Under the pieces are notes generated by a model. That model made no database searches. It saw only the letters and a list, made by a program, of their open reading frames with translations, and was not told the DNA's origin. From positions 419,459-483,458 of the forward strand of contig NZ_LR701493.1 in assembly GCF_902498785.1 (NCBI RefSeq): a stretch of 64,000 nt of DNA, written 5' to 3'. Source of the stretch: Sphingomonas sp. EC-HK361 (GTDB taxonomy: Bacteria; Pseudomonadota; Alphaproteobacteria; Sphingomonadales; Sphingomonadaceae). The position numbers were made by a program, and so were the translations under genes. Positions 1 through 64,000 of this stretch are shown piece after piece. How positions within the stretch are numbered: the stretch's first letter is position 1; each line of letters opens with the position of its first letter.

Positions 1-192
1 AAGCCAGTGCGGGCAAAGATCAGGCAAGAGCGCAACGCCGATATCACGGCATTGGAGACGCAACTAGCGGATTTGCTTGGGCTTTCGGTATCGATCGCTC
101 ATGCCGAGTCTGGAGGCACGCTGACGCTCAGCTATTCGACGCTCGATCAGCTCGACATGATCTGCCAGCGGCTCACTGGCGAGGCGATCTGA
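1..192 (+). CDS. parB: ParB chromosome-partitioning protein, C-terminal end (partial)
   Basis: The frame is open from the first base and closes with TGA at 190-192, so only the last 63 residues of a longer protein are present. The end resembles the ParB C-terminal dimerisation domain: a helix with alternating acidic and hydrophobic residues (ALETQLADLLGL), a beta strand rich in Ser/Thr (GGTLTLSYSTLDQLD) and a short closing helix. ParB binds parS sites near the origin and works with ParA in chromosome segregation. The GTG at position 7 is internal and not a true start. The N-terminal CTPase and helix-turn-helix regions lie outside the window. Confidence 0.85.
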   Translation, partial: KPVRAKIRQERNADITALETQLADLLGLSVSIAHAESGGTLTLSYSTLDQLDMICQRLTGEAI

Positions 193-209
193 TCTCGTTC
201 GTGCACGAC

Positions 210-740
210 CTACTCGGCGTCCGGCCCTAGCCCCGGATCGAGGTCGCGCGGGCGGACAAAGCGGCTGAGCGCGCATAGTCCGGCAGTCCAGTCGCTCCAG
301 GAATCAGGTCCGCGCAGCTGCGCAAAGCTCGCCGTCGGAAATTTATGCTCGACTGCTTCTCGCATTTCGCCCGTGTTGGCGAGCAGCAGCGCGATATCTT
401 CAAGGCCTGGATTGTGGGCTATTATCAATGCATTAGCTACTTTTTCTGGCATCGTGTGGACGATGTCGAGCAGCGTTGCCGAAGACGCGAGGTAGATCCG
501 GCGGTCCCATATCGGCGTCACCGCCCGGCCATAGCCAGCGCTGAAAGCTTCGACCGTCTCGACCACGCGGATCGCCGGCGACGCAATGACGTGGTCGAAA
601 ACCAGGTCGAGCTCGCGGGCGTGCGCGCCCATCATCGCCGCGGCGCGCTTGCCCTTGGCGTTCAGGTCGCGGTCGAAATCGCGCGCGATGTGCGGATCAT
701 GGCCCGACTTGGCGTGGCGCAGCAGCGTCAGCGTCTTCAC
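210..740 (-). CDS. SixA-like histidine phosphatase (phosphoglycerate mutase fold)
   Basis: A 176-residue protein with the histidine phosphatase signature LLRHAKSG near the N-terminus (catalytic His9) and the second conserved His in IIAHNPGLED. The length and RHAKS variant match the small SixA subgroup, which removes phosphate from phosphohistidine in proteins such as HPt domains; the substrate here is unknown. It starts 15 bp after the stop of the helicase gene on the same strand, so the two are probably cotranscribed. No signal peptide or membrane segment is visible, so it should be cytosolic. Family assignment is firm; the SixA role is inferred from similarity. Confidence 0.85.
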   Translation of the reverse strand: MKTLTLLRHAKSGHDPHIARDFDRDLNAKGKRAAAMMGAHARELDLVFDHVIASPAIRVVETVEAFSAGYGRAVTPIWDRRIYLASSATLLDIVHTMPEKVANALIIAHNPGLEDIALLLANTGEMREAVEHKFPTASFAQLRGPDSWSDWTAGLCALSRFVRPRDLDPGLGPDAE

Positions 741-755
741 GGGCGGCGATCTCCG

Positions 756-3476
756 TCAGGCAGGTGAAGTCGCCTCATGCCGTATCGCGGGCGCCGAGGG
801 AAGTCGTGCCCGCACCCGCGCCACCGCTTCGTCAAGGGTCACACGCGCGATCGGCACGCCGGGCGGGAAGGCAGTGAGCAGCCGGGACGGCATCGCCGCC
901 GACAGCAGCACGAAGGCGCCGCGATCGTCGGCGCGGCGGATCAGCCGCCCGAACGCCTGCGCCAGCCGCGCCCGGACGATCCGGTCGTCATAGGCGCTGC
1001 CGCCGCCCGCCAGTCGACGCGCTGCGTGGAGCACCGTCGGCTTGGGCCACGGCACGCCTTCCATCACCACCAGCCGCAGCGAATGGCCAGGCACGTCGAC
1101 GCCGTCGCGCAACGCATCCGTTCCGAGCAGCGAGGCATGCGGATCGTCGCGGAAGATATCGACCAGCGTGCCGGTATCGACAGGATCGACGTGCTGCGCG
1201 TGGAGCGGCAAGCCTTCGCGCGCCAGCCGATCGGCGATACGGCCATGCACCCCGCGCAGCCGGCGGATCGCGGTGAACAGCCCCAGCGTCCCGCCCTCGG
1301 CCGCGACGATCAGCTGGGCATAGGCATTGGCGAGGGCGGAAACGTCCCCGCGCTTCACGTCGGTAACGATCAGCACCTCGGCCTGCGCGGCATAGTCGAA
1401 CGGACTCGGCGCTTCGAACCGCGCGGGCGATTTGAGCAGATGCGGCGCGCCGGTGCGCGCTTCCGCGACCGACCAGTCGCCACCGCCGGTCAGGGTTGCC
1501 GAGGTCACAAGCGCGCCATGCGCGGGCTTGAGGACGATTTCAGCGAAGGGCCGGGTGGGATCGAGCCAGTGACGGTGGAGACCGATGTCATACTCGCGGC
1601 CCTCGACCCGGTCGACCGCGAGCCAATCGACGAAATCGGGCGACGCGGGCCCGCCGATGCGCGTGAGCAGCGACAGCCACGCCGCAACCGTCTCCGCCCG
1701 CCAGCCGACCGACGCGATCGCACCCTCGATCCGCGCCCGCGCCGGCCCGTCCATCCAGTCGGGCGCCTCCGCCAGCACCGCCTCAAGCCGCCGTCCGAGC
1801 GTCACGAGCGGGCGAACCAGCGTATCGAGCGCGGCGGCGGCGGGGGCGGCGGCGTCGATCAGTTCCGGGCTCGGCTCTGCCAGCTCGGTTTCCAGCCCAT
1901 AACCCGCATCGCCGGGCTGCTCGGCGCGCGCATAGGTGAGCCCGCGAACCGCCGCGAGGAGCCCCTCGATCGGCCCGAACGGCTCGCCTTCCGCCAGACG
2001 CTGCAGCCAGCCATCGGACGCAAGCGCGCGCGCCGCGTCCACCGCATCGGTGATCGCGGTGCCGCCGAGCGCATCGTAGCTCGCCACATCGGACAGTCTT
2101 GCCTGCAGCCCTCGCCGCCGCCCGCGCCCGCCCGACTCCGGGCCGAGGATCCAGCGGCGCAGTTCGATCGTCTCCTGCCCGGTCAGCGCGGTGGAGAACA
2201 TGGAATCCGCCGCATCGAACAGGTGATGCCCCTCGTCGAAGACATAGCGGGTGGGGCGCGTCGTCATCTCGCGCCCACGCGCTGCGTTGACCATCACCAG
2301 CGCGTGGTTGGCGATGACGATATCCGCGTCGGCAGAGGCGCGCGCGGCGCGCTCGATGAAGCATTTCCGGTAATGCGGGCAGCCGGCATAGACGCACTCG
2401 CCGCGCCGGTCGGTCAGCGCAGCGGGGCCGTTGCGACGGAACAGCGCGGTCAGCCAACCCGGCAGGTCCCCGCCGACCATATCGCCGTCCGCGGTATAGG
2501 CCGCCCAGCGCGCGACCAGATGCGCCAAGATCGCCGCGCGCCCCTGGAACCCGCCTTGCAGCGCGTCCTCCAGGTTGAGCAGGCACACATAATTCTCGCG
2601 GCCCTTGCGAGTCACGACGCGGGTCTTGCGTATCGCTGCGTCGGGATAGAGCCGCTGTGTCTCGTGCGCGAGCTGGCGTTGCAGCGCCTTGGTATAGGTC
2701 GATACCCAGACCGCGCCGCACGCCTGATCCGCCCAGATCGAGGCGGGCGCGAGATAGCCAAGCGTCTTGCCGATCCCGGTGCCCGCCTCCGCCAGCACCA
2801 TATTCGGGGCGTCGCGCGTCGTGCGCGGCGCGAATGCCTGCGTGGCAGCGGTCGCATAGGCGCGCTGGCCGGGGCGCTCCTCCGCGCCGTCTCCGGTCAG
2901 CGCGGCGAGGCGATCCAGCACCGCTTGCGGGTCCGGCGTGACGGTATGCGGGGCGGGGCGGGGCGCGTGCTCCTCCCATTCGGGGAGCTTCGAGAACAGC
3001 CAGCGCTCATTGGTGTCGGGCTTTGCGATCCTGGCGCCGACGACGGGCGCCCAGGGCCAGCGCAGGCGGGTGAGAGACTGCGCGGCGGTCCACACCCCTT
3101 CGCGCTCGGGCCAGTCGCCATCGGTGACCGCGAGCATCGCCGCCGCTGCCGCGCGAAGAAATGGCGCGACGTCGGCATCGTTCGCGGGCATCGCGATCCC
3201 AGCGGCACGCGCCAGCCCGCGCGGGGTCGGCACCATGAAGCGCGCCGGATGCAGGAAGGCGAAGAGTTCGAGCAGATCGAGCCCCGACAACTCGCCATGG
3301 CCGAGCCGCTGCGCGATCAGCGGCGCGTTCAGCAACAGCAGCGGCGTATCCGCAGCCACCCGGATCGCCTCCCCACGCCCCACCGCGCGGCATTCGTCAG
3401 CGGTGGCGATCCAGATGCCGGCATGGCTGGCATGGAGCGCGGGGTAGGGCAGCGGATCGGGCTGGAGGGGCGTCAC
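756..3476 (-). CDS. DinG/XPD-family ATP-dependent DNA helicase
   Basis: A 906-residue superfamily 2 helicase. The Walker A motif reads AEAGTGIGKT and the Walker B/DEAH-type box reads VFDEGHH. Between them lie cysteines in the arrangement expected for an Fe-S cluster (one in YVCLLNLED, then three in ECVYAGCPHYRKC). Helicase motifs near the C-terminus include TDALRDGVDVPG and AQAFGRLIRRADD. DinG-type enzymes unwind 5'-3' and resolve R-loops and other structures during repair. The N-terminal 200 residues before Walker A resemble the extra region common in alphaproteobacterial DinG-like proteins. First gene of a likely two-gene operon with the SixA-like phosphatase. Confidence 0.9.
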   Translation of the reverse strand: MTPLQPDPLPYPALHASHAGIWIATADECRAVGRGEAIRVAADTPLLLLNAPLIAQRLGHGELSGLDLLELFAFLHPARFMVPTPRGLARAAGIAMPANDADVAPFLRAAAAAMLAVTDGDWPEREGVWTAAQSLTRLRWPWAPVVGARIAKPDTNERWLFSKLPEWEEHAPRPAPHTVTPDPQAVLDRLAALTGDGAEERPGQRAYATAATQAFAPRTTRDAPNMVLAEAGTGIGKTLGYLAPASIWADQACGAVWVSTYTKALQRQLAHETQRLYPDAAIRKTRVVTRKGRENYVCLLNLEDALQGGFQGRAAILAHLVARWAAYTADGDMVGGDLPGWLTALFRRNGPAALTDRRGECVYAGCPHYRKCFIERAARASADADIVIANHALVMVNAARGREMTTRPTRYVFDEGHHLFDAADSMFSTALTGQETIELRRWILGPESGGRGRRRGLQARLSDVASYDALGGTAITDAVDAARALASDGWLQRLAEGEPFGPIEGLLAAVRGLTYARAEQPGDAGYGLETELAEPSPELIDAAAPAAAALDTLVRPLVTLGRRLEAVLAEAPDWMDGPARARIEGAIASVGWRAETVAAWLSLLTRIGGPASPDFVDWLAVDRVEGREYDIGLHRHWLDPTRPFAEIVLKPAHGALVTSATLTGGGDWSVAEARTGAPHLLKSPARFEAPSPFDYAAQAEVLIVTDVKRGDVSALANAYAQLIVAAEGGTLGLFTAIRRLRGVHGRIADRLAREGLPLHAQHVDPVDTGTLVDIFRDDPHASLLGTDALRDGVDVPGHSLRLVVMEGVPWPKPTVLHAARRLAGGGSAYDDRIVRARLAQAFGRLIRRADDRGAFVLLSAAMPSRLLTAFPPGVPIARVTLDEAVARVRARLPSAPAIRHEATSPA

Positions 3477-3699
3477 GCGGCGTCTTTAGCCTGTCTGGAA
3501 CGAAAGAGAAACGCTGGCTTGAAAAAGAGCCGGCTGGAATCACTACCTCCGCTCGTTTCGGATCAACTCAGGTTGCAAACGCTTTAGCCTGTCGACACGG
3601 CGTATCGAGGTCGCTGCCACATGGCGGGTTTCTCGATACCGTCTCTCGACATGCCCGTCCCCTACGCGAGACGAACGGTGGGGTTGAATGCAGACCGCC

Positions 3700-4710
3700 C
3701 TAGCGTCTCAGCGGCTCGGCGAGCGTCGCCTTTAGCGCCGCGATCAATTCGGGCGACCGCTCGCCCAGCACGCCCCGCGCCTCGGGCGCGACATGCGCCA
3801 TCGGGTCGCCGTCCGCGCGGAAGATGTAATGATCGAAGAAGACCTTCCACGCCGCCAGCTCGCGCGCCGGCAGTTCGTGCATCGTCATCGCGGCGTGGAG
3901 CAGCGCGTGCATCGGCGTGGTCATCCGCGCCGGCCCGTCGCGCCACCAGAAATTCACCATCGCACCGACCGGATCGGGGCTGGTGACGCCATGCCACCAC
4001 AGGCTCGGCATGTAGAGCGCGTCGCCCGGTTCCAGCTCGGCGATCTCGGCGGCGTCCCAAGCCTCGGCAAAGCGCGGGAAGCGTTCGAGATCGGGGTGAT
4101 CGATATCGACCATGCTCGAGGGCTGACCGGCGAGCGTCCGGTCGATCGGCCCGACATAGAGGTTCGCGACCTGATCGGTCGGAAACAGCGTGAAACGCCG
4201 CCGTCCCGCGACGACGCAGGCGAGATTCTGCGGCAGGTCCCAATGCGCGGCCGTCGTCGTCCGGTTGCCCAGCCAGAGCGAGACGAGCATGTGGCGATCG
4301 TCGGCGAGCAGCGGCATCGGATTCTCGGCGAGAAAACCGGGCAGATGGCGACCCACGGGCAGTGCACCGGCATAGACCGCCCAGGGCGCTGCACTTTCGC
4401 GTTGCGCGAGGATCAGATCGAGCAGCTGGTCGATCGTCGCGAGCTTGCGTTCGTGATTGAACCCTGCGTGATCGGGCGCAAAGTCGAAGCGACCGCCAAT
4501 CTCCGGCGGCCCGAACCATGCCTCCGCCGCGTCTTCCGAGGCGCGCTGGCGCAACCAGGCGGCGAGCTCGTCGGCGCCTTCCCGCGCCGCGAGCACGATC
4601 GGCCAGTCGCGCACCAGCCCGCGCAAGACCGCGGGCCGGCCGGCCGGCACGATCTCGGTTTCGAACCGCGCCCGGTCGACGCCGTGATAGTCGGGGGCTG
4701 GGCGAGCCAT
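3700..4710 (-). CDS. JmjC-like cupin (cupin_8 family) protein
   Basis: A 336-residue protein with the iron-binding triad of the cupin_8/FIH-type 2-oxoglutarate oxygenase family: His156 and Asp158 in AAHWDLPQN and a distal His240 in SLWWHGVTS, with the GRRRFTLFP strand between. Such proteins hydroxylate protein or small-molecule substrates; the substrate is not evident here. No signal peptide is seen. In sphingomonads similar cupins often sit near TonB receptors, but this one stands alone between the helicase and a glycine-zipper gene. About 220 bp without a recognisable gene separate its stop from the helicase start. Confidence 0.8.
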   Translation of the reverse strand: MARPAPDYHGVDRARFETEIVPAGRPAVLRGLVRDWPIVLAAREGADELAAWLRQRASEDAAEAWFGPPEIGGRFDFAPDHAGFNHERKLATIDQLLDLILAQRESAAPWAVYAGALPVGRHLPGFLAENPMPLLADDRHMLVSLWLGNRTTTAAHWDLPQNLACVVAGRRRFTLFPTDQVANLYVGPIDRTLAGQPSSMVDIDHPDLERFPRFAEAWDAAEIAELEPGDALYMPSLWWHGVTSPDPVGAMVNFWWRDGPARMTTPMHALLHAAMTMHELPARELAAWKVFFDHYIFRADGDPMAHVAPEARGVLGERSPELIAALKATLAEPLRR

Positions 4711-4794
4711 CGCGGCTGACTAGCAGACCGCGCGGTTGCAACCAACGCCGGCGATGAACGTTGCGCTCGTGTATCAATTCAGTGGAGGCGAGTG

Positions 4795-5097
4795 ATGCGT
4801 AATTTTGTCATGGCGATGAGTGCCCTGTCGCTGGCGATTCCGGCGACGATGGCGCTGCCGACGAGCAAGGCGGAGGCGCGGCGTCATTACACCCGTGGAC
4901 ACTATACCCACTATCGCGGCCGCTGCCGTCACTCGAGCGGCACGACCGGCCTCGTCGCGGGCGGTGTCGGGGGTGCGCTGGTCGGCAACTCGCTGCTCGG
5001 CCACGGCGCGCTCGGCACGATCGCCGGCGGCGTCGGCGGCGCCTTTGCGGGCCGCGCGATCGACCGGACGATCACCGCGGACAAGCGCTGCCGCTGA
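4795..5097 (+). CDS. Secreted glycine-zipper protein (17 kDa surface-antigen-like)
   Basis: A 100-residue protein. Residues 1 to about 26 form a signal peptide ending near KAEA. A His/Arg/Tyr-rich linker follows, then a glycine zipper at about 52-87 with repeated GGVGG and AGG motifs that would form a paired membrane hairpin. This matches the glycine-zipper 2TM family of small envelope proteins. The ATG at 4795 is preceded six bases upstream by GGAGG, which favours it over the GTG at 4792. Its cellular role is not known; it is probably periplasmic or membrane-associated. Confidence 0.8.
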   Translation: MRNFVMAMSALSLAIPATMALPTSKAEARRHYTRGHYTHYRGRCRHSSGTTGLVAGGVGGALVGNSLLGHGALGTIAGGVGGAFAGRAIDRTITADKRCR

Positions 5098-5106
5098 CGC
5101 TCGCCA

Positions 5107-5151
5107 GACCGGGGTGACGGATGCGCGCGCACGCGCTACGTCGCCCCGGTC
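5107..5151 (+). promoter_or_regulatory. Strong hairpin ending one base before the lysK start codon
   Basis: GACCGGGGTGACG at 5107-5119 pairs with CGTCGCCCCGGTC at 5139-5151: 13 base pairs with one G-U wobble. A second short GCGCG/CGCGC stem lies inside the loop. The hairpin begins 10 bp after the stop of the upstream gene and ends directly before ATG 5152. No run of U follows. It could terminate the upstream transcript, control lysK translation, or both. The pairing is seen directly; the function is inferred. Confidence 0.55.
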
Positions 5152-6729
5152 ATGACCGATCCCGACCTGCGCAGCGCTGCCCTCGACTCCAAGGCCTGGC
5201 CGTATGAGGAGGCGCGCAAGCTGCTGAAGCGTTGGCCGGATGGCAAGCCCGGCGGTGATCCTGTTCTCTTCGAAACCGGCTACGGACCTTCGGGGCTGCC
5301 CCATATCGGCACCTTCAACGAAGTGCTGCGCACGACGATGGTGCGCAACGCCTTCCACGCGCTCAGCGACCAGCCGACGCGGTTGATCGCGTTCTCGGAC
5401 GACATGGACGGGCTGCGCAAGGTGCCGGACAATGTGCCGAACGGCGACATGCTGCGCGAATATCTCGGCAAGCCGCTGACCCGGATTCCCGACCCCTTCG
5501 GCACGCACGAGAGCTTTGCGGCGCACAACAATGCGCGACTGCGTGCGTTCCTCGATCAATATGGCTTCGACTACGAGTTCGCCTCGTCGACGGACTATTA
5601 TGAGAGCGGCCGGTTCGACGACGCGTTGAAGGGCGTGCTCGCGCACTGGCAGGGCATCATGGACGTGATGCTGCCGACGCTCCGGGCAGAGCGGCGCGCG
5701 ACCTATTCGCCAGTTTTGCCGATCAGTCCCAAAACCGGCATTGTGCTTCAGGTTCCGGTCGAGGTCATCGACGCCGACTCGGGGACGATTGCCTTCATCG
5801 ATGAGAACGGCGAGCGGATCGTCCAGTCTGCACTCGGCGGGCAGGCGAAGCTCCAGTGGAAGGTGGACTGGGCGATGCGTTGGGTCGCGCTTGGCGTCGA
5901 TTACGAGATGGCGGGCAAGGACCTCATCGATTCGGTCACGCAAAGCTCGAAGATCGCGCGCGCGCTCGGCGGGCGCCCGCCCGAGGGTTTCAACTACGAG
6001 ATGTTCCTCGACGAAAAGGGGGAGAAGATCTCGAAGTCGAAGGGCAACGGCCTGACGATCGAGCAGTGGCTGACCTATGGCCCCGACGAGAGCCTGGCCT
6101 TCTATATCTACCGCGAACCCAAGAAGGCGAAGCAGCTGCATCTGGGGCTGATCCCGCGCGCGGTCGATGAGTATTGGCAGTTTCGGGGCAATTACGCCGG
6201 GCAGCCGCTCAAGGAGCAGCTCGGCAATCCCGTCCATCACATTCACGATGGGAAGCTTCCTGACGGCGAGCTGCCGGTGACGTTCGGGCTACTGCTGAAC
6301 CTTGTCGGCGTGATGGGCGAGGCGACGAAGGACCAGGTCTGGGGCTATCTCGCCAACTACGTCCCCGACGCGACGCCGGACCGTTATCCCGAGCTGGATC
6401 GGCTGATCGACCACGCGCTCGCCTACGCGCGTGATTTCGTCGCGCCGACGCTTCATCGCCGCGTGCCGGAAGGACTCGAGGTGGCAGCGCTTCGGCGGCT
6501 TGACGACGATCTGGCGGCGCTCCCCGACGATGCGTCGGCCGAGGATATCCAGAACATCGTCTATGAGATCGGCAAGACCGCAGGGTTCGAAAGCCTGCGC
6601 GACTGGTTCAGGGCGCTCTACGAAACGCTGCTCGGCTCCGCGCAGGGGCCGCGCATGGGCAGCTTCATCAGGCTTTACGGAATCGACAACAGCCGTCGTC
6701 TTATTGCAGAGGCGCTGACGAAGGCGTGA
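5152..6729 (+). CDS. lysK: Lysine--tRNA ligase, class I
   Basis: A 525-residue class I aminoacyl-tRNA synthetase. The HIGH-type signature is PHIGT at 50-54 and the KMSKS-type signature is KISKS at 292-296, both diagnostic of a class I Rossmann synthetase. Overall similarity is to archaeal/alphaproteobacterial LysRS-I, which replaces the class II enzyme in many alphaproteobacteria. It charges tRNA-Lys with lysine in the cytosol. The ATG at 5152 has no visible Shine-Dalgarno sequence and abuts a 13-bp hairpin; the N-terminal residues fit the family, so the start seems right. Its 3' end overlaps the convergent DUF389 gene by 29 bp. Confidence 0.93.
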
Positions 6730-8203
6730 GACCGGCAGGCGGGGCAACCGTCCATTCCAGCGTGACGGCCGATCCGCCGCCGCTGCGCGATGCGGCGATG
6801 CCAGCGTTGGTCAGCTCATCAACGACCGTGTTCGCGCGCGCCGCCGGGCCCGAAACCGCGATGCCGAGACCCAGCCGTCTGGCGCCCCAGATCGCTGCGG
6901 CAATCGTCTGTGCATCGGGACTCTCGCCATCGAAGGGAACCGCGCCGGGCGGGACGGCAGGCGGCACGAGATAGACCTCCCACCCCGGCGTGTTCGCCGC
7001 CGCGCGCTGCTCCAGCGCACGATAGGTCGCAAGGCTTGCGCCGGGCAGCGCCGCCGCTGCCACCCGCGCGCGGCGATGCTCGCGGTCGATCGTGATGGCA
7101 TCGGGGGAGACTCCGGCCACCAGCGCCAGCCGATCGGCCAGCGCGTCCGCCGCTGCATCGGCGGGCGACGCGGTCCCCCGCGCCTGCGCAGCCTGAAGCG
7201 CCGCATTCTCCGCCGCGCCGCTGCCGGTGCCGACCCGGTATTGTTCGATCTGTACTCTCGCGGGGCGACCGGCATCCTTCAGAAAGGCCGCTGCCGCGAT
7301 ACGTTCGGCATCGGCGCGGTAGCGCGGGGTGAGGACGGTGGCGACAATCCTGATCGGAACGGCATTGAAATCGATGTCGATCTGACTGATCCGTGCCTTG
7401 CCGTCGAAGACGTCGGCGACGGCGGAACGCGCCTGCCGCCCCGCCAGGCCCTCCCAGGCGATCTTGCGAAGCGCGACCCCCAGCGGGACGGCGAGCGCCG
7501 CAAACGTTGCGATGACGACGATCAGCTGCACCGCGGTCTGGTTCGGCGACAGCGACTGGCCGAAGCCATACAGCCGCGCCATCACCGCTGCCGCCAGCGC
7601 GATCGTGACGAAGTTGGTGACGAACAGCAGCAGCGCGCCGAAGAACACGGTGCCGTTCCACGTCGCGAGCCCGAAGCCGACGGTTGCCAGCGGCGGCATC
7701 AGCGCGGTGGCGATAGCGACGCCGACGATGGTGCCGGCGCGGCCGCGAATCGTCGCATAGCTGCCGGCGAGCGCCGAGAAGAGCGCGACCGCAAGGTCGA
7801 ACAAATTGGGCCGCGTCCGTGCCGCGAGCTCGCTCGTCACGTTCTGCAATGGCGAAACCAGGACGATCGCGGCGCAGAACAGCACCGCGATCAGCGACCC
7901 GGCGACCAAAGCCGCAAGCGCGCGCCGGATCTGGCGCGAATCGACGGTGGCAACCGCGAACCCCAGCCCGATGATCGGCCCCATGAGCGGCGAGATCAGC
8001 ATGGCGCCGATGACGACTGCCGGCGAGGACAGCAGCAGGCCGAGGATCGCGATCCCCGCCGACATCGCGATCATGAACAGATAGCGCCCACTCCAGCCGG
8101 CATCATCATGGACGGTATCGATGACCGCGACATGATCGACACTGCCGATGACATGCGCCTGCCACCAGCGTTGGAGGACACGGTGCTGGGGGACTTCGCT
8201 CAT
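6701..8203 (-). CDS. DUF389 (TIGR00341 family) membrane protein
   Basis: A 500-residue protein. The N-terminal half has several hydrophobic helices beginning around residue 40 ([13 protein letters not shown]) and the family signature [16 protein letters not shown], followed by further helices to about residue 240. The C-terminal 250 residues are hydrophilic, Ala/Arg-rich and probably soluble. DUF389 proteins are widespread inner-membrane proteins of unknown function. The last 29 bp overlap the convergent lysK gene, an unusually long 3' overlap. It is divergent from nhaA, with 52 bp between the two starts. Confidence 0.85.
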
Positions 8204-8255
8204 GTCGCCGGGTTACGGGCTTTGACCGTCGCGATCCACCCTGTAACCCGATGGG

Positions 8256-9452
8256 ATGAGCGAGACGCCGACCCTGCTGAAACCGATCTCGGCGCTACGC
8301 CATTTCCTTCATTCGTCCGCCTCGGGCGGCATCCTGCTGATGGCCGCCGCGGCGTTGGCGTTGTTCGCGGCGAATTCCGACGTGTCGCAGGCCTATCAGC
8401 ACCTGCTGCACCTTGAGACTGGGCCGATCCTCGCCCCCGCGATCGGCGCGATGACCGTCGAGCTGTGGATCAACGACGGGCTGATGGCGCTGTTCTTCCT
8501 GCTCGTCGGGCTGGAGATCAAGCGCGAGCTGATCGATGGCGAACTGGCCGATCCCGCGGACCGACGCTTGCCGATTGTGGTCGCGCTGGCGGGAATGATC
8601 GTGCCGGCGATCGTCTATCTCGCGGTGGTCGGGGGGGACCGTGCGCTGGTGCGCGGCTGGGCGATCCCGGCGGCGACCGACATCGCCTTCGCGATCGGGG
8701 TCATGGCGCTGCTCGGCAAGCGGGTGCCGCCGCAACTGAAGCTGTTTTTGGCGACGGTCGCGATCGTCGATGACATGGGCGCGGTCGCGATCATCGCGCT
8801 CGTCTACAGCCACGGGCTCGATATCGGCGCGCTGGCGGCGGCGGCGGGAACGCTCGCGATCATGGCCGCGCTCAACCGGCGCAAGGTCAAGGCGCTGACG
8901 CCGTATCTGCTGCTGTCCTTGCTGCTGTGGTTTCTCGTTCTGCGATCGGGGGTGCACGCGACCATCGCGGGGGTGCTGGCGGCGATCTTCATTCCCATCC
9001 ACAAGTCACCCGGCGTTCCCGACGACATCGAATCGCCGCTCCACCGGCTCGAACACGCGCTCAGCCCGTGGGTTTCGTTCGTCATCGTGCCCGTCTTCGG
9101 CTTCGCCAATGCAGGGGTCGCGCTTGGCGGCGCATCCCTCGGCGCGCCGGTGGTGATCGCGGTGGCGAGCGGGCTGTTCGTCGGCAAGCAGATCGGAATC
9201 CTCGCCGGCGTCTGGCTCGCCGAGCGAACCGGGTTCGCGCGCCGACCATATGGGGTGGGGTGGACCCAGCTTTACGGCGTCGCGCTGCTGGCGGGGATCG
9301 GCTTTACCATGAGCCTGTTCATCGGCGGCCTTGCCTTTCCCGGGAACGCGGCGCTGGTCGACGAGGTGAAGATCGGCGTTCTCGCCGGATCGGTGCTGTC
9401 CGCGCTCGGCGGCTTCCTCGTCCTGCGCTTTGCGGTTCCGGTGCGGCGATGA
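8256..9452 (+). CDS. nhaA: Na+/H+ antiporter NhaA
   Basis: A 398-residue polytopic inner-membrane protein with the NhaA signature VDDMGAVAIIA, in which Asp172 and Asp173 correspond to the ion-binding aspartate pair. Other family blocks are visible, including FFLLVGLEIKREL, PAATDIAFAIGV and the C-terminal AGIGFTMSLFIGGLAF. NhaA exchanges one Na+ for two H+ and supports pH and sodium homeostasis. The stop codon overlaps the start of the next gene (ATGA at 9449-9452), so the two are translationally coupled. Confidence 0.95.
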   Translation: MSETPTLLKPISALRHFLHSSASGGILLMAAAALALFAANSDVSQAYQHLLHLETGPILAPAIGAMTVELWINDGLMALFFLLVGLEIKRELIDGELADPADRRLPIVVALAGMIVPAIVYLAVVGGDRALVRGWAIPAATDIAFAIGVMALLGKRVPPQLKLFLATVAIVDDMGAVAIIALVYSHGLDIGALAAAAGTLAIMAALNRRKVKALTPYLLLSLLLWFLVLRSGVHATIAGVLAAIFIPIHKSPGVPDDIESPLHRLEHALSPWVSFVIVPVFGFANAGVALGGASLGAPVVIAVASGLFVGKQIGILAGVWLAERTGFARRPYGVGWTQLYGVALLAGIGFTMSLFIGGLAFPGNAALVDEVKIGVLAGSVLSALGGFLVLRFAVPVRR

Positions 9453-10453
9453 AGGCGTATTTCGATCCGCGCCAGCTCGCCCATGCGCCGGCGCGCGAAC
9501 TGCACAATGGCAGCTTCACCGCCTATGCGGAGGTGCCCGCGCGCGGCGAGGCGATCCGCGCGGTTCTGCCTGACTGCCACTGCCCCGACGATTTCGGCGA
9601 GGCCGCGATCGTGGCGGTCCATGATGCGGGCTATCTCGCATTCCTGAAGGATGCGGCGCGGCTCTGGGCGGAGGCGGGGCGGGCGGGGGACCCGATCCCA
9701 TACGCCTTTCCGATCGTGCGCCGCCGCTCTCCCCATCTCACTCGCATCGATGCGCTGATGGGCCGCTACAGCTTCGACGCGACGACGCCGATCACTCGCG
9801 AAGCCTGGGCGTCGTCCTATTGGAGCGCGCAGTCGGTGCTCAGCGCGACGCATACAGTGCTCGGCGGTGACCGCGCGGCCTTCGCGCTGTGCCGACCGCC
9901 GGGGCACCATGCCGGCGCCGACTATTGCGGCGGCTATTGCCACCTCAACACTGCCGCGATCGCGGCGCAGGCCGCGCGTGATGCCGGATGCGCCCGCGTC
10001 GCGATTCTCGACATCGACTATCACCACGGTAACGGCACGCAGGACATCTTCTGGACGCGCGGCGACGTCTTCTACGCCTCTGTCCATGCCGATCCGGCAA
10101 CCGATTATCCCTTCTACTGGGGCCATGCCGACGAGATCGGCGAGGGCGCCGGACGCGGTGCGACGCTGAACCTGCCGCTGCCGCACGGCACCCGGGTCGA
10201 TGCGTTTCGCGCGGCGCAGGCCAGTGCGCTCGAGGCGATCACGCGGTTCGCGCCCGATCTGCTCGTGCTGAGCTTCGGGGCGGATACGTGGGAGGGCGAT
10301 CCGATCTCGCATTTCGCGCTGACGACCGCCGACTACGCCGTTCTCGCGCGCGATATCGCCGCGTGCGGCTGGCCCACCGTCATCGCGATGGAGGGCGGCT
10401 ATGCCGTCGACGCGCTGGGCGCCAATGTCGCGAGCTTGCTGTCGGGATTCTAG
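9449..10453 (+). CDS. Histone-deacetylase-family hydrolase (probable acetylpolyamine amidohydrolase)
   Basis: A 334-residue zinc hydrolase of the arginase/deacetylase fold. The active-site blocks are RPPGHHA (tandem catalytic His), DIDYHHGNGTQ (zinc Asp and His) and SFGADTWEGDP (second zinc Asp). Bacterial members deacetylate acetylpolyamines or related amides; the exact substrate is not shown by sequence. The ATG at 9449 overlaps the nhaA stop, which sets the start. The stop TAG at 10451-10453 shares the palindrome CTAG with the stop of the convergent dipeptidase gene. Confidence 0.88.
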   Translation: MKAYFDPRQLAHAPARELHNGSFTAYAEVPARGEAIRAVLPDCHCPDDFGEAAIVAVHDAGYLAFLKDAARLWAEAGRAGDPIPYAFPIVRRRSPHLTRIDALMGRYSFDATTPITREAWASSYWSAQSVLSATHTVLGGDRAAFALCRPPGHHAGADYCGGYCHLNTAAIAAQAARDAGCARVAILDIDYHHGNGTQDIFWTRGDVFYASVHADPATDYPFYWGHADEIGEGAGRGATLNLPLPHGTRVDAFRAAQASALEAITRFAPDLLVLSFGADTWEGDPISHFALTTADYAVLARDIAACGWPTVIAMEGGYAVDALGANVASLLSGF

Positions 10454-11685
10454 TTCGGCGCGGTGGCATCGACGGGTGGCATGCCGGCGCTCGCTTTCGC
10501 GACAGCCTCGACGCGCTCCATGACCCGCAGGATGTTGCCCTGTGAAAGCTTCACGAGATCGGTATCGCTCCAGCCGCGCCGCGCGAGTTCGGCGAAGACC
10601 TTCGGATAGCCATCGACCCCCTTCATCCCCACCGGGCCAGTGCCGCTGATCCCGTCATAATCGCCGCCGATGCCGACATGATCGACGCCGGCGACCCTGG
10701 CGACATGGGCGACGTGATCGGCGACCGTCGCTGCCGTGACGAGGGGTTCGGGGTGGGCCGCATCCCAGGCGACGAGCGGTGCTGCGCTGCGCGGGCCATA
10801 GACGTCGGCCGGCACGCCGACCGACTTCGCGTAGTCGGTCCGCGCCTTGTCCCACGCGCGCCACTGCCTCGAGAGGAAGGCGGGGTAGAAGTTCACCATC
10901 ACCACGCCGCCATTGGCGCCGATCGCGCGGAGCAGATCGTCGGGGATGTTGCGCGGCGCGTCCGCAAGCGCGCGGGCCGAGGAGTGCGACGCCATCACCG
11001 GCGCCTTCGAAGCGGCGAGCGCCGCGGCCATCGTCGCGTCGGAGACGTGGCTCACATCGACGATCATACCGATACGGTTCATCTCGGCGACGACCTTGCG
11101 GCCGAAATCGCTGAGGCCATTGGCGCGGGGGCCATCCGTCGCGCTGTCTGCCCAATCGAGGCTCTTGCTATGGGTCAGCGTCATGTAGCCGACGCCGAGC
11201 GCCTTGTATTCGCGCAGCACCGACAGCCGCCCGTCGATCTGGTGTCCACCCTCGACGCCCAGCAGCGAGGCGATCCGGCCGGATTTCTGGATGCGACGGA
11301 TATCGTCGGCGGTCGTCGCCATCGCGAACGCATCGGGATTGGCGGCGACGAAGCGGCGGACGATGTCGATCTCCTCCAGCGTCGTCTCCACCGCGGCGGG
11401 GCCGGTGATCGACGCGGGGATGTAGACCGACCAGAATTGTCCGCCGAGATGCCCCGCCCTCGCGCGCGGGATGTCGGTCTGCAGGGGATGGGGGCGCTTC
11501 GTCGTGTCCGCCTTGAGATCGACGGTTTCGACCTTCGCATTGGCGCCCTCGCGGATTTCCCAGGCCAGATCGTTGTGCCCGTCGATCACCGGCGCGCGGG
11601 TCAGCAGCCGCTCGATACGGGCGGGGATAGCAGGAGCGGCCTGGGCCGCGGCAAGGAGGGCGAGCGCGATCATGGCGCAAACCAT
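10450..11685 (-). CDS. Secreted M19 membrane dipeptidase
   Basis: About 411 residues, beginning with a signal peptide (hydrophobic IALALLAAAQA, cleavage near AQA). Renal-dipeptidase motifs are present: VIDGHNDLAW with the His-x-Asp zinc ligands, GVEGGHQID with the bridging Glu, DVSHVSD, and ASHSSARALAD with the later His. Such enzymes cleave dipeptides, including some with D-residues, in the periplasm. Start choice is uncertain: ATG at 11685 or 11673 and GTG at 11700 all leave a usable signal peptide and none has a clear ribosome-binding site. It converges on the deacetylase-like gene with a 4-bp overlap. Confidence 0.9.
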   Translation of the reverse strand: MVCAMIALALLAAAQAAPAIPARIERLLTRAPVIDGHNDLAWEIREGANAKVETVDLKADTTKRPHPLQTDIPRARAGHLGGQFWSVYIPASITGPAAVETTLEEIDIVRRFVAANPDAFAMATTADDIRRIQKSGRIASLLGVEGGHQIDGRLSVLREYKALGVGYMTLTHSKSLDWADSATDGPRANGLSDFGRKVVAEMNRIGMIVDVSHVSDATMAAALAASKAPVMASHSSARALADAPRNIPDDLLRAIGANGGVVMVNFYPAFLSRQWRAWDKARTDYAKSVGVPADVYGPRSAAPLVAWDAAHPEPLVTAATVADHVAHVARVAGVDHVGIGGDYDGISGTGPVGMKGVDGYPKVFAELARRGWSDTDLVKLSQGNILRVMERVEAVAKASAGMPPVDATAPN

Positions 11686-11836
11686 GCCAGCGCAGCCCAC
11701 AGGGTCAAAGGCGGCGAGGCGAATTTATTTTCGGGCGCATGGAACCAAGCTCACGCACGAGCCGTTAATGTCAGGCTTGGATCGAAAGAGCCAAGTGATT
11801 GACGGTTCGGAGCCTTGTGCGAAGATCCGTCCAGGG

Positions 11837-11862
11837 AGCCCCGCCGCGAAAGCGACGGGGCT
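11837..11862 (-). terminator. GNRA-capped hairpin downstream of acylphosphatase
   Basis: AGCCCCG at 11837-11843 pairs with CGGGGCT at 11856-11862. After one mismatch, CGC pairs with GCG around a GAAA tetraloop. It sits about 35 bases past the acylphosphatase stop on the minus strand and upstream of the dipeptidase. It lacks a long U-tract on either side, so it may be a weak terminator, an mRNA 3' stabiliser or part of a small RNA. The rest of 11701-11897 holds no gene I recognise. Confidence 0.45.
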
Positions 11863-11897
11863 TACTCGTATCTAGACCCGCTCATCTTGATGACCGG

Positions 11898-12185
11898 TCA
11901 GACGGTCGGGCGTTTGACGAACCCCTCCAGCGTCTCGCTCGGCGCGTCGTCGGTGACCGCAACATCCACCACGCGAGACGCCGGCGAGCCGGCCCTCGCC
12001 TTCGCGATGATCGCCTCGACCATCTCGGGCGGTCCAGACACCACCGCCTCGACCGAATTGTCTGCCCGATTGCGAACCCAGCCATCCACGCCGAGGCCCA
12101 GCGCCTGCTCGACGAACCAGTCGCGGTAGAAGACGTTCTGGACGCGGCCGGTGATGACGAGGCGACGGCGGATCATGCCAGGCAC
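11898..12185 (-). CDS. acyP: Acylphosphatase
   Basis: A 95-residue protein, the usual length. It hydrolyses acyl phosphates such as acetyl phosphate. The phosphate-binding loop reads GRVQNVFYRDW, with catalytic Arg21; the partner Asn39 lies in GWVRNRADN. The loop normally reads GRVQGVGFR, so Asn17 replaces a usual glycine. It begins 13 bp after the stop of the cyclophilin gene on the same strand and is likely cotranscribed with it. Confidence 0.92.
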   Translation of the reverse strand: MPGMIRRRLVITGRVQNVFYRDWFVEQALGLGVDGWVRNRADNSVEAVVSGPPEMVEAIIAKARAGSPASRVVDVAVTDDAPSETLEGFVKRPTV

Positions 12186-12198
12186 TCCTCGATGACGC

Positions 12199-12888
12199 TC
12201 AACGAGCGGACGGACGCGCCGGTTGCGGTTTCAGTGGCTGTTTCGGCGTCCGACCGCGGCCCTCGTCGATCAGCCAGGGCTTCACCAGCCCGGTCGGCTT
12301 CGCCTTGCCGTCGAGCCGCGTCGCCTTCGTGATCGTCACCGGCTTCAGCAGCAACTGCCCGCCCATGCCGCCGCCGGTCGGCATCGCCAGAATGTTACGG
12401 ACAATCCCCATGCCCGACACAATCCGCCCGAACGCGGCATAGCCCATCTGGCCGGGGCTGGCGTCCATGGTCGGGATCGCGCCGACGGTAATGAAGAAAT
12501 TGCCACCCGCCGAGCTCGGGTCGGCGCGCCGTGCCATCGAGATCGTCGCGTCGAGGTGCTTGATCCCGGTCTTCGCGGTGGATTCGAAGGCGAAGGGCGG
12601 CAGGATTCGGCGCGCATCGGTCCGGATGCCGCCCTGGATGAAGCCGAATTTGGGCGCAGCCTTGCGCCGCGAAGACCGGTAGAAGCTGATCCCGTCGAAC
12701 CGGCCGTCGTCGACATAGGCGAGGAAATTGGCCGCAGTCTTCGGCGCATGCCGCTGATCGACCGCGATCACGATTGGGCCGAGCGTGGTCGCAAAGCGGA
12801 CGCGGACGATTCCGGCGCCGGTGGCCGGACGCGCGCCGGCCGGGGACGCAAGGACGAACAGCGCGAGAAGCGCGGTAGAAATACGCAT
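12199..12888 (-). CDS. Cyclophilin-type peptidylprolyl isomerase, exported
   Basis: About 229 residues. An N-terminal signal peptide (MRISTALLALFVLASPAGA) directs it to the periplasm. The cyclophilin fold is recognisable from TTLGPIVIAVD, APKTAANFLAYV, GISFYR, IQGG, ISMARR and NFFITVG. It catalyses cis-trans isomerisation of prolyl bonds to help envelope protein folding. The ATG at 12888 is chosen over an upstream one at 12924 because it begins directly with the signal peptide. The C-terminal tail is Lys/Pro/Arg-rich and probably disordered. It is upstream of acylphosphatase by 13 bp. Confidence 0.9.
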   Translation of the reverse strand: MRISTALLALFVLASPAGARPATGAGIVRVRFATTLGPIVIAVDQRHAPKTAANFLAYVDDGRFDGISFYRSSRRKAAPKFGFIQGGIRTDARRILPPFAFESTAKTGIKHLDATISMARRADPSSAGGNFFITVGAIPTMDASPGQMGYAAFGRIVSGMGIVRNILAMPTGGGMGGQLLLKPVTITKATRLDGKAKPTGLVKPWLIDEGRGRTPKQPLKPQPARPSAR

Positions 12889-12936
12889 GAACCCGGCGCT
12901 ACGGCGTCCATCCGGCCGCGGCAAGCCGCCGGCCGA

Positions 12937-13287
12937 TCAGAGGAACTGATCCCAGTGCCGGTATACCGGTTCGGGCGCCTCGTGCGGCCGATCCTTTGGG
13001 TCGACGACCATATAGGGCACCGCCTCGATTTCCTCGCGCGTGTAGGGCAGCAGATAACCGCCAAGGCCGGCATCGAACCGCAACTGGTCCCATGCCAGCG
13101 GGCAGGCCCGCGCGCCCACGCCGAAGATGCCGCCAAACGACAGCACCGCGTGCGACACGACGCCGGTCGTCTTCGAAATCATCAATGACCGGATCGATCC
13201 GATCTTCACCGCCCGGCGATCGAATACCGGGGTTCCCTCGACGCGCGAAGACGCGACGAGATCATGGTCGTCAACAACGCTTTCCAT
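12937..13287 (-). CDS. PRC-barrel domain protein
   Basis: A 116-residue protein with a PRC-barrel fold, seen in DLVASSRVEGTPVFD, the RAVKIGSIRSLMI strand pair and SHAVLSFGGIFGVG, followed by LPYTREEIEAVPYMVV. PRC-barrel proteins occur in photosynthetic reaction centres and RimM but also as small stress-related proteins of unknown role in alphaproteobacteria. The start at 13287 is supported by GAGGAGG six bases upstream. It lies 48 bp upstream of the cyclophilin on the same strand. There is no signal peptide. Confidence 0.82.
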   Translation of the reverse strand: MESVVDDHDLVASSRVEGTPVFDRRAVKIGSIRSLMISKTTGVVSHAVLSFGGIFGVGARACPLAWDQLRFDAGLGGYLLPYTREEIEAVPYMVVDPKDRPHEAPEPVYRHWDQFL

Positions 13288-13478
13288 CTCTGGCCTCCTC
13301 AAGAACAACCGCACGGCGCGTGGGTGAGAGGAGCAAGCCGATCATAACGCGCGTCGCACGGGAGTCGGGACGGGGAATTTACGCCTTTCCTGACACCGCG
13401 GCAAACCCTGTCGGGGTGGAAGGCGCGCATCGCCGCCCTACATCACCGGCATCGCCTGCCGTGAAGGAGTCATCCCGC

Positions 13479-14363
13479 ATGCCCGATACTGCCGACTATA
13501 CCCCGCCAAAGGTCTGGTCCTGGAACAAGGACAATGGCGGGCGCTTCGCCAATATCAACCGGCCGATCGCGGGAGCGACCCATGACAAGGACCTGCCGGT
13601 AGGCGAGCATCCGCTGCAGCTCTATTCGCTGGCGACGCCCAACGGTGTGAAAGTGACGGTGATGCTGGAGGAGTTGCTGGCGGCCGGGCATTCCGGCGCA
13701 GAATATGACGCGTGGCTGATCCGTATCAACGAGGGCGATCAGTTCGGCAGCGGGTTCGTCGATGTGAACCCCAATTCGAAGATTCCCGCGCTCGTCGATC
13801 GCAGCGGGGCCGCGCCGATCCGGATTTTCGAATCGGGGGCGATCCTTGTCTATCTCGCGGAGAAGTTCGGCGCCTTCCTCCCCACCGACGCGGCAAAACG
13901 CGCGGAGTGCCTGTCCTGGCTGTTCTGGCAGATGGGGGCGGGGCCGTATCTCGGCGGCGGGTTCGGCCATTTCTACGCCTATGCGCCGGTGAAGATCGAA
14001 TATGCGATCGATCGCTTCGCGATGGAGGTGAAGCGGCAGCTCGACGTGCTTGATCGCCGGCTGGCCGAGACCGAATATCTCGGCGGCAGCGAGTATACGA
14101 TCGCGGATATGGCGGTCTGGCCGTGGTATGGCGCGCTGGTGAAGGGCCTTGTCTATGACGCGGGCGAGTTTCTCCAGGTGCAGGACTACGCCCATGTCCA
14201 GCGCTGGACCGACCAGATCGCGGCCCGGCCGGCGGTGAAGCGTGGGCGGATGGTCAACCGGGTGATGGGAGACCCGGCGAGCCAGCTCCATGAACGGCAC
14301 GATGCGAGCGATTTCGAGACGAAGACTCAGGACAAGCTGGCGCCCGCGGACGCGGCAGAATGA
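13479..14363 (+). CDS. YghU-like glutathione-dependent disulfide-bond oxidoreductase
   Basis: A 294-residue member of the YghU/Ure2p-like glutathione transferase group. The N-terminal extension before the thioredoxin fold (PPKVWSWNKDNGGRFANIN) is diagnostic. The glutathione-binding core follows (LYSLATPNGVKVTVMLEE, NPNSKIPALVD, IFESGAILVYLAEK) and then an all-helical C-terminal domain. YghU-type enzymes reduce organic peroxides and disulfides using two glutathione molecules. An AAGGAG lies nine bases before ATG 13479. Its stop overlaps the next transferase start (ATGA), so the pair is coupled. Confidence 0.9.
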   Translation: MPDTADYTPPKVWSWNKDNGGRFANINRPIAGATHDKDLPVGEHPLQLYSLATPNGVKVTVMLEELLAAGHSGAEYDAWLIRINEGDQFGSGFVDVNPNSKIPALVDRSGAAPIRIFESGAILVYLAEKFGAFLPTDAAKRAECLSWLFWQMGAGPYLGGGFGHFYAYAPVKIEYAIDRFAMEVKRQLDVLDRRLAETEYLGGSEYTIADMAVWPWYGALVKGLVYDAGEFLQVQDYAHVQRWTDQIAARPAVKRGRMVNRVMGDPASQLHERHDASDFETKTQDKLAPADAAE

Positions 14364-14977
14364 GGCTGTTCGACAGCCGCCGCGCGCCCAATCCGCGGCG
14401 GGTGCGCTGGGTGATGGCCGAAAAGGGCATCGACGATATCGAGATCGTCGAGATCGACGTGTTCAAGGGCGAGCACAGAACGCCGGAGTATCTCGCGCGC
14501 GCCGGCTTGGGCAACGTTCCGGCGCTGGAGCTGGACGACGGCACCACGATCACCGAGTCGGTCGCAATCTGCCGCTATCTGGAGAGCGTCTATCCGGAGC
14601 CGAATCTCTTCGGTCGCGACGCGAAGGAGACGGCGGTGATCGAGATGTGGGCGCGGCGGGCGGAAATGCTGCTCGCGACGCCGCTGATGCTGGCGGTGCG
14701 CCACGGCCACCCCGCGCTCGCGGCGCTGGAGACGCAGGTGCCGGCGATTGCGGAGAGCAACGGCGCGGGCGCGACGCGTGCGTTGAAGGTCTTCGATCGG
14801 CGGCTTGGGGAGAGCGACTTCATCGCCGCGGACCGGGTGACGATCGCCGACATCCTGGCCTTCACGGGAATCGATTTCGCGCGGATGATCCGGTTCAGGT
14901 TGCCGGAAGAGTTCGCGAACATGGCGCGCTGGGCCGAGGCAATGCGGGCGCGGCCGGCGGCTTCAGCGGGGGTTTGA
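14360..14977 (+). CDS. Glutathione S-transferase
   Basis: A 205-residue cytosolic glutathione transferase. The thioredoxin-like N-terminal domain has LFDSRRAPNPRRVRWVMAEKG, the cis-proline region NVPALELDDG and the glutathione-contacting TESVAICRYLE. The helical C-terminal domain includes the N-capping motif TIADILAFTGIDFA. The start ATG overlaps the stop of the YghU-like gene. The substrate is unknown. A palindromic repeat lies between its stop and the convergent etfA stop. Confidence 0.9.
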   Translation: MRLFDSRRAPNPRRVRWVMAEKGIDDIEIVEIDVFKGEHRTPEYLARAGLGNVPALELDDGTTITESVAICRYLESVYPEPNLFGRDAKETAVIEMWARRAEMLLATPLMLAVRHGHPALAALETQVPAIAESNGAGATRALKVFDRRLGESDFIAADRVTIADILAFTGIDFARMIRFRLPEEFANMARWAEAMRARPAASAGV

Positions 14978-14988
14978 CCAGCAATCCA

Positions 14989-15072
14989 GTCACCCCCGCG
15001 CAGGCGGGGATCCACGTCTCTCGGTTGCGCGCGTAACGGCGAGACATGGACCCCAGCCTTCGCTGGGATGAC
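14989..15072. repeat. Double-hairpin palindromic repeat between gst and etfA
   Basis: Two GC hairpins (CCCCGCGCAGGCGGGG on the left, CCCAGCCTTCGCTGGG on the right) are enclosed in a larger inverted repeat. GTCAC at the left end matches GATGAC at the right, and TCCACGTCTC matches GAGACATGGA across the centre. It fills the gap between two convergent genes and may serve both as a terminator. A shorter relative lies at 16919-16966. Confidence 0.75.
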
Positions 15073-15077
15073 GGGAT

Positions 15078-16007
15078 TTACAGCTTTTCGGTGAGTTCCG
15101 GCACGATCTTGAACAGATCACCCACCAGGCCGATGTCCGCGACCTGGAAGATCGGGGCGTCCTCGTCCTTGTTGATGGCGATGATGGTCTTGGAATCCTT
15201 CATGCCGGCGAGATGCTGGATCGCCCCCGAAATGCCGACCGCGATATAGACTTCCGGTGCGACGATCTTGCCGGTCTGGCCGACCTGATAGTCGTTGGGG
15301 ACATAGCCCGCATCGACCGCAGCGCGGCTGGCGCCGACGCCGGCCCCGAGCTTGTCGGCAAGCGGCTCGATGAGGCTGTGGAAGTTCTCGCTGTTCTGCA
15401 GCGCGCGGCCACCAGAGACGATGATCTTGGCTGAGGTCAGTTCGGGACGTTCGAGTTTGGCGATCTCGGCGCCCTCGAAAGTCGAGAGGCCTGTCTCGCC
15501 GGTGCTGGCAACCGCTTCGACTGTTCCCGACCCGCCCTCGGTCGCTGCCTTGTCGAAGGCGGTGCCGCGCACGGTGATGACCTTCTTCGCGTCCGACGAC
15601 TGGACGGTCGCGATCGCGTTGCCCGCGTAGATCGGCCGGGTGAAGGTATCGTCGCTCTCGACCGACAGGATGTCGCTGATCTGCATCACGTCGAGCAGCG
15701 CCGCGACGCGCGGGGCGATGTTCTTGCCGTTGGTGGTGGCTGGCGCGACGAACGCGTCGTGGTCGGCCATCAGCTGGACGACGAGCGGCGCGACGTTCTC
15801 CGCCAGCGCATGGGCGAAGGCGGCATCGTCCGCGACATGGACCTTGCCGACGCCCGCGATCTTCGCTGCGGCCTGCGCCACGCCGTCGACGCCTTGGCCG
15901 GCGACCAGTAGGTGGACTTCGCCGAGTTTGGCGGCTGCGGTCACCGCGGAAAGCGTTGCGTCCTTGACGGCGGCACCGTCATGTTCGACCCAAACCAGAG
16001 TCTTCAT
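15078..16007 (-). CDS. etfA: Electron transfer flavoprotein, alpha subunit
   Basis: A 309-residue FAD-binding subunit. The C-terminal FAD signature runs from [19 protein letters not shown] through [20 protein letters not shown] to [20 protein letters not shown], as in all EtfA proteins. With EtfB it accepts electrons from acyl-CoA and other dehydrogenases and passes them to ETF:ubiquinone oxidoreductase. It follows etfB on the same strand after about 116 bp that hold a palindromic repeat. That order (etfB first) is the usual one. Confidence 0.96.
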
Positions 16008-16020
16008 GTCTCAATCCTCT

Positions 16021-16120
16021 CAAACCGTTCGGCCCCGGACTTGATCCGGGGCTGTCGAAGCAGTCCTATCTTCGATCGGTAGAAATACGGCCCTTCGACA
16101 AGCTCAGGGCAAACGGGTTG
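16021..16120. repeat. Palindromic repeat between etfB and etfA
   Basis: A hairpin CCCCGGA-cttga-TCCGGGG is followed by GTCGAAG and, after a spacer, its partner CTTCGAC in CCCTTCGACAAGCTCAGGG. The outer ends CAAACCG and CGGGTTG roughly pair. The CTTCGACAAGCTCAG core is shared with 63930-64000 and, more distantly, with 62612-62678. It separates etfB from etfA within one apparent operon. Confidence 0.7.
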
Positions 16121-16123
16121 CGT

Positions 16124-16873
16124 TTACTTCGCGACGCCCATCGTCTTGAGCTTGGCGACCAGTTCGTCAACATCCGCGACCTTCACGCCGGCGGTGCGCT
16201 TGGCAGGCTCGACGACCTTCAGCGTCTTCAGCCGCGGCGTCACGTCCACGCCGTAATCGGCGGGCGTCTTCTGCGCCATCGGCTTCGATTTCGCCTTCAT
16301 GATGTTCGGCAGCGACGCATAGCGCGGCTCGTTGAGGCGCAGGTCGGTCGTCACGATTGCCGGGAGCTTCAGCCCGTCGGTCTCCGCGCCGCCATCGACC
16401 TCGCGCGTCACCTTGGCGGTGCCTTCCGCGACCTCCACCTTCGAGGCGAAGGTGCCCTGGCCCCAGCCGAGCAGCCCGGCGAGCATCTGCCCGGTCTGGT
16501 TGTTGTCGTCATCGATCGCCTGCTTGCCGAGGATGATGAGCTGAGGCTGTTCCTCCTCGGCGATCTTGGCGAGGATCTTGGCGACGCCCAGCGGCTCGAC
16601 CTTCTCGTCAGAGGTCACGAGGATCGCGCGGTCGGCGCCCATGGCGAGGGCGGTGCGCAGCGTTTCCTGCGACTTCTGCTCGCCGATCGAAACCGCGACG
16701 ATCTCGGTCACGACGCCCTTTTCCTTCAGGCGGATGGCTTCCTCGACCGCGATCTCGTCGAACGGGTTCATGCTCATCTTGACGTTGGCGAGGTCCACTC
16801 CCGACCCGTCCGCCTTCACGCGGGGCTTCACGTTATAGTCAAGCACGCGCTTGACGGGGACGATGACCTTCAT
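16124..16873 (-). CDS. etfB: Electron transfer flavoprotein, beta subunit
   Basis: A 249-residue AMP-binding subunit of ETF. Family features are the N-terminal [16 protein letters not shown], the [21 protein letters not shown] block, [12 protein letters not shown] and the adenosine-binding [19 protein letters not shown] stretch. It pairs with EtfA. It lies downstream of sucC on the same strand, with 103 bp holding another palindromic repeat between them. Confidence 0.96.
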
Positions 16874-16918
16874 TCGCTTGCTCTCCTATCCAAACCGCAT
16901 CCCTGGGGAGAGATGTGT

Positions 16919-16966
16919 TCCCGCGCAGGCGGGGACCCAGTCTGGGCTCCCGCCTTCGCGGGAGCA
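16919..16966. repeat. Palindromic repeat between sucC and etfB
   Basis: Three adjacent hairpins: CCCGCGCAGGCGGGG, CCCAGTCTGGG and CTCCCGCCTTCGCGGGAG. The first hairpin matches the left half of the 14989-15072 element. It lies between sucC and etfB on the strand they share and could reduce read-through or stabilise an mRNA end. Confidence 0.7.
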
Positions 16967-16976
16967 CAAATACGAC

Positions 16977-18176
16977 TTATGCCGCCTTCTTCACCTCGGC
17001 GACGATTTTCTTCGCGGCATCGCCCAGATCATTGGCAGGAACGATCGCGAGGCCCGAGGTCGACAGGATTTCCTTGCCCTTCTCGACATTGGTGCCTTCG
17101 AGGCGAACCACCAGCGGGACCGAAAGGTTCACTTCCTTTGCCGCGGCGACGATGCCCTCCGCGATGATGTCGCAGCGCATGATGCCGCCGAAGATGTTGA
17201 CCAGAATGCCCTTCACGTTCGGGTCCTGGAGGATGATCTTGAACGCCGCGGTGACCTTCTCCTTGTTGGCGCCGCCGCCGACGTCGAGGAAGTTCGCGGG
17301 GAACATGCCGTTCAGCTTGATGATGTCCATCGTCGCCATCGCCAGGCCCGCGCCGTTGACCATGCAGCCGATATCGCCGTCGAGCTTGATATAGGCGAGG
17401 TCGTATCTGGACGCCTCCAGCTCGGCCGGGTCCTCCTCGGTCTCGTCGCGCAACTCCGCGATGTCCTTGTGGCGGAACATCGCATTGCCGTCGAAGCCGA
17501 CCTTGGCGTCGAGGACCATCAGCTTGCCGTCTTCGGTGACGGCGAGCGGGTTGATCTCGATCTGCTCGGCATCGGTGCCGAGAAACGCGGCATACAGCTT
17601 CGACGCGACGTTCGCGGCTTGCTTGGCGAGATCGCCCGTCAGTTCGAGCGCGGCGGCAACCGCGCGGCCGTGATGCGGCATGAAGCCGGTCGCGGTGTCG
17701 ATGTCGATGCTGTGGATCTTCTCCGGCGTGTCATGCGCCACCGTCTCGATGTCCATGCCGCCTTCGGTCGAGGCGACCATCGAGACACGCCCCGTCGCGC
17801 GATTGACGAGGAGTGCGAGGTAGAATTCCTTTGCGATATCGACGCCGTCAGTGACGTAGAGCCGGTTGACCTGCTTGCCGTGCTCGCCGGTCTGCACCGT
17901 TACCAGGGTATTGCCGAGCATGTCGGTCGCCGCCGCGCGCACTTCGTCGGCGGTCTTGGCGAGGCGGACGCCGCCCTTGGCGTCGGGGCCCAGCTCCTTG
18001 AATTTGCCCTTGCCGCGGCCGCCGGCGTGAATCTGCGCCTTCACGACGTAGAGTGGTCCGGGCAGCTTCTCCGACGCCGCGACCGCTTCCTCGACGGTCA
18101 TCGCCGCGAAGCCCGCGGGGACGGGGACGCCGAACTTCGCCAGCAGTTCCTTCGCCTGATATTCGTGGATGTTCAT
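16977..18176 (-). CDS. sucC: Succinate--CoA ligase (ADP-forming), beta subunit
   Basis: A 399-residue ATP-grasp subunit of succinyl-CoA synthetase. It opens with [20 protein letters not shown] and has the ATP-grasp strands [40 protein letters not shown] and the CoA/phosphate loop [10 protein letters not shown]. It makes ATP from succinyl-CoA in the TCA cycle together with the alpha subunit SucD. SucD is usually encoded directly downstream, but here etfB and etfA follow instead, so the alpha subunit must lie outside the window. Confidence 0.96.
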
Positions 18177-18346
18177 GGGATGCGCCTTTTTACAGCAACC
18201 GGAAGGTTTGCGGCGGGCTTAAGCACAGCCAGCCCGGCGAATCCACCCCGCCGCCAAAATCAGCGAGCGCTCTCGCTAATGCGTCTCCGTCGCAGTTGGC
18301 GCGGCGTGCGAGTTTGCGGATGACGATTCCGGTCGAGTGTCACTAT

Positions 18347-18871
18347 ATGGCACGCATGGCGCTGTGGTCGGGTCTTTTGCTGTTTCTCTTCACCGTCATC
18401 GGGATGGAGGGCTTTGCCTATGCCGCGCATCGCTGGGTCATGCATGGCCCAGGCTGGTTTCTTCACAAGAGCCATCACCGGCCGCGCACCGGCAACTGGG
18501 AATTGAACGACCTCTACGCGGTGATCTTTGCGGTGCCGTCGATCGTGCTGATTCTGGGTGGGGTGCAGCTGGGCTGGTGGCCGGGCTGCGCGTGGATAGG
18601 AGCGGGGATCGCGGCGTATGGCGCGATCTATTTCGGTTTCCATGACGTCATTGTCCACAGGCGGCTGCCGACCCGCTATTTGCCGAAATCCCCCTACATG
18701 AAGCGGATCGTCCAGGCGCACCGCCTGCACCACGTGGTCGAGACGAAGGCTGGAACGGTCAGTTTCGGCTTTCTCGTCGCGCCGAAACCCGAAGCCTTGA
18801 AGGCCGAGTTGCGCCGCCGCAGTCGCGCCGGGATTCGCGCGCCCAACAGCCGCGTGTTTGCGGAAAAATAA
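18347..18871 (+). CDS. crtZ: Beta-carotene hydroxylase CrtZ
   Basis: A 174-residue di-iron membrane hydroxylase. The histidine clusters are complete: HRWVMH (His28, His33), HKSHH (His40, 43, 44), FHDVIVH (His99, His104) and HRLHH (His125, 128, 129). Hydrophobic helices surround them. CrtZ adds 3-hydroxyl groups to beta-rings, giving zeaxanthin, a step in the yellow carotenoids typical of sphingomonads. The start at 18347 matches homologue length; ATG 18320 would add nine residues. Neither has a clear ribosome-binding site. Confidence 0.9.
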   Translation: MARMALWSGLLLFLFTVIGMEGFAYAAHRWVMHGPGWFLHKSHHRPRTGNWELNDLYAVIFAVPSIVLILGGVQLGWWPGCAWIGAGIAAYGAIYFGFHDVIVHRRLPTRYLPKSPYMKRIVQAHRLHHVVETKAGTVSFGFLVAPKPEALKAELRRRSRAGIRAPNSRVFAEK

Positions 18872-18894
18872 CCTTTTTCCGGCATCCGGGGGGC

Positions 18895-19224
18895 ATGGAA
18901 CCGGCAATGCCCTTCGCCTTCGATTCGGACGAAACCGACGAGAATCGCCGCGCGCTGCGCAAGGCCGTGAAGATGCGCGCGCATTTGCGCGATCGCGGGA
19001 CGACCCGGTTCGAGATCGATATCGTCGATCTTTCGACGACCGGCTTCCGCGCCGAGACAAGCTTTACACTGTGGCCGGGCACCAGCGTCTGGCTGACCCT
19101 GCCGGGGCTTGCCGGGCTGGAGGCTGTGGTCGCCTGGCGCGACAAGTATCGCTATGGCTGCGCCTTCACCAAGCCGCTGCATCCGGCGGTGTTCGATCAC
19201 ATCGTGGCGCTCAGCAACCGCTGA
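18895..19224 (+). CDS. PilZ-domain protein
   Basis: A 109-residue single-domain protein. The PilZ signature is visible as an Arg-rich N-terminal segment (RRALRKAVKMRAHLRD) and the DLSTTGFRAE strand, corresponding to the DxSxxG c-di-GMP motif, followed by WPGTSVWLTLPG and a closing strand YRYGCAFTKPL. PilZ domains bind c-di-GMP, but the classical RxxxR element here is approximate, so nucleotide binding is not assured. Its stop TGA abuts the stop of the convergent BLUF gene with no gap. Confidence 0.85.
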   Translation: MEPAMPFAFDSDETDENRRALRKAVKMRAHLRDRGTTRFEIDIVDLSTTGFRAETSFTLWPGTSVWLTLPGLAGLEAVVAWRDKYRYGCAFTKPLHPAVFDHIVALSNR

Positions 19225-19644
19225 TCAGTAAACGCGGTCGGAGGAAAGCGCCTCGATCGTGTGAAGCAGCGTGGTGGCGCGATCCTCCGGGGCGGTCGTC
19301 TCGATATCGTCGAAAATCGGCTGCAGCGTGTCGGTGAGCGCGCGGTCCGGGCCGAGCCACGTCAGCCGCCAGGTCGGGAAGCGACGATAGCTGATCTGCG
19401 GTGGCGGCACGATGACGACGCGCTCGTGGCGCAGATCGCGACAGATGCTCGTCATCACTGCGCTCACGGCGTCCCCCTCGCCTTCGAGATATTGCGCGAA
19501 ATTGCGGGGCGTGACGACGAGCAGGCCGGTGAGGTTGAGATCGCGATTGCGGGCGACGGACAAATGGTGGATCGCGGACACCTGCGCGGCGTCGGCTGGA
19601 AGCGTCAGCCGGCTATGGCTGAGATACATGGTCGAGCACAGCAT
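19225..19644 (-). CDS. BLUF-domain blue-light sensor
   Basis: A 139-residue protein consisting of a BLUF domain and a short C-terminal cap. The flavin-switch residues align with PixD-type proteins: Tyr7 in MYLSHS, Asn33 in ARNRD, Gln51 in FAQYLEGE, and Trp92 in FPTWRLTW. It should therefore bind FAD and respond to blue light. No effector domain is fused, so it probably acts through a partner protein. The start at 19644 places Tyr7 as in homologues; ATG 19704 would add a polar 20-residue extension. Its stop directly adjoins the stop of the PilZ gene. Confidence 0.85.
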   Translation of the reverse strand: MLCSTMYLSHSRLTLPADAAQVSAIHHLSVARNRDLNLTGLLVVTPRNFAQYLEGEGDAVSAVMTSICRDLRHERVVIVPPPQISYRRFPTWRLTWLGPDRALTDTLQPIFDDIETTAPEDRATTLLHTIEALSSDRVY

Positions 19645-19758
19645 GGCGGACGGCGCGGCTTCCTCTCCGCGCTTTCCTTGCCCGATGCCATCACGCGAGG
19701 ACAAGGCGTGTCGCCCGCTGGCCCGCCAAATTCGGGCGGTGCCGTGGCTTGCCCGCGT

Positions 19759-20694
19759 TTAGTCGAAGAGGCTGGACACCGACGTTTCGTCCGCGATCCG
19801 GCCGATCGCCTCGGCGAGTAGCGGCGCGATCGTGAGGTGACGGATGCGTTTGCCACCGGCGATGATGTCCTGGTTGCCGATCGAATCGGTGATGACCAGC
19901 TCGCGCAAGGCCGATCCCTCCACGCGCGCGACCGCCCCCCCGGAGAGCACGCCGTGGGTGACATAGGCGACGACATCCTCGGCGCCCGCCTCCTTCAGCG
20001 CGGCGGCGGCGTTGCACAGCGTGCCCGCCGAATCGACGATATCGTCGACGAGGACGCAGAATCGTCCCTCGACGTCGCCGATGATGTTCATCACTTCCGA
20101 CTCGCCTGCCCGCTCGCGGCGCTTGTCGACGATCGCGAGCGGCGCGTTGTTCAGCCGCTTGGCGAGCACCCGCGCGCGAACGACGCCGCCCACGTCCGGC
20201 GAAACCACCATCAGGTTCCGGTCGCCGAACCGCGACTGGATATCCGCGGACATGACGGGAGCCGCATAGAGATTGTCGGTCGGGATATCGAAGAAGCCCT
20301 GAATCTGCCCGGCATGGAGATCGACCGACAACACGCGGTCGGCGCCGGCAACGGTGATGAGGTTCGCGACGAGCTTCGCCGAAATTGGGGTACGCGGCCC
20401 CGGTTTGCGGTCCTGCCGGGCATAGCCGAAATAGGGAACGACCGCGGTGATCCGCTTCGCCGACGCCCGCTTCAGCGCGTCGATCATGATGAGCAGTTCC
20501 ATGAGGTTGTCGTTCGCCGGAAAGCCGGTCGATTGCAGCACGAACACATCCTCGCCGCGGACATTCTCCTGGATTTCGACGAAGATTTCCTCATCGGCGA
20601 AGCGACGGACGAGCGCCTCGGTCAGCGGCAGCTCGCAATAGGTCGCGATCGCCTTGGCCAGCGGCAGGTTCGAATTGCCCGTCAGAAGTTTCAT
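19759..20694 (-). CDS. prs: Ribose-phosphate pyrophosphokinase
   Basis: A 311-residue PRPP synthetase. It has [17 protein letters not shown], the ATP-binding [16 protein letters not shown], the flexible loop [17 protein letters not shown], and the PRPP-binding signature [17 protein letters not shown]. It makes PRPP from ribose 5-phosphate and ATP for nucleotide, histidine and tryptophan synthesis. The ATG at 20694 matches family starts, although the open frame extends further upstream. It is divergent from gltX, with 97 bp between the starts. Confidence 0.96.
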
Positions 20695-20791
20695 GCGCGT
20701 CCACTGCTCCCGCCCGCGTTTGTGACGCCTTAGGCCGCGAGTCGCAGCAGGGCAATTGCCGCGTGGGCGGTGGCACCGTAGAGCCTCGCAG

Positions 20792-22129
20792 ATGACCGTT
20801 ATCACCCGTTTCGCACCGTCGCCGACCGGCCGGCTCCATGTCGGCAATTTGCGCACCGCACTCCACAACTGGCTGTTCGCGCAGAAGATGGGCGGGGCGT
20901 TCTGGCTGCGCATCGACGATACCGATGACCAGCGCAGCGAGGAGCGGTTCGTCGAGTCGATCCGTGCGGACCTCGCCTGGATGGGGTTGGCGCCGGCGGG
21001 CGAGGTGCGGCAGTCGGCGCGGTTCGATCTCTACCAGCGGCGCTTCGACGAACTCGTCGCCACCGGGCGGGTCTATCCGGCCTATGAAACCGCCCAGGAA
21101 CTCGATCTCAAGCGCAAGATCCAGCTCGGGCGCGGTCTGCCGCCCATCTACGACCGCGCCGCGCTCGCGCTGAACGACGCCGACCGCGCCGCGCTGGAGG
21201 CGGATGGCGTCAAGCCGCACTGGCGTTTCCGGCTGGACGAGACGGCGACGATCACCTGGGACGATCTGGTGCGCGGGGGCCAGCATTTCGCCGCGTCGAC
21301 GATGAGCGACCCCGTGATCCGCCGTGCCGACGGATCGTGGCTCTACATGCTGCCATCGGTCATCGACGATATCGACATGGGCGTGACGCACGTCGTGCGC
21401 GGCGAGGATCATGTATCGAACACCGCGCTGCAGTTGCAGATGTTCGAAGCGCTCGGTGCGCCCGCACCCGCCTTCGCGCATGCCGCGCTGCTGATCGGGA
21501 GCGAGGGCAAGCTGTCGAAGCGGCTCGGTTCGCTGGGGGTGGACCATTTCCGGGAGGCGGGTGTCGAACCGCAGACGCTGGCGGCGCTGCTCGCGCGGAT
21601 CGGGACGAGCGATCCCGTCGAGCCGCTGATCGACGAAACCGTGCTCGCGGCCACGTTCGACTTCGCCCATTTCGGCCGGGCGCCGGCTCGCTTCGATGAG
21701 GCGGAACTGGCGCAGGTGAACGCGCGCATCGTCCACCAGCTGCCCTATGATGCGGTGCGCGATCGCGTGCCCGGCGGCATGGGCAAGGTCGAGTGGGACG
21801 CGGTTCGTCCCAATCTCGCCAGGGTCGCAGACGCGGCGGAATGGTGGCAGGTCATCGAGGGGCCGGTTGCCGCGACGATCGATGAAGCGGATCGCGCCTA
21901 CCTCGCGCAAGCCGCCGCGGTCGCAGAGGCGATCGACTGGACAGCCGATCCCTGGCACGCGCTGACGTCTGCGCTCAAGGATCGCGCAGGTCGCAAGGGC
22001 AAGGCCCTGTTTCTGCCGCTCCGCCGGGCGCTGACCGCGCACGATCACGGTCCGGATATGGCGACGCTGTTGCCGCTGATCGGACGCGAGCGTGCTCTCC
22101 AACGGCTGCAGGCCGCCGCCGCGGGCTAG
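20792..22129 (+). CDS. gltX: Glutamate--tRNA ligase
   Basis: A 445-residue class I synthetase. The opening [18 protein letters not shown] includes the HIGH-type motif HVGN, and KLSKRLG is the KMSKS-type motif. The length fits the shorter bacterial GluRS. It attaches glutamate to tRNA-Glu and, in organisms lacking GlnRS, also to tRNA-Gln. The ATG at 20792 begins directly with the conserved N-terminus; an upstream ATG at 20756 would add 12 unrelated residues. Confidence 0.95.
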
Positions 22130-22228
22130 AGAGGCTGAGATCGGACGGCGCTTGCGCCAAACGTGCAATGTTGCAACATTACGGAGCCGGGAAATCCGGA
22201 GAAGGAGATGCGATAAGGAGCGGTCAGG

Positions 22229-22894
22229 ATGTATGCGGATCGTTACGCTCGGTCGGGGGGCATTCAGCCCGGCAGCCTCGCCATCGCGCTTGGCCTCAAC
22301 GCGGCGGTCGTTGCCGCCCTCGTGCTCTCGTCGCCCGCGGTGCAGGAAAAGCTGCGCGACCCGGTGCTGACGACCCGCAACATCCCGATCGAAGACCCGC
22401 CGCCCCCTATACCCCAGCCGAAGCCGCAACCGCATCAGAAGGCGATCCTGCAGCAGCGCCAGCCGATCGAGACGGTGGACCGGATCGTGAAGACCGATGC
22501 TGGCGACGGGCCGATCCTTCCCCCGACCCCGCCGTTTGATCCTGGCCCGCCCAGCGGCCTCGATGGCGTCGGCACCGGGCCGGGTCCGATCACGCCGCCG
22601 CTGCCCGCGCTGATCGCGGCGAGCGTCGATCCGCGTTTCGCCGCCGATTTTCAGCCGGATTATCCCGCGGCCGAGCGCCGGCTGGAACGCGAGGGCGTGG
22701 TGAAGATTCGCGTGCTCATCGGCGTCGATGGCCGAGTCAAGGCGGCGCAGCAGATCGCCGCGACGAGCGATGCGTTCTGGCGCGCGGCGGAACGTCAGGC
22801 CCTGTCCAGATGGCGCTTCAAGCCCGCGACGCGCGGCGGCGTGGCGGAGGAAAGCTGGCGCACCATGTCGCTGACCTTCGTCCTGCGAGACTGA
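22229..22894 (+). CDS. Energy transducer TonB
   Basis: A 221-residue TonB-type protein. A single transmembrane anchor spans about residues 17-36, followed by a proline-rich periplasmic spacer (about 50-125) and a C-terminal TonB domain beginning near DFQPDYPAAERRLEREG and ending RWRFKPA...MSLTFVLRD. TonB links the ExbBD proton-motive-force motor to outer-membrane receptors such as the one encoded at 44908-48027. AAGGAG lies about eight bases before ATG 22229. No exbB or exbD is nearby. Confidence 0.88.
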   Translation: MYADRYARSGGIQPGSLAIALGLNAAVVAALVLSSPAVQEKLRDPVLTTRNIPIEDPPPPIPQPKPQPHQKAILQQRQPIETVDRIVKTDAGDGPILPPTPPFDPGPPSGLDGVGTGPGPITPPLPALIAASVDPRFAADFQPDYPAAERRLEREGVVKIRVLIGVDGRVKAAQQIAATSDAFWRAAERQALSRWRFKPATRGGVAEESWRTMSLTFVLRD

Positions 22895-22957
22895 GGAGGC
22901 GCACGACCGGTCGCGGGGGTGGCCTTGCCGCCCCCGCGGCCCTATCTTTCCCTCATC

Positions 22958-23308
22958 ATGCGCTATTTCGCCCGAATGAACCCGCTGCGCGCGGTGCGCG
23001 ACCTGCGCCTCTTCCTGTCGCAGCGCGAGAAGTACGAACTTTGGTTCGGTATTCTCGCCGTTTCGCTCACGCTGCTGCTGCTGATCGGATTCCTTCACGA
23101 TTCGCGGATGGAGGCGCCAGCCTATGATCCCGAGATCATCTATGTGCAGCAATGGCCCGCGAACCGCACCGATGCGGAAATTCGCGCGCAGCAGAAGATC
23201 GATCAGGCGAAGAAGGACGAGCGGCAGGCCATTATCGACGCGCGCGAGGCGAAGTCCCGCGCGGCGCTGAAGCGGCTCGACGAGCAGCTCGACCGGATGG
23301 GAATCTGA
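22958..23308 (+). CDS. Small single-pass membrane protein, unknown function
   Basis: About 116 residues, not recognised. One hydrophobic segment (WFGILAVSLTLLLLIGFL) near residues 30-48 would place a short positively charged N-terminus in the cytoplasm and the rest in the periplasm. The C-terminal half is a charged helix with many Lys, Asp, Glu and Arg residues and is likely coiled coil. The start could be ATG 22958 or 22976; no ribosome-binding site decides. It lies between tonB and ribD, with 23 bp to the likely ribD start. Confidence 0.65.
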   Translation: MRYFARMNPLRAVRDLRLFLSQREKYELWFGILAVSLTLLLLIGFLHDSRMEAPAYDPEIIYVQQWPANRTDAEIRAQQKIDQAKKDERQAIIDAREAKSRAALKRLDEQLDRMGI

Positions 23309-23331
23309 CCATCGCTGACGATGCGCGCTGG

Positions 23332-24372
23332 ATGGCGGCAGCGCTAGCGCTCGCCGAGCGGACGCGTGGGCATACCGCGCCCAATCCCAATGTCGGCTGC
23401 GTTATCGTGAAGGACGGCCGGGCGGTCGGTCGCGGTTGGACCCAGCCGGGCGGACGGCCGCACGCGGAGGCGATGGCGCTCGATCGGGCCGGCGAGGAGT
23501 CGCGCGGCGCGACTTGCTATGTGACGCTGGAGCCGTGCGCGCACCAGTCGTCACGGGGGCCGGCGTGCAGCGACCTGCTGGTCGCGGCGGGTGTCGCGCG
23601 GGTCGTGGTCGCGATGCGTGATCCGGACGAGCGCACCAACGGCGCGGGACTCGAGCGGCTGGAGGCAGCCGGGATCGGAACGAAAACCGGCGCCGGCGCC
23701 GATGCCGCGGCGCGCTTGATGGCGGGCTTCCTGACGCGGCGGCGCTTCGGACGCCCGCATGTGACGTTGAAGCTCGCGACCTCGCTTGATGGCTGCATCG
23801 CGCTCGCGTCGGGCGAAAGCCGCTGGATCACCGGGCCGGAGGCGCGTGCACATGCGCATCTGGAGCGCGCACGACACGAGGCGATCCTGGTCGGTCGCGG
23901 CACGTGGGAGGCGGATGCGCCGAGGCTCGATGTGCGTTTGGCGGGGTTGGCGGCGCGCGCGCCAGCGCGAGTGGTTCTTTCCAGTCGTCCTCACCCTTCC
24001 GCCGCGCTGCGCGCGGCTCCCTCCCTCTCCCAGCGGGAGAGGGAAGGGGCGGGCCCGGCAGAGCCGGGTGGGAAAGGTGAGGACGGCATGATCTGGCTGT
24101 CCGCACTCGCCGCCATCGCGACCCTTCCCGGCGATAACCTTCTGGTCGAAGGAGGCGCTGCGACGGCGGCGTCTTTTCTCCGCGCAGACCTCGTCGATCG
24201 CTTGTTTCTCTACCGCGCACCGATCCTGCTGGGCGGGGGGCGGCCGGCACTAGGCGACCTCGGCCTGACAACGTTGACAGAAGCGCATGGCCGCTGGCAT
24301 CTGGCCGATGCACGCGCGCTTGGCATCGACCGTCTCGAGGTTTACGAGCGCGTCAGGCAACAGGATCGATAA
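23332..24372 (+). CDS. ribD: Riboflavin biosynthesis deaminase/reductase RibD
   Basis: A 346-residue bifunctional enzyme for the second and third steps of riboflavin synthesis. The N-terminal deaminase has the zinc ligands PHAE and PCAHQSSRGPAC; the C-terminal reductase begins near VTLKLATSLDG and has LLVEGGAATAASFL. Residues about 219-252 are encoded by a palindromic repeat inserted between two reductase strands. The start is uncertain: ATG 23332 aligns with the usual internal MA-AL start, while conserved-looking codons continue to a CTG at 23305. The stop overlaps the ribE start by one base. Confidence 0.92.
   Translation: MAAALALAERTRGHTAPNPNVGCVIVKDGRAVGRGWTQPGGRPHAEAMALDRAGEESRGATCYVTLEPCAHQSSRGPACSDLLVAAGVARVVVAMRDPDERTNGAGLERLEAAGIGTKTGAGADAAARLMAGFLTRRRFGRPHVTLKLATSLDGCIALASGESRWITGPEARAHAHLERARHEAILVGRGTWEADAPRLDVRLAGLAARAPARVVLSSRPHPSAALRAAPSLSQREREGAGPAEPGGKGEDGMIWLSALAAIATLPGDNLLVEGGAATAASFLRADLVDRLFLYRAPILLGGGRPALGDLGLTTLTEAHGRWHLADARALGIDRLEVYERVRQQDR
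23986..24085. repeat. 100-bp three-hairpin palindromic element inside ribD
   Basis: Near-perfect 15-base terminal inverted repeats (CGTCCTCACCCTTCC and GGAAAGGTGAGGACG, one mismatch) enclose three hairpins. These are GCCGCGC-tgc-GCGCGGC at 24001-24017, CCCTCTCCC-agc-GGGAGAGGG at 24023-24043 and CCCGGC-aga-GCCGGG at 24054-24068. The reading frame stays open through the whole element, adding a polar Arg/Gly/Ser-rich segment to RibD. Elements like this are normally intergenic. Confidence 0.85.
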
Positions 24373-24992
24373 TGTTCACCGGCATCGTCTCCGACATCGG
24401 CACCATCCGCAGCGTCGAGCAGCGCGGGGACACGCGCGTCGTCGTCGAGACGGCCTATGACATGGGCGGGGTCGAACTCGGCGCGTCGATCGCCTGTTCG
24501 GGCGTCTGCCTGACCGTCGTGGACAAGTCCCCCGCGGGTGCGCCGGGCTGGTTCGCGGTCGATGTGTCCGGCGAGACGATCAGCCGCACGGCGCAAGGCC
24601 AATGGACCGCGGGACGTCGCCTCAACCTCGAACGCGCGATGAAGCTGGGCGATGAGCTTGGCGGGCATATCGTCACCGGGCATGTCGATGGCATCGGGAC
24701 GGTGGTCGAGGCGATAGCCGAGGGCGACTCGACGCGACTGTCGATAAGGGTCGGCGCGGAAATCGCGTCCTTCATCGCCGAAAAGGGATCGGTCACGGTC
24801 GACGGCGTGTCATTGACCGTCAACAGTGTGGCCGACCTGTCCGACGGCACGGTGTTCGGCCTGAACATCATCCCGCACACAGCAGCGGTCACCACACTCG
24901 GCGATCTCTCGGGCGATCACACCGTCAATATCGAGATCGACGTCCTCGCCCGCTACCTCCAACGCATGGAGCACTACCGTGCAAAAGCCTGA
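24372..24992 (+). CDS. ribE: Riboflavin synthase, alpha chain
   Basis: A 206-residue protein formed of two tandem lumazine-binding barrels. The first begins [12 protein letters not shown] and the second [14 protein letters not shown], the expected internal duplication. It dismutates two molecules of 6,7-dimethyl-8-ribityllumazine to riboflavin. Its ATG shares one base with the ribD stop (TAATG), and its end overlaps the next gene by 14 bp, so the riboflavin genes are translationally linked. Confidence 0.95.
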
Positions 24993-26127
24993 GCTCGCGC
25001 GCCTGCGCCACGGTTTCCTGTCCTCGCCCGAAGAGATCATCGACGAGGCGAAGAACGGGCGGATGTTCATCCTCGTCGATGACGAGGACCGCGAGAACGA
25101 GGGCGATCTCGTCATCCCCGCCCAGATGGCGACGCCCGAAAAGATCAACTTCATGGCCCGCCACGGCCGCGGTCTCATTTGCCTTGCGATGACGAAGAAG
25201 CGGATCGACGAGCTAGGGCTGGGGCTGATGAGCCGTCAGAACGGCACGCGCCACGAAACCGCGTTCACGACCTCGATCGAGGCGCGCGATGGGGTGACGA
25301 CCGGCATTTCGGCGGCCGACCGCGCGCGCACCGTCGCGGTCGCGATCGACGCGTCGAAGGGGAGGGACGAGATCGTGACGCCGGGCCACGTCTTCCCGCT
25401 CGTCGCGCGCGATGGCGGCGTTCTGGTGCGTGCCGGACATACCGAGGCGGCGGTCGATGTCGCGCGGCTCGCCGGGCTCAACCCCTCGGGCGTGATCTGC
25501 GAGATCATGAACGAGGACGGCACGATGAGCCGGATGGACGACCTCGTCGCCTTCGCGCAGCTCCACAACCTCAAGATCGGCACGATCCGCGATTTGATCG
25601 CCTATCGCCGCCGCTACGACCACCTCGTCGAAAAGCGCGCGGAGATGACCTTCCATTCGAAATGGGGCGGCGACTGGCGCGCGATCACCTATCACAACAA
25701 GGCGACCGGGGACGAGACGATCGCGCTGGTGAAGGGCAAGGTCGATCCCGCGCAGCCGACGCTCGTGCGGATGCACACGCTCAGCTATTTCGTCGATGCG
25801 TTCGGCGAGGATTCGGAGCGCGCAGGGCTGCTCTCGCGCTCGATGGAACTGATCGCCTCCGAGGGATCGGGCGTCATCGTCGTCATCAACCGCCCGATGA
25901 AGGATTCGGTCAGCCGCTTCATCCGCCTGCGCGGCGAAGGCAAGGGCGCGGGGGCCCCGGAGATCGAGGAACTGCGCGACTACGGCGTCGGCGCGCAGAT
26001 CCTGGCCGAGCTGGGCGTCGAGGAAATGGTGCTGCTGACCAATACCCACCACGCGCTCGTCGGTCTGGAAGGTTACGGCCTGTCGATTGTCGACGAGCGC
26101 AAGATTCCGGGCACTGGCGGCGAGTGA
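24979..26127 (+). CDS. ribB: DHBP synthase with degenerate GTP cyclohydrolase II-like domain (RibBX type)
   Basis: A 382-residue two-domain protein starting at GTG 24979. Residues 1 to about 205 form 3,4-dihydroxy-2-butanone 4-phosphate synthase, with [31 protein letters not shown] and [23 protein letters not shown]. The second half resembles GTP cyclohydrolase II but has lost the zinc cysteines: the SECLTGD..RCDCG region is replaced by [27 protein letters not shown] is altered to [10 protein letters not shown]. This matches the proteobacterial RibBX variant, so a separate RibA should exist elsewhere. It overlaps ribE by 14 bp. Confidence 0.92.
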
Positions 26128-26165
26128 CAAGTCCTTCCCATGCCGGGGAGGATCAAGGAGGTGCA

Positions 26166-26585
26166 ATGGCCCATATCCTCATCGTCGAAGCGCGCTTCTA
26201 CGATCATCTGAACGACATGCTCATCGCCGGCGCGCGTGCGGCGATCGAGGGGGCGGGACATAGCTGCGAGGTGCTGACCGTGCCGGGCGCGCTTGAGGTC
26301 CCGGGCGCGATCGCGATGGCGGCGGAGACGGGGCGTTATGATGCGTTCGTCGCGCTCGGCGTCGTGATCCGCGGCGAGACCTATCATTTCGAGATCGTGT
26401 CGAACGAAAGCGCGCGCGGCGTCATGGCGCTGACGCTCGACGGAATCGCGATCGGCAATGGCATCCTGACGACCGAGAACGAGGCGCAGGCCATCGCGCG
26501 CGCCGATCCGGCACAGCTCGACAAGGGCGGTGGCGCGGCGAAGGCGGCGCTCGCGATGCTCGACCTCAAGGATCGGCTGGGCTGA
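26166..26585 (+). CDS. ribH: 6,7-dimethyl-8-ribityllumazine synthase
   Basis: A 139-residue lumazine synthase. It has the N-terminal strand [21 protein letters not shown], the [14 protein letters not shown] phosphate/ligand loop and [21 protein letters not shown] with the catalytic His. It condenses the RibB product with the RibD-derived pyrimidine to give the substrate of riboflavin synthase. AAGGAGG at 26155-26161 lies four bases before ATG 26166. It completes the ribD-ribE-ribB-ribH cluster. Confidence 0.95.
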
Positions 26586-26586
26586 G

Positions 26587-27024
26587 ATGACGGCGCCGCC
26601 GCCCTCGCGCTACCGGGTGGTCGAGCGCGGGCGGCGGCTGGTGGTGATCGACCGGCAGAGCGGGGCGGAGGTGAGCCGGCAGCCCGAGGTGCCCGGTTCC
26701 GGTAGCGGCGTTCCGCGGCGAGGTCGCCTCTCGCTGCCATCCGCGCCGAAACGCACGAGCTTCGACGGGACGAGCACGCTCACCACGCACGCGCTCTACG
26801 ACCTGAAGGCGCCGCGCACGATCCGGCTCGATCCCGGCAGTGCGCTGACGCTCAGCCGGATGCGTCTGGCAGCGGTTGTCGTCGCTGTGCTGACCGTCGT
26901 CGCGATCGTGGCGTGGCCGGCGCTGATGGTGATCCCGATCGTGCTGGCGAACGCGAAGGTTCGGGACGGTGCGCGGCGCGCAGCGACTGGCTGGCTCGAC
27001 CGCGTCGAGGCAGAGGCGAACTGA
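26587..27024 (+). CDS. Small membrane protein downstream of ribH, unknown function
   Basis: A 145-residue protein not recognised. The N-terminal 90 residues are polar and basic, with a strand pair YRVVERGRRLVVIDRQSGAEV. One strong transmembrane segment (AAVVVAVLTVVAIVAWPALMVIP region, about residues 95-118) follows and then a short amphipathic tail. ATG 26587 begins one base after the ribH stop, so it is probably expressed with the riboflavin genes. A role in riboflavin metabolism is only a guess from position. Confidence 0.6.
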   Translation: MTAPPPSRYRVVERGRRLVVIDRQSGAEVSRQPEVPGSGSGVPRRGRLSLPSAPKRTSFDGTSTLTTHALYDLKAPRTIRLDPGSALTLSRMRLAAVVVAVLTVVAIVAWPALMVIPIVLANAKVRDGARRAATGWLDRVEAEAN

Positions 27025-27047
27025 CCTAACCGCGCGGGTCAGGCGTC

Positions 27048-27512
27048 TTACGGTATCGGTGTGATCGCCACGATCTCCAGCGCCGCCGCCTGGCCGCCGA
27101 AATCGACTGCTTCGCCAATGGCCGCCCCCATCAGCGCGCGGGCGAGCGGGGCAGAAAAGCTCACGCGGCCCTCGCCCGGATCGGCCTCGTCGTCGCCGAC
27201 GATCTCGATCATCCTCACCGTATCGTTCTGGCGAAACGCGACGCGCGTGCCGAACGCGACCTCCTCGCCATTCGGAACGGGCGCCAGTTGCGCGGTCGTC
27301 TGGCGTGTCGTCCAATAGCGAAGGCCACGCCGCGCGGCCTCGATCACGCTCTCCTCACCGCCTGCATCGATGACCGCACTCAGCGCGGCGATGCGCTCGT
27401 CGATCAGCGCGAGTCCGCGCGCGGTGACGAGGTTCGGCCCAGCCGGGATCGGCAGCTCGAACCGCGGCTCCTTGTGGTCCTCATCGCTCTCGCGGCGAAA
27501 GGCTACGCTCAA
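27048..27512 (-). CDS. GreA/GreB-family transcription elongation factor-like protein
   Basis: About 154 residues. The C-terminal half is a GreA/GreB FKBP-like domain (GTRVAFRQNDTVRMIEIVGDDEAD followed by VSFSAPLARALMGAAIGEAVDF). The N-terminal region is shorter than a full GreA coiled coil and lacks an obvious acidic tip, so it may not rescue backtracked polymerase; it could resemble Rnk-type regulators. The start is probably TTG at 27512, where GAGGAG lies about eight bases upstream and no better ATG exists. It is downstream of the old yellow enzyme gene but separated from it by a terminator. Confidence 0.78.
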   Translation of the reverse strand: MSVAFRRESDEDHKEPRFELPIPAGPNLVTARGLALIDERIAALSAVIDAGGEESVIEAARRGLRYWTTRQTTAQLAPVPNGEEVAFGTRVAFRQNDTVRMIEIVGDDEADPGEGRVSFSAPLARALMGAAIGEAVDFGGQAAALEIVAITPIP

Positions 27513-27560
27513 AATCCAGTCTCCTCGCCTCCGATATGGGGCACGAGGAGACGAACGCAA

Positions 27561-27591
27561 AGCCGCGCGCGGGATGTCTCCGCGCGCGGCT
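27561..27591 (-). terminator. Terminator of the old yellow enzyme gene
   Basis: A perfect 12-bp stem, AGCCGCGCGCGG at 27561-27572 with CCGCGCGCGGCT at 27580-27591, closes a seven-base loop. On the minus strand it begins six bases after the stop at 27598 and is followed by TTTGCGTT. This is a likely intrinsic terminator, though its U-tract is short. Confidence 0.75.
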
Positions 27592-27597
27592 GCGATT

Positions 27598-28692
27598 TCA
27601 GGCCGCGACCGCCGTTTCGTCGATCGTCGGATAGTCGGTATAGCCTTCAGCGCCCTGGCTGTACCAGGTTCGCGGATTGCCGGGGTTGAGCGGGGCACCG
27701 TCCTTCAAGCGCTCGGGCAGATCGGGATTGGCGAGGAATGTCCGCCCGAAGCTCACCGCGTCCGCCACGCCGGAATCGATCACGGCCTGCGCTTCGTTCA
27801 CCGTCGTATAGTCCGAATTGAGGATCAGCGGGCCGGCAAAGGCCTCGCGAATCTGCGGCGAGAGCTTGGGCACATCGGTGCGCCCGAACGTGCCGTCGGG
27901 GCCAGGCTCGCGCAGCTCCAGATAGGCGATGCCGATATCGGACAGCGCGCGGACGGCGGGGAGGAAGACGGCGTGCGGATCGCTGTCGTCGACGCCCTGC
28001 GATTCGCCGTTGGGCGACAGTCGGACGCCGGTGCGGTCGGCGCCAGCGACCGAGGCCACGCGTTCGGCAACTTCGCGCAGCAAGCGAATGCGGTTTTCAG
28101 CGCTGCCGCCATACGCATCGTCGCGGTGGTTGGCGCCGTCGCGCAGGAACTGGTCGATCAGATAGCCGTTCGCGGCGTGGATCTGCACACCGTCGAACCC
28201 GGCGGCGATCGCGTTGCGCGTGGCGAGCGCGTAATCGTCGAGCAGCCGCGGCAGCTCGTCGATGTGCAGCGCGCGCGCGGTCTCGAAATCCTGCTTGCCC
28301 TCGAACGTGTGCGCCTGACCTTCGGTGCGCGTCGCGGAGGACGAAACGGGTTGCTGGCCGATGACCGAGGAATGGACCTGCCGGCCCATATGCCAGAGCT
28401 GCGCGACGATTCGCCCGCCCGCGGCGTGCACCGCGTCTGTCACCGGCTTCCACGCCTCGGTCTGCGCGTCGGTCCACAGTCCCGGCGCAAACGGCCAGCC
28501 AAGGCCCTCGCGGCTGATCCCGGTGGCTTCCGAGATGATGAGGCCGGCGGATGCGCGCTGCGCGTAATATTCCGCCATGATCGGGGTCGGCACCGCGTCG
28601 CGCGTCGCGCGGCCGCGGGTGAGGGGGGCCATGAGAATGCGATTGGGCGCGTCGATCGCGCCGAGAGTGATCGAGTCGAAAAGGCTCGGCAT
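27598..28692 (-). CDS. Old yellow enzyme family alkene reductase
   Basis: A 364-residue FMN-dependent TIM-barrel enzyme. Family motifs are LGAIDAPNRILMAPLTRGRA, SEATGISREGLGW, QLWHMGRQVHSS, the substrate-binding HAANGYLIDQFLRDGANHR and DDAYGGSAENRIRLL, and the FMN loop DAVSFGRTFLANPDL. It resembles the NemA/N-ethylmaleimide reductase group, which reduces activated alkenes and sometimes nitro compounds with NAD(P)H. It is the first gene in its direction, divergent from the EamA transporter by 51 bp, and ends in a clear terminator. Confidence 0.93.
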   Translation of the reverse strand: MPSLFDSITLGAIDAPNRILMAPLTRGRATRDAVPTPIMAEYYAQRASAGLIISEATGISREGLGWPFAPGLWTDAQTEAWKPVTDAVHAAGGRIVAQLWHMGRQVHSSVIGQQPVSSSATRTEGQAHTFEGKQDFETARALHIDELPRLLDDYALATRNAIAAGFDGVQIHAANGYLIDQFLRDGANHRDDAYGGSAENRIRLLREVAERVASVAGADRTGVRLSPNGESQGVDDSDPHAVFLPAVRALSDIGIAYLELREPGPDGTFGRTDVPKLSPQIREAFAGPLILNSDYTTVNEAQAVIDSGVADAVSFGRTFLANPDLPERLKDGAPLNPGNPRTWYSQGAEGYTDYPTIDETAVAA

Positions 28693-28743
28693 AGGTTTTC
28701 CTTTGCTACCTGACTTGGGCCAGATAGGGCGTTAGGGGGCGCC

Positions 28744-29715
28744 ATGCACGGCCAGTCTCCGAAAAGAATTGCTATCGCGCCCGAAAGCACGCCGCCGGCC
28801 GTGACTGCCCCTGCGCCCGCCCCCGCGGTGGCATTTGTGGCGCTCGTGCTGGCGAATGTCGCGCTTGCCTTCGGGCCGTGGTTCGTGCGGTTGGCCGATA
28901 CCGGGCCGGTCGCGGCCGCGTTCTGGAGAATCACGCTCGCCGCGCCCGTCCTCGCACTGGCCGCGCTCGCCACGGGAGGGCGTCCACAGCGATTGTCGCC
29001 GGCGCTCTGGGGTGTACTGGCGCTTGCCGGGCTGGCCTTTGCGGCCGATCTTGGCAGCTGGCACGTCGGCATCCACAAGACGACCCTCGCCAACGCAACG
29101 CTGTTCGGCAATTCGGCGACGCTGATCTTTCCGATCTACGGATTCCTCGTCGCACGCGTGTGGCCGACGCGGATGCAGGCCTTTGCGCTGGCGCTCGCTG
29201 CCGTTGGGGCTGCGCTGTTGATGGGGCGATCCTATCAGCTCGATCCACGGCATCTCGTCGGCGATCTGCTCTGCCTGCTCGCGGGTGTGCTTTACACCGG
29301 CTATTTCATCCTCATGGCGCGCGCGCGCACCGTCATGGCGCCGCTCTCGTCGCTCGCGCTGGCCACGATGGCGTCGATCGTGCCGCTGCTGCTGGTGGCG
29401 TTGCTGCTGGGCGAGCGCATCCTGCCGCAGGCCTGGGGGCCGCTCATCCTGCTGGCCCTGGTCAGCCAGATCATCGGACAGGGACTGATGATCTACGCGC
29501 TCGGCAAGCTGTCGCCGCTCGTGGTCGGGATCGCGCTGCTCCTCCAGCCGGCGGTCGCGGGGATAATCGGCTGGATCGCCTATGACGAACGGCTGGGCGC
29601 GCCCGATTTCGTCGGGCTGGCGATGGTCGCCGTCGCCCTCGTTCTCGTCCGTCGCGCGAGCGGGGTTGCCAAGCCGGTCCCCGCCGACGATCTTGGGCGC
29701 GAGGAGCCCGCATGA
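28744..29715 (+). CDS. DMT-superfamily (EamA) transporter
   Basis: A 323-residue inner-membrane protein with about ten hydrophobic helices in two EamA repeats, the first from LVLANVALAFGPWFVRLAD and the second from LLCLLAGVLYTGYFILMARA. The C-terminus has LLLQPAVAGIIGWIAYDERLG, the typical end of such carriers. DMT transporters export or import metabolites; no substrate can be assigned. Its stop overlaps the COQ9 start (ATGA at 29712-29715). Confidence 0.88.
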   Translation: MHGQSPKRIAIAPESTPPAVTAPAPAPAVAFVALVLANVALAFGPWFVRLADTGPVAAAFWRITLAAPVLALAALATGGRPQRLSPALWGVLALAGLAFAADLGSWHVGIHKTTLANATLFGNSATLIFPIYGFLVARVWPTRMQAFALALAAVGAALLMGRSYQLDPRHLVGDLLCLLAGVLYTGYFILMARARTVMAPLSSLALATMASIVPLLLVALLLGERILPQAWGPLILLALVSQIIGQGLMIYALGKLSPLVVGIALLLQPAVAGIIGWIAYDERLGAPDFVGLAMVAVALVLVRRASGVAKPVPADDLGREEPA

Positions 29716-30371
29716 TGGACGCGCAAGACCTGACGCTCGACGAAGTCCGCGCGCGGCTCGCCGACGATATCGCAGCCAACGCCGCCTTCGATGGCTGGGG
29801 TGACGCGGCGCGCGACATGGCGGCGGACGCGGCCGGCATTGACCGCGATATCGCGCGGATCGCCTTTCCCGGCGGCGCCGTGGACATGATCGACGCGTGG
29901 TTCGCGCAGGTCGATGCGCGGATGGCGCAGGCGGTTCCGGACCCGGTGATGGCGACGCTCAAGGTTCGCGAGAAGATCGCGCGGCAGATCGAGGCGCGGC
30001 TGGAGGCGGTGGCGGGCAATCGCGACTCGCTTCGCCGGGCGCTCGCGATTCTTGCCATGCCGCAGAACCTCGCGCGCGGCGCGAAGCTCGGCTGGCGCAC
30101 TGTCGATCTTATGTGGCGACGCGCCGGCGACACCGCGACGGACTACAACCACTATACGAAGCGCACCATTCTGCTCGGTGTCTACGGCGCGACGGTCACG
30201 GTCTTTCTGGACGACGAAAGCGCCGGTTTCGCCGATACCCGTGCCTTCCTGCAGCGCCGGATCGACGGGATCATGCGCTTCGAAAAGACGAAGGCGGGGA
30301 TGCTGAAGCGCGCTGCCCACCGGCCCAGCCTTTCGCGGTTCATCGGCCGGCTTCGCTACCCGGTTGCCTGA
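29712..30371 (+). CDS. COQ9-family ubiquinone biosynthesis protein
   Basis: A 219-residue homologue of mitochondrial COQ9. Recognisable family sequence includes AFDGWGDAARDMAADAAGID, DMIDAWFAQVD, RRALAILAMPQN and the C-terminal YTKRTILLGVYGATVTVFLDDES. COQ9 binds lipid and presents ubiquinone intermediates to the COQ7 hydroxylase in mitochondria; alphaproteobacterial homologues are presumed to do the same at the inner membrane. It is translationally coupled to the upstream transporter. Confidence 0.88.
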   Translation: MMDAQDLTLDEVRARLADDIAANAAFDGWGDAARDMAADAAGIDRDIARIAFPGGAVDMIDAWFAQVDARMAQAVPDPVMATLKVREKIARQIEARLEAVAGNRDSLRRALAILAMPQNLARGAKLGWRTVDLMWRRAGDTATDYNHYTKRTILLGVYGATVTVFLDDESAGFADTRAFLQRRIDGIMRFEKTKAGMLKRAAHRPSLSRFIGRLRYPVA

Positions 30372-30402
30372 CCCCCGCAATATTTCCTTTCCACGCGCTG
30401 CC

Positions 30403-30421
30403 GTTATTGATAATCACTCGC
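30403..30421. promoter_or_regulatory. Candidate Fur-type operator upstream of feoAB
   Basis: GTTATTGATAATCACTCGC contains the core TGATAATCA and agrees with the 19-base Fur consensus at 14 positions by eye. It lies 10-28 bases before the feoA ATG, where it could cover a promoter or ribosome-binding region. Iron control of feo genes by Fur-family proteins is well known; binding here is inferred. Confidence 0.5.
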
Positions 30422-30430
30422 AGCGTGGAT

Positions 30431-30694
30431 ATGTCCTCCCCCATGATCCCGGCCTTAAGCCTTGAGTCGCTGCCCAGGCGCCAGCGCGCCACCGTCGCGA
30501 CGATCGACTGGTCGCATCTGGCTGTCGCCGAGGCTCGCCGCCTGCGCGAGCTTGGCTTCGACGAAGGCGTCGGGGTGGAAGTCCTGCACCGCGCGACGCT
30601 AGGCCAGGGACCGATTGCCTGCCGGATCGGGCGGATGACGGTCGCGCTGCGCCGCGTGGTCGCCCGCTCCATCCATGTATCGCTCGCCGGCTGA
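30431..30694 (+). CDS. feoA: Ferrous iron transport protein A
   Basis: An 87-residue SH3-like FeoA protein. Features are a central LRELGFDEGVGVEVLHRATLG, the usual signature, and a closing strand RIGRMTVALRRVVARSIHV. FeoA is a small cytosolic partner thought to regulate FeoB. ATG 30431 is preferred by length. The 3' end overlaps feoB by 20 bp, so the two are translated together. A Fur-like box lies just upstream. Confidence 0.88.
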   Translation: MSSPMIPALSLESLPRRQRATVATIDWSHLAVAEARRLRELGFDEGVGVEVLHRATLGQGPIACRIGRMTVALRRVVARSIHVSLAG

Positions 30695-32555
30695 GGTGAA
30701 CGCAGCGCCGCTCGTGGCGCTCGTCGGCAACCCCAATGCCGGCAAGAGCGCGCTGTTCAACGCGCTGACCGGCGCCAGGCAGAAGGTCGGCAACTATCCC
30801 GGCGTGACCGTCGAACGGCATTCGGGGCGCCTCGCGCTCGACGACGGACGCCCGGTCGAGCTGGTCGATCTTCCCGGTGCGTATAGTCTAGATCCCGCGA
30901 GCCCCGACGAACGCGTGACGCGCGACGTGGTGACGGGGCGGCAGACGGGCGAGCGACTGCCCGACGCGCTCGTCGTGGTGATCGACGCCGCCAATCTCGA
31001 CAATCATCTGCGCTTCACGCTCCAGCTGATCGCGCTCGGCCTGCCGATCGTCGTCGCGCTGAACATGATCGACCTGGCGGAACGCGATGGCCTGACGCTC
31101 GACCCTGCGATCCTGGCGAAGGAACTGGGCGTGCCCGTCGTCCCGACCGTCGCGGTGCGCCGCCGTGGGCTCGATCTCCTCAGGACCGAGATCGCGCGGC
31201 TCGTCGGCGGCGGCGTGGCGGTGCGGCTGCGTGCGTCCAACGGCGCAATCGACGACGATATCGCCGCCCTCCAGCGCAAGGCGCGCCACATCGCGGCGGC
31301 CGCGACGGTCAGCGAGACGCCGGTGCGCCGCTGGACCCATCTGCTCGACGCGGTCGCGCTGCATCCGGTCAGCGGACCCATACTCCTTGCGGCGCTGCTC
31401 TTCGTGATGTTCCAGGCAGTCTTCGCCTGGTCCGAAGTGCCGATCGGATGGATCGAATCGGCCTTCGCGGCGATCGACGGCGCGGTGAAGGGCGCGATGC
31501 CAGACGGCATCCTGCGCAGCCTCATCACAGACGGCGTCATCGCGGGGGTCGGTGCAGTCGTCGTCTTCCTGCCGCAGATACTGATCCTCTTCGCCTTCAT
31601 CCTGATCCTCGAGGCGTCGGGGTACATGGTTCGCGCGGCGTTCCTGATGGACCGGCTGATGAGCCGCGTCGGGCTGTCCGGGCGCGCGTTCATCCCGCTG
31701 CTGTCGAGCTTCGCCTGCGCGGTGCCCGGCATCATGGCGACGCGGACGATCGACGACGAGAAGGATCGGCTGACGACGATCCTCATCGCGCCGCTGATGA
31801 CCTGTTCCGCGCGGCTGCCCGTCTATACCATAATCATCGGCGCATTCATCCCCGATCGCGCGGTGCTGCCCTTTGTCGGCTTGAAGGGGCTGGTGCTCTT
31901 CGGGCTCTACATCATGGGCATTGTCGGCGCGTTCGTCGCGGCGCTGGCGCTCAGGCATACGGTGACCAAGGGGTCGTCCTCGGGCTTTCTCATGGAGATG
32001 CCCAAATATCAGTGGCCGCGGCTGCGCGACGTGCTGATCGGGCTGTGGCAGCGGGCGTGGATTTTCCTGAAGCGCGCCGGCACGATCATCGCGCTGACGA
32101 CGGTGGTGCTCTGGGCGCTGCTCTCCTTCCCGCAGGCACCCGCCGGGAAAAGCCAGGTCGATTACTCGATCGCCGGCCGGATCGCGAACGGGGTCGAGGT
32201 CGTCGTCAGGCCGATCGGCTTCAACCGCGATATTGCGCTCGCGCTCATCCCGGCGATGGCGGCGCGCGAGGTTGCGGTCGCGGCGATCGGCACGGTCTAT
32301 GCGGTCGACAATGTCGAGGATGCGGCGGGCGAGCGAAGCCTCGTCCAGAGCCTGCGCGCCCGCTGGAGCCTGCCCACCGCGCTCGCCTTTCTGATGTGGT
32401 TCGTCTTCGCGCCGCAGTGCATCTCGACGATCGCGGTGACGCGGCGGGAGACGAACGGCTGGAAGTGGCCGGCCTTCATGCTAGGGTATCTTTTCGCGAC
32501 CGCCTACATCATGGCGGGGATCACTTTCTGGCTGGCGACGTTTGCCGGCCTGTAG
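30675..32555 (+). CDS. feoB: Ferrous iron transporter FeoB
   Basis: A 626-residue protein. The N-terminal G domain has G1 GNPNAGKS at 18-25, the switch GNYPGVTVE, G3 DLPGAYS and G4 NMID. The C-terminal half has about eight transmembrane helices with the two Gate-type repeats (SSFACAVPGIMATRTI and PAMAAREVAVAAIGTVY). It is shorter than the E. coli protein and has no FeoC-like tail, as in many alphaproteobacteria. It imports Fe(II) across the inner membrane. It overlaps feoA by 20 bp. Confidence 0.95.
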   Translation: MYRSPAEVNAAPLVALVGNPNAGKSALFNALTGARQKVGNYPGVTVERHSGRLALDDGRPVELVDLPGAYSLDPASPDERVTRDVVTGRQTGERLPDALVVVIDAANLDNHLRFTLQLIALGLPIVVALNMIDLAERDGLTLDPAILAKELGVPVVPTVAVRRRGLDLLRTEIARLVGGGVAVRLRASNGAIDDDIAALQRKARHIAAAATVSETPVRRWTHLLDAVALHPVSGPILLAALLFVMFQAVFAWSEVPIGWIESAFAAIDGAVKGAMPDGILRSLITDGVIAGVGAVVVFLPQILILFAFILILEASGYMVRAAFLMDRLMSRVGLSGRAFIPLLSSFACAVPGIMATRTIDDEKDRLTTILIAPLMTCSARLPVYTIIIGAFIPDRAVLPFVGLKGLVLFGLYIMGIVGAFVAALALRHTVTKGSSSGFLMEMPKYQWPRLRDVLIGLWQRAWIFLKRAGTIIALTTVVLWALLSFPQAPAGKSQVDYSIAGRIANGVEVVVRPIGFNRDIALALIPAMAAREVAVAAIGTVYAVDNVEDAAGERSLVQSLRARWSLPTALAFLMWFVFAPQCISTIAVTRRETNGWKWPAFMLGYLFATAYIMAGITFWLATFAGL

Positions 32556-32570
32556 ACTCTAGGGCGGACA

Positions 32571-33110
32571 ATGGCAGGCAGCGTCAACAAGGTCATTCTG
32601 GTGGGCAATCTGGGGCGCGATCCCGAATCGCGGTCGTTCCAGAACGGCGGCAAGGTTGTGAACCTGCGCATCGCGACGTCGGAAAGCTGGAAGGACCGCA
32701 ATTCGGGCGAGCGCAAGGAAAAGACCGAATGGCATTCGGTCGCGATCTTCAACGAAGGCCTGGCGGGCGTTGCGGAGCGGTTCCTGCGCAAAGGATCGAA
32801 GGTCTATATCGAGGGCCAGCTCCAGACCCGCAAATGGCAGGACCAGCAGGGGCAGGACCGCTATTCGACCGAGATCGTGCTGCAGGGCTTCAACAGCGTG
32901 CTGACGATGCTCGACGGCACTGGTGGCGGTCAGGGCGGTAGCGGCGGCGGCAGTCGTGGCGGTGACGACTGGGCCGGCGGCAGCGACGATTTCGGTGGTG
33001 GTTCTGGCGGCAGCCGCGGCGGCGCTTCGTCGGGCGGGGGCGCACGCGGATCGAGCTTCGGCCAGGGCGGCGGCTTTGCCGACGACCTCGACGACGACGT
33101 GCCGTTCTGA
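32571..33110 (+). CDS. ssb: Single-stranded DNA-binding protein
   Basis: A 179-residue SSB. The N-terminal OB fold begins [20 protein letters not shown] and includes [20 protein letters not shown] and [19 protein letters not shown] long Gly/Ser-rich linker (about 120-165) leads to the acidic tip DDLDDDVPF, the partner-binding end. It coats single-stranded DNA in replication and repair. It lies 15 bp after feoB on the same strand. Confidence 0.96.
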
Positions 33111-33157
33111 AGGCTCGTCCCACGGCCGACATCGACGTCTTGAAGGGCACCGTCCCC

Positions 33158-34687
33158 ATGTCCTCCGTCTGCGGTGCAGACGAAGCGCGCGCCGAGGTCA
33201 TCGCGGCGTACGATGCGCGCGGTGGTGTCAGTCACGGCGCGCTCGACGAGGTGGTACGGTTCGCCGCGCAATTGTGCGAGGCGCCGGTCGCGATCGTTAC
33301 CTGGATCGACGGGGCGACACAGTATTTCCTCGCCAGGAACGGAGTGGATGTCGATCGTACCGAAACGCGACATTCCTTCTGCCAGTTCGCGCTCGCAAGC
33401 GGCGACTATATGGAGGTGTGCGACGCGACCGAAGACCCGCGCTTCATCGACAACCCCTATGTCACCGGCGATCTGAACGTCCGCTTCTATGCGGGCATGC
33501 CGCTGATCTCGCCGGAGGGGATCGCGCTCGGCACGGTGTGTATCCTCGATACGGCGCCGCGTCCGGCGGGATTGACCGCGTTTCAGCGCGAGGGGCTGAG
33601 GCTGCTCGCCGATCTCGCCATGGCGCGGCTCGGCGATCGCCGTGTGTCGCTGGAGCGCTCGGCGGAGCAGAACGAGGCGCAGGCCGCGATCGCGGACAGC
33701 GCGCTGCGCTTCCGCATCCTTGCCGACACCATGCCGCAAATGGTGTGGTCGACGCTGCCAGACGGCTTCCACGATTATTACAATGCGCGCTGGTACGAGT
33801 TTACCGGTGTCCCCCAGGGCACGACCGATGGCGAGGGATGGAACGGCATGTTCCACCCTGAAGATCAGGACCGGGCATGGGCGCGCTGGCGGCACAGCCT
33901 GGAAAGCGGCGATCCCTATGCGATCGAATATCGCCTGCGTCACCGTGACGGCACCTATCGCTGGGTGCTGGGCCGTGCCCTGCCGATCCGCGACCCCGAC
34001 ACGGGGGCGATCACGCGCTGGTTCGGGACGTGCACCGATATTCACGAGCAGAAACTCGCACTCGAGGAGCGCGAGATCATCAGCCAGGAGCTGAGCCACC
34101 GCATCAAGAATATCTTCGCGGTGGTATCGGGGCTGATCGCCTTCGCGGCGCGCGCGAGACCGGAATTCGCGCCCGTCGCAACCGATCTTCGCGAACGGGT
34201 GACGGCACTCGGCCGCGCGCATGACTTCGTCCGGCCGCACAGCGCGCAATCACGACCCTCCGCGCAGCAGGACAGCCTCAAGGGCCTGATGGCCGAACTG
34301 TTCTCGCCCTATCAGCAGGCGGGGGACGATCGTATCCGCGTCCAAGGCGGCGATCTGTCGATCGACGATCGTTCGGCGACGCCGCTGGCGCTCCTGTTCC
34401 ACGAGCTCGCCACCAACGCGACCAAATATGGCGCGCTATCCAACGACGAAGGGCATGTGGTCGTATCGATCGACAGCGACGGCGTGGTCGCACGTCTGGG
34501 CTGGCGCGAATATGCCGGCCCCGCCGTCAGTGCTCCCTCGGGCGCGGGCGGATTTGGCAGCCAGTTGATCGAAATGAGCGCCGTTCGCCAGATGGGCGGC
34601 ACGGTGACCCGGTCATGGGACCCGGACGGGCTTGCGCTGGAAATAGCCGTGCCGCTGTCGGCGCTTACCCGCCAGCCCGCGAACTGA
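33158..34687 (+). CDS. HWE-family sensor histidine kinase with GAF and PAS domains
   Basis: A 509-residue soluble kinase with no membrane segment. Domains in order: GAF (about 25-160; FAAQLCEAPVAIVTWID...FYAGMPLISPEGIALGTVCILD), PAS (about 180-300; FRILADTMPQMVWSTLPDG with a PAC motif) and an HWE kinase core. The phospho-acceptor block is LSHRIKNIFAVVSG, the N-box is HELATNATKYGAL and the family Trp-x-Glu is in LGWREYAGP. HWE kinases often feed the alphaproteobacterial general stress response. ATG 33158 is preferred to TTG 33140. Its 3' end overlaps a convergent receiver gene by 23 bp. Confidence 0.9.
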   Translation: MSSVCGADEARAEVIAAYDARGGVSHGALDEVVRFAAQLCEAPVAIVTWIDGATQYFLARNGVDVDRTETRHSFCQFALASGDYMEVCDATEDPRFIDNPYVTGDLNVRFYAGMPLISPEGIALGTVCILDTAPRPAGLTAFQREGLRLLADLAMARLGDRRVSLERSAEQNEAQAAIADSALRFRILADTMPQMVWSTLPDGFHDYYNARWYEFTGVPQGTTDGEGWNGMFHPEDQDRAWARWRHSLESGDPYAIEYRLRHRDGTYRWVLGRALPIRDPDTGAITRWFGTCTDIHEQKLALEEREIISQELSHRIKNIFAVVSGLIAFAARARPEFAPVATDLRERVTALGRAHDFVRPHSAQSRPSAQQDSLKGLMAELFSPYQQAGDDRIRVQGGDLSIDDRSATPLALLFHELATNATKYGALSNDEGHVVVSIDSDGVVARLGWREYAGPAVSAPSGAGGFGSQLIEMSAVRQMGGTVTRSWDPDGLALEIAVPLSALTRQPAN

Positions 34688-35063
34688 GTCGCACCACGTC
34701 GTCATTGGCGGCATCATGAGGAATGCGGCCGGTCGCGAGATCGGCCGCTGCGCGAATTGCCGTTTCGCCGAAGGGCTTGCGCACATAACCGATCGCATCG
34801 GGATAGGTGATCTGCGCAGGATTGGCGGTTACGTAGATGACACGGATGCCCGACGCGGTAAGCGTGCGCGCGATATCCGATCCCGTCGCGCCGTCACGCA
34901 AATTGATATCCACGAACGCAAAGGTGCACCCTGCAGCCGCCGCAAGCGCCGTCGGCGTATCGGCCGCAATACCCGCGACGCGAAAGCCGGCCTCCGTCAG
35001 GATCCGTTCTATGTCGAGCGCGACGAAAATCTCGTCTTCGACGATGAGGGCGGTGTCGATCAT
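34665..35063 (-). CDS. Single-domain response regulator
   Basis: About 132 residues comprising one receiver domain. The acidic pocket is LIVEDE, the phospho-acceptor Asp is in FAFVDINLRDG, the conserved Thr in YVTANP and the Lys in YVRKPFG. No output domain is present. It lacks the FATGUY motif of the SdrG-type regulators, so it belongs to another single-domain group. The start is ATG 35063; a TTG at 35081 is possible. Its end overlaps the convergent HWE kinase gene by 23 bp, which suggests but does not prove partnership. Confidence 0.87.
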   Translation of the reverse strand: MIDTALIVEDEIFVALDIERILTEAGFRVAGIAADTPTALAAAAGCTFAFVDINLRDGATGSDIARTLTASGIRVIYVTANPAQITYPDAIGYVRKPFGETAIRAAADLATGRIPHDAANDDVVRLSSRAGG

Positions 35064-35155
35064 CCGTCGTCTGCCGTTCAAGGTTCGGGGTTAGCAAACA
35101 CGCGTCATAGTGCATGGTTCCGCTGCGGCCCCGAAATCGCGCTGCGATGCGTCAT

Positions 35156-35767
35156 TTACTTTCGATCGAAGGACAAAGTCGGGGCAGCCAGCAAGAAAAC
35201 CGCATGCTCGGCGCGAAAATTGGCCGCCGCTGAGCGCGTGGGGTAGCCGCGCGACAAGAACCACGCGTCCTCGACGGTGATCGACCGCTCGCGCAGGAAG
35301 GCGCGGAAGTCGTCGATCGTCACATGGTGGATGTTGGGCGTGTCGAACCACTGCTCGGGCAGCAGCTTCGTCACCGGCATCCGCCCGCCCCACAGCAGCG
35401 AGGCACGCACCCGCCAGTGCGCGAAATTGGGAAAGCTGACGAAGGCGCGGCGCCCGATCCGCAGCAGCTCAGTCAGCACCTTGTCAGGGGCGCGGCACGT
35501 CTGGAGCGTCTGGCTGAGAATCGCATAGTCGAAGCTCGCATCGGGATAGGCCGCCAGATCGGTGTCGGCGTCCCCCTGGATGACGGAGAGCCCGCGCGCC
35601 ACCGCCGTCGCGACGTTGCCGGGATCGATCTCGAGCCCGCGGGCATCGACGCCCTTTTCATCGCGCAACGCAGCCATCAGCGCGCCGTCGCCGCAGCCGA
35701 TATCGAGCACGCGCGAACCGCGGGCCACGTGATCGGCGATGATCGCCAGATCGGCACGCAGCGTCAC
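35156..35767 (-). CDS. metW: Methionine biosynthesis protein MetW
   Basis: A 203-residue methyltransferase-fold protein. The SAM-binding motif is RVLDIGCGDGALM, followed by ARGLEIDPGNVATAVARGLSV and FDYAILSQTLQTC, the MetW signature; the C-terminal half has HWRVRASLLWGGRMPVT. MetW activates MetX and raises homoserine O-acyltransferase activity. It begins at GTG 35767, overlapping the stop of the preceding GNAT gene by four bases. The operon order is metX, GNAT gene, metW. Confidence 0.93.
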   Translation of the reverse strand: MTLRADLAIIADHVARGSRVLDIGCGDGALMAALRDEKGVDARGLEIDPGNVATAVARGLSVIQGDADTDLAAYPDASFDYAILSQTLQTCRAPDKVLTELLRIGRRAFVSFPNFAHWRVRASLLWGGRMPVTKLLPEQWFDTPNIHHVTIDDFRAFLRERSITVEDAWFLSRGYPTRSAAANFRAEHAVFLLAAPTLSFDRK

Positions 35768-36195
35768 GGCGCTGCCCTCAGCCTCGCCGCCGCGTCTGGA
35801 GTCAGACGCTCCATATAGCGTTCGGGCCGCAGCAGCGCGTGGAAGCCGAGCGCGGCATAGACGCCGTGCGCGTCGGCGGTGACGAGGCCGAAGCGGCGAA
35901 TGTCGGCAAAGGCGGGGTGATCGACGAACCAGCGAACCATCCGCCGTCCCAACCCCTGTCCACGCGCGCTTTCGTCGATCCAGACATCGGCGATCCAGGC
36001 AAAGGTCGCGTGATCGGTGATCGCGCGGGCGAAACCGACCTGCGTTCCGTCCCGATAGGCGCCCAAGGCGTGCGACCCCGCGATCGCGCGCTCCACCAGG
36101 GATCGCTCGATGCCGGGTGACCAATAGCTCGACGCCAGCCAGCCATGAATGCGCGCGATATCGAGCCTCGCCTTGTCGTCGTCGAGCGCGATCAT
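35764..36195 (-). CDS. GNAT-family N-acetyltransferase between metX and metW
   Basis: A 143-residue GNAT enzyme. The acetyl-CoA-binding region reads [19 protein letters not shown] with the QGLGRR loop, and the late motif is [22 protein letters not shown]. The substrate is unknown. The start overlaps the metX stop (ATGA) and the stop overlaps the metW start (GTGA), so it is embedded in the methionine operon by four-base overlaps on both sides. Acetylation of a methionine-pathway molecule or protein is possible but only inferred from position. Confidence 0.85.
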
Positions 36196-37307
36196 GCCGA
36201 TGCCCTCAGAAAGCCATCGACGACCCGGTTCATCTCCGGTGCGTCGAGCAGGAAGGCATCGTGTCCGTAAGGGCTCGAGAGTTCGACGAAACTCACGGGC
36301 GCGCCGGCGGCGTTGAGCGCCTGGACGATCACGCGCGATTCTGCGGTCGGGTAGAGCCAGTCGGTATCGAAGCTGACGAGGCAGAAGCGTGCCTTCGTGG
36401 CGCGAAAGGCGTTGGCGAGGTGCCCGCCATGTTCTTCGGCGAGATCGAAATAATCCATCGCGCGGGTGATATAGAGATAGCTGTTGGCGTCGAACCGATC
36501 GGTGAAGGTCAGCCCCTGGTGCCGCAGATAGCTTTCGACCTGGAAGTCGGCGTCGAAGCCGAAGGTCTTGGCGTGCCGCGCCTGCAGGCGGCGACCGAAC
36601 TTCTCGGTCAGCCCGGCCTCCGACAGATAGGTGATGTGTGCCGCCATCCGTGCGACGGCGAGGCCCGCGGTCGGCGCCTCACCGGCGTAATAGTCGCCGC
36701 CGCGCCACTGAGGATCGGCCATGACCGCCTGCCGCCCGACTTCGTGGAACGCGATGTTCTGCGCGGTGTGGCGCGCGGTCGAGGCGATGACGACCGCGGC
36801 ACGCACGCGGTCGGGAAAGGTCGCCGGCCAGCTGAGCGCCTGCATGCCCCCCATCGATCCGCCGACGACCGCGCGGAGCATCCGGACGCCGAGATGGTCG
36901 AGCAACGCCGCCTGCGCGCGCACCATGTCGCGGATGGTGATGACCGGGAAGGTCATGGCATAGGGCTTGCCCGTCGCCGGATCGATCGAGGCGGGGCCGG
37001 ACGATCCCATGCAGCTGCCGATGACATTTGCGCACACGATGAAATGCCGCGCGGGGTCGATCGGCTTGCCTTCGCCGACCATCCGCGTCCACCAGCCCGG
37101 CTTGCCGGTGCGCGGATGCGCGGAGGCAACATGCTGATCGCCGGTCAGCGCGTGGCAGATGAGGATCGCGTTGCCGCCGTCCGCACCCAGCGTGCCATAG
37201 GTTTCGTAACCGATTTCCAGCTGCGCGAGGCTGCCCCCGCCATCGAGCGCGAACGGCCCGGGCAGGACGACGTGGCGGGCAGGGCCGAAACGCTGGTTGT
37301 CGGACAT
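36192..37307 (-). CDS. metX: Homoserine O-acetyltransferase MetX
   Basis: A 371-residue alpha/beta hydrolase-fold acyltransferase. The nucleophile elbow is [12 protein letters not shown] with Ser151; [14 protein letters not shown] and the late Asp/His region ([21 protein letters not shown]) complete the triad. It acylates homoserine as the first committed step of methionine synthesis. Acetyl- and succinyl-specific forms share this fold, so the donor is not certain. It is the first gene of metX-GNAT-metW and is divergent from hisC with 95 bp between; I saw no SAM-II riboswitch in that gap. Confidence 0.92.
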
Positions 37308-37402
37308 GATCGCGGGCTAGCGAGGTTGGTCTTGCTCCACAACCGTGCCGGCATGGACGGCATCGCTCGACAGCGACGGACGAGGGAAGCTAAGGCGCGG
37401 GG

Positions 37403-38503
37403 ATGAACGCACCGCAGCCCAAGAAATGGATCATGGACATCGCGCCCTATATTCCGGGCCGATCCACCACCGATGACGGCCGCAAGGTCGCCAAGCTCTC
37501 GTCGAACGAGAATCCGCTCGGCACCTCGCCCCGCGCGCGCGAAGCGTTCGCCTCGGCCGCGAACGAGCTGGAGCGCTATCCCGATGCCTCCGGCGCGATC
37601 GTGCGCGAGGCAATCGCGGCGAAATACGATCTCGATCCGGCGCGGATTATCTACGGCAACGGCTCGGACGAGGTCCTGCACCTCGCGGCTGGTGCCTATG
37701 CCGGGGCGGGCGACGAGATCATCTTCGTGAAATACGGCTTTGCGGTGTACGAGATCGCGACGCGACGCGTCGGCGCCGTGCCCGTCATCGCGCCGGACGC
37801 GGATTATGCGACCGACGTCGATTCGGTGCTCGCCAGCGTCACCGACAGGACGCGCATCGTCTTCATCGCAAACCCCAACAACCCGACCGGCACCTTTGCG
37901 CCGCGCGCCGAGATCGCGCGTCTGCATGCAGGCCTGCCGGCGCACGTCCTGCTCGTCCTCGATCAGGCTTATGCCGAATATCTGGGCGCGGCGGACGACG
38001 ATGGCGGGATGGACCTGGCGAAGACCGCGACGAACGTCCTCGTCACGCGCACCTTCTCCAAGATCCACGGACTTGCCGCGGAGCGCATCGGCTGGGGCTA
38101 TGCGCACGTCGACATCATCCAGGCGATGCACCGCATCCGCCTGCCGTTCAGCATCACGATCGCGGGGCAGCGCGCGGCGGTCGCGGCACTGGTTGACGAC
38201 GCTTTCGTCGCCCACACCCGCGATCACAACGCGACGTGGCGCGCGTGGTTCGTGGACGAGATCGCGAAGCTGGGCAATGGCGGGCTGCGCGCGATCCCCA
38301 GCCAGGCGAACTTCGTGCTCGTGGTGTTCGAGGGCACGCTGACCGCCGAGACGGCCTATAAGGGCCTGATGGACGCCGGCTATATCGTCCGCTGGCTGCC
38401 GGGGCAGGGCCTGGCGCAGGGGCTGCGCATCACGATCGGCACCGAAGCGGAAACGCGCGGCGTCGCGGCGGCGCTGCGCACCTTGGTCGAGCAGGCGGGG
38501 TGA
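37403..38503 (+). CDS. hisC: Histidinol-phosphate/aromatic aminotransferase
   Basis: A 366-residue class I/II PLP enzyme of the HisC type. It has [13 protein letters not shown], the [11 protein letters not shown] phosphate region, NPNNPTGTF, the Asp-x-Ala-Tyr DQAYAEY and the PLP lysine in [16 protein letters not shown]. HisC makes histidinol phosphate; coupled copies can also transaminate prephenate or hydroxyphenylpyruvate. It overlaps the tyrA start by four bases, the same arrangement as hisH-tyrC in Zymomonas mobilis, which favours a dual or aromatic role. Confidence 0.92.
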
Positions 38504-39411
38504 CGCCGCCCTTCGCGCAGGTTGCGGTCATCGGGCTTGGGCTGATCGGCTCCTCGATCGCGCGCGCGGTGAAGGCGGCGACGCCGGACGTGCGGGTCAC
38601 CGGGTTCGATGCCGATGCGGGCGTGCGCGAAACCGCGCGGCGGATCGCGCTGTGCGACGCAGTGGCCGAGAGCGCGGGGGAAGCGGTTGCAGCAGCCGAT
38701 CTCGTCATCCTGTGCGTGCCGGTGGGCGCGATGGGCGCCGCAGCGGCGTCGCTTGCGGATCATCTGCCTGCGCACGCGGTCGTCAGCGATGTCGGCAGCT
38801 GCAAGGCGTCGGTCGCCGACGCGCTGCGCGCCGCACTGCCGGGGGTCGAGGTCGTCCCCGCGCATCCCGTCGCGGGCACCGAGCAGAGCGGCCCGGAGGC
38901 CGGATTCGCGACGCTCTTCCACCGCCGCTGGTGCATCGTCACCCCGCCCGAGGGGGCCGATGCGGGCGCCGTCGCCAGGGTCGAGGCATTCTGGCGCTCG
39001 CTCGGCGCGGAGGTCGAGACGATGGCGCCCGATCATCACGACCGCGTCCTCGCGGTGACCAGCCACCTGCCCCACCTCATCGCCTATACGATCGTCGGCA
39101 CCGCCAGCGACCTCGAGGAAGTGACGCAGAGCGAAGTCATCAAATTCTCCGCCGGCGGCTTTCGCGACTTCACCCGCATCGCCGCATCCGATCCGACGAT
39201 GTGGCGCGACGTGTTCCTGTCGAACCGCGAGGCGGTGCTCGAGATGCTCCAGCGTTTCTCCGAAGACCTGTCGCAACTCCAGCGCGCGATCCGTTGGGGC
39301 GATGGCGACGCGCTGTTCCGTCACTTCACCCAGACCCGCGCGATCCGCCGCGGGATTGTCGAGCAGGGGCAGGACGACGCCGCACCGGATTTCGGGCGGA
39401 CGCACGAATAG
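38500..39411 (+). CDS. tyrA: Prephenate/arogenate dehydrogenase
   Basis: A 303-residue NAD(P)-dependent TyrA. The dinucleotide motif is [15 protein letters not shown], followed by [19 protein letters not shown], the substrate-binding [19 protein letters not shown] and the helical C-terminal domain with [10 protein letters not shown]. It oxidises prephenate or arogenate on the way to tyrosine. GTG 38500 overlaps the hisC stop. No ACT domain is present, so allosteric control by tyrosine through that domain is absent. Confidence 0.94.
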
Positions 39412-39429
39412 CCTTTAGCGATCGCCCGA

Positions 39430-39545
39430 TCCTCCCCTGGAAGGGGAGGTGGCATCGCGCAGCGATGACGGAGGGGTAACACCCTCTCGATAGCGCGATA
39501 CCCCTCCACCAGCTTCGCTGGTCCCCCTCCCCTTGCAGGGGAGGA
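39430..39545. repeat. Multi-hairpin palindromic repeat between tyrA and plsC
   Basis: The ends are matching hairpins, CCTCCCC-tggaa-GGGGAGG and CCTCCCC-ttgca-GGGGAGG. Between them lie CATCGC-gca-GCGATG, a nine-base GGAGGGGTA paired with TACCCCTCC across a spacer, and ACCAGC-ttc-GCTGGT. It fills the gap between convergent genes and may terminate both. No open frame or transposase is present. Confidence 0.78.
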
Positions 39546-39562
39546 CTTTGGGGGCGGTTATC

Positions 39563-40258
39563 TCACCGATCGAGCACGTTGATCGCCGCATGCACGCGCG
39601 CGTCGATCTCCTCGCGCGGCAGGCCCGGTGGAATGACGTCACCGAAGCGAAAGGTGATTACGCCTGCGTGCTTGGCGCCCTTTTTCGGCCAGAGCACGCC
39701 GGTGTCGCACGCGACGGGCACGGTCGGCATTCCGAGCGTCCGGTACAGCCCTGCGAAGCCCGACTTGAGCGGCGGCTGCTCGCCCGGACGCACGCGGGTG
39801 CCCTCGGGAAAGATCAGCACCGACCGCCCCTGTGCCTTCGCCGCCTTGCCCTCGCGCATCATCTGGCGCAGCGCGGTCGCCGACGCGTCGCGGTCGATGA
39901 CCAGCGCGCCGTAGCGCCGCGCCGCCCAGCCCCACACCGGAATGTCAGCCAGCTCCTGCTTCAGGACCATCGCCGGTCCGTCGAGCAGCGCCTGCAATTC
40001 CAGCGTCTCGAACATCGCCTGGTGCTTCGACGCGTACAGCGCCGGACCTTCCGGCCGCTCCCCCTCGATCCGGATGCGGATACCCAGCAGCCAGCGTGCC
40101 GCCCAGCGGTGGAAACGCGTCCAGAAGGTCGCGTGCGCGATGATCGCCTTTTGCCCGAACAGCGCGGAAATGGGCACGGTTCCCACGATCGGGACCGACA
40201 GGCCGTAGAAGACGATGCGGAACGCCAGCGTGCGGACCCACGCGATCGCACCATCCAT
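39563..40258 (-). CDS. plsC: 1-acyl-sn-glycerol-3-phosphate acyltransferase (PlsC family)
   Basis: A 231-residue lysophospholipid acyltransferase. Motif I reads SKHQAMFE (HX4E rather than HX4D), the acceptor-binding motif is LIFPEGTR and YGALVIDRD precedes it. An N-terminal hydrophobic helix anchors it at the inner membrane. It acylates lysophosphatidic acid in phospholipid synthesis. It begins one base after the YdcF-type gene stop and is the last gene of ftsE-ftsX-ydcF-plsC. Confidence 0.9.
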   Translation of the reverse strand: MDGAIAWVRTLAFRIVFYGLSVPIVGTVPISALFGQKAIIAHATFWTRFHRWAARWLLGIRIRIEGERPEGPALYASKHQAMFETLELQALLDGPAMVLKQELADIPVWGWAARRYGALVIDRDASATALRQMMREGKAAKAQGRSVLIFPEGTRVRPGEQPPLKSGFAGLYRTLGMPTVPVACDTGVLWPKKGAKHAGVITFRFGDVIPPGLPREEIDARVHAAINVLDR

Positions 40259-40259
40259 C

Positions 40260-40793
40260 CTACAGGCCGATCCCGAGCCACAGCGCGACGCGGCGCAGCA
40301 GCAGCTTGTTATATTCGTTGATGAGCAGCGCCAGCCGCGGCTCGCTCGCCACCCCGTCTTTCACGATCACTATATCCTTCAGCGCCGACTGGAGTTCCAT
40401 CTTCGCGCGCGCCATGTGCCAGTCCGACGTGACGAGGCGAACCGAGGTGAAACCGTGGTCGTGGACCCAGCGGGCGGTTTCCTCGGCATTGGACCGCGTA
40501 TCGACCGCTTCCGCGCCCAGATCGATGCAACACGCGAAGATCGCCGGCCGCACCTTGTAGGCGAGCGCGAGGTCGATCGGACGGACGCCGGGGCCGACAC
40601 CGGTGACGAGCATGCGCTTCGCCTTCTTCGCCTGGATCATCGCGATCCCGCGGTCGATCCGCCCCGCGCCGCCCGTCGGCACGACGACCGCGTCGGTGAC
40701 GGTCGTGTCGTCCGGCTTCGGCAGAGTCAGCATGAACGCGGCAAAGCCGAGCGCCCAGGCCAGCAGGACGACGCCGATGGTGCGCACGATCAC
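40260..40793 (-). CDS. YdcF/DUF218 family membrane-anchored protein
   Basis: A 177-residue protein with an N-terminal transmembrane anchor (IGVVLLAWALGFAAFMLTL) and a DUF218 domain. Characteristic parts are DAVVVPTGGAGRIDRGIAMI, RMLVTGVGPGV, TRSNAEETARWV and LVTSDWHMARAKMELQ. Related proteins (ElyC, SanA, YdcF) affect envelope integrity. GTG 40793 overlaps the ftsX stop by four bases. Its place between ftsX and plsC suggests an envelope role. Confidence 0.87.
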   Translation of the reverse strand: MIVRTIGVVLLAWALGFAAFMLTLPKPDDTTVTDAVVVPTGGAGRIDRGIAMIQAKKAKRMLVTGVGPGVRPIDLALAYKVRPAIFACCIDLGAEAVDTRSNAEETARWVHDHGFTSVRLVTSDWHMARAKMELQSALKDIVIVKDGVASEPRLALLINEYNKLLLRRVALWLGIGL

Positions 40794-41677
40794 AGCGTGC
40801 GCCTCAGCACCGCAGTCACCGCGATCCGCGCCGACAAGGCCGCGAGCCCGACGAAGAGCAGGGGCAGCAGGGCCAGCGCGACCCATCCCGCGCCGCCGAG
40901 CGTCGCTGCCGACAGCAGGTCCGATCCGACATCGCCGAGCTTGATGCCGAGAACGACGACGACCAGGATCGCGGTCGCCCCGCCGATCGCGCCACCGACC
41001 AGCGCGTCGCGCGCGATGCGCCGCTGGAACAGTCGCGCGACCTGCACGTCGGTGGAGCCGAGCATATGCATGACCTCGATCGTCGGGCGGTGCGCCTCGA
41101 GTCCGGCGCGTGTCGCCAGCACGACGACCGCGGCAGTCGCGCCCGCCATCAGCAGCACGAGCGCGACGGCGAGCAGGGTGACGAAGCGCATCAATCCGCT
41201 GACCGGTGACATCCACGCCTCGTGCGCGTCGATCCGCGCGGCGGGCACCGCGCGGGCGAGCGCGGAGCGGACGCGGGTCAGTGTGGCATCGGACGGATCG
41301 GCGAGATCGACGTCGATCAGTGCGGGCATCGGCAATTCGGGATCGGCGCCGTCACTGCCCAGCCACGGCGACAGCAGGCGCGCGAGCGCAGCGCGATCGA
41401 CCGGGCGGACCGCGGCGACGTCGCGGCTCGCCCGCAGCAATGCCGTGGCGCGCGCGGCCGCGGCATCGCGCTGCGCCGGGTCGGCGATCGCAACCTGCAC
41501 TGTCATGCGCCCCGCGAGTTGCCGGTCGAGCGACCGCGTCGCGCCCCAGGTCGCCAGACCCAGCGCGGCGGCGAGCACCGTCAGGAACAGCATGATCGAC
41601 AGCACCCCGGTCATCGCGCCGGCGCCGTTGGCGGCATCGAGCACGCGTGCGGCATGGGGGCGTCGCGCGCGCCTCAT
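40790..41677 (-). CDS. ftsX: Cell division protein FtsX
   Basis: A 295-residue membrane protein with four transmembrane segments: one near residue 30, then a periplasmic domain of about 120 residues, then three helices (MRFVTLLAVALVLLMAGATAA and two later). It has the TRAGLEAHRPTIEVMHMLGSTD coupling loop seen in FtsX. FtsEX regulates septal murein hydrolases through periplasmic activators. ATG 41677 overlaps the ftsE stop (ATGA). Confidence 0.9.
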   Translation of the reverse strand: MRRARRPHAARVLDAANGAGAMTGVLSIMLFLTVLAAALGLATWGATRSLDRQLAGRMTVQVAIADPAQRDAAAARATALLRASRDVAAVRPVDRAALARLLSPWLGSDGADPELPMPALIDVDLADPSDATLTRVRSALARAVPAARIDAHEAWMSPVSGLMRFVTLLAVALVLLMAGATAAVVVLATRAGLEAHRPTIEVMHMLGSTDVQVARLFQRRIARDALVGGAIGGATAILVVVVLGIKLGDVGSDLLSAATLGGAGWVALALLPLLFVGLAALSARIAVTAVLRRTL

Positions 41678-42381
41678 GCGTCGAGCCTGCGCGGCGGGAA
41701 GCGCAGCGCGCCCGTCGGATCGAGCAGGCGCCCCTTGTCGAGCCGCATCATCTGCGCATTGGGCACGCGGCCGATGATGTGGAGATCGTGGGTCGCTACG
41801 ACGACCGTGGTGCCCAGGCTGTTCAGGGAATCGAACAGATGCATGAGCCGGTCGGCCATTTCCGGATCGACGTTGCCCGTCGGTTCGTCCGCCACGAGGA
41901 TTTCGGGCCGGCCGATGACCGCGCGCGCGATCGCCACGCGCTGCTGCTCCCCGCCGGAGAGCGTCGCCGGAAGCGCCTGCGCACGGTCGCGCAAACCCAC
42001 CCAGGCCAGCATCTCGCGCACCGGCGCCTCGATATCGGCCTCGGGCATGCCGGCGACGCGCAAGGGCAGCGCGACATTGTCGGCGACCGAAAGATGGGGA
42101 ACGAGCCGGAAATCCTGGAAGACAACGCCGATCCGCCGACGAAATCCCGGCAGCCGGCTGCGCGGCAGGAGAACGGCATCCTCGCCGAAGAGCCGGATGA
42201 TGCCGCGGCTGGGGCGCTGGGCGAGGTAGAGGAGCTTCAGCAGCGAAGTCTTGCCCGCGCCGCTCGCGCCGGTGAGGAAGTAGAAGGTGCCGGACGCGAG
42301 CGTGAACGAGATATCCGACAGCGTTTCCGCGCCCGTGTCGTAGCGCAGCCCCACATTTTCGAACTGCACGATATTCGCCAC
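41674..42381 (-). CDS. ftsE: Cell division ATP-binding protein FtsE
   Basis: A 235-residue ABC ATPase. Walker A is TGASGAGKTS, the Q-loop VVFQDFRLVPHL, the signature LSGGEQQRVAIARA, Walker B ILVADEPTGNVD and the H-loop VVVATHDLHI. It forms the FtsEX complex. GTG 42381 is chosen since the conserved sequence starts there and GGGAG lies about ten bases upstream; an ATG at 42438 would add 19 unrelated Arg/Gly-rich residues. First gene of a four-gene operon, divergent from the zinc-ribbon gene. Confidence 0.92.
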   Translation of the reverse strand: MANIVQFENVGLRYDTGAETLSDISFTLASGTFYFLTGASGAGKTSLLKLLYLAQRPSRGIIRLFGEDAVLLPRSRLPGFRRRIGVVFQDFRLVPHLSVADNVALPLRVAGMPEADIEAPVREMLAWVGLRDRAQALPATLSGGEQQRVAIARAVIGRPEILVADEPTGNVDPEMADRLMHLFDSLNSLGTTVVVATHDLHIIGRVPNAQMMRLDKGRLLDPTGALRFPPRRLDA

Positions 42382-42590
42382 TGCGCGCCTGCGCTCCCCG
42401 CCCCGACCCCGGTCTTGCCCCGGTCCTCGCCACGCCATCGCATGACAGGCGCGCGCGCTTCAAGCGTGGTGATCGAGGGCACGCTTGCCACAGGGTCACG
42501 CGGCGTGCTTAGAATCGCGGGTTAACCGGGTTTTACGCGGCGGGGGGTCCGCAGCGGGTTGGCCCGGCCAGTCGTGAAGCGTGCGAGACC

Positions 42591-43355
42591 ATGATCCTCG
42601 AATGCCCGGAGTGCCATACCCGCTATCTCGTTCCCGACACGGCGATCGGTGCGGACGGGCGCACGGTGCGCTGCGCGACATGCAAGCATAGCTGGTTCCA
42701 GACGCCGGCGGGCTTTTCCGCGCCGATCGACGCGCCGGTCGAACCTGAACCGATCCCGTCGGCTCCCGCGACGTCGGGGGAGGTCGAAGACCGGGCGGGG
42801 TCCCGCGCCGACGCGCGACCGGCGTCGGTCATCCCACCCGCGCCGCAGGTTGCCGCGTTTGCGGGCGCCGAACCCGCTGCCGCCGATTATGACGCCTTCG
42901 CCCACCGCGCGCCGTTTCGCGCGCGGCGCAATCCTGCGCGCCTCTGGACGATCGCCGCGATTGCCGCGGCCGTGTTCATGGTCGTCGCTGCCGGCGCGAT
43001 CCTGTGGTCCGGCGCGCCAGGGCTGCTCCAGCGCATCGGCATCCCCGTGGGCAGCGGGGAAAACCCGCTGAAGCTGGTGAACAACCCGATCGAGCGGCGC
43101 GAGCTCGCCAATGGCAGCGAGCTGTTCGCGATCAGCGGTCGCGTCATCAACCCGTCTGGCAGCCGCCAGCGCGTGCCCGATATCCGCGCCGATCTGAAGG
43201 ACGCCTCGAACCGCACGGTGTTCAGCTGGACGATCACCCCCGAGCAGCGGACGCTGGGGCCGGGTGGAACGATCGACTTCAACTCCGCGAAGCTCGACGT
43301 GCCGGCAAACTCGAAACAGCTCGAGCTCAGCTTCGCCGGCGAAAACGCCAGCTGA
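42591..43355 (+). CDS. MJ0042-type zinc-ribbon membrane protein
   Basis: A 254-residue protein. The N-terminal zinc ribbon is ILECPECHTRYLVP...VRCATCKHSWFQ, with four cysteines in two CxxC pairs. A Pro/Ala-rich linker leads to one transmembrane helix (about 120-142) and a C-terminal periplasmic beta domain with ELFAISGRVINPSGSRQRVPDIRADL, as in DUF3426-type proteins. Function is unknown. It is divergent from ftsE across about 210 bp and precedes a tRNA gene. Confidence 0.85.
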   Translation: MILECPECHTRYLVPDTAIGADGRTVRCATCKHSWFQTPAGFSAPIDAPVEPEPIPSAPATSGEVEDRAGSRADARPASVIPPAPQVAAFAGAEPAAADYDAFAHRAPFRARRNPARLWTIAAIAAAVFMVVAAGAILWSGAPGLLQRIGIPVGSGENPLKLVNNPIERRELANGSELFAISGRVINPSGSRQRVPDIRADLKDASNRTVFSWTITPEQRTLGPGGTIDFNSAKLDVPANSKQLELSFAGENAS

Positions 43356-43446
43356 TTCGCAAATGCGGGCATTGCCAGCCCCGAAACGCTTTGCTAGGGG
43401 CGCTCGCCTACCAGCTGCCGGGGCGTGAACCGGTAGTTCTTCGAGT

Positions 43447-43533
43447 GCGGTCGTGGCGGAACTGGTAGACGCGCAACGTTGAGGTCGTTGTGGCCGAAAG
43501 GCCGTGGAAGTTCGAGTCTTCTCGACCGCACCA
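43447..43533 (+). tRNA. tRNA-Leu (GAG anticodon)
   Basis: An 87-nt tRNA with a long variable arm. The acceptor stem GCGGTCG pairs with CGACCGC; the anticodon stem CAACG/CGTTG holds the loop TTGAGGT with anticodon GAG; the variable arm is TGGCCGAAAGGCCGT; the T arm contains GTTCGAGTC. The CCA end is encoded. It reads CUC and CUU leucine codons. Confidence 0.95.
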
Positions 43534-43984
43534 TTCCCGAGCAAAAGAGGGCACCGCCCGCTTTCGGGCGCGGTCGTGTGTGACCTGGGCATGTTCGAAT
43601 GCAGCCCGGGTTCGCGAAAATGCGGACAGCGTCCGTCGAAAGTTCGACCCTGTCGACCGGAAAAGCAATATCGGCGGGTCTGAAATCAGGATCGCCGCGC
43701 CGGCGTCTGTCGCTCGGTCTCCATCCGAATTGACGAACCATCGTGGGCGTGATCTTGCGTTTCGAGATACGATCATGGCTGTGCGCGCCCAATTTCTGCG
43801 GCCGCTTTCGCCCCGCCGCGCGATAGCCCGGCGATGCGATGGCTGGAACGACGCATATCGGCTTTCGCATCGTCCACGCGAACCCGCGCATTTGAATCGC
43901 GCGGTCGCGGATATGCGTGATTTACACAAATGAACTTTTGCTCGGGGTGCGTGAGCGCGTGGCGCGCCCGAACAGAGGGTGAGG
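43534..43984. other. Gene-free stretch after the tRNA
   Basis: About 450 bp with no gene I can support. Just past the tRNA is a small hairpin CGCCCG-cttt-CGGGCG (43556-43571), a possible weak terminator. Short open frames on both strands show no family resemblance. Base composition seems slightly less GC-rich than the neighbours. I found no second copy of the tRNA 3' end and no integrase remnant. Confidence 0.5.
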
Positions 43985-44908
43985 TCACGGCGTCGCAGAA
44001 AGCTCGTCATGCGCGACGCGTTGCAACGCGACCGCATCCCTAGGTGAGATGCCGAGTTCGTCGGCGGCGCGCTCGGCGGCACCGAGCGACATCGGGTCAC
44101 GCCCGGTGATCCGCCCGAAGACGACCAGCGCCTCGAGATAATAGCCGTGGATGCTGGCGTGATATTGGTCGTAGGTCCACAGATCGACCTGGCCGTAGCT
44201 GATGCCGTCATACGGATCGGGGTCCGCCACGCCCGTCGCGAACGCGCGGTTCCAGGCCTGTCCCACCGGCAGGACGCCCGCGACCGCCGGCGTTGCGGCG
44301 CGGGCACGATCGGCGGCGGCGCGCAGGTCGGTCGCCATCACGCTGACCGGCTGGCGATACCAGTGGCCGGTCGGGCGATAGGTTTCGTCGGCGCGGGTCC
44401 AGGTCGCCATCAGTTCGATCCGCACCGCCGGATTGCGCGCGGTGAACAGCCGCGCCAGGCGGCCGACATCAGCGATATAGTCGGTGTCGTCGCCGGGCTT
44501 CTTGCGGTTGAGCGTGCTCAGCTCCTGCAGCACCACCACGTCCCACGCCCGGTCGAGGCGCTGCCGCCGCTCGTCATAGTGGAAGCCCAGCGTTTTGCCG
44601 CCCTGCGTCTCCAGGCTGACGGCGTAGTCGAGTCCCGCTTCCTCGGTGAAGGTCTTGAACAGCGCGGGCACCCCGCCATAGCCATCGCCATTGAGGTCGG
44701 TCACGCTCGCGGCGTGCCAGTTGCGCACCGCCGAATGCGCGCCCTGGGTGAAGCTGTTGCCGACGAACAGGATCGTGCGGGCCGGGGCCGCGACACCAGG
44801 AGCGGCGATCGGCGGGACGGCCGGCGGGACGGCCGGCGCGTCCTGGGCGGTCGCCGGGGTCGCAATGGTCAGCGCGATGGCGATCAGCGGGATATGGCGC
44901 CAGTTCAT
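43985..44908 (-). CDS. Periplasmic SGNH/GDSL-type hydrolase
   Basis: A 307-residue exported hydrolase. The signal peptide (IALTIATPATA) ends near residue 21, followed by a Pro/Ala linker. Block I is TILFVGNSFTQG with likely nucleophile Ser52; the terminal block is TYDQYHASIHG with Asp247 and His250. DVVVLQELSTLNRKK fits the middle block. It resembles DUF4886-type SGNH proteins and should cleave an ester or similar bond in the periplasm. The start ATG shares one base with the stop of the TonB receptor gene, so the two are translationally coupled. The substrate is unknown. Confidence 0.82.
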   Translation of the reverse strand: MNWRHIPLIAIALTIATPATAQDAPAVPPAVPPIAAPGVAAPARTILFVGNSFTQGAHSAVRNWHAASVTDLNGDGYGGVPALFKTFTEEAGLDYAVSLETQGGKTLGFHYDERRQRLDRAWDVVVLQELSTLNRKKPGDDTDYIADVGRLARLFTARNPAVRIELMATWTRADETYRPTGHWYRQPVSVMATDLRAAADRARAATPAVAGVLPVGQAWNRAFATGVADPDPYDGISYGQVDLWTYDQYHASIHGYYLEALVVFGRITGRDPMSLGAAERAADELGISPRDAVALQRVAHDELSATP

Positions 44909-47900
44909 CAGAAGTTCTTCCCGACCGTCAGATACCAATAGCGGCCATAGGGCACATAGAGCGAGCCCAGATACCCGTCGGCGACCACCGGCGGTTCCTT
45001 GTCGAACAGGTTGCGCGCGCCGATGCGGAAGCGGGTGCCGTCCATGAAGGTCCCTTTCACCCGGTATTGCGCGTAGAGATTGAAGGTCGTCGTCCCCGCG
45101 ACCGGATAGGGGTTGCCGTCGGTATCGAGGAAGTTGGTGTCGTCGACCGGGCCGATATAGTTGGCGAATGCGCCCACCTGCCACTGCTTCTGCGACCAGG
45201 TCAGCGATCCCGTGACGCGCCACTTCGGCCGGCCGCGATCCTCGATCAGGTCGCTCGCGTCGGTCAGCGGGGTGGCGGCATTGATCTGCCCCGCCGCACG
45301 CGCGTCGAACAGCGCCTGTACCGCGGGCGGCGTATCGCGGCTGAACTTGGTCAGCCGCGCGGCGTTGATTGCCAGGTCGAATTTTCCGATGTCGGTGCGC
45401 ACATTATAGAGCAGCGCCAGATCGATGCCCTGCACGGTCTGCGGCAGCAGGTTGGTGAACTGGTCGTTGATCTGCAGCACCGCTCCTGCCGGCGCAAGCC
45501 CGGTGCCGGCGAAGGCGGGGGTGTCGTCCGCAGTCGGCGCGGCGCGGATCACGTTGGGGTTGCTCGATCCCTGCAGCCGCAGCAGATAGTCGAGCACCAG
45601 CGCGTTCTGCGGCCCGAACTGGCCGACGATGCCGACCTGCTTGATCGACCAGAAATCCGCGGTCAGTGTCAGCCGGCCATACTCGCTGGGGATGAAGCCC
45701 GGCTGGATGACGGTGCCGACCGTCCAGTTGGTGCTGTTCTCGGGCTTCAGGTCGCGGTTGCCTGCGATCGCGATCTGGTAGCTCACCCCGCGGCCGCACG
45801 CGCTGAAGGTGCTGATCCGACCGGCGCGCAGATCGGCCTCGCACGCATAATAATCGGTGTTCGATCCCAGCCGCGAATAGCGCGTGGTGTTGACCTGTTC
45901 GAGGTTCGGCGCGCGGAACCCCTGCGAAGCGGAGGCGCGCAGGCGAAACCCGTCGACGAGATCCCAGGCGATCGCGACCTTGGGCTTCGCGACCGATCCG
46001 AAGTCGCTGTAATGCTCGTAGCGGCCCGCGATCTGCATATCGATTCTGTGAACGAGCGGAATGCCCATATCGGGCGACACGACCGGCAGCGCGATCTCGG
46101 AGAAGGCCGAAAACACGGTGCGCGCGCCGAACGAGCTCGGCGTCGGGCTGACCGCGGCGACGTTGGACAGATTGGTTTCGCCCGTCACCAGATCGGTGAA
46201 GGTGATGTCGCCGTTGAGATTGGGATCACGGATGTCCGCCTGCGTCTCGCGCCGCCCTTCGACGCCGAACGCGAAGCCGACATGTCCCGCGGGCACCGCG
46301 ATCAGCCGCGCGTTCGACAGCTTGAAATCGCCGAGGAACAGCGTCGTGCGGTCCTTGCGCCGCAGCCGGAACTGGAAGGCGTCGATCGTCTGCTGGCTGG
46401 CCACGGAGCAATCCCCCAGCGACGGGGTCGCCGAACAGCCGCCCGAGAACGGGTTGTATGCATTGGGCGTCGAGAGCGCGAGGTTCTTCTGGAACGCGGT
46501 CATGTCGATCGCGTTCGAATCGTCGGTCGCCTGCGCCGCAGTGTAGAGCAGCGCGCTGTCGAAATCGAAGCTGCCGAGCTTGCCCTTCACCCCGCCGAGG
46601 AACCGCGACTGCCAGTTGGTGACATCGACCAGCTGCTTGCCCGCATCGACGAAGCGGTAGGTGGACAGGCGCACGGGTAGCCCCGCCGCGGGGACGTTGG
46701 TCAGACCGGGGATACGGTTTGGGTTGAGCGATCCGTCCGCGAAGCGGGTCGGGCCGAACGGGTTCCAGTAGTTCGAGGCCGGGATGACGATCGCATTGAG
46801 GTTGATCGTCGGCGGCTGCATACGGTGGGTGTCCGCCCGGTAATAGCCGAGCTCGGTGTAGAAGGTCACCGCGTCGCTGACGTCGTAATGCGCCGTCAGG
46901 AAGGTGTTGTAGCGGTTGAACGACGGCGTGACGGTGGTGCCGGGGCGGGTATCGAACCGCTCCGAGCGCAGCGTCGAGGCGGTCGCGCGGGTTCCGGTGC
47001 CGTAACAGACGTTGGAATTGACCGTGAAGGCGCAACCCGGATTTGCCGCCGACTGGGTGTGGAAGGCGCCGGCGGACGAGGTCACCGCGCGGGTGCCCAT
47101 GCGGATCGTGCCGGGGCCGCCGACCACCGCCAGGTTCGCCCAGGGCGACTGGGTCGCGCGGCCGTCGGGGACGAGGCTGGAGGCGTAAGCGGGGTTGTCC
47201 GCGAAGAAGGACAGTAGGTTGTCGGACGCCGTATAGGGCTCATCCGAGGCCAGCTGTGCGGTGCGCCGGGTATAATCGAGGAAGATGGAGACGTTGCCGC
47301 GCCCGTCCGCGAAATTCGTCCCCGCAGTGCCGGTGACCTGCAGCTCCTTGCGGTGGGTGCCCTCGGCAAAGCCGAACCGGTAGTTGAGGCTGGCGCCGTC
47401 GAAATCCGATTTGGTCACCGTGTTGACCACGCCCGCGACCGCATCGGCGCCGTAGATCGCGGCGGCGCCATCGCGCAGGATTTCCAGTCGCTCGATCCCC
47501 GCGACCGGCAGCGCATTGGAATTATAGCCGAGCACCGGCACGTTGCCGTCGCCTGCCTGACTGGTGGGATGCTGGACGAGGCGGCGGCCGTTGAGCAGCA
47601 CCAGCGTGTTGCCGACCCCCAAATTGCGCAGGTTGATAGAATTGACGTCGCCGCGCGCCGCGTTCGAGGTCTGCGGGTTGTTCGCCTCGTTGAAGGTCAC
47701 GTCGCCGGCTTGCGGGATCGACCGGAACAGTTCGTCGCCCGAGACCGTGCCGGTCGCGTCGATCTGCGCCTGATCGATGACCGACACCGGCAGCGCGGCA
47801 CTGGTGCTCGCGCCCTTGATCTGGCTGCCGACGACGACGATGTCCGCGGCAGCCTCCGGGGCCTGCGCTGCGGTGTCGGGGTCGGCGTTCGCCTGCGGTG

Positions 47901-48027
47901 TCGCCTGGGCCAGGCCGGGAACGGCTTCGGCGCGCGGCGCGGGCGTCTGCGTTTGGGCCTGGGCCTGGCCCGCGATCAGTGCCGCGAGCGCGCTGCCGGT
48001 GGCAAGCGCAAGGCGTGCGTTGGTCAT
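44908..48027 (-). CDS. TonB-dependent outer-membrane receptor
   Basis: A 1039-residue receptor. A signal peptide (ALATGSALAALIAGQAQA) is followed by a low-complexity linker and a TonB-box-like DIVVVGSQ. The plug domain runs about 75-190 (LPVSVIDQAQIDATG, INLRNLGVGNTLVLLNGRRL, RLEILRDGAAAIYGADAVAGVVN). The remaining 850 residues form the beta barrel, ending in aromatic-rich GRYWYLTVGKNF. It imports a large or scarce ligand using TonB energy. ATG 48027 has GGGAG seven bases upstream; ATG 48033 would overlap the dctA stop but its spacing is too short. Confidence 0.93.
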   Translation of the reverse strand: MTNARLALATGSALAALIAGQAQAQTQTPAPRAEAVPGLAQATPQANADPDTAAQAPEAAADIVVVGSQIKGASTSAALPVSVIDQAQIDATGTVSGDELFRSIPQAGDVTFNEANNPQTSNAARGDVNSINLRNLGVGNTLVLLNGRRLVQHPTSQAGDGNVPVLGYNSNALPVAGIERLEILRDGAAAIYGADAVAGVVNTVTKSDFDGASLNYRFGFAEGTHRKELQVTGTAGTNFADGRGNVSIFLDYTRRTAQLASDEPYTASDNLLSFFADNPAYASSLVPDGRATQSPWANLAVVGGPGTIRMGTRAVTSSAGAFHTQSAANPGCAFTVNSNVCYGTGTRATASTLRSERFDTRPGTTVTPSFNRYNTFLTAHYDVSDAVTFYTELGYYRADTHRMQPPTINLNAIVIPASNYWNPFGPTRFADGSLNPNRIPGLTNVPAAGLPVRLSTYRFVDAGKQLVDVTNWQSRFLGGVKGKLGSFDFDSALLYTAAQATDDSNAIDMTAFQKNLALSTPNAYNPFSGGCSATPSLGDCSVASQQTIDAFQFRLRRKDRTTLFLGDFKLSNARLIAVPAGHVGFAFGVEGRRETQADIRDPNLNGDITFTDLVTGETNLSNVAAVSPTPSSFGARTVFSAFSEIALPVVSPDMGIPLVHRIDMQIAGRYEHYSDFGSVAKPKVAIAWDLVDGFRLRASASQGFRAPNLEQVNTTRYSRLGSNTDYYACEADLRAGRISTFSACGRGVSYQIAIAGNRDLKPENSTNWTVGTVIQPGFIPSEYGRLTLTADFWSIKQVGIVGQFGPQNALVLDYLLRLQGSSNPNVIRAAPTADDTPAFAGTGLAPAGAVLQINDQFTNLLPQTVQGIDLALLYNVRTDIGKFDLAINAARLTKFSRDTPPAVQALFDARAAGQINAATPLTDASDLIEDRGRPKWRVTGSLTWSQKQWQVGAFANYIGPVDDTNFLDTDGNPYPVAGTTTFNLYAQYRVKGTFMDGTRFRIGARNLFDKEPPVVADGYLGSLYVPYGRYWYLTVGKNF

Positions 48028-48029
48028 CG

Positions 48030-49370
48030 TCATTCTCCCTGCATGGTGGTCAGCGGGGCCGTGTCGGCGAAGCGTGCCGCCGGCCCTCTGTGGTGAAGCG
48101 TCGCGTCGAGGCGCGCGCGGTCGAGCTTGCCTTCCCAGCGCGCGACGACGATTCCCGCCACCGCATTGCCGATGAAGTTGGTCAGGCTGCGGCATTCGCT
48201 CATGAACCGGTCGACGCCGAGGATCAGCGCCATGCCCGCCACAGGGACGGAAGGCACGATCGACAGCGTCGCGGCCAGCGTGATGAATCCCGCGCCTGTC
48301 ACCCCGGCCGCGCCCTTGGACGAGAGCATAGCGACGCCGAGGAGGAGCAGCTCCTGCCCGAGCGTGAGGTCCACGTTGCAAGCCTGCGCGATGAACAGAG
48401 CGGCAAGGGTCATGTAGATGTTGGTGCCGTCGAGGTTGAACGAATAGCCGGTGGGCACGACCAGCCCGACGACCCCGCGGTCGCATCCCGCGGCTTCCAG
48501 CTTGACGATCAGATTGGGCAGCGCCGCCTCGGACGAGGAGGTGCCGAGGACGAGCAGCAGCTCGGCCTTGAGATACAGGATGAGGCGGATGATCGAAAAG
48601 CCGTGCAGCCGCGCGACCGCGCCCAGCACGACCAGCACGAACAGCAGCGAGGTGAGATAGAAGGTCGCGACGAGTCCGCCGAGGTTGACGAGGCTCCCCG
48701 CGCCATATTTGCCCACCGTGAACGCGATCGCACCGAACGCGCCGACCGGGGCGGCGCGCATCAGGATGCCGGTCAGGCGGAACACGATTTTGCCGGTCCG
48801 ATCGATCAGGTCGAGCACTGGCTGCGCGGGTTCGCCCACCAGGCTGATCGAGATTCCGACCAGGATCGCGACGACCAGCACCTGCAGGATATTGCCCTGG
48901 ATCAGCGCCGAAACCAGCGTATCGGGGATCATCGCGAGCGCGAAACCGACCAGCGTCGTCTCGTGCGCCTGATGCGCATAGTCGGCGACCGCGCCCGGAT
49001 CCAGCGTAGCGGGGTCGATGTTCATCCCCGCGCCGGGCTGCACGGTGTTGGCGACGATCAGCCCCACCACCAGCGCGAGCGTGGAGAACAGCAGGAAATA
49101 GCCCAGCGCCTTCGCGGCGACGCGCCCGACGGTGCGCAGCTCGCGCATCCCGGCGATGCCGCTGACGAGGGTGAGGAAGATGACCGGCGCGATGACCATC
49201 TTCACCAGCTTGATGAAGGCGTCGCCCAGCGGCTTCAGCGCCTCGCCCGCCGCGGGGTAGAAATGGCCGACCAGCGCGCCCGCAACGATCGCCGCGAGCA
49301 CCTGCACATAGAGGTGATGATAGAATGGCCGGGGCCCGGCGATGGCCGGCTGATCCGCGTCGGGCGTCAT
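48030..49370 (-). CDS. dctA: C4-dicarboxylate/H+ (or Na+) symporter DctA
   Basis: A 446-residue DAACS-family carrier with eight helices and two re-entrant hairpins. The serine-rich hairpin reads [14 protein letters not shown], and the substrate/cation site is [16 protein letters not shown]. DctA imports succinate, fumarate, malate and related acids across the inner membrane. It overlaps or abuts the TonB receptor gene downstream and faces the divergent dctB gene. I looked for but did not find a good -24/-12 sigma-54 promoter in the shared intergenic region. Confidence 0.94.
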
Positions 49371-49551
49371 GTCCTCTCCCCCGCACCTCTGTCATCCGAG
49401 GTTGCGGCTGTTAGCCTAGCCGCCGTCGGGCGATGTTCCAGTCGCTCACCTGGATTCTTGCAAGAGACTGAAAAGTCGTGATTAAGCACCATAATAGCGG
49501 CGTGGGATGCGCGGCGCAGGAGCACGGCACGCCTTCCCATCCTCCTAAAAG

Positions 49552-49569
49552 TGTGTGGTAATCCACACA
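49552..49569. promoter_or_regulatory. Perfect dyad overlapping the dctB start codon
   Basis: TGTGTGG at 49552-49558 and CCACACA at 49563-49569 form a perfect inverted repeat around TAAT. The last A is the first base of the dctB ATG. An operator for a dimeric regulator, such as the neighbouring DctD-like protein, is plausible. An RNA hairpin at the start codon is an alternative. Confidence 0.5.
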
Positions 49570-51335
49570 TGTTCGCGTGGCGCCGAATCGTCCTGGTCCT
49601 GCTCGCCGCCGCCGCCGTCGGCGCGCTCGCGCTCGCGGGACTGCGCTGGGCCGGGACGCGGGCGGAGCGGGTCGCCGATATCGGCGCCGCATCGATCGCA
49701 AGGACGCATGCCGGGCTGCTTGAAAGCGAATTGCAGAAGTTTCGCCTGCTGCCACTCGTCCTGACCGAATATCCCGGTGTCTCGACGGTGCTCGCCGGGG
49801 ACGACCCGGCGGCGGCAGCCCGGCTCGACCGCACGCTGCAGTCGCTCGCTGGCCGCACCGACGCCGCGGTGCTCTACGTGATCGATCGCAGCGGGCGCAC
49901 ACTGGCGGCGAGCAACTGGCGCTTGCCGAGCAGCTTCGTCGGCCAGAATTACGGCTTTCGCCCCTATTTTCTCGACGCGATGCGCAGCGGGTCTGCAGAG
50001 CTTTTTGCGCTCGGCACCGTCAGCGGCCGGCCGGGTCTCTACCTCGCACGGCGGGTGGACCGGGACGGCAAGGCGCTTGGCGTCATCGTGGTCAAGGTGG
50101 AGTTCGACACACTGGAGGCGAACTGGGCGCGGTCGAGCGGCATCAGCCTGCTGACCGATCGACACGGGGTGATCCTCATCACCAGCCGTCCGGCCTGGCG
50201 CTTTGGCGCGATCCACGCGCTGGACTCCACGACGATCGCCGACGCGCGAAGAACGCTTCAGTTCGGGCCCCGGCCACCCCGTCGTGCACCGGTCACGATC
50301 AAGGGCGCGACCGCGACCGTCGATGGCGCGCTGACCGAACGGTTTCGCGCTGCCGCCGTGCCATCGAGCCTGCGGGGCGCCCGGTTGATCCACCTCGCGC
50401 CGCTCGCGCCGCCGCTCGCTGCCGCGCGGCTGCAGGTCCTGATCTGGGCGTTGTGCATGCTCATCGTCGCCGGCATCGCGAGCGGCGTCGTGATCCGCGC
50501 CGCCGATCGCCGTCGTCTCCACAGGATCGCGCACGAGGCGCTGGAACGCGAGGTCGCGCATCGCACCGCGGAACTGCGCGAGACGAATGCGCGCCTGGTG
50601 ATCGAATCGGAAGAACGGCTGGCCGCGGACCATCGCTACCGAGCCGCGCGCGAAGAGCTGGCACAGGCCAGCCGGCTGGGATCGCTCGGCCAGATCACTG
50701 CGGGCGTGGCGCATGAGATCAACCAGCCGGTTGCGGCCATCCGCGCCTTTGCCGAGAACGGGCAGGCGATGCTCGCCGGGGGCGCAACAGACGATGCGAA
50801 GGTCAATCTCGCCCGGATCGTGGCGCTCACCGAACGCGTCGGGGCGATCACCGGCGAACTGCGCGCCTTCGTCCGCCGGCGCAAGGCGGATGTCACCGCG
50901 GTGCCGTTCGGTGCGGTGATCGACGGGTTGTTCCTGCTGATGGGCGAGCGCGTGCGCGGCCTCCTGACGCTCGATCTGCCGCCGGCGCTGAAGGCAGCGT
51001 GCGTGGTCGGCGACCGCATCCGCCTCGAACAGATATTGGTGAACCTGGTCCAGAACGCACTCGACGCGGCGGGGGACCGCCCCGGCATCGCGATCACCTG
51101 TGCGGTGCGCCAGGACGATGCGCATCTGCTCGTCAACGTCAACGACAATGGACCAGGCATCGATCCCGCGGTTCGCGCGACGCTGTTCGATCCGTTCGTC
51201 TCCGGGCGCGAAGACGGCCTCGGACTCGGGCTGGCGATCGCGCGGGACATCGCGCGCGGCTTCGGTGGGGAATTGGCGCTGCATGAGGGCCCCGGCGGCG
51301 GCGCGTCCTTCCTGTTGACGCTGAAACGCGCATGA
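49569..51335 (+). CDS. dctB: DctB-type sensor histidine kinase
   Basis: A 588-residue membrane kinase. A first transmembrane helix (about 6-24) and a second (about 288-308) enclose a periplasmic double-PAS sensor like that of DctB (VLYVIDRSGRTLAASN, GQNYGFRPYFLDAM, GLYLARRV). A cytoplasmic coiled coil precedes the HisKA block GVAHEINQPVAAIRAF with His382, then N-box QNALDAAGD and G-boxes NDNGPGID and GLGLGLAIARD. It should sense C4-dicarboxylates. ATG 49569 is chosen over GTG 49551. Its stop overlaps dctD by four bases. Confidence 0.92.
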   Translation: MFAWRRIVLVLLAAAAVGALALAGLRWAGTRAERVADIGAASIARTHAGLLESELQKFRLLPLVLTEYPGVSTVLAGDDPAAAARLDRTLQSLAGRTDAAVLYVIDRSGRTLAASNWRLPSSFVGQNYGFRPYFLDAMRSGSAELFALGTVSGRPGLYLARRVDRDGKALGVIVVKVEFDTLEANWARSSGISLLTDRHGVILITSRPAWRFGAIHALDSTTIADARRTLQFGPRPPRRAPVTIKGATATVDGALTERFRAAAVPSSLRGARLIHLAPLAPPLAAARLQVLIWALCMLIVAGIASGVVIRAADRRRLHRIAHEALEREVAHRTAELRETNARLVIESEERLAADHRYRAAREELAQASRLGSLGQITAGVAHEINQPVAAIRAFAENGQAMLAGGATDDAKVNLARIVALTERVGAITGELRAFVRRRKADVTAVPFGAVIDGLFLLMGERVRGLLTLDLPPALKAACVVGDRIRLEQILVNLVQNALDAAGDRPGIAITCAVRQDDAHLLVNVNDNGPGIDPAVRATLFDPFVSGREDGLGLGLAIARDIARGFGGELALHEGPGGGASFLLTLKRA

Positions 51336-52660
51336 CGGGCAGCGCATCCCGCCTGGAGATCATCCTGATCGAGGACGATCACGATCTGCGACTGGCGACC
51401 GCGCAGTCCTTCGGGCTGGCCGGATTTAACGTTCGCGCCTTTGCCGGGGCCGAGGCTGCGCTCGCGCTGGCCACCCCAAGTTTCGAAGGCGTGGTCGTGT
51501 CCGATATCCGCATGCCACGGATGGATGGCTTTCAGCTGCTATCGGCCGTCCGCGCGGTTGATCCTGAGGTGCCCGTGATCCTCATCACCGGCCACGGCGA
51601 CGTGCCGATGGCGGTCGCGGCGATGAAGGAGGGCGCGTATGATTTTCTCACCAAGCCCTTTTCGGTGGATCACCTGACGCTTGCGGTCTCCCGCGCGCTC
51701 GAGCGGCGGCGGTTGGTCATCGAGAACCGCCAGTTGCGCGCCGTGGCCGAGGCGGGTGAAGCGGCTAGCCCGCTGATCGGTAACAGTCGGGCGATCACCC
51801 AGTTGCGTGCGCAGATCCAGCGCCTCGCACAGGCCAGTATCGACGTGCTGATCGAAGGCGAGACCGGGACCGGCAAGGAACTCGCCGCGCTCATGCTGCA
51901 CCGGCAGGGGCCGCGTCGGCAAAAGCCCTTCGTTGCGATCGACTGTCCGACGCTGGACGATGCCACCGCCGCGATCGAATTGTTCGGCCATGCCGCTGAC
52001 GTCGTCCCGCACACCCGGCTCGCGCGCACCGGGCTCATCGTGGAGGCGAACGGCGGCACGCTGCTGCTCGACGACATCGACGCGCTATCGCCGGACCTGC
52101 AGACGAAACTGCTCCGCGTGATCGAAGAACGCGAGGTTCACCCTCTGGGAGCACCGCGCCCCGAAGCCGTGACCATCCGCATCATCGCCACCTCAAAATC
52201 CGATCTGCGGGCGAGCGTTGATCGCGATGGCTTTCGCGCCGACCTATATCATCGTCTTGCAACGACCCATTTGCGGCTACCGCCGCTTCGCGAGCGGGAG
52301 AGCGATGCGATGATCCTATACGCCATCTTTGTCGAACAGGCGAAGGCGCAGCTCGGACGACCCGATCACGTCATCGGCGATGCCGAGCGGCGCCATGTCC
52401 TGGCATATGAATGGCCCGGAAATGTCCGCGAGCTGCGCAACTACGCGTTCGGAACCCTCCTCGGCGACATGGCCGTCTTGCCGGATGACACGGATTTGCG
52501 AGGACGTGTCGCGGCATTCGAAAAGCAGCTGATCAGCAACGCGCTCAAAGCGACAAAAGGCAATGTCTCGGCCGCTATCAAAGAACTGAAAATTCCAAGG
52601 AAAACCTTTTACGAGAAGGTCGGCAGGCTCTCGATCGATCCTGCATCGTTCCGACCATGA
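51332..52660 (+). CDS. dctD: DctD-like NtrC-family response regulator lacking GAFTGA
   Basis: A 442-residue protein. Receiver domain: Asp15/16, phospho-acceptor Asp58 in VVVSDIRMP, Lys108. AAA+ domain: Walker A GETGTGKE at 176-183, Walker B-like LLLDDID at 244-250, then LYHRLATTHLRLPPLRER. The Fis-type helix-turn-helix is at the C-terminus (GNVSAAIKELKIPRKTFYEKV). After ELFGH (216-220) the usual GAFTGA loop is missing, replaced by AADVVPHTRLARTG, and the Walker B Glu is Asp. It may therefore not activate sigma-54. It is coupled to dctB by a four-base overlap. Confidence 0.9.
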   Translation: MTGSASRLEIILIEDDHDLRLATAQSFGLAGFNVRAFAGAEAALALATPSFEGVVVSDIRMPRMDGFQLLSAVRAVDPEVPVILITGHGDVPMAVAAMKEGAYDFLTKPFSVDHLTLAVSRALERRRLVIENRQLRAVAEAGEAASPLIGNSRAITQLRAQIQRLAQASIDVLIEGETGTGKELAALMLHRQGPRRQKPFVAIDCPTLDDATAAIELFGHAADVVPHTRLARTGLIVEANGGTLLLDDIDALSPDLQTKLLRVIEEREVHPLGAPRPEAVTIRIIATSKSDLRASVDRDGFRADLYHRLATTHLRLPPLRERESDAMILYAIFVEQAKAQLGRPDHVIGDAERRHVLAYEWPGNVRELRNYAFGTLLGDMAVLPDDTDLRGRVAAFEKQLISNALKATKGNVSAAIKELKIPRKTFYEKVGRLSIDPASFRP

Positions 52661-52685
52661 CACCGTGTCGCGAGGGACGTGCTCC

Positions 52686-54740
52686 TCAAACGGAAAGCTC
52701 GGGATTCCCCTCGAGCACTCGCTGCTCCAGCTTCGGCGGCACTCCCGGCCGCCACATGTTGGCGCGGTGCGAAACGCGGTATCGCAGGGGGCCGCCGTCG
52801 GGTGTTGCAGCGCGCGCGATCGGGCGGGCGATGCAGACGAATTCGGTGTCGATGGAATCCGGTCCGGCGGTAACCACGGCATAGCCGTGACCGGCCATAT
52901 CGACGAACTCCAGATGTGGCGCGACATCGGGATTGGTGACCGCGCGCGCCTTTGCGATATCGCCGCTCGCCGCATATTCGAGCGCACTGCGCACCCCGCG
53001 CTTGATCGTGAGGTTGATCGTATGCTCGGGCGCGGCGCCCGCCGTCTTGCGGACGAAGAGCGGCAGCAGCGGGGACGCCTTCCTATATTCCGCCGCTTCG
53101 CCGAGACCGGGCGCCGAGATCGAACCGGTGATGAAGCTGATCCCGACCGGCGCGAATCCTTCGGGCGGCAGTGCCGGCGCGGCATAGCCGGCCCAGAAGC
53201 TGTGACGATCGCCCGAGACGGTGACGAACCCCGACACCTTGTGATCGCGGACCAGGTCGTAGATTTCCGCCCGCTCGCTGAACGCGCCGCTGAAGTCGCC
53301 GCCGCCGAATGTGCCGAACCCCTTGCCGGGCCACGCCGCCTTGACCAGGCCGGCGGGCAGATTCTGCGGGTCGGTCCGCATGTCGAGCGTCCCGTTGGTC
53401 GCGCCCCAGATCTTCCAGGTTGCGGTCGATTCAGTCAGTTGCGCCTTTAGCCATGCCTTCTGCTCGCGTCCGAGCACGGTGTAGGCGGGCTCGTCCTTGC
53501 GATAATTAGGGATGGTCCTGTCGCCGATCGCAATGGTCGCGGGTGGCTTGCCGCCGGCATAATCCTTGCCGCCATCGACGATCTCCATCCACTCCTGCGG
53601 GATGACCGGGAACTCGCCCGCATCGAGCGCCGCTGCTTCCGGCCGGTCCGTCGGGTCTTCCATCTTGTAGCTGTGAAGGTCGGTCAGGACGAGCTCGACG
53701 TGCCGGCCGTATCGAAGCGCGCGATAAGCGGTCATGCTGCCGACCGCGGCGCGGTTATTGGCCTCGGTGCCGAACCCGTGATCGTCGAACGCGTCGATCG
53801 GCGCCTTTGACACCGCGGGCGGTCCGAACTGCTCGAAACCCGGCCCCGATGCCTTGCGGACGCGCGACGGGATATACTCCCACCACGCCTGGTTGGCGGC
53901 GACACGCAGCGGCTGTGCTGGTTCGACCGTTTCGCCATATTTGATGAAGCTCTGCCAGCCCTGCCACGAGAATTCGTGATTGTCGCCGATACACACGAAG
54001 GGAAAGCGGGCCCGTGCGTTCTGGATATCGGGATCGTCGATATGCGCACGATAGACGTGGCGGTAGCCGGCGAGATTCGTCGGCACATGGAAATTGCCGA
54101 CCTTGCGGGCGTCAGGAATGTGGCCGAGGTCGTAGACGGTGCGCGCGTAGCGATGCGGCACCTCTTCGGGATATTCGACCACTTCGTAGATGAAGTCCCC
54201 GAGATGGAGCACGAATCCGAGGTTGCGGTCGACGGGCGCGCGCTCGTCTTCCCAGATCATCCGGCGATAGGCGTTCTGCGCGCCTTCGTTGACGCTGTTG
54301 CACGAAACGAACGCGAAGCGGACCGGACGCGGATCGGTGATGCGCGGCGCGGTGATCGTTCGCCCCACCCGGCTGCCCGCGCCGCTATCGTCGGTGAAGC
54401 GATACCAGTAGGTCGTTGCCGGCAAGAGTCCGCCGACAAGCACGCGGCATGTCCAGTCAGCGGCCGCCAGCACGGGCGCGTGCGCCTTTGCCACGACGCG
54501 GCGGAAATCCGGATCGCGCGCGACCTCCACCGCAAGCTCGTGCCGGTCGCCCGCATCGAACGGTCGCCGGGTCCACAGCACGACACTGTGCTCGTCCGGG
54601 TCACCCGACGCGACGCCTTGAGGATACAGCGCGCGATCCTCGTGCGGGTCGAGGCGCGACTCGGCAGCGGCCGATCGCGCAGCCCAGACCGCGAACAGTC
54701 CGAGTGACGCGGCGTTGGCCAGAAACTGCCGTCGTTCCAT
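52686..54740 (-). CDS. phoD: PhoD-type alkaline phosphatase/phosphodiesterase
   Basis: A 684-residue exported metallophosphoesterase. The N-terminus MERRQFLANAASLGLFAVWA is a Tat-type signal (RRQFL). PhoD blocks include YPQGVASGDPDEHSVVLWTRR, RFAFVSCNS, LHLGDFIYEV, CIGDNHEFSWQG and the late VSGDRHSFWAG. PhoD cleaves phosphomonoesters and diesters in the periplasm with Ca2+ and Fe3+. At 684 residues it is longer than B. subtilis PhoD. GGAG lies seven bases before the ATG. It converges on dctD with 25 bp between stops. Confidence 0.9.
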   Translation of the reverse strand: MERRQFLANAASLGLFAVWAARSAAAESRLDPHEDRALYPQGVASGDPDEHSVVLWTRRPFDAGDRHELAVEVARDPDFRRVVAKAHAPVLAAADWTCRVLVGGLLPATTYWYRFTDDSGAGSRVGRTITAPRITDPRPVRFAFVSCNSVNEGAQNAYRRMIWEDERAPVDRNLGFVLHLGDFIYEVVEYPEEVPHRYARTVYDLGHIPDARKVGNFHVPTNLAGYRHVYRAHIDDPDIQNARARFPFVCIGDNHEFSWQGWQSFIKYGETVEPAQPLRVAANQAWWEYIPSRVRKASGPGFEQFGPPAVSKAPIDAFDDHGFGTEANNRAAVGSMTAYRALRYGRHVELVLTDLHSYKMEDPTDRPEAAALDAGEFPVIPQEWMEIVDGGKDYAGGKPPATIAIGDRTIPNYRKDEPAYTVLGREQKAWLKAQLTESTATWKIWGATNGTLDMRTDPQNLPAGLVKAAWPGKGFGTFGGGDFSGAFSERAEIYDLVRDHKVSGFVTVSGDRHSFWAGYAAPALPPEGFAPVGISFITGSISAPGLGEAAEYRKASPLLPLFVRKTAGAAPEHTINLTIKRGVRSALEYAASGDIAKARAVTNPDVAPHLEFVDMAGHGYAVVTAGPDSIDTEFVCIARPIARAATPDGGPLRYRVSHRANMWRPGVPPKLEQRVLEGNPELSV

Positions 54741-54846
54741 GTCTCACTCCAAGCCCGCTTGGCGTGATGGTCTAGTAACACAGCCGTCAGGTCAAGGAGG
54801 CCCGCATGATGGCCTTGTGCCGCGGCGCGCTGGTGACGGTCGCAGC

Positions 54847-56130
54847 TCAGCCGTCGCTGGCGCGCTCGATATCGGCGCCGACGGCGGACAGTTTTTCCTC
54901 CAGCCGCTCATACCCGCGGTCGAGATGGTAGACGCGGGCAACCTGCGTTTCGCCGTCCGCCGCCAGCCCGGCGAGAATGAGACTCATCGAGGCGCGCAGG
55001 TCGGTCGCCATGACGGGCGCGCCGACCATGCGGTTCACCCCGCGGACGATCGCGGTGCGACCGCTGACGGTGATATCCGCGCCCATCCGCGCAAGCTCGG
55101 GGACGTGCATGTAGCGGTTCTCGAAGATCGTCTCGGTCAGCACCGACGCGCCGTCCGCCTTGCAAAGCATCGCCATGAACTGCGCCTGCATGTCGGTGGC
55201 AAAGCCCGGATAGGGTGCGGTGGACAGCGTCAGCGGTTTCAGCGTCGTGTCCGCGGTGACGCGCACGCCGTCCTTCGTTTCCTCGATCGCGACGCCGGCC
55301 TCGGCGAGCGCGGTCAGCGTCGCGCGCATGTCGTCGGCATTGGCGCCGACCAGTTCCAGGCTGCCCCCGGTGATCGCGGCGGCGCACGCATAGCTGCCCG
55401 CCTCGATCCGGTCGGGCATCACCGCATAGGTCGCGCCGTGCAGGCGGTCGGTGCCCTCGATCTCCAGCGTCTCGGTGCCGATCCCCGCAATTTTTGCCCC
55501 CATCGCGACCAGGCAGTCGCACAGATCGACGATCTCGGGTTCGCGCGCCGCGTTCTCGATCCGGCTCGTGCCCTTCGCCAATACGGCCGCCATCACGACA
55601 TTTTCGGTCGCGCCGACCGACACGATCGGGAAGGTGTATTTGCCGCCGGACAGCCGCCCGCCGGGCGCGGTCGCCTTCACATAGCCCGCCGCCATCTCCA
55701 GCTCGGCGCCGATCGCTTCCAGCGCCTTCAGGTGAAGGTCGATCGGGCGGTTGCCGATCGCGCAGCCGCCGGGAAGCGAGACGGTCGCTTCGCCGCCGCG
55801 CCCGATCAGCGGCCCCAGGACGAGGATCGATGCGCGCATCTTGCGCACGATGTCGTAGGGCGCCTCGGTCGAGGTCAGCTTCCCCGCGCGGATCGTCATC
55901 ACCCGGCCGAAATCCTCCGGCCGGGTCCCCTCGATCGCGGTCGAGGCGCCGAGCTGGTTGAGCAGGTGGCCGAACCCGTCGACATCGGCGAGCCGCGGCA
56001 GGTTGCGCAGCGTCAGCGGCTCGTCGGTCAGGAGGGCGCAGGGCATGAGTGTCAGCGCCGCGTTCTTTGCGCCCGAGATCGGAAGGCGGCCGGAAAGGCG
56101 GTTGCCGCCGCGAATGAGAATACGGTCCAT
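54847..56130 (-). CDS. murA: UDP-N-acetylglucosamine 1-carboxyvinyltransferase
   Basis: A 427-residue MurA. Lys22 in ISGAKNAAL and the active-site Cys123 in [11 protein letters not shown] are present; the Cys form is fosfomycin-sensitive. Other blocks are [18 protein letters not shown] and [11 protein letters not shown]. It transfers enolpyruvate to UDP-GlcNAc, the first committed step of peptidoglycan synthesis. It is divergent from the Crp-family regulator across 124 bp. Confidence 0.96.
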
Positions 56131-56254
56131 CCGCCGGCTCTAACGCGTCCGTAGCGGGTTGCAAACGACCGGATCGGCACCTGCATTGATCGATTTTAAT
56201 GCGCGTGCGCAACGATGTGCCCATGGCTGGTAACCATCAGGGGGTTGCGCTTGC

Positions 56255-56989
56255 GTGTCAGGTAGTTGTTTCGCCGAGCGGCTCGGTGATTTTCTCGCGC
56301 TGTCGTCTGCCGAGCATGACGCACTTGCGCGGCTGGAAGAGCGCGAACGCCCGCTGCGGCGCGGCGCAACCCTGATTCGCGAGAACGATCCGCTGGGCGA
56401 GCTGTTCATCCTGCGCAAGGGCATGATGATGAGCTATGTGCTGCTGCCCGACGGCAGCCGCCAGATTCTGCGCTTTCTGTTTCCCGGCGACATGATCGCG
56501 TCGTCGGCGATGGTGTATCGCGATTCGCCCGAAACCGTGGTGGCGCTGACCGACAGCATCGTCTGCCCGTTCGAGCGCAGCGCGATGGCGACGCTGGTGA
56601 CCGAACATCCCCGCCTCGCCGCGCTGTTCATGGTCCTTGCCCAGATGGAGCGCGTGGCGCTCACCGACCGGCTGGCGGCGCTCGGCCGGACATCGGCGAA
56701 GGCACGCGTCGCGGCGCTGCTCCTCGAGATACGCTACCGCATGCGCCCGACCGATCGGACGAACGGCGACAGCTTCGTGCTGGGGCTGACTCAGGAAGAG
56801 ATCGGCGACGCGACGGGGCTGACCGCGGTGCATGTCAACCGTATGCTGCGCCAGATCGAGGACGAGGGGCTGATCACGCGTGAGGCCGGGCGGGTGACGG
56901 TGCGCAACGAGGCCGGACTGGCGAGCGCTGCCAATTATATCGACCGGTTCACCGGACTCGAACTCGGCTGGCTCCCCGCCGCGCGCTGA
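56255..56989 (+). CDS. Crp/Fnr-family transcriptional regulator
   Basis: A 244-residue regulator. The N-terminal cyclic-nucleotide-binding fold has LIRENDPLGELFILRKGMMM and LPDGSRQILRFLFPGDMIAS. A dimer helix and a winged helix-turn-helix follow (LTQEEIGDATGLTAVHVNRMLRQIEDEGLI). The N-terminal cysteine cluster of true Fnr is absent, so it is not an oxygen-sensing Fe-S protein of that type. GTG 56255 is the likely start, with CAGGGGG about ten bases upstream. It converges on clpS with seven bases between stops. Confidence 0.87.
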   Translation: MSGSCFAERLGDFLALSSAEHDALARLEERERPLRRGATLIRENDPLGELFILRKGMMMSYVLLPDGSRQILRFLFPGDMIASSAMVYRDSPETVVALTDSIVCPFERSAMATLVTEHPRLAALFMVLAQMERVALTDRLAALGRTSAKARVAALLLEIRYRMRPTDRTNGDSFVLGLTQEEIGDATGLTAVHVNRMLRQIEDEGLITREAGRVTVRNEAGLASAANYIDRFTGLELGWLPAAR

Positions 56990-56996
56990 CCGCGGA

Positions 56997-57335
56997 TCAG
57001 GCCTTCTCCAGCGTGCACTGCAGCGGGTGCTGGTTTTCCCGGGCGAAATCCATGACCTGGCCGACCTTGGTTTCGGCGACTTCGTAGGTGAAGACGCCGC
57101 ACACGCCGACGCCCTTCTGATGGACGTGGAGCATGACTCGCGTCGCCTCTTCCATGTTCATCCGGAAGAATCGCTGCAGGCACAGGACCACGAATTCCAT
57201 CGGCGTATAGTCGTCGTTGAGCATCAGGACGCGGTACGGCGTCGGCTTCTTCGTGCGCGTGCGCGTGCGGGTCGCAACACCGACACCCGGATCGCGGGTA
57301 TCGTCGTCGACGCCGTCGTCGCGGCGTTCGGCCAT
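56997..57335 (-). CDS. clpS: ATP-dependent Clp protease adaptor ClpS
   Basis: About 112 residues. The N-terminal 35 residues are charged and disordered ([13 protein letters not shown]); the core reads [50 protein letters not shown] and [16 protein letters not shown], which is clear ClpS sequence. ClpS delivers N-end rule substrates to ClpAP. The start may be ATG 57335 or 57356; neither has a ribosome-binding site. A terminator for the upstream phasin gene lies between the two. Confidence 0.93.
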
Positions 57336-57362
57336 GGTCAGGGGGTCGCACTGCATGATGAT

Positions 57363-57377
57363 TGCCAAAATATGGCA
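57363..57377. promoter_or_regulatory. Short perfect dyad upstream of clpS
   Basis: TGCCA-aaata-TGGCA, a perfect five-base inverted repeat, lies just before the upstream clpS ATG (57356). It could be an operator or chance. No other promoter element is clear. Confidence 0.25.
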
Positions 57378-57420
57378 TTTGCGCCGGTTCAGGCAAGGGC
57401 GTGGGCGCGTGCTGACCACG

Positions 57421-57456
57421 AAAAAGGGGCGCCGGGCCGAAGCCGCGGCGCCCCTT
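57421..57456 (-). terminator. Rho-independent terminator of the phasin gene
   Basis: AAGGGGCGCCG at 57424-57434 pairs perfectly with CGGCGCCCCTT at 57446-57456, an 11-bp stem with a GC-rich loop. On the minus strand it is followed by TTTTTCG. It lies 50 bases past the phasin stop and before clpS. Confidence 0.88.
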
Positions 57457-57505
57457 GGACATTTTCCCGCGAAGGCGACCGAAGTCGTCTGGCGGTGTCG
57501 TCGCG

Positions 57506-58120
57506 TTACGCGGCGACCTTTGCCTTTTCCATCGCGACCGCGACGCGGTTCGAAACCGGCTGCACGATCTCGCCCCACAGCTTCAGATAGTTCTCGGTGA
57601 ACTTCGACGCTTCGGCGACGACGGCGTCGATCGCCTTGCGCGACGCGTCCGACTGGATCTGGAAGAACTCGGTCGGCGACTTGGCGCCGGCCAGGTCCTT
57701 GGCGGTGGCGTTGGCCTTCTCGATCGTCTGGCGACCGTAATCGATGGTGTAGCGCGCGATGTCCTCGGCACCCTTCGCGGCGATCTTGGCCGATTCGACC
57801 ATCGCCTCGACATTGCCCTTCGACAGATCGTTGAACTCTGCGACCATCTTCTGGCTCTTCTCGACCGCGCCCTTCGCGCGCGCGTTCACGTCGGCGAACA
57901 TTTCCTTGGCCTGCGCCTGGGTCTTCTCGGCAGTGGCCTTCATCGTGTTGGTGTCCATCGTTGCGTCCTTTACTGGCGGCATGAGAGCCGGAGCCGCCGG
58001 AACCGCGGCGGGCGGGGTCGAAGTCTTCGGAGCGGATGATGCAGCAGCCGTTGCCGGCCGCGCCGGGGCGCCGCGCTTGCCGCGCGGGGCCGGGACAGCG
58101 GGGGTTTTCGCAATGGCCAT
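57506..58120 (-). CDS. Phasin-family protein
   Basis: A 204-residue protein. The first 60 residues are Ala/Pro/Lys-rich and low in complexity, like the Lys-Ala-Pro tails of some phasins. The rest is long amphipathic helix: [54 protein letters not shown] and [21 protein letters not shown], which is the Phasin_2 signature. Phasins coat polyhydroxyalkanoate granules. GAGGTGG lies about eight bases before ATG 58120. Upstream lies an inverted repeat that may bind PhaR; downstream is a strong terminator. Confidence 0.9.
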
Positions 58121-58138
58121 CTGACGTCCACCTCGATC

Positions 58139-58203
58139 TTTGCTGCGGCGCAACATAGTATGGATTCGAGACGGGTTCAAGCGTGATTGTGCGACGCAGC
58201 AAA
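58139..58203. promoter_or_regulatory. Inverted repeat in the phasin promoter, candidate PhaR operator
   Basis: TTTGCTGCGGCGCA at 58139-58152 and TGCGACGCAGCAAA at 58190-58203 are inverted copies with one mismatch, 37 bases apart. Each contains TGCTGCG-CGCA. PhaR-type PHA repressors bind TGC-rich palindromes upstream of phasin genes in other alphaproteobacteria; binding here is inferred. Confidence 0.5.
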
Positions 58204-58315
58204 GACTCCGCACGCAGTGTGGCGCTGGAATTGGTCGAGCCATCGGAACCGCTTCCCAGCGTCGTGCGCTGTGCGCTAGCGTGCAGGCACAGCCAACGAA
58301 CGGGGAGACAATGCA

Positions 58316-58852
58316 ATGCGCTATGCGATGACGATCGGGGCGGCGGCAGCGTTGGTCGCGGTGGCGGCCTGCAGCGAAAAGCGTGTCGATACCGGCATGC
58401 CCGTCGCCGGCGCGGCAAAGGCGGTCGCGATGCTGCGCACCGCAGCCGGGGTCGATGTCGGCCGGGCAAGCGCGACCGAGGTTGCGGGCGGGGTGCGCTT
58501 CACGATCGATGCGAAGGGCATGCCGCAGGGCAATCACGGCGCCCATATCCACATGACCGGGCGCTGCGACGGTCCCGACTTCACCACGGCGGGCGGGCAC
58601 TGGAACCCGACGAACATGAAGCATGGCTCGATGAACCCGCAAGGGCCGCATGAGGGCGATTTGCCCAATCTGATGATCGGGGCGGACGGACGCGGCACGC
58701 TCGGCGCGACGATCCCGGGCGCGACCATGGCCGGGCTGATGGACGCGGACGGCGCGGCGATCGTCGTCCATGCCGGCCCCGACGACCTGATGACGGATCC
58801 CGCCGGCAACAGCGGCGCCCGGATCGCCTGCGGGGTCTTCCAGCCGGGTTGA
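58316..58852 (+). CDS. sodC: Cu/Zn superoxide dismutase, lipoprotein
   Basis: A 178-residue secreted SOD. The signal peptide ends in a lipobox-like VAVAAC, so it is probably membrane-anchored in the periplasm. Metal ligands are in [13 protein letters not shown] (copper His pair), [12 protein letters not shown] and [10 protein letters not shown]; the disulfide cysteines are in TGRCDG and RIACGV. It removes extracytoplasmic superoxide. GGGGAGA precedes ATG 58316 by seven bases; an ATG at 58311 is out of frame. Confidence 0.92.
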
Positions 58853-58910
58853 TCGCGCCCGCGCGACTCCCTACGCTCGCCCGAAACAAGCGATCGGGGA
58901 GCCGGGGATC

Positions 58911-60344
58911 ATGGGGTCGAGCAGACCGGCGCGTGTGCGCGCCGTCATCGGGGGTGCGCTCACCTTTGCGCTGATGGCGTGTGCTGGCGAGGCGAAGGAA
59001 CGGCCGAAAGCCGCGTCGGATACCAGCCCACCCGCCGCCGAACGCCGCTACGATCGCGATCCCTTTCCGTCGACCTATCACGCCTATCCCGGCGTCCCGA
59101 CGCTCTTGCGCGGCGCGACGATCTACGACGGGGAGGGTGGTCGGATCGAGCGCGGCTCGGTGCTCTTCGCGGACGGGAAGATCGTGGCGGTCGGTGCCGA
59201 TGTGCAGGCGCCGGCGGGTGCGACCGTCATCGACGGCACCGGGCTGTGGGTCACCCCCGGCGTCATCGATATACACAGCCACCTCGGTGATTACCCCTCG
59301 CCGGGCATCCGCGCGCTGTCCGATGGCAACGAGGCGACTGCCCCCGCGACCCCGGAAGTGTGGGCGGAACACAGCGTCTGGCCGCAGGACCCCGGCTTTT
59401 CACGCGCGCTCGCCAATGGCGGGGTAACCACGCTCCAGATCCTGCCCGGCTCCGCGAACCTCTTCGGCGGGCGCTCGGTCATCCTGAAGAACGTCTATGC
59501 CCGCACGGCGCAGGGGATGAAGTTCCCTGGCGCGCCTTATGGCCTCAAGATGGCGTGCGGCGAGAATCCGAAGCGTGTCTATGGCGGCAAGGGCCGCGCG
59601 CCCTCGACCCGAATGGGCAATATCGCGGTCGATCGCCAGACCTGGGCGAAGGCGGTCGAGTATCGTCGCAAATGGATGAAATACGAAAAGGACGGCGGCG
59701 ATCCGCCCGCGCGCGACATCGCTATGGATACGCTGCGCGGCGTGCTCGATGGCGACATCCTCGTCCAGAACCACTGCTACCGCGCCGACGAGATGGCCAA
59801 CGTCCTCGATATGGCGAAGGAGTTCGGGTACAAGGTCACCGCGTTCCACCACGCGGTCGAGGCGTACAAGATCGCCGATCTGCTGAAGGCCACCGGCACC
59901 TGCGCTGCGGTGTGGGCGGACTGGTATGGCTTCAAGATGGAAAGCTATGACGGCGTCGGCGCCAACCTCGCGCTGCTCCAGAAGGCGGGGGCGTGCGCGA
60001 TGATCCATTCCGACGACGAGAACGGCATCCAGCGGCTCAATCAGGAGGTCGCGAAGGCGCAGGCATCGGGTCGCCGTGTCGGGATCGACATCCCCGATGC
60101 GGTCGCGTGGGAATGGTTGTCGATCAATCCGGCGAAAGCGCTGGGCATCGCCGACAAGACGGGCAGCCTCAAGCCCGGCAAGATGGCGGACGTGGTGCTG
60201 TGGAACGGCAATCCGCTGAGCGTCTATACGCGGCCGGCCAAGGTCTGGGTCGACGGCGCGCTGCTCTATGATGCGACCGACCCGTCGCGGCGCCCCGTGT
60301 CCGATTTCGAGCTTGGCCAGCCCGGGCAGGGAGACGTGAAGTGA
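58911..60344 (+). CDS. Exported amidohydrolase, metal ligands intact
   Basis: A 477-residue amidohydrolase-superfamily protein with a lipoprotein-like signal (LTFALMACAG). Metal and catalytic ligands are present: VIDIHSHLGD (HxH), VQNHCYR, TAFHHAVEAYK and MIHSDDENG (late Asp). The C-terminus PGKMADVVLWNGNPLSVYT is typical of the imidazolonepropionase/dihydroorotase-like group. The substrate is unknown. Its stop overlaps the next gene's GTG start, so the two proteins are made together and may form a complex. Confidence 0.88.
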   Translation: MGSSRPARVRAVIGGALTFALMACAGEAKERPKAASDTSPPAAERRYDRDPFPSTYHAYPGVPTLLRGATIYDGEGGRIERGSVLFADGKIVAVGADVQAPAGATVIDGTGLWVTPGVIDIHSHLGDYPSPGIRALSDGNEATAPATPEVWAEHSVWPQDPGFSRALANGGVTTLQILPGSANLFGGRSVILKNVYARTAQGMKFPGAPYGLKMACGENPKRVYGGKGRAPSTRMGNIAVDRQTWAKAVEYRRKWMKYEKDGGDPPARDIAMDTLRGVLDGDILVQNHCYRADEMANVLDMAKEFGYKVTAFHHAVEAYKIADLLKATGTCAAVWADWYGFKMESYDGVGANLALLQKAGACAMIHSDDENGIQRLNQEVAKAQASGRRVGIDIPDAVAWEWLSINPAKALGIADKTGSLKPGKMADVVLWNGNPLSVYTRPAKVWVDGALLYDATDPSRRPVSDFELGQPGQGDVK

Positions 60345-61639
60345 AGGCGCTCCTCCTTGGCCTCGCCGCGCTCGTCGCGGTCCCCGCCGCGGCACAGACC
60401 ATCGCCATTACCGGTGGCACCGTCGCGATCGGCGACGGATCACAGCCGATCGCGAACGGCGTCGTCGTGTTCTGCGATGGCCGCATCGTCGCGGCGGGGC
60501 CTAACGTGCCGGTTCCCGCCGGCGCGACGATCGTCGATGCTCGTGGCAAATGGGTCGCGGCCGGCATCGTCGCCGGCTTCACCAACCTTGGCCTCGTCGA
60601 TGCCGAGGGGATCGAGGAATCGAACGACGTCAGCGCGAGCGGCTCGCCGTTCGCCGCCGGCATCGACGTATCGACCGCGATCAATCCCGATGGCGTGGAG
60701 ATCGGCAACGAACGCGCCGGCGGCGTCACCCGTGCGCTCGTCGCGCCGGGAACGGCGGGGTCGATCTTTGCGGGACGCGGCGCAGTGATCGATCTCGGCG
60801 CTGACGTCGATCCAGTCACGCGCGCGCGGGCGTTCCAGTATGTCGAGCTGGGCGAAGAGGGCGCGCGCCGCGCCGGCGGCAGCCGCCCGGCCGCCTATGC
60901 GATGCTGCGCGATGCGTTCGCGCAGGCGCAGGACTATCGGCGCAGTCCGACGGGGTTCGGCGGGCGCGAGAAGGATTCGCTGCTGAAGCGCGCCGATGCG
61001 CAGGCGCTGCTCGACGTGCTCGACGGCAAGACGCCGCTGCTCGTCCATGTCGAGCGCGCGGCCGATATCCGCATGGTCCTGTCGCTGCGCCGCGATTATC
61101 CCGCGATCAGGCTTGTTCTCGTCGGCGCCACCGAAGGCTGGATGGTCGCGCAGGAGATCGCGACGGCGCGGGTGCCGGTGATCGCCGCGGCGCTCGCCGA
61201 CCTGCCGTTCAGCTTCGAATCGCTGGCCGCGACCGAAACCAATGTCGGGCGGCTGACCCGGGCGGGAGTTTCGGTCGGAATCTCGACGGTCGATATCAAC
61301 ACGGCACCGGGCGAGCATGTCCTCGCGCAATATGCCGGCAATCTGGTCGCGATCGGCAAGGTGCCGCGCGGCATCGGGCTCGATTGGGGGCAGGCGTTTG
61401 CGACGATCACCTCGAAGCCAGCCGCGGCGCTGGGCATGGACGGGGAGATCGGGTCGCTGCGTACGGGGCGCCGCGCCGATGTGGTAATCTGGGACGGCGA
61501 CCCGCTTGAGCTCTCGTCAGCGCCGGAGCAGGTCTTCATCGACGGCCGTGCGCAGCCGATGGAGTCGCGGCAGAAGCTGTTGCAGCGGCGCTATGCGGTC
61601 CCGACCGAGGGTGCACTGCCGAAAGCGTATGATCGATAG
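60341..61639 (+). CDS. Amidohydrolase-like protein lacking metal ligands
   Basis: A 432-residue exported paralogue of the preceding gene. The signal peptide is LLLGLAALVAVPAAAQ. It keeps the fold, with ITGGTVAIGDGSQPI at the start and GSLRTGRRADVVIWDGDPLEL at the end. However, the HxH position reads AGIVAGFTNLGLVD. Only the middle His in LLVHVERAADI remains; the later His and Asp positions are not evident. It is likely catalytically weak or a structural partner. GTG 60341 overlaps the stop of the upstream gene by four bases. Confidence 0.85.
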   Translation: MKALLLGLAALVAVPAAAQTIAITGGTVAIGDGSQPIANGVVVFCDGRIVAAGPNVPVPAGATIVDARGKWVAAGIVAGFTNLGLVDAEGIEESNDVSASGSPFAAGIDVSTAINPDGVEIGNERAGGVTRALVAPGTAGSIFAGRGAVIDLGADVDPVTRARAFQYVELGEEGARRAGGSRPAAYAMLRDAFAQAQDYRRSPTGFGGREKDSLLKRADAQALLDVLDGKTPLLVHVERAADIRMVLSLRRDYPAIRLVLVGATEGWMVAQEIATARVPVIAAALADLPFSFESLAATETNVGRLTRAGVSVGISTVDINTAPGEHVLAQYAGNLVAIGKVPRGIGLDWGQAFATITSKPAAALGMDGEIGSLRTGRRADVVIWDGDPLELSSAPEQVFIDGRAQPMESRQKLLQRRYAVPTEGALPKAYDR

Positions 61640-61675
61640 GCAGACCCCGGAACAGGTCCGGAGTGATGGCAAGCC

Positions 61676-62107
61676 TCAAGCCGCCGCCAGATCCTCGCTC
61701 GTCGCATCCTCAAGGCTTGTCCCGTCCAGAATCCGCGCGGTTTCGTCGCGCACGCGCATCATCGCGTGGCGGATCGCGCACGTCGCCTCATCCTTGCAGT
61801 CGGCGCAGCGGCGATAGGCGGTGCGGCTGACGCAGGGCACGAGCGCCAGCGGCCCCTCGATCACGCGGACGATTTCGCCCAGTGAGATGAGGTGGGTTGG
61901 GCGCGACAGGCAATATCCGCCCATCTTGCCGCGGTGACTGTGGAGCAGCCCGGCATCGCGCAGATCGGCGAGGATCAGCTCCAGGAACTTGCGCGGGACG
62001 CTTGCCGCCGCCGCGATCCGGTTCATCGGGATGGGCGGCGATCCGGCGGGCGCCTCGGCCAGGAAGAGCATCGCGCGGAGCGCGTAACGGGAACGCTGCG
62101 TCAACAT
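61676..62107 (-). CDS. Rrf2-family transcriptional regulator
   Basis: A 143-residue winged-helix regulator. It opens MLTQRSRYALRAMLFLAE and has the recognition helix region IPMNRIAAAASVPRKFLELILADLRDAGLL and HRGKMGGYCLSRP. A cysteine-rich loop, CVSRTAYRRCADCKDEATC, could bind an Fe-S cluster, though its spacing differs from IscR. Targets are unknown; it is divergent from ssrA. AAGGGG precedes ATG 62107. Confidence 0.88.
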   Translation of the reverse strand: MLTQRSRYALRAMLFLAEAPAGSPPIPMNRIAAAASVPRKFLELILADLRDAGLLHSHRGKMGGYCLSRPTHLISLGEIVRVIEGPLALVPCVSRTAYRRCADCKDEATCAIRHAMMRVRDETARILDGTSLEDATSEDLAAA

Positions 62108-62235
62108 GATGGTCCCCTTATGGCCCTGCTTTGTGGCGAGCGAAAGGCGCCCTTTGCGTTTATTGCGCGCAAGGCCTATATCGGTCGGGCAAGGGGCTTC
62201 GGCCCTGGCTATGGCGATAAACGGCGGCGTATAAT

Positions 62236-62590
62236 AGACGCAGCGGACCCGGGGGCAGTACCCGGCGGCTCCACCAAAGACCCTCGGCGACGGGGGCCTC
62301 TGACGGGGCCGAACCAGGATCGACGTGTGTTGAACGGCGCTGCCTTTTGCTCGGAATGGGACCACCGTGACGGCCCATACACAAGTGCCAACGATAACGA
62401 AGCACTCGCGATTGCGGCGTAACTGAGGGCCTCACGGCCTAAGGTTACTCCAAGATAGCGCGGTCGGACCCCACCGGGCAACAGAAGGGGATTCCAGCGG
62501 CCGCCGGGGGGGCCGGGCAACAGAACCCCCCGGACTTCCTCCGAAAAAGCGCGGAGCACCGGGCAACGGAAGCTCCCCACTTCTCTTAAG
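62236..62590 (+). ncRNA. ssrA: tmRNA, circularly permuted two-piece form
   Basis: The acceptor piece comes first: TACCCGGCGGCTCCACCA ends at 62276, with a T-arm-like CCGGG-ggcagta-CCCGG. After an intervening segment the coding piece begins GGGGCCGAACCAGGATCGAC at 62305; GGGGCC pairs with GGCTCC of the acceptor piece. The tag ANDNEALAIAA is encoded at 62387-62419 with stop TAA. Three hairpins with the loop CCGGGCAACRGAA follow. A TATAAT -10 box lies at 62230-62235. Ends are approximate. tmRNA rescues stalled ribosomes together with SmpB. Confidence 0.93.
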
Positions 62591-62611
62591 TCGACGCTCT
62601 TGATTTGCTCC

Positions 62612-62678
62612 GTTTGTGCTGAGCGAAGTCGAAGCACGCTCCGTGGCGTGTGCCCTTCGACTGCGCTCGGGGCGAACG
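62612..62678. repeat. Imperfect palindromic repeat after ssrA
   Basis: GTTTGTGCTGAGCGAAGTCGAAG forms an imperfect inverted repeat with CTTCGACTGCGCTCGGGGCGAAC across a short loop. The same family is seen at 16021-16120 and 63930-64000. It may stabilise or end the tmRNA transcript. Confidence 0.65.
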
Positions 62679-62705
62679 CAGGTTGGGGGAGCTAGGGCTG
62701 ATACT

Positions 62706-63860
62706 CTAACGGTTTCGAGCCAGCCGCTCTTCCTCGCGACTAAAGGCAGACCTGCCCTTGCTGCCATCGGGCACGGCGGTCGCGAAGAAGGCGACGCCGC
62801 GGCCTTTTGCGCGGTCGATCCACAGCCCCGATCGCACCGCATAAGCTTCCCCCGCATGGCCGACCCATGTCGCGTCGTCGCCGAACAGATCATCGGCGCA
62901 GCCGTTCGCGGGGGTCGGCAGCGTCTGTGTGGCGAGGCCGTAGCGGCAATAGAAGCCGTGTGACGTGTCGCCATTGGTGCCGTCATACGTCCAGACGGGC
63001 GTCGTCAGTGTCGCCATCGATGCCGGTGAGAGGAAGCCGTCACCGTTCTTGAGGAACACCCTTCCGATCCGCGCCAGATCGCGCATCGAGGCGCGCACCC
63101 CGCCCTGCGGACTGAAGATCGCGCCGTTGTCGCCGAGCCGGTAGCTCGCCAGATCGCACCCGCCCGACGTGTTGACCGGGCAGGGCGGGGGTTGCCCGTG
63201 CAAGTCGTCTAGCGCGACTTCACCGGTCGCGCGGTAGAGGACGACATGGCGCGCGATCTTGGCTGGGCTGCATCCCGACCAGTTGAAGCACGCATCAAGC
63301 CCGAGCGGCTGGAAGACAATTCGGGTCATCAGCCGATCGAACCGCTCGCCCGTCGCCTTTTCCAGCACGCCTGCGATCACCGGAAAATTGAGGTTGGTGT
63401 AGGCGAACCAGGTGCCCGGCGCGTGGCGCTGGTCCCAGGCGCGGGGATCGGCGAGCACGTCCTTGAGCGATTTGCCGAGCGGGATGACGTAATCGGCACC
63501 GTCGGCCAGGCTCGATCGGTGCGATAGCAGCAGCCTGAGCGTGATCGGCGTGTCGGGAAAGGCCGGGTTACGCAGTCGGTAACCGAGCCAGTCCGACACG
63601 TCGCGATCGAGGGTGATCTTGCCTGCCTCGACCAGCCGCATGACGCCGAGCGCGGTCACGAGCTTCGATATGCTGGCGAGGCGGACGGGGGCGTCGGCGT
63701 TGACGCGGCGCTTCGTCGTGCGGTCGGCCAGACCGCGTGCGGTGACGCTTGTCACTCCGGTCGCATCGAAGCCGACGCGGACTTCGGCGGGGCGTGTCGC
63801 GCAGCCGGAGAGCAGGAGCGCGAACGCGGCGAGGGCGGTGCGGATCATGCGATCGAGCAT
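62706..63860 (-). CDS. Class C beta-lactamase-like serine hydrolase, lipoprotein
   Basis: About 384 residues. The N-terminus RTALAAFALLLSGCATR carries a lipobox, so it is a lipoprotein. Penicillin-binding-fold motifs are SISK (Ser-x-x-Lys) in VRLASISKLVTALG, Tyr-x-Asn in WFAYTNLNF and GHAG in place of KTG near the C-terminus. Such proteins are esterases, DD-peptidases or beta-lactamases; which one is not clear. The start is ATG 63860 or 63848. Confidence 0.87.
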   Translation of the reverse strand: MLDRMIRTALAAFALLLSGCATRPAEVRVGFDATGVTSVTARGLADRTTKRRVNADAPVRLASISKLVTALGVMRLVEAGKITLDRDVSDWLGYRLRNPAFPDTPITLRLLLSHRSSLADGADYVIPLGKSLKDVLADPRAWDQRHAPGTWFAYTNLNFPVIAGVLEKATGERFDRLMTRIVFQPLGLDACFNWSGCSPAKIARHVVLYRATGEVALDDLHGQPPPCPVNTSGGCDLASYRLGDNGAIFSPQGGVRASMRDLARIGRVFLKNGDGFLSPASMATLTTPVWTYDGTNGDTSHGFYCRYGLATQTLPTPANGCADDLFGDDATWVGHAGEAYAVRSGLWIDRAKGRGVAFFATAVPDGSKGRSAFSREEERLARNR

Positions 63861-63883
63861 AAGCGGGCGCCCGCCGCGCACAA

Positions 63884-63912
63884 GAAAAAGGGCCCGGTTT
63901 CCCGAGCCCCTT
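63884..63912 (-). terminator. Terminator for a gene beyond the right edge
   Basis: AAGGG...CCCTT with inner CCGG/CCG pairing forms a bulged hairpin at 63889-63912. On the minus strand it is followed by TTTTTCTT. It lies upstream of the serine hydrolase start, so it probably ends a minus-strand gene outside the window. Confidence 0.6.
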
Positions 63913-63929
63913 GGCAATCTCCCAATTCC

Positions 63930-64000
63930 GTTTGTGCTGAGCCTGTCGAAGCAGTGTTCTACCGCTATCCGAAAGAAGAACGGCACTTCGACAAGCTCAG
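63930..64000. repeat. Palindromic repeat cut by the window edge
   Basis: GCTGAGCCTGTCGAAG at the left and CTTCGACAAGCTCAG at the very end are inverted copies with one mismatch. The right outer arm is missing because the window ends. The CTTCGACAAGCTCAG core also occurs within 16021-16120. Confidence 0.75.

Follow-up and report, generated by a model that had tools for sequence, protein, structure and literature searches.

In the rhizobial DctABD system, dctA lies divergent from the dctB-dctD pair. Loci that combine a receptor, an enzyme and a symporter are well known for sugars, and polyaspartate hydrolases have attracted study as degraders of a synthetic polymer; the PDB structures 6ve6 (PahZ1) and 7ljh (PahZ2) come from Sphingomonas sp. 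KT-1. DdvT of Sphingobium SYK-6 is a sphingomonad TonB receptor devoted to a carbon source and not to iron, B12 or sugar, as is proposed for the receptor described below; its substrate is a lignin-derived biphenyl compound, thus aromatic, and the available part of that paper (PMC6874591) names no dctA, DctBD or periplasmic hydrolase. Loci with a TBDT are also described near a cyanophycinase in Citromicrobium and adjoining a D-aminoacylase in NOR5-3 (PMC3400609), where the context links the transporter to breakdown of an amino-acid polymer or an N-acyl-D-amino acid; dctA and DctBD are not named in the accessible text of that source. Bacteria that use malate polymer as a carbon source are known, and the 43-kDa outer-membrane polymalate hydrolase of Comamonas acidovorans is reported to be without serine-esterase activity, which sets it apart from SGNH enzymes, as these use serine; its gene is unnamed in the available portion of the source (PMC9210645). 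Among the open-licence PubMed Central papers listed in our searches we saw no DctBD-linked receptor, enzyme and symporter locus that feeds C4 acids, and there was no match for polymalate with TonB, or for TonB-dependent with dctA, dctB and dctD.

The locus considered here lies within a 64-kb stretch of DNA (the window) and consists of dctA, a TonB receptor gene and an SGNH hydrolase gene placed head to tail, with dctB-dctD divergent from them (Table 1). The gene set and the packed or near-overlapping gene ends of the original prediction were confirmed by coordinates and domain matches, with a spacing of +2 nt from dctA to the receptor and -1 nt from the receptor to the hydrolase; the dctB end overlaps dctD by 4 nt. 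The divergent arrangement resembles that of rhizobial DctABD, to which the window adds the receptor and the hydrolase. A tRNA-Leu (gag) at 43447-43533 (+ strand) flanks the operon on its 3′ side, a PhoD-like phosphatase gene (52686-54740) is convergent with dctD, and 59061-60296 gives weak and incomplete amidohydrolase-like matches, at best 38% over 70 residues.

Table 1. Features of the dct locus, in window coordinates
Feature	Coordinates	Strand	Evidence
Putatively exported SGNH hydrolase, Pfam DUF4886, 307 aa	43985..44908	-	profile, alignment, fold; signal peptide judged by eye only
TonB-dependent receptor of 1039 aa with plug (77-200) and barrel (488-1007)	44908..48027	-	domain profiles
dctA, SDF-family C4-dicarboxylate symporter, 446 aa	48030..49370	-	SDF domain and NCBIfam model
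Divergent intergenic region dctA/dctB	49371..49550	.	promoter pattern scans
dctB, sensor kinase; its periplasmic dCache domain closely resembles DctB sensor domains of known structure	49551..51335	+	domain and PDB match
dctD, response regulator; receiver and AAA+ domains, GAFTGA absent	51332..52660	+	domain profiles, motif check

DctA scores 648.6 bits against NCBIfam NF002461 (cut-off 513) and 567 bits against a second DctA model, NF009587, just below its cut-off of 570. The dCache sensor of DctB is related to the DctB structures 2zbb and 3e4o (E 1e-52 for the latter), as in the rhizobial system, and its stretch FR-x-Y ... G-x-x-S is conserved in 41 of 41 aligned rows. The AAA+ domain of DctD is of the sigma-54-interaction type, and GAFTGA is the sigma-54 contact motif that defines sigma-54 activators. 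This contact loop is absent from the window's DctD, a difference from rhizobial DctABD, and none of 40 DctD rows has an exact GAFTGA, the nearest loops being GAFSGA (L121) and GAFPGA (L029). All 37 genomes examined possess an RpoN domain. With the single pattern used, no sigma-54-like site was found in 15 intergenic stretches, the dctA/dctB region of the window included; that region holds one sigma-70-like match, no more than shuffled sequence gives, and the promoter and terminator scan stayed at chance level. The lack of GAFTGA together with the lack of a sigma-54-like site suggests that DctD may control the locus independently of sigma-54.

The locus is probably a DctBD-controlled module for the capture, periplasmic cleavage and uptake of a larger molecule containing a C4 acid. 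Here, the TonB receptor would carry a molecule with a C4 dicarboxylate (or aspartate) in it across the outer membrane, the SGNH serine hydrolase would cut it in the periplasm, and DctA would import the released acid. DctB, through its DctB-type sensor domain, would sense the released product and raise expression of the operon, whose three genes are presumably cotranscribed.

The hydrolase passes the cut-off of the DUF4886 profile and carries a Ser and an Asp-x-x-His. Across 26 aligned rows (the window and 25 relatives, L011 and L013 omitted), Ser52 and His250 never vary and Asp247 hardly does. A predicted structure model adopts the SGNH fold with a solved DUF4886 protein as its best match, and the fold neighbours named for an activity are mostly esterases; the best hit of a PDB sequence search reached only E 0.62. 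No known activity is listed for DUF4886 in the available part of a 2022 review (PMC9487903). In the hydrolase tree the dct-linked hydrolases cluster, yet do not form one clade. Relatives elsewhere adjoin a GH3 glycosidase and a sugar transporter, 5-oxoprolinase, M28 peptidases, a sodium-alanine symporter and other genes. A genome with a window-type locus (G001) has a second DUF4886-type hydrolase near 5-oxoprolinase, DUF969, DUF979 and DUF2891 genes (L128). Two host assignments look doubtful: the hydrolase of L021, recorded as Microvirga, is almost identical to that of L023 from Sphingomonas, and that of L022, from a metagenome bin recorded as Klebsiella, groups with gammaproteobacterial bins.

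A scan of the genome collection with the hydrolase reached 26 loci, ten of which (L001-L008, L010 and L025, including eight from Sphingomonas and one from Sphingosinithalassobacter) hold all five genes in the order of the window (dctD, dctB, dctA, receptor, hydrolase). L009 has dctA and the hydrolase with no receptor match. Neither dctA nor a window-type receptor is present in the available DNA, some of it in short stretches, of the remaining 15, at least one of which (L016) is close to a different type of receptor. These loci yield no rate, as they were mostly selected through the hydrolase. The same five genes in the same order occur in L027-L030, and L108 shows dctB, dctA, an esterase, porin O/P, the receptor and an SGNH gene, where dctD would lie past the fetched end. 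In 14 window-type loci a possible start for the receptor lies at most 71 nt from the stop of dctA, and one for the hydrolase at most 5 nt from that of the receptor; the relatives' genes were called with a home-made ORF finder and tblastn, so these ends are approximate.

Rates can be taken from a sample of 249 genomes from the family to which G001 belongs; G001, the sample centre, was itself reached through the hydrolase. The hydrolase is found in 21 genomes (23 places); at E 1e-150 or better dctA is found in 93 (95 places) and the receptor in 42 (45 places). Among the 44 receptor places read (G148, on a short contig, was omitted), 24 have dctA within 5.5 kb (G001 included), eight have a gene of a second SDF group and 12 have neither. 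All six places that were reached receptor-first with at least 56% identity (G001, G218, G168, G141, G533 and G281) adjoin dctA; at 54% (G599, L110) no dctA was seen. At least 26 of the 95 dctA places carry a receptor of the window superfamily (22 from sample-wide dctA and receptor searches, plus G135, G180, G227 and G033); the other 69 were not seen with one, a soft absence, since the receptor searches scored the best two or three candidates per genome. In 20 of these 69 that were read there was no match to such a receptor, and dctB is adjacent in four of them. The expectation that receptor and hydrolase recur beside dctA in relatives is thus borne out in part: tight recurrence together with dctBD is observed, and on the receptor side the link to dctA is consistent among close relatives, but many dctA and hydrolase places lack the arrangement, and on the hydrolase side the family sample speaks against the expectation, with five of 23 hydrolase places by dctA and 18 away from it.

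The dctA-linked receptors are scattered in a quick receptor tree, where the dctA label needs seven changes, at least six of them forced (starred branches), and a single clade for them was rejected on an earlier 74-row tree (p-AU 8e-44). Their position on separate branches and the rejection of one clade indicate that the pairing with dctA recurs by gain or loss, although some long branches near the root of these quick trees are unsure. L150 was left out of the quick receptor tree for its in-frame stop, and L087-L107 were left out of trees as short copies. A structure prediction of the receptor was dropped as too poor (pLDDT 46.9).

Sister loci keep dctA and the receptor, and mostly dctBD, but exchange the hydrolase. 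Among 40 dctA-linked receptor rows, a recognised hydrolase match lies nearby in 39 and dctB in 37, compared with dctB in four of the 20 sampled dctA loci that lack this receptor. An SGNH enzyme is present in 16 rows, in one of them together with an alpha/beta esterase; these are the window, ten loci of the hydrolase search, L030 (also reached by that search) and the receptor-first loci L027, L028, L029 and L108. Another 19 rows have an alpha/beta esterase, joined by M14 in 17, two of which also hold PahZ1 and PahZ2. PahZ1 without an esterase is found in four rows (three with M14), and L109 shows a weak tannase-like match only, below cut-off. A 41st locus, L150, comprises dctA, the receptor with a stop in its stretch, M14, PahZ1 and dctBD.

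Window and Pah loci are alike in that PahZ1 and PahZ2 homologues accompany dctA and a receptor in the sister loci, and in L121 PahZ1 sits exactly where the window has its hydrolase; they differ in that the window has the SGNH enzyme and neither Pah homologue. Relatives of PahZ1 match 6ve6 at E 5e-67 (L041), 4e-75 (L121) and 8e-59 (L148), and the PahZ2-like half in L044 matches 7ljh at E 3e-89; PahZ1-like matches occur in L041, L051, L107 and L121. In L044:11686-13857 and L049:2598-4742 the PahZ1-like and PahZ2-like (M20) parts share one reading frame. PahZ1 homologues are found in 19 of the 249 family genomes (20 places), with a window-superfamily receptor nearby at eight places and not at 12, and dctA nearby at six and not at 14. 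They are also found in eight of 275 genomes of the class, one of which (G054) is in the family sample as well; L148 and L149 were reached through PahZ1.

That the five genes are adjacent yet functionally separate is highly improbable. Such a reading would draw on the 69 dctA places, out of 95, at which no member of the receptor family was seen; however, an SDF gene stands by 32 of 44 receptor places as against one of 132 other plug domains, and the dctA pairing recurs on separate receptor branches. The background figure was counted by eye in five genomes, of which only the background is informative, these having been picked for holding a dctA-linked receptor: of their 137 plug domains, six are no more than 5.5 kb away from an SDF gene, and five of the six are window-family receptors. 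Two other plugs fall just outside the limit (G218 at 5.8 kb, G141 at 5.54 kb), and in an eight-genome list at least two more receptors outside this family, in G004 and G261, have an SDF gene within 5.5 kb. It is also very unlikely that the receptor imports a metal chelate (dicarboxylate- or siderophore-bound metal) with dctA as a bystander. The closest PDB sequences to its plug are siderophore and B12 receptors, yet the receptor is repeatedly linked to SDF symporters, hydrolases and DctBD.

Two further alternatives keep the genes together and change the substrate. The ligand may be an amide polymer or aspartate peptide (polyaspartate, beta-aspartyl peptides), for which the SGNH enzyme would serve as an amidase or by a side activity and DctA would import aspartate. 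We regard this as unlikely, although PahZ1 and PahZ2 homologues and M14 carboxypeptidases stand in sister dctA-receptor loci, and the locus L030 (G135) bridges the two types, as its hydrolase shares 75% identity with that of the window (264 residues) and its receptor 72% (977 residues) with that of the PahZ1 locus L148. The L030 combination equally counts in favour of the main reading. Against it, the 64-kb window contains no PahZ1, PahZ2, M14 or alpha/beta-esterase homologue at E 1e-3, and esterases prevail among the activity-named fold neighbours of the hydrolase. A comparably low probability is given to the processing of an acylated sugar or phenolic, of which the released C4 acid would be just one of two products. 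This would suit the GH3 glycosidases and sugar transporter beside other members of the hydrolase family, and the alpha/beta esterase of the sister loci gives sub-cut-off matches to models of pectin and xylan acetylesterases. However, DctA is the sole transporter and DctB and DctD are the sole regulators among the five genes, and no sugar gene was identified among the seven genes scanned.

For a module that releases a C4 acid for DctA, the most likely ligand would be an ester-joined C4-acid oligomer, polymer or conjugate, because homologues of polyaspartate hydrolases occupy a comparable position in the sister loci. By analogy these loci hint at an acidic polymer as food; we infer the ester bond, and they point as much to amide-linked aspartate polymers. 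Polymalate is the ester counterpart of beta-linked polyaspartate. That relationship, with polymalate-using bacteria being known (PMC9210645, available part), makes polymalate an attractive guess, but the Comamonas enzyme is reported to show no serine-esterase activity. More broadly, and as a rather doubtful proposal, sphingomonads may possess a family of such modules in which PahZ1/PahZ2-type enzymes cut aspartate polymers and window-type DUF4886 enzymes cut a malate polyester or a similar C4-acid ester, which, if true, would give DUF4886 its first activity. If the locus is read correctly, it assigns a receptor clade a class of substrates that can be tested, gives a first clue to what DUF4886 enzymes do and places polyaspartate hydrolases in a genetic context.

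Members of the receptor superfamily also adjoin the second SDF group, which scores highest against the models for DctA (261 bits) and GltP (253 bits), in each case below cut-off, and once a DASS-type symporter (L123). Other neighbours are amidohydrolases whose best match is PRK09061, the NCBIfam model of D-glutamate deacylase, as well as genes resembling D-amino acid dehydrogenase and gamma-glutamyltransferase; several of the matches fall below the NCBIfam cut-offs. In L053-L056, L063-L066, L115 and L145 the receptor superfamily is accompanied by varied sets of the second SDF symporter, M14 and the PRK09061-like amidohydrolase, along with D-amino acid dehydrogenase-like or gamma-glutamyltransferase-like genes in various sets, and judged by gene content these loci look as if they might serve D- or gamma-linked glutamate conjugates.
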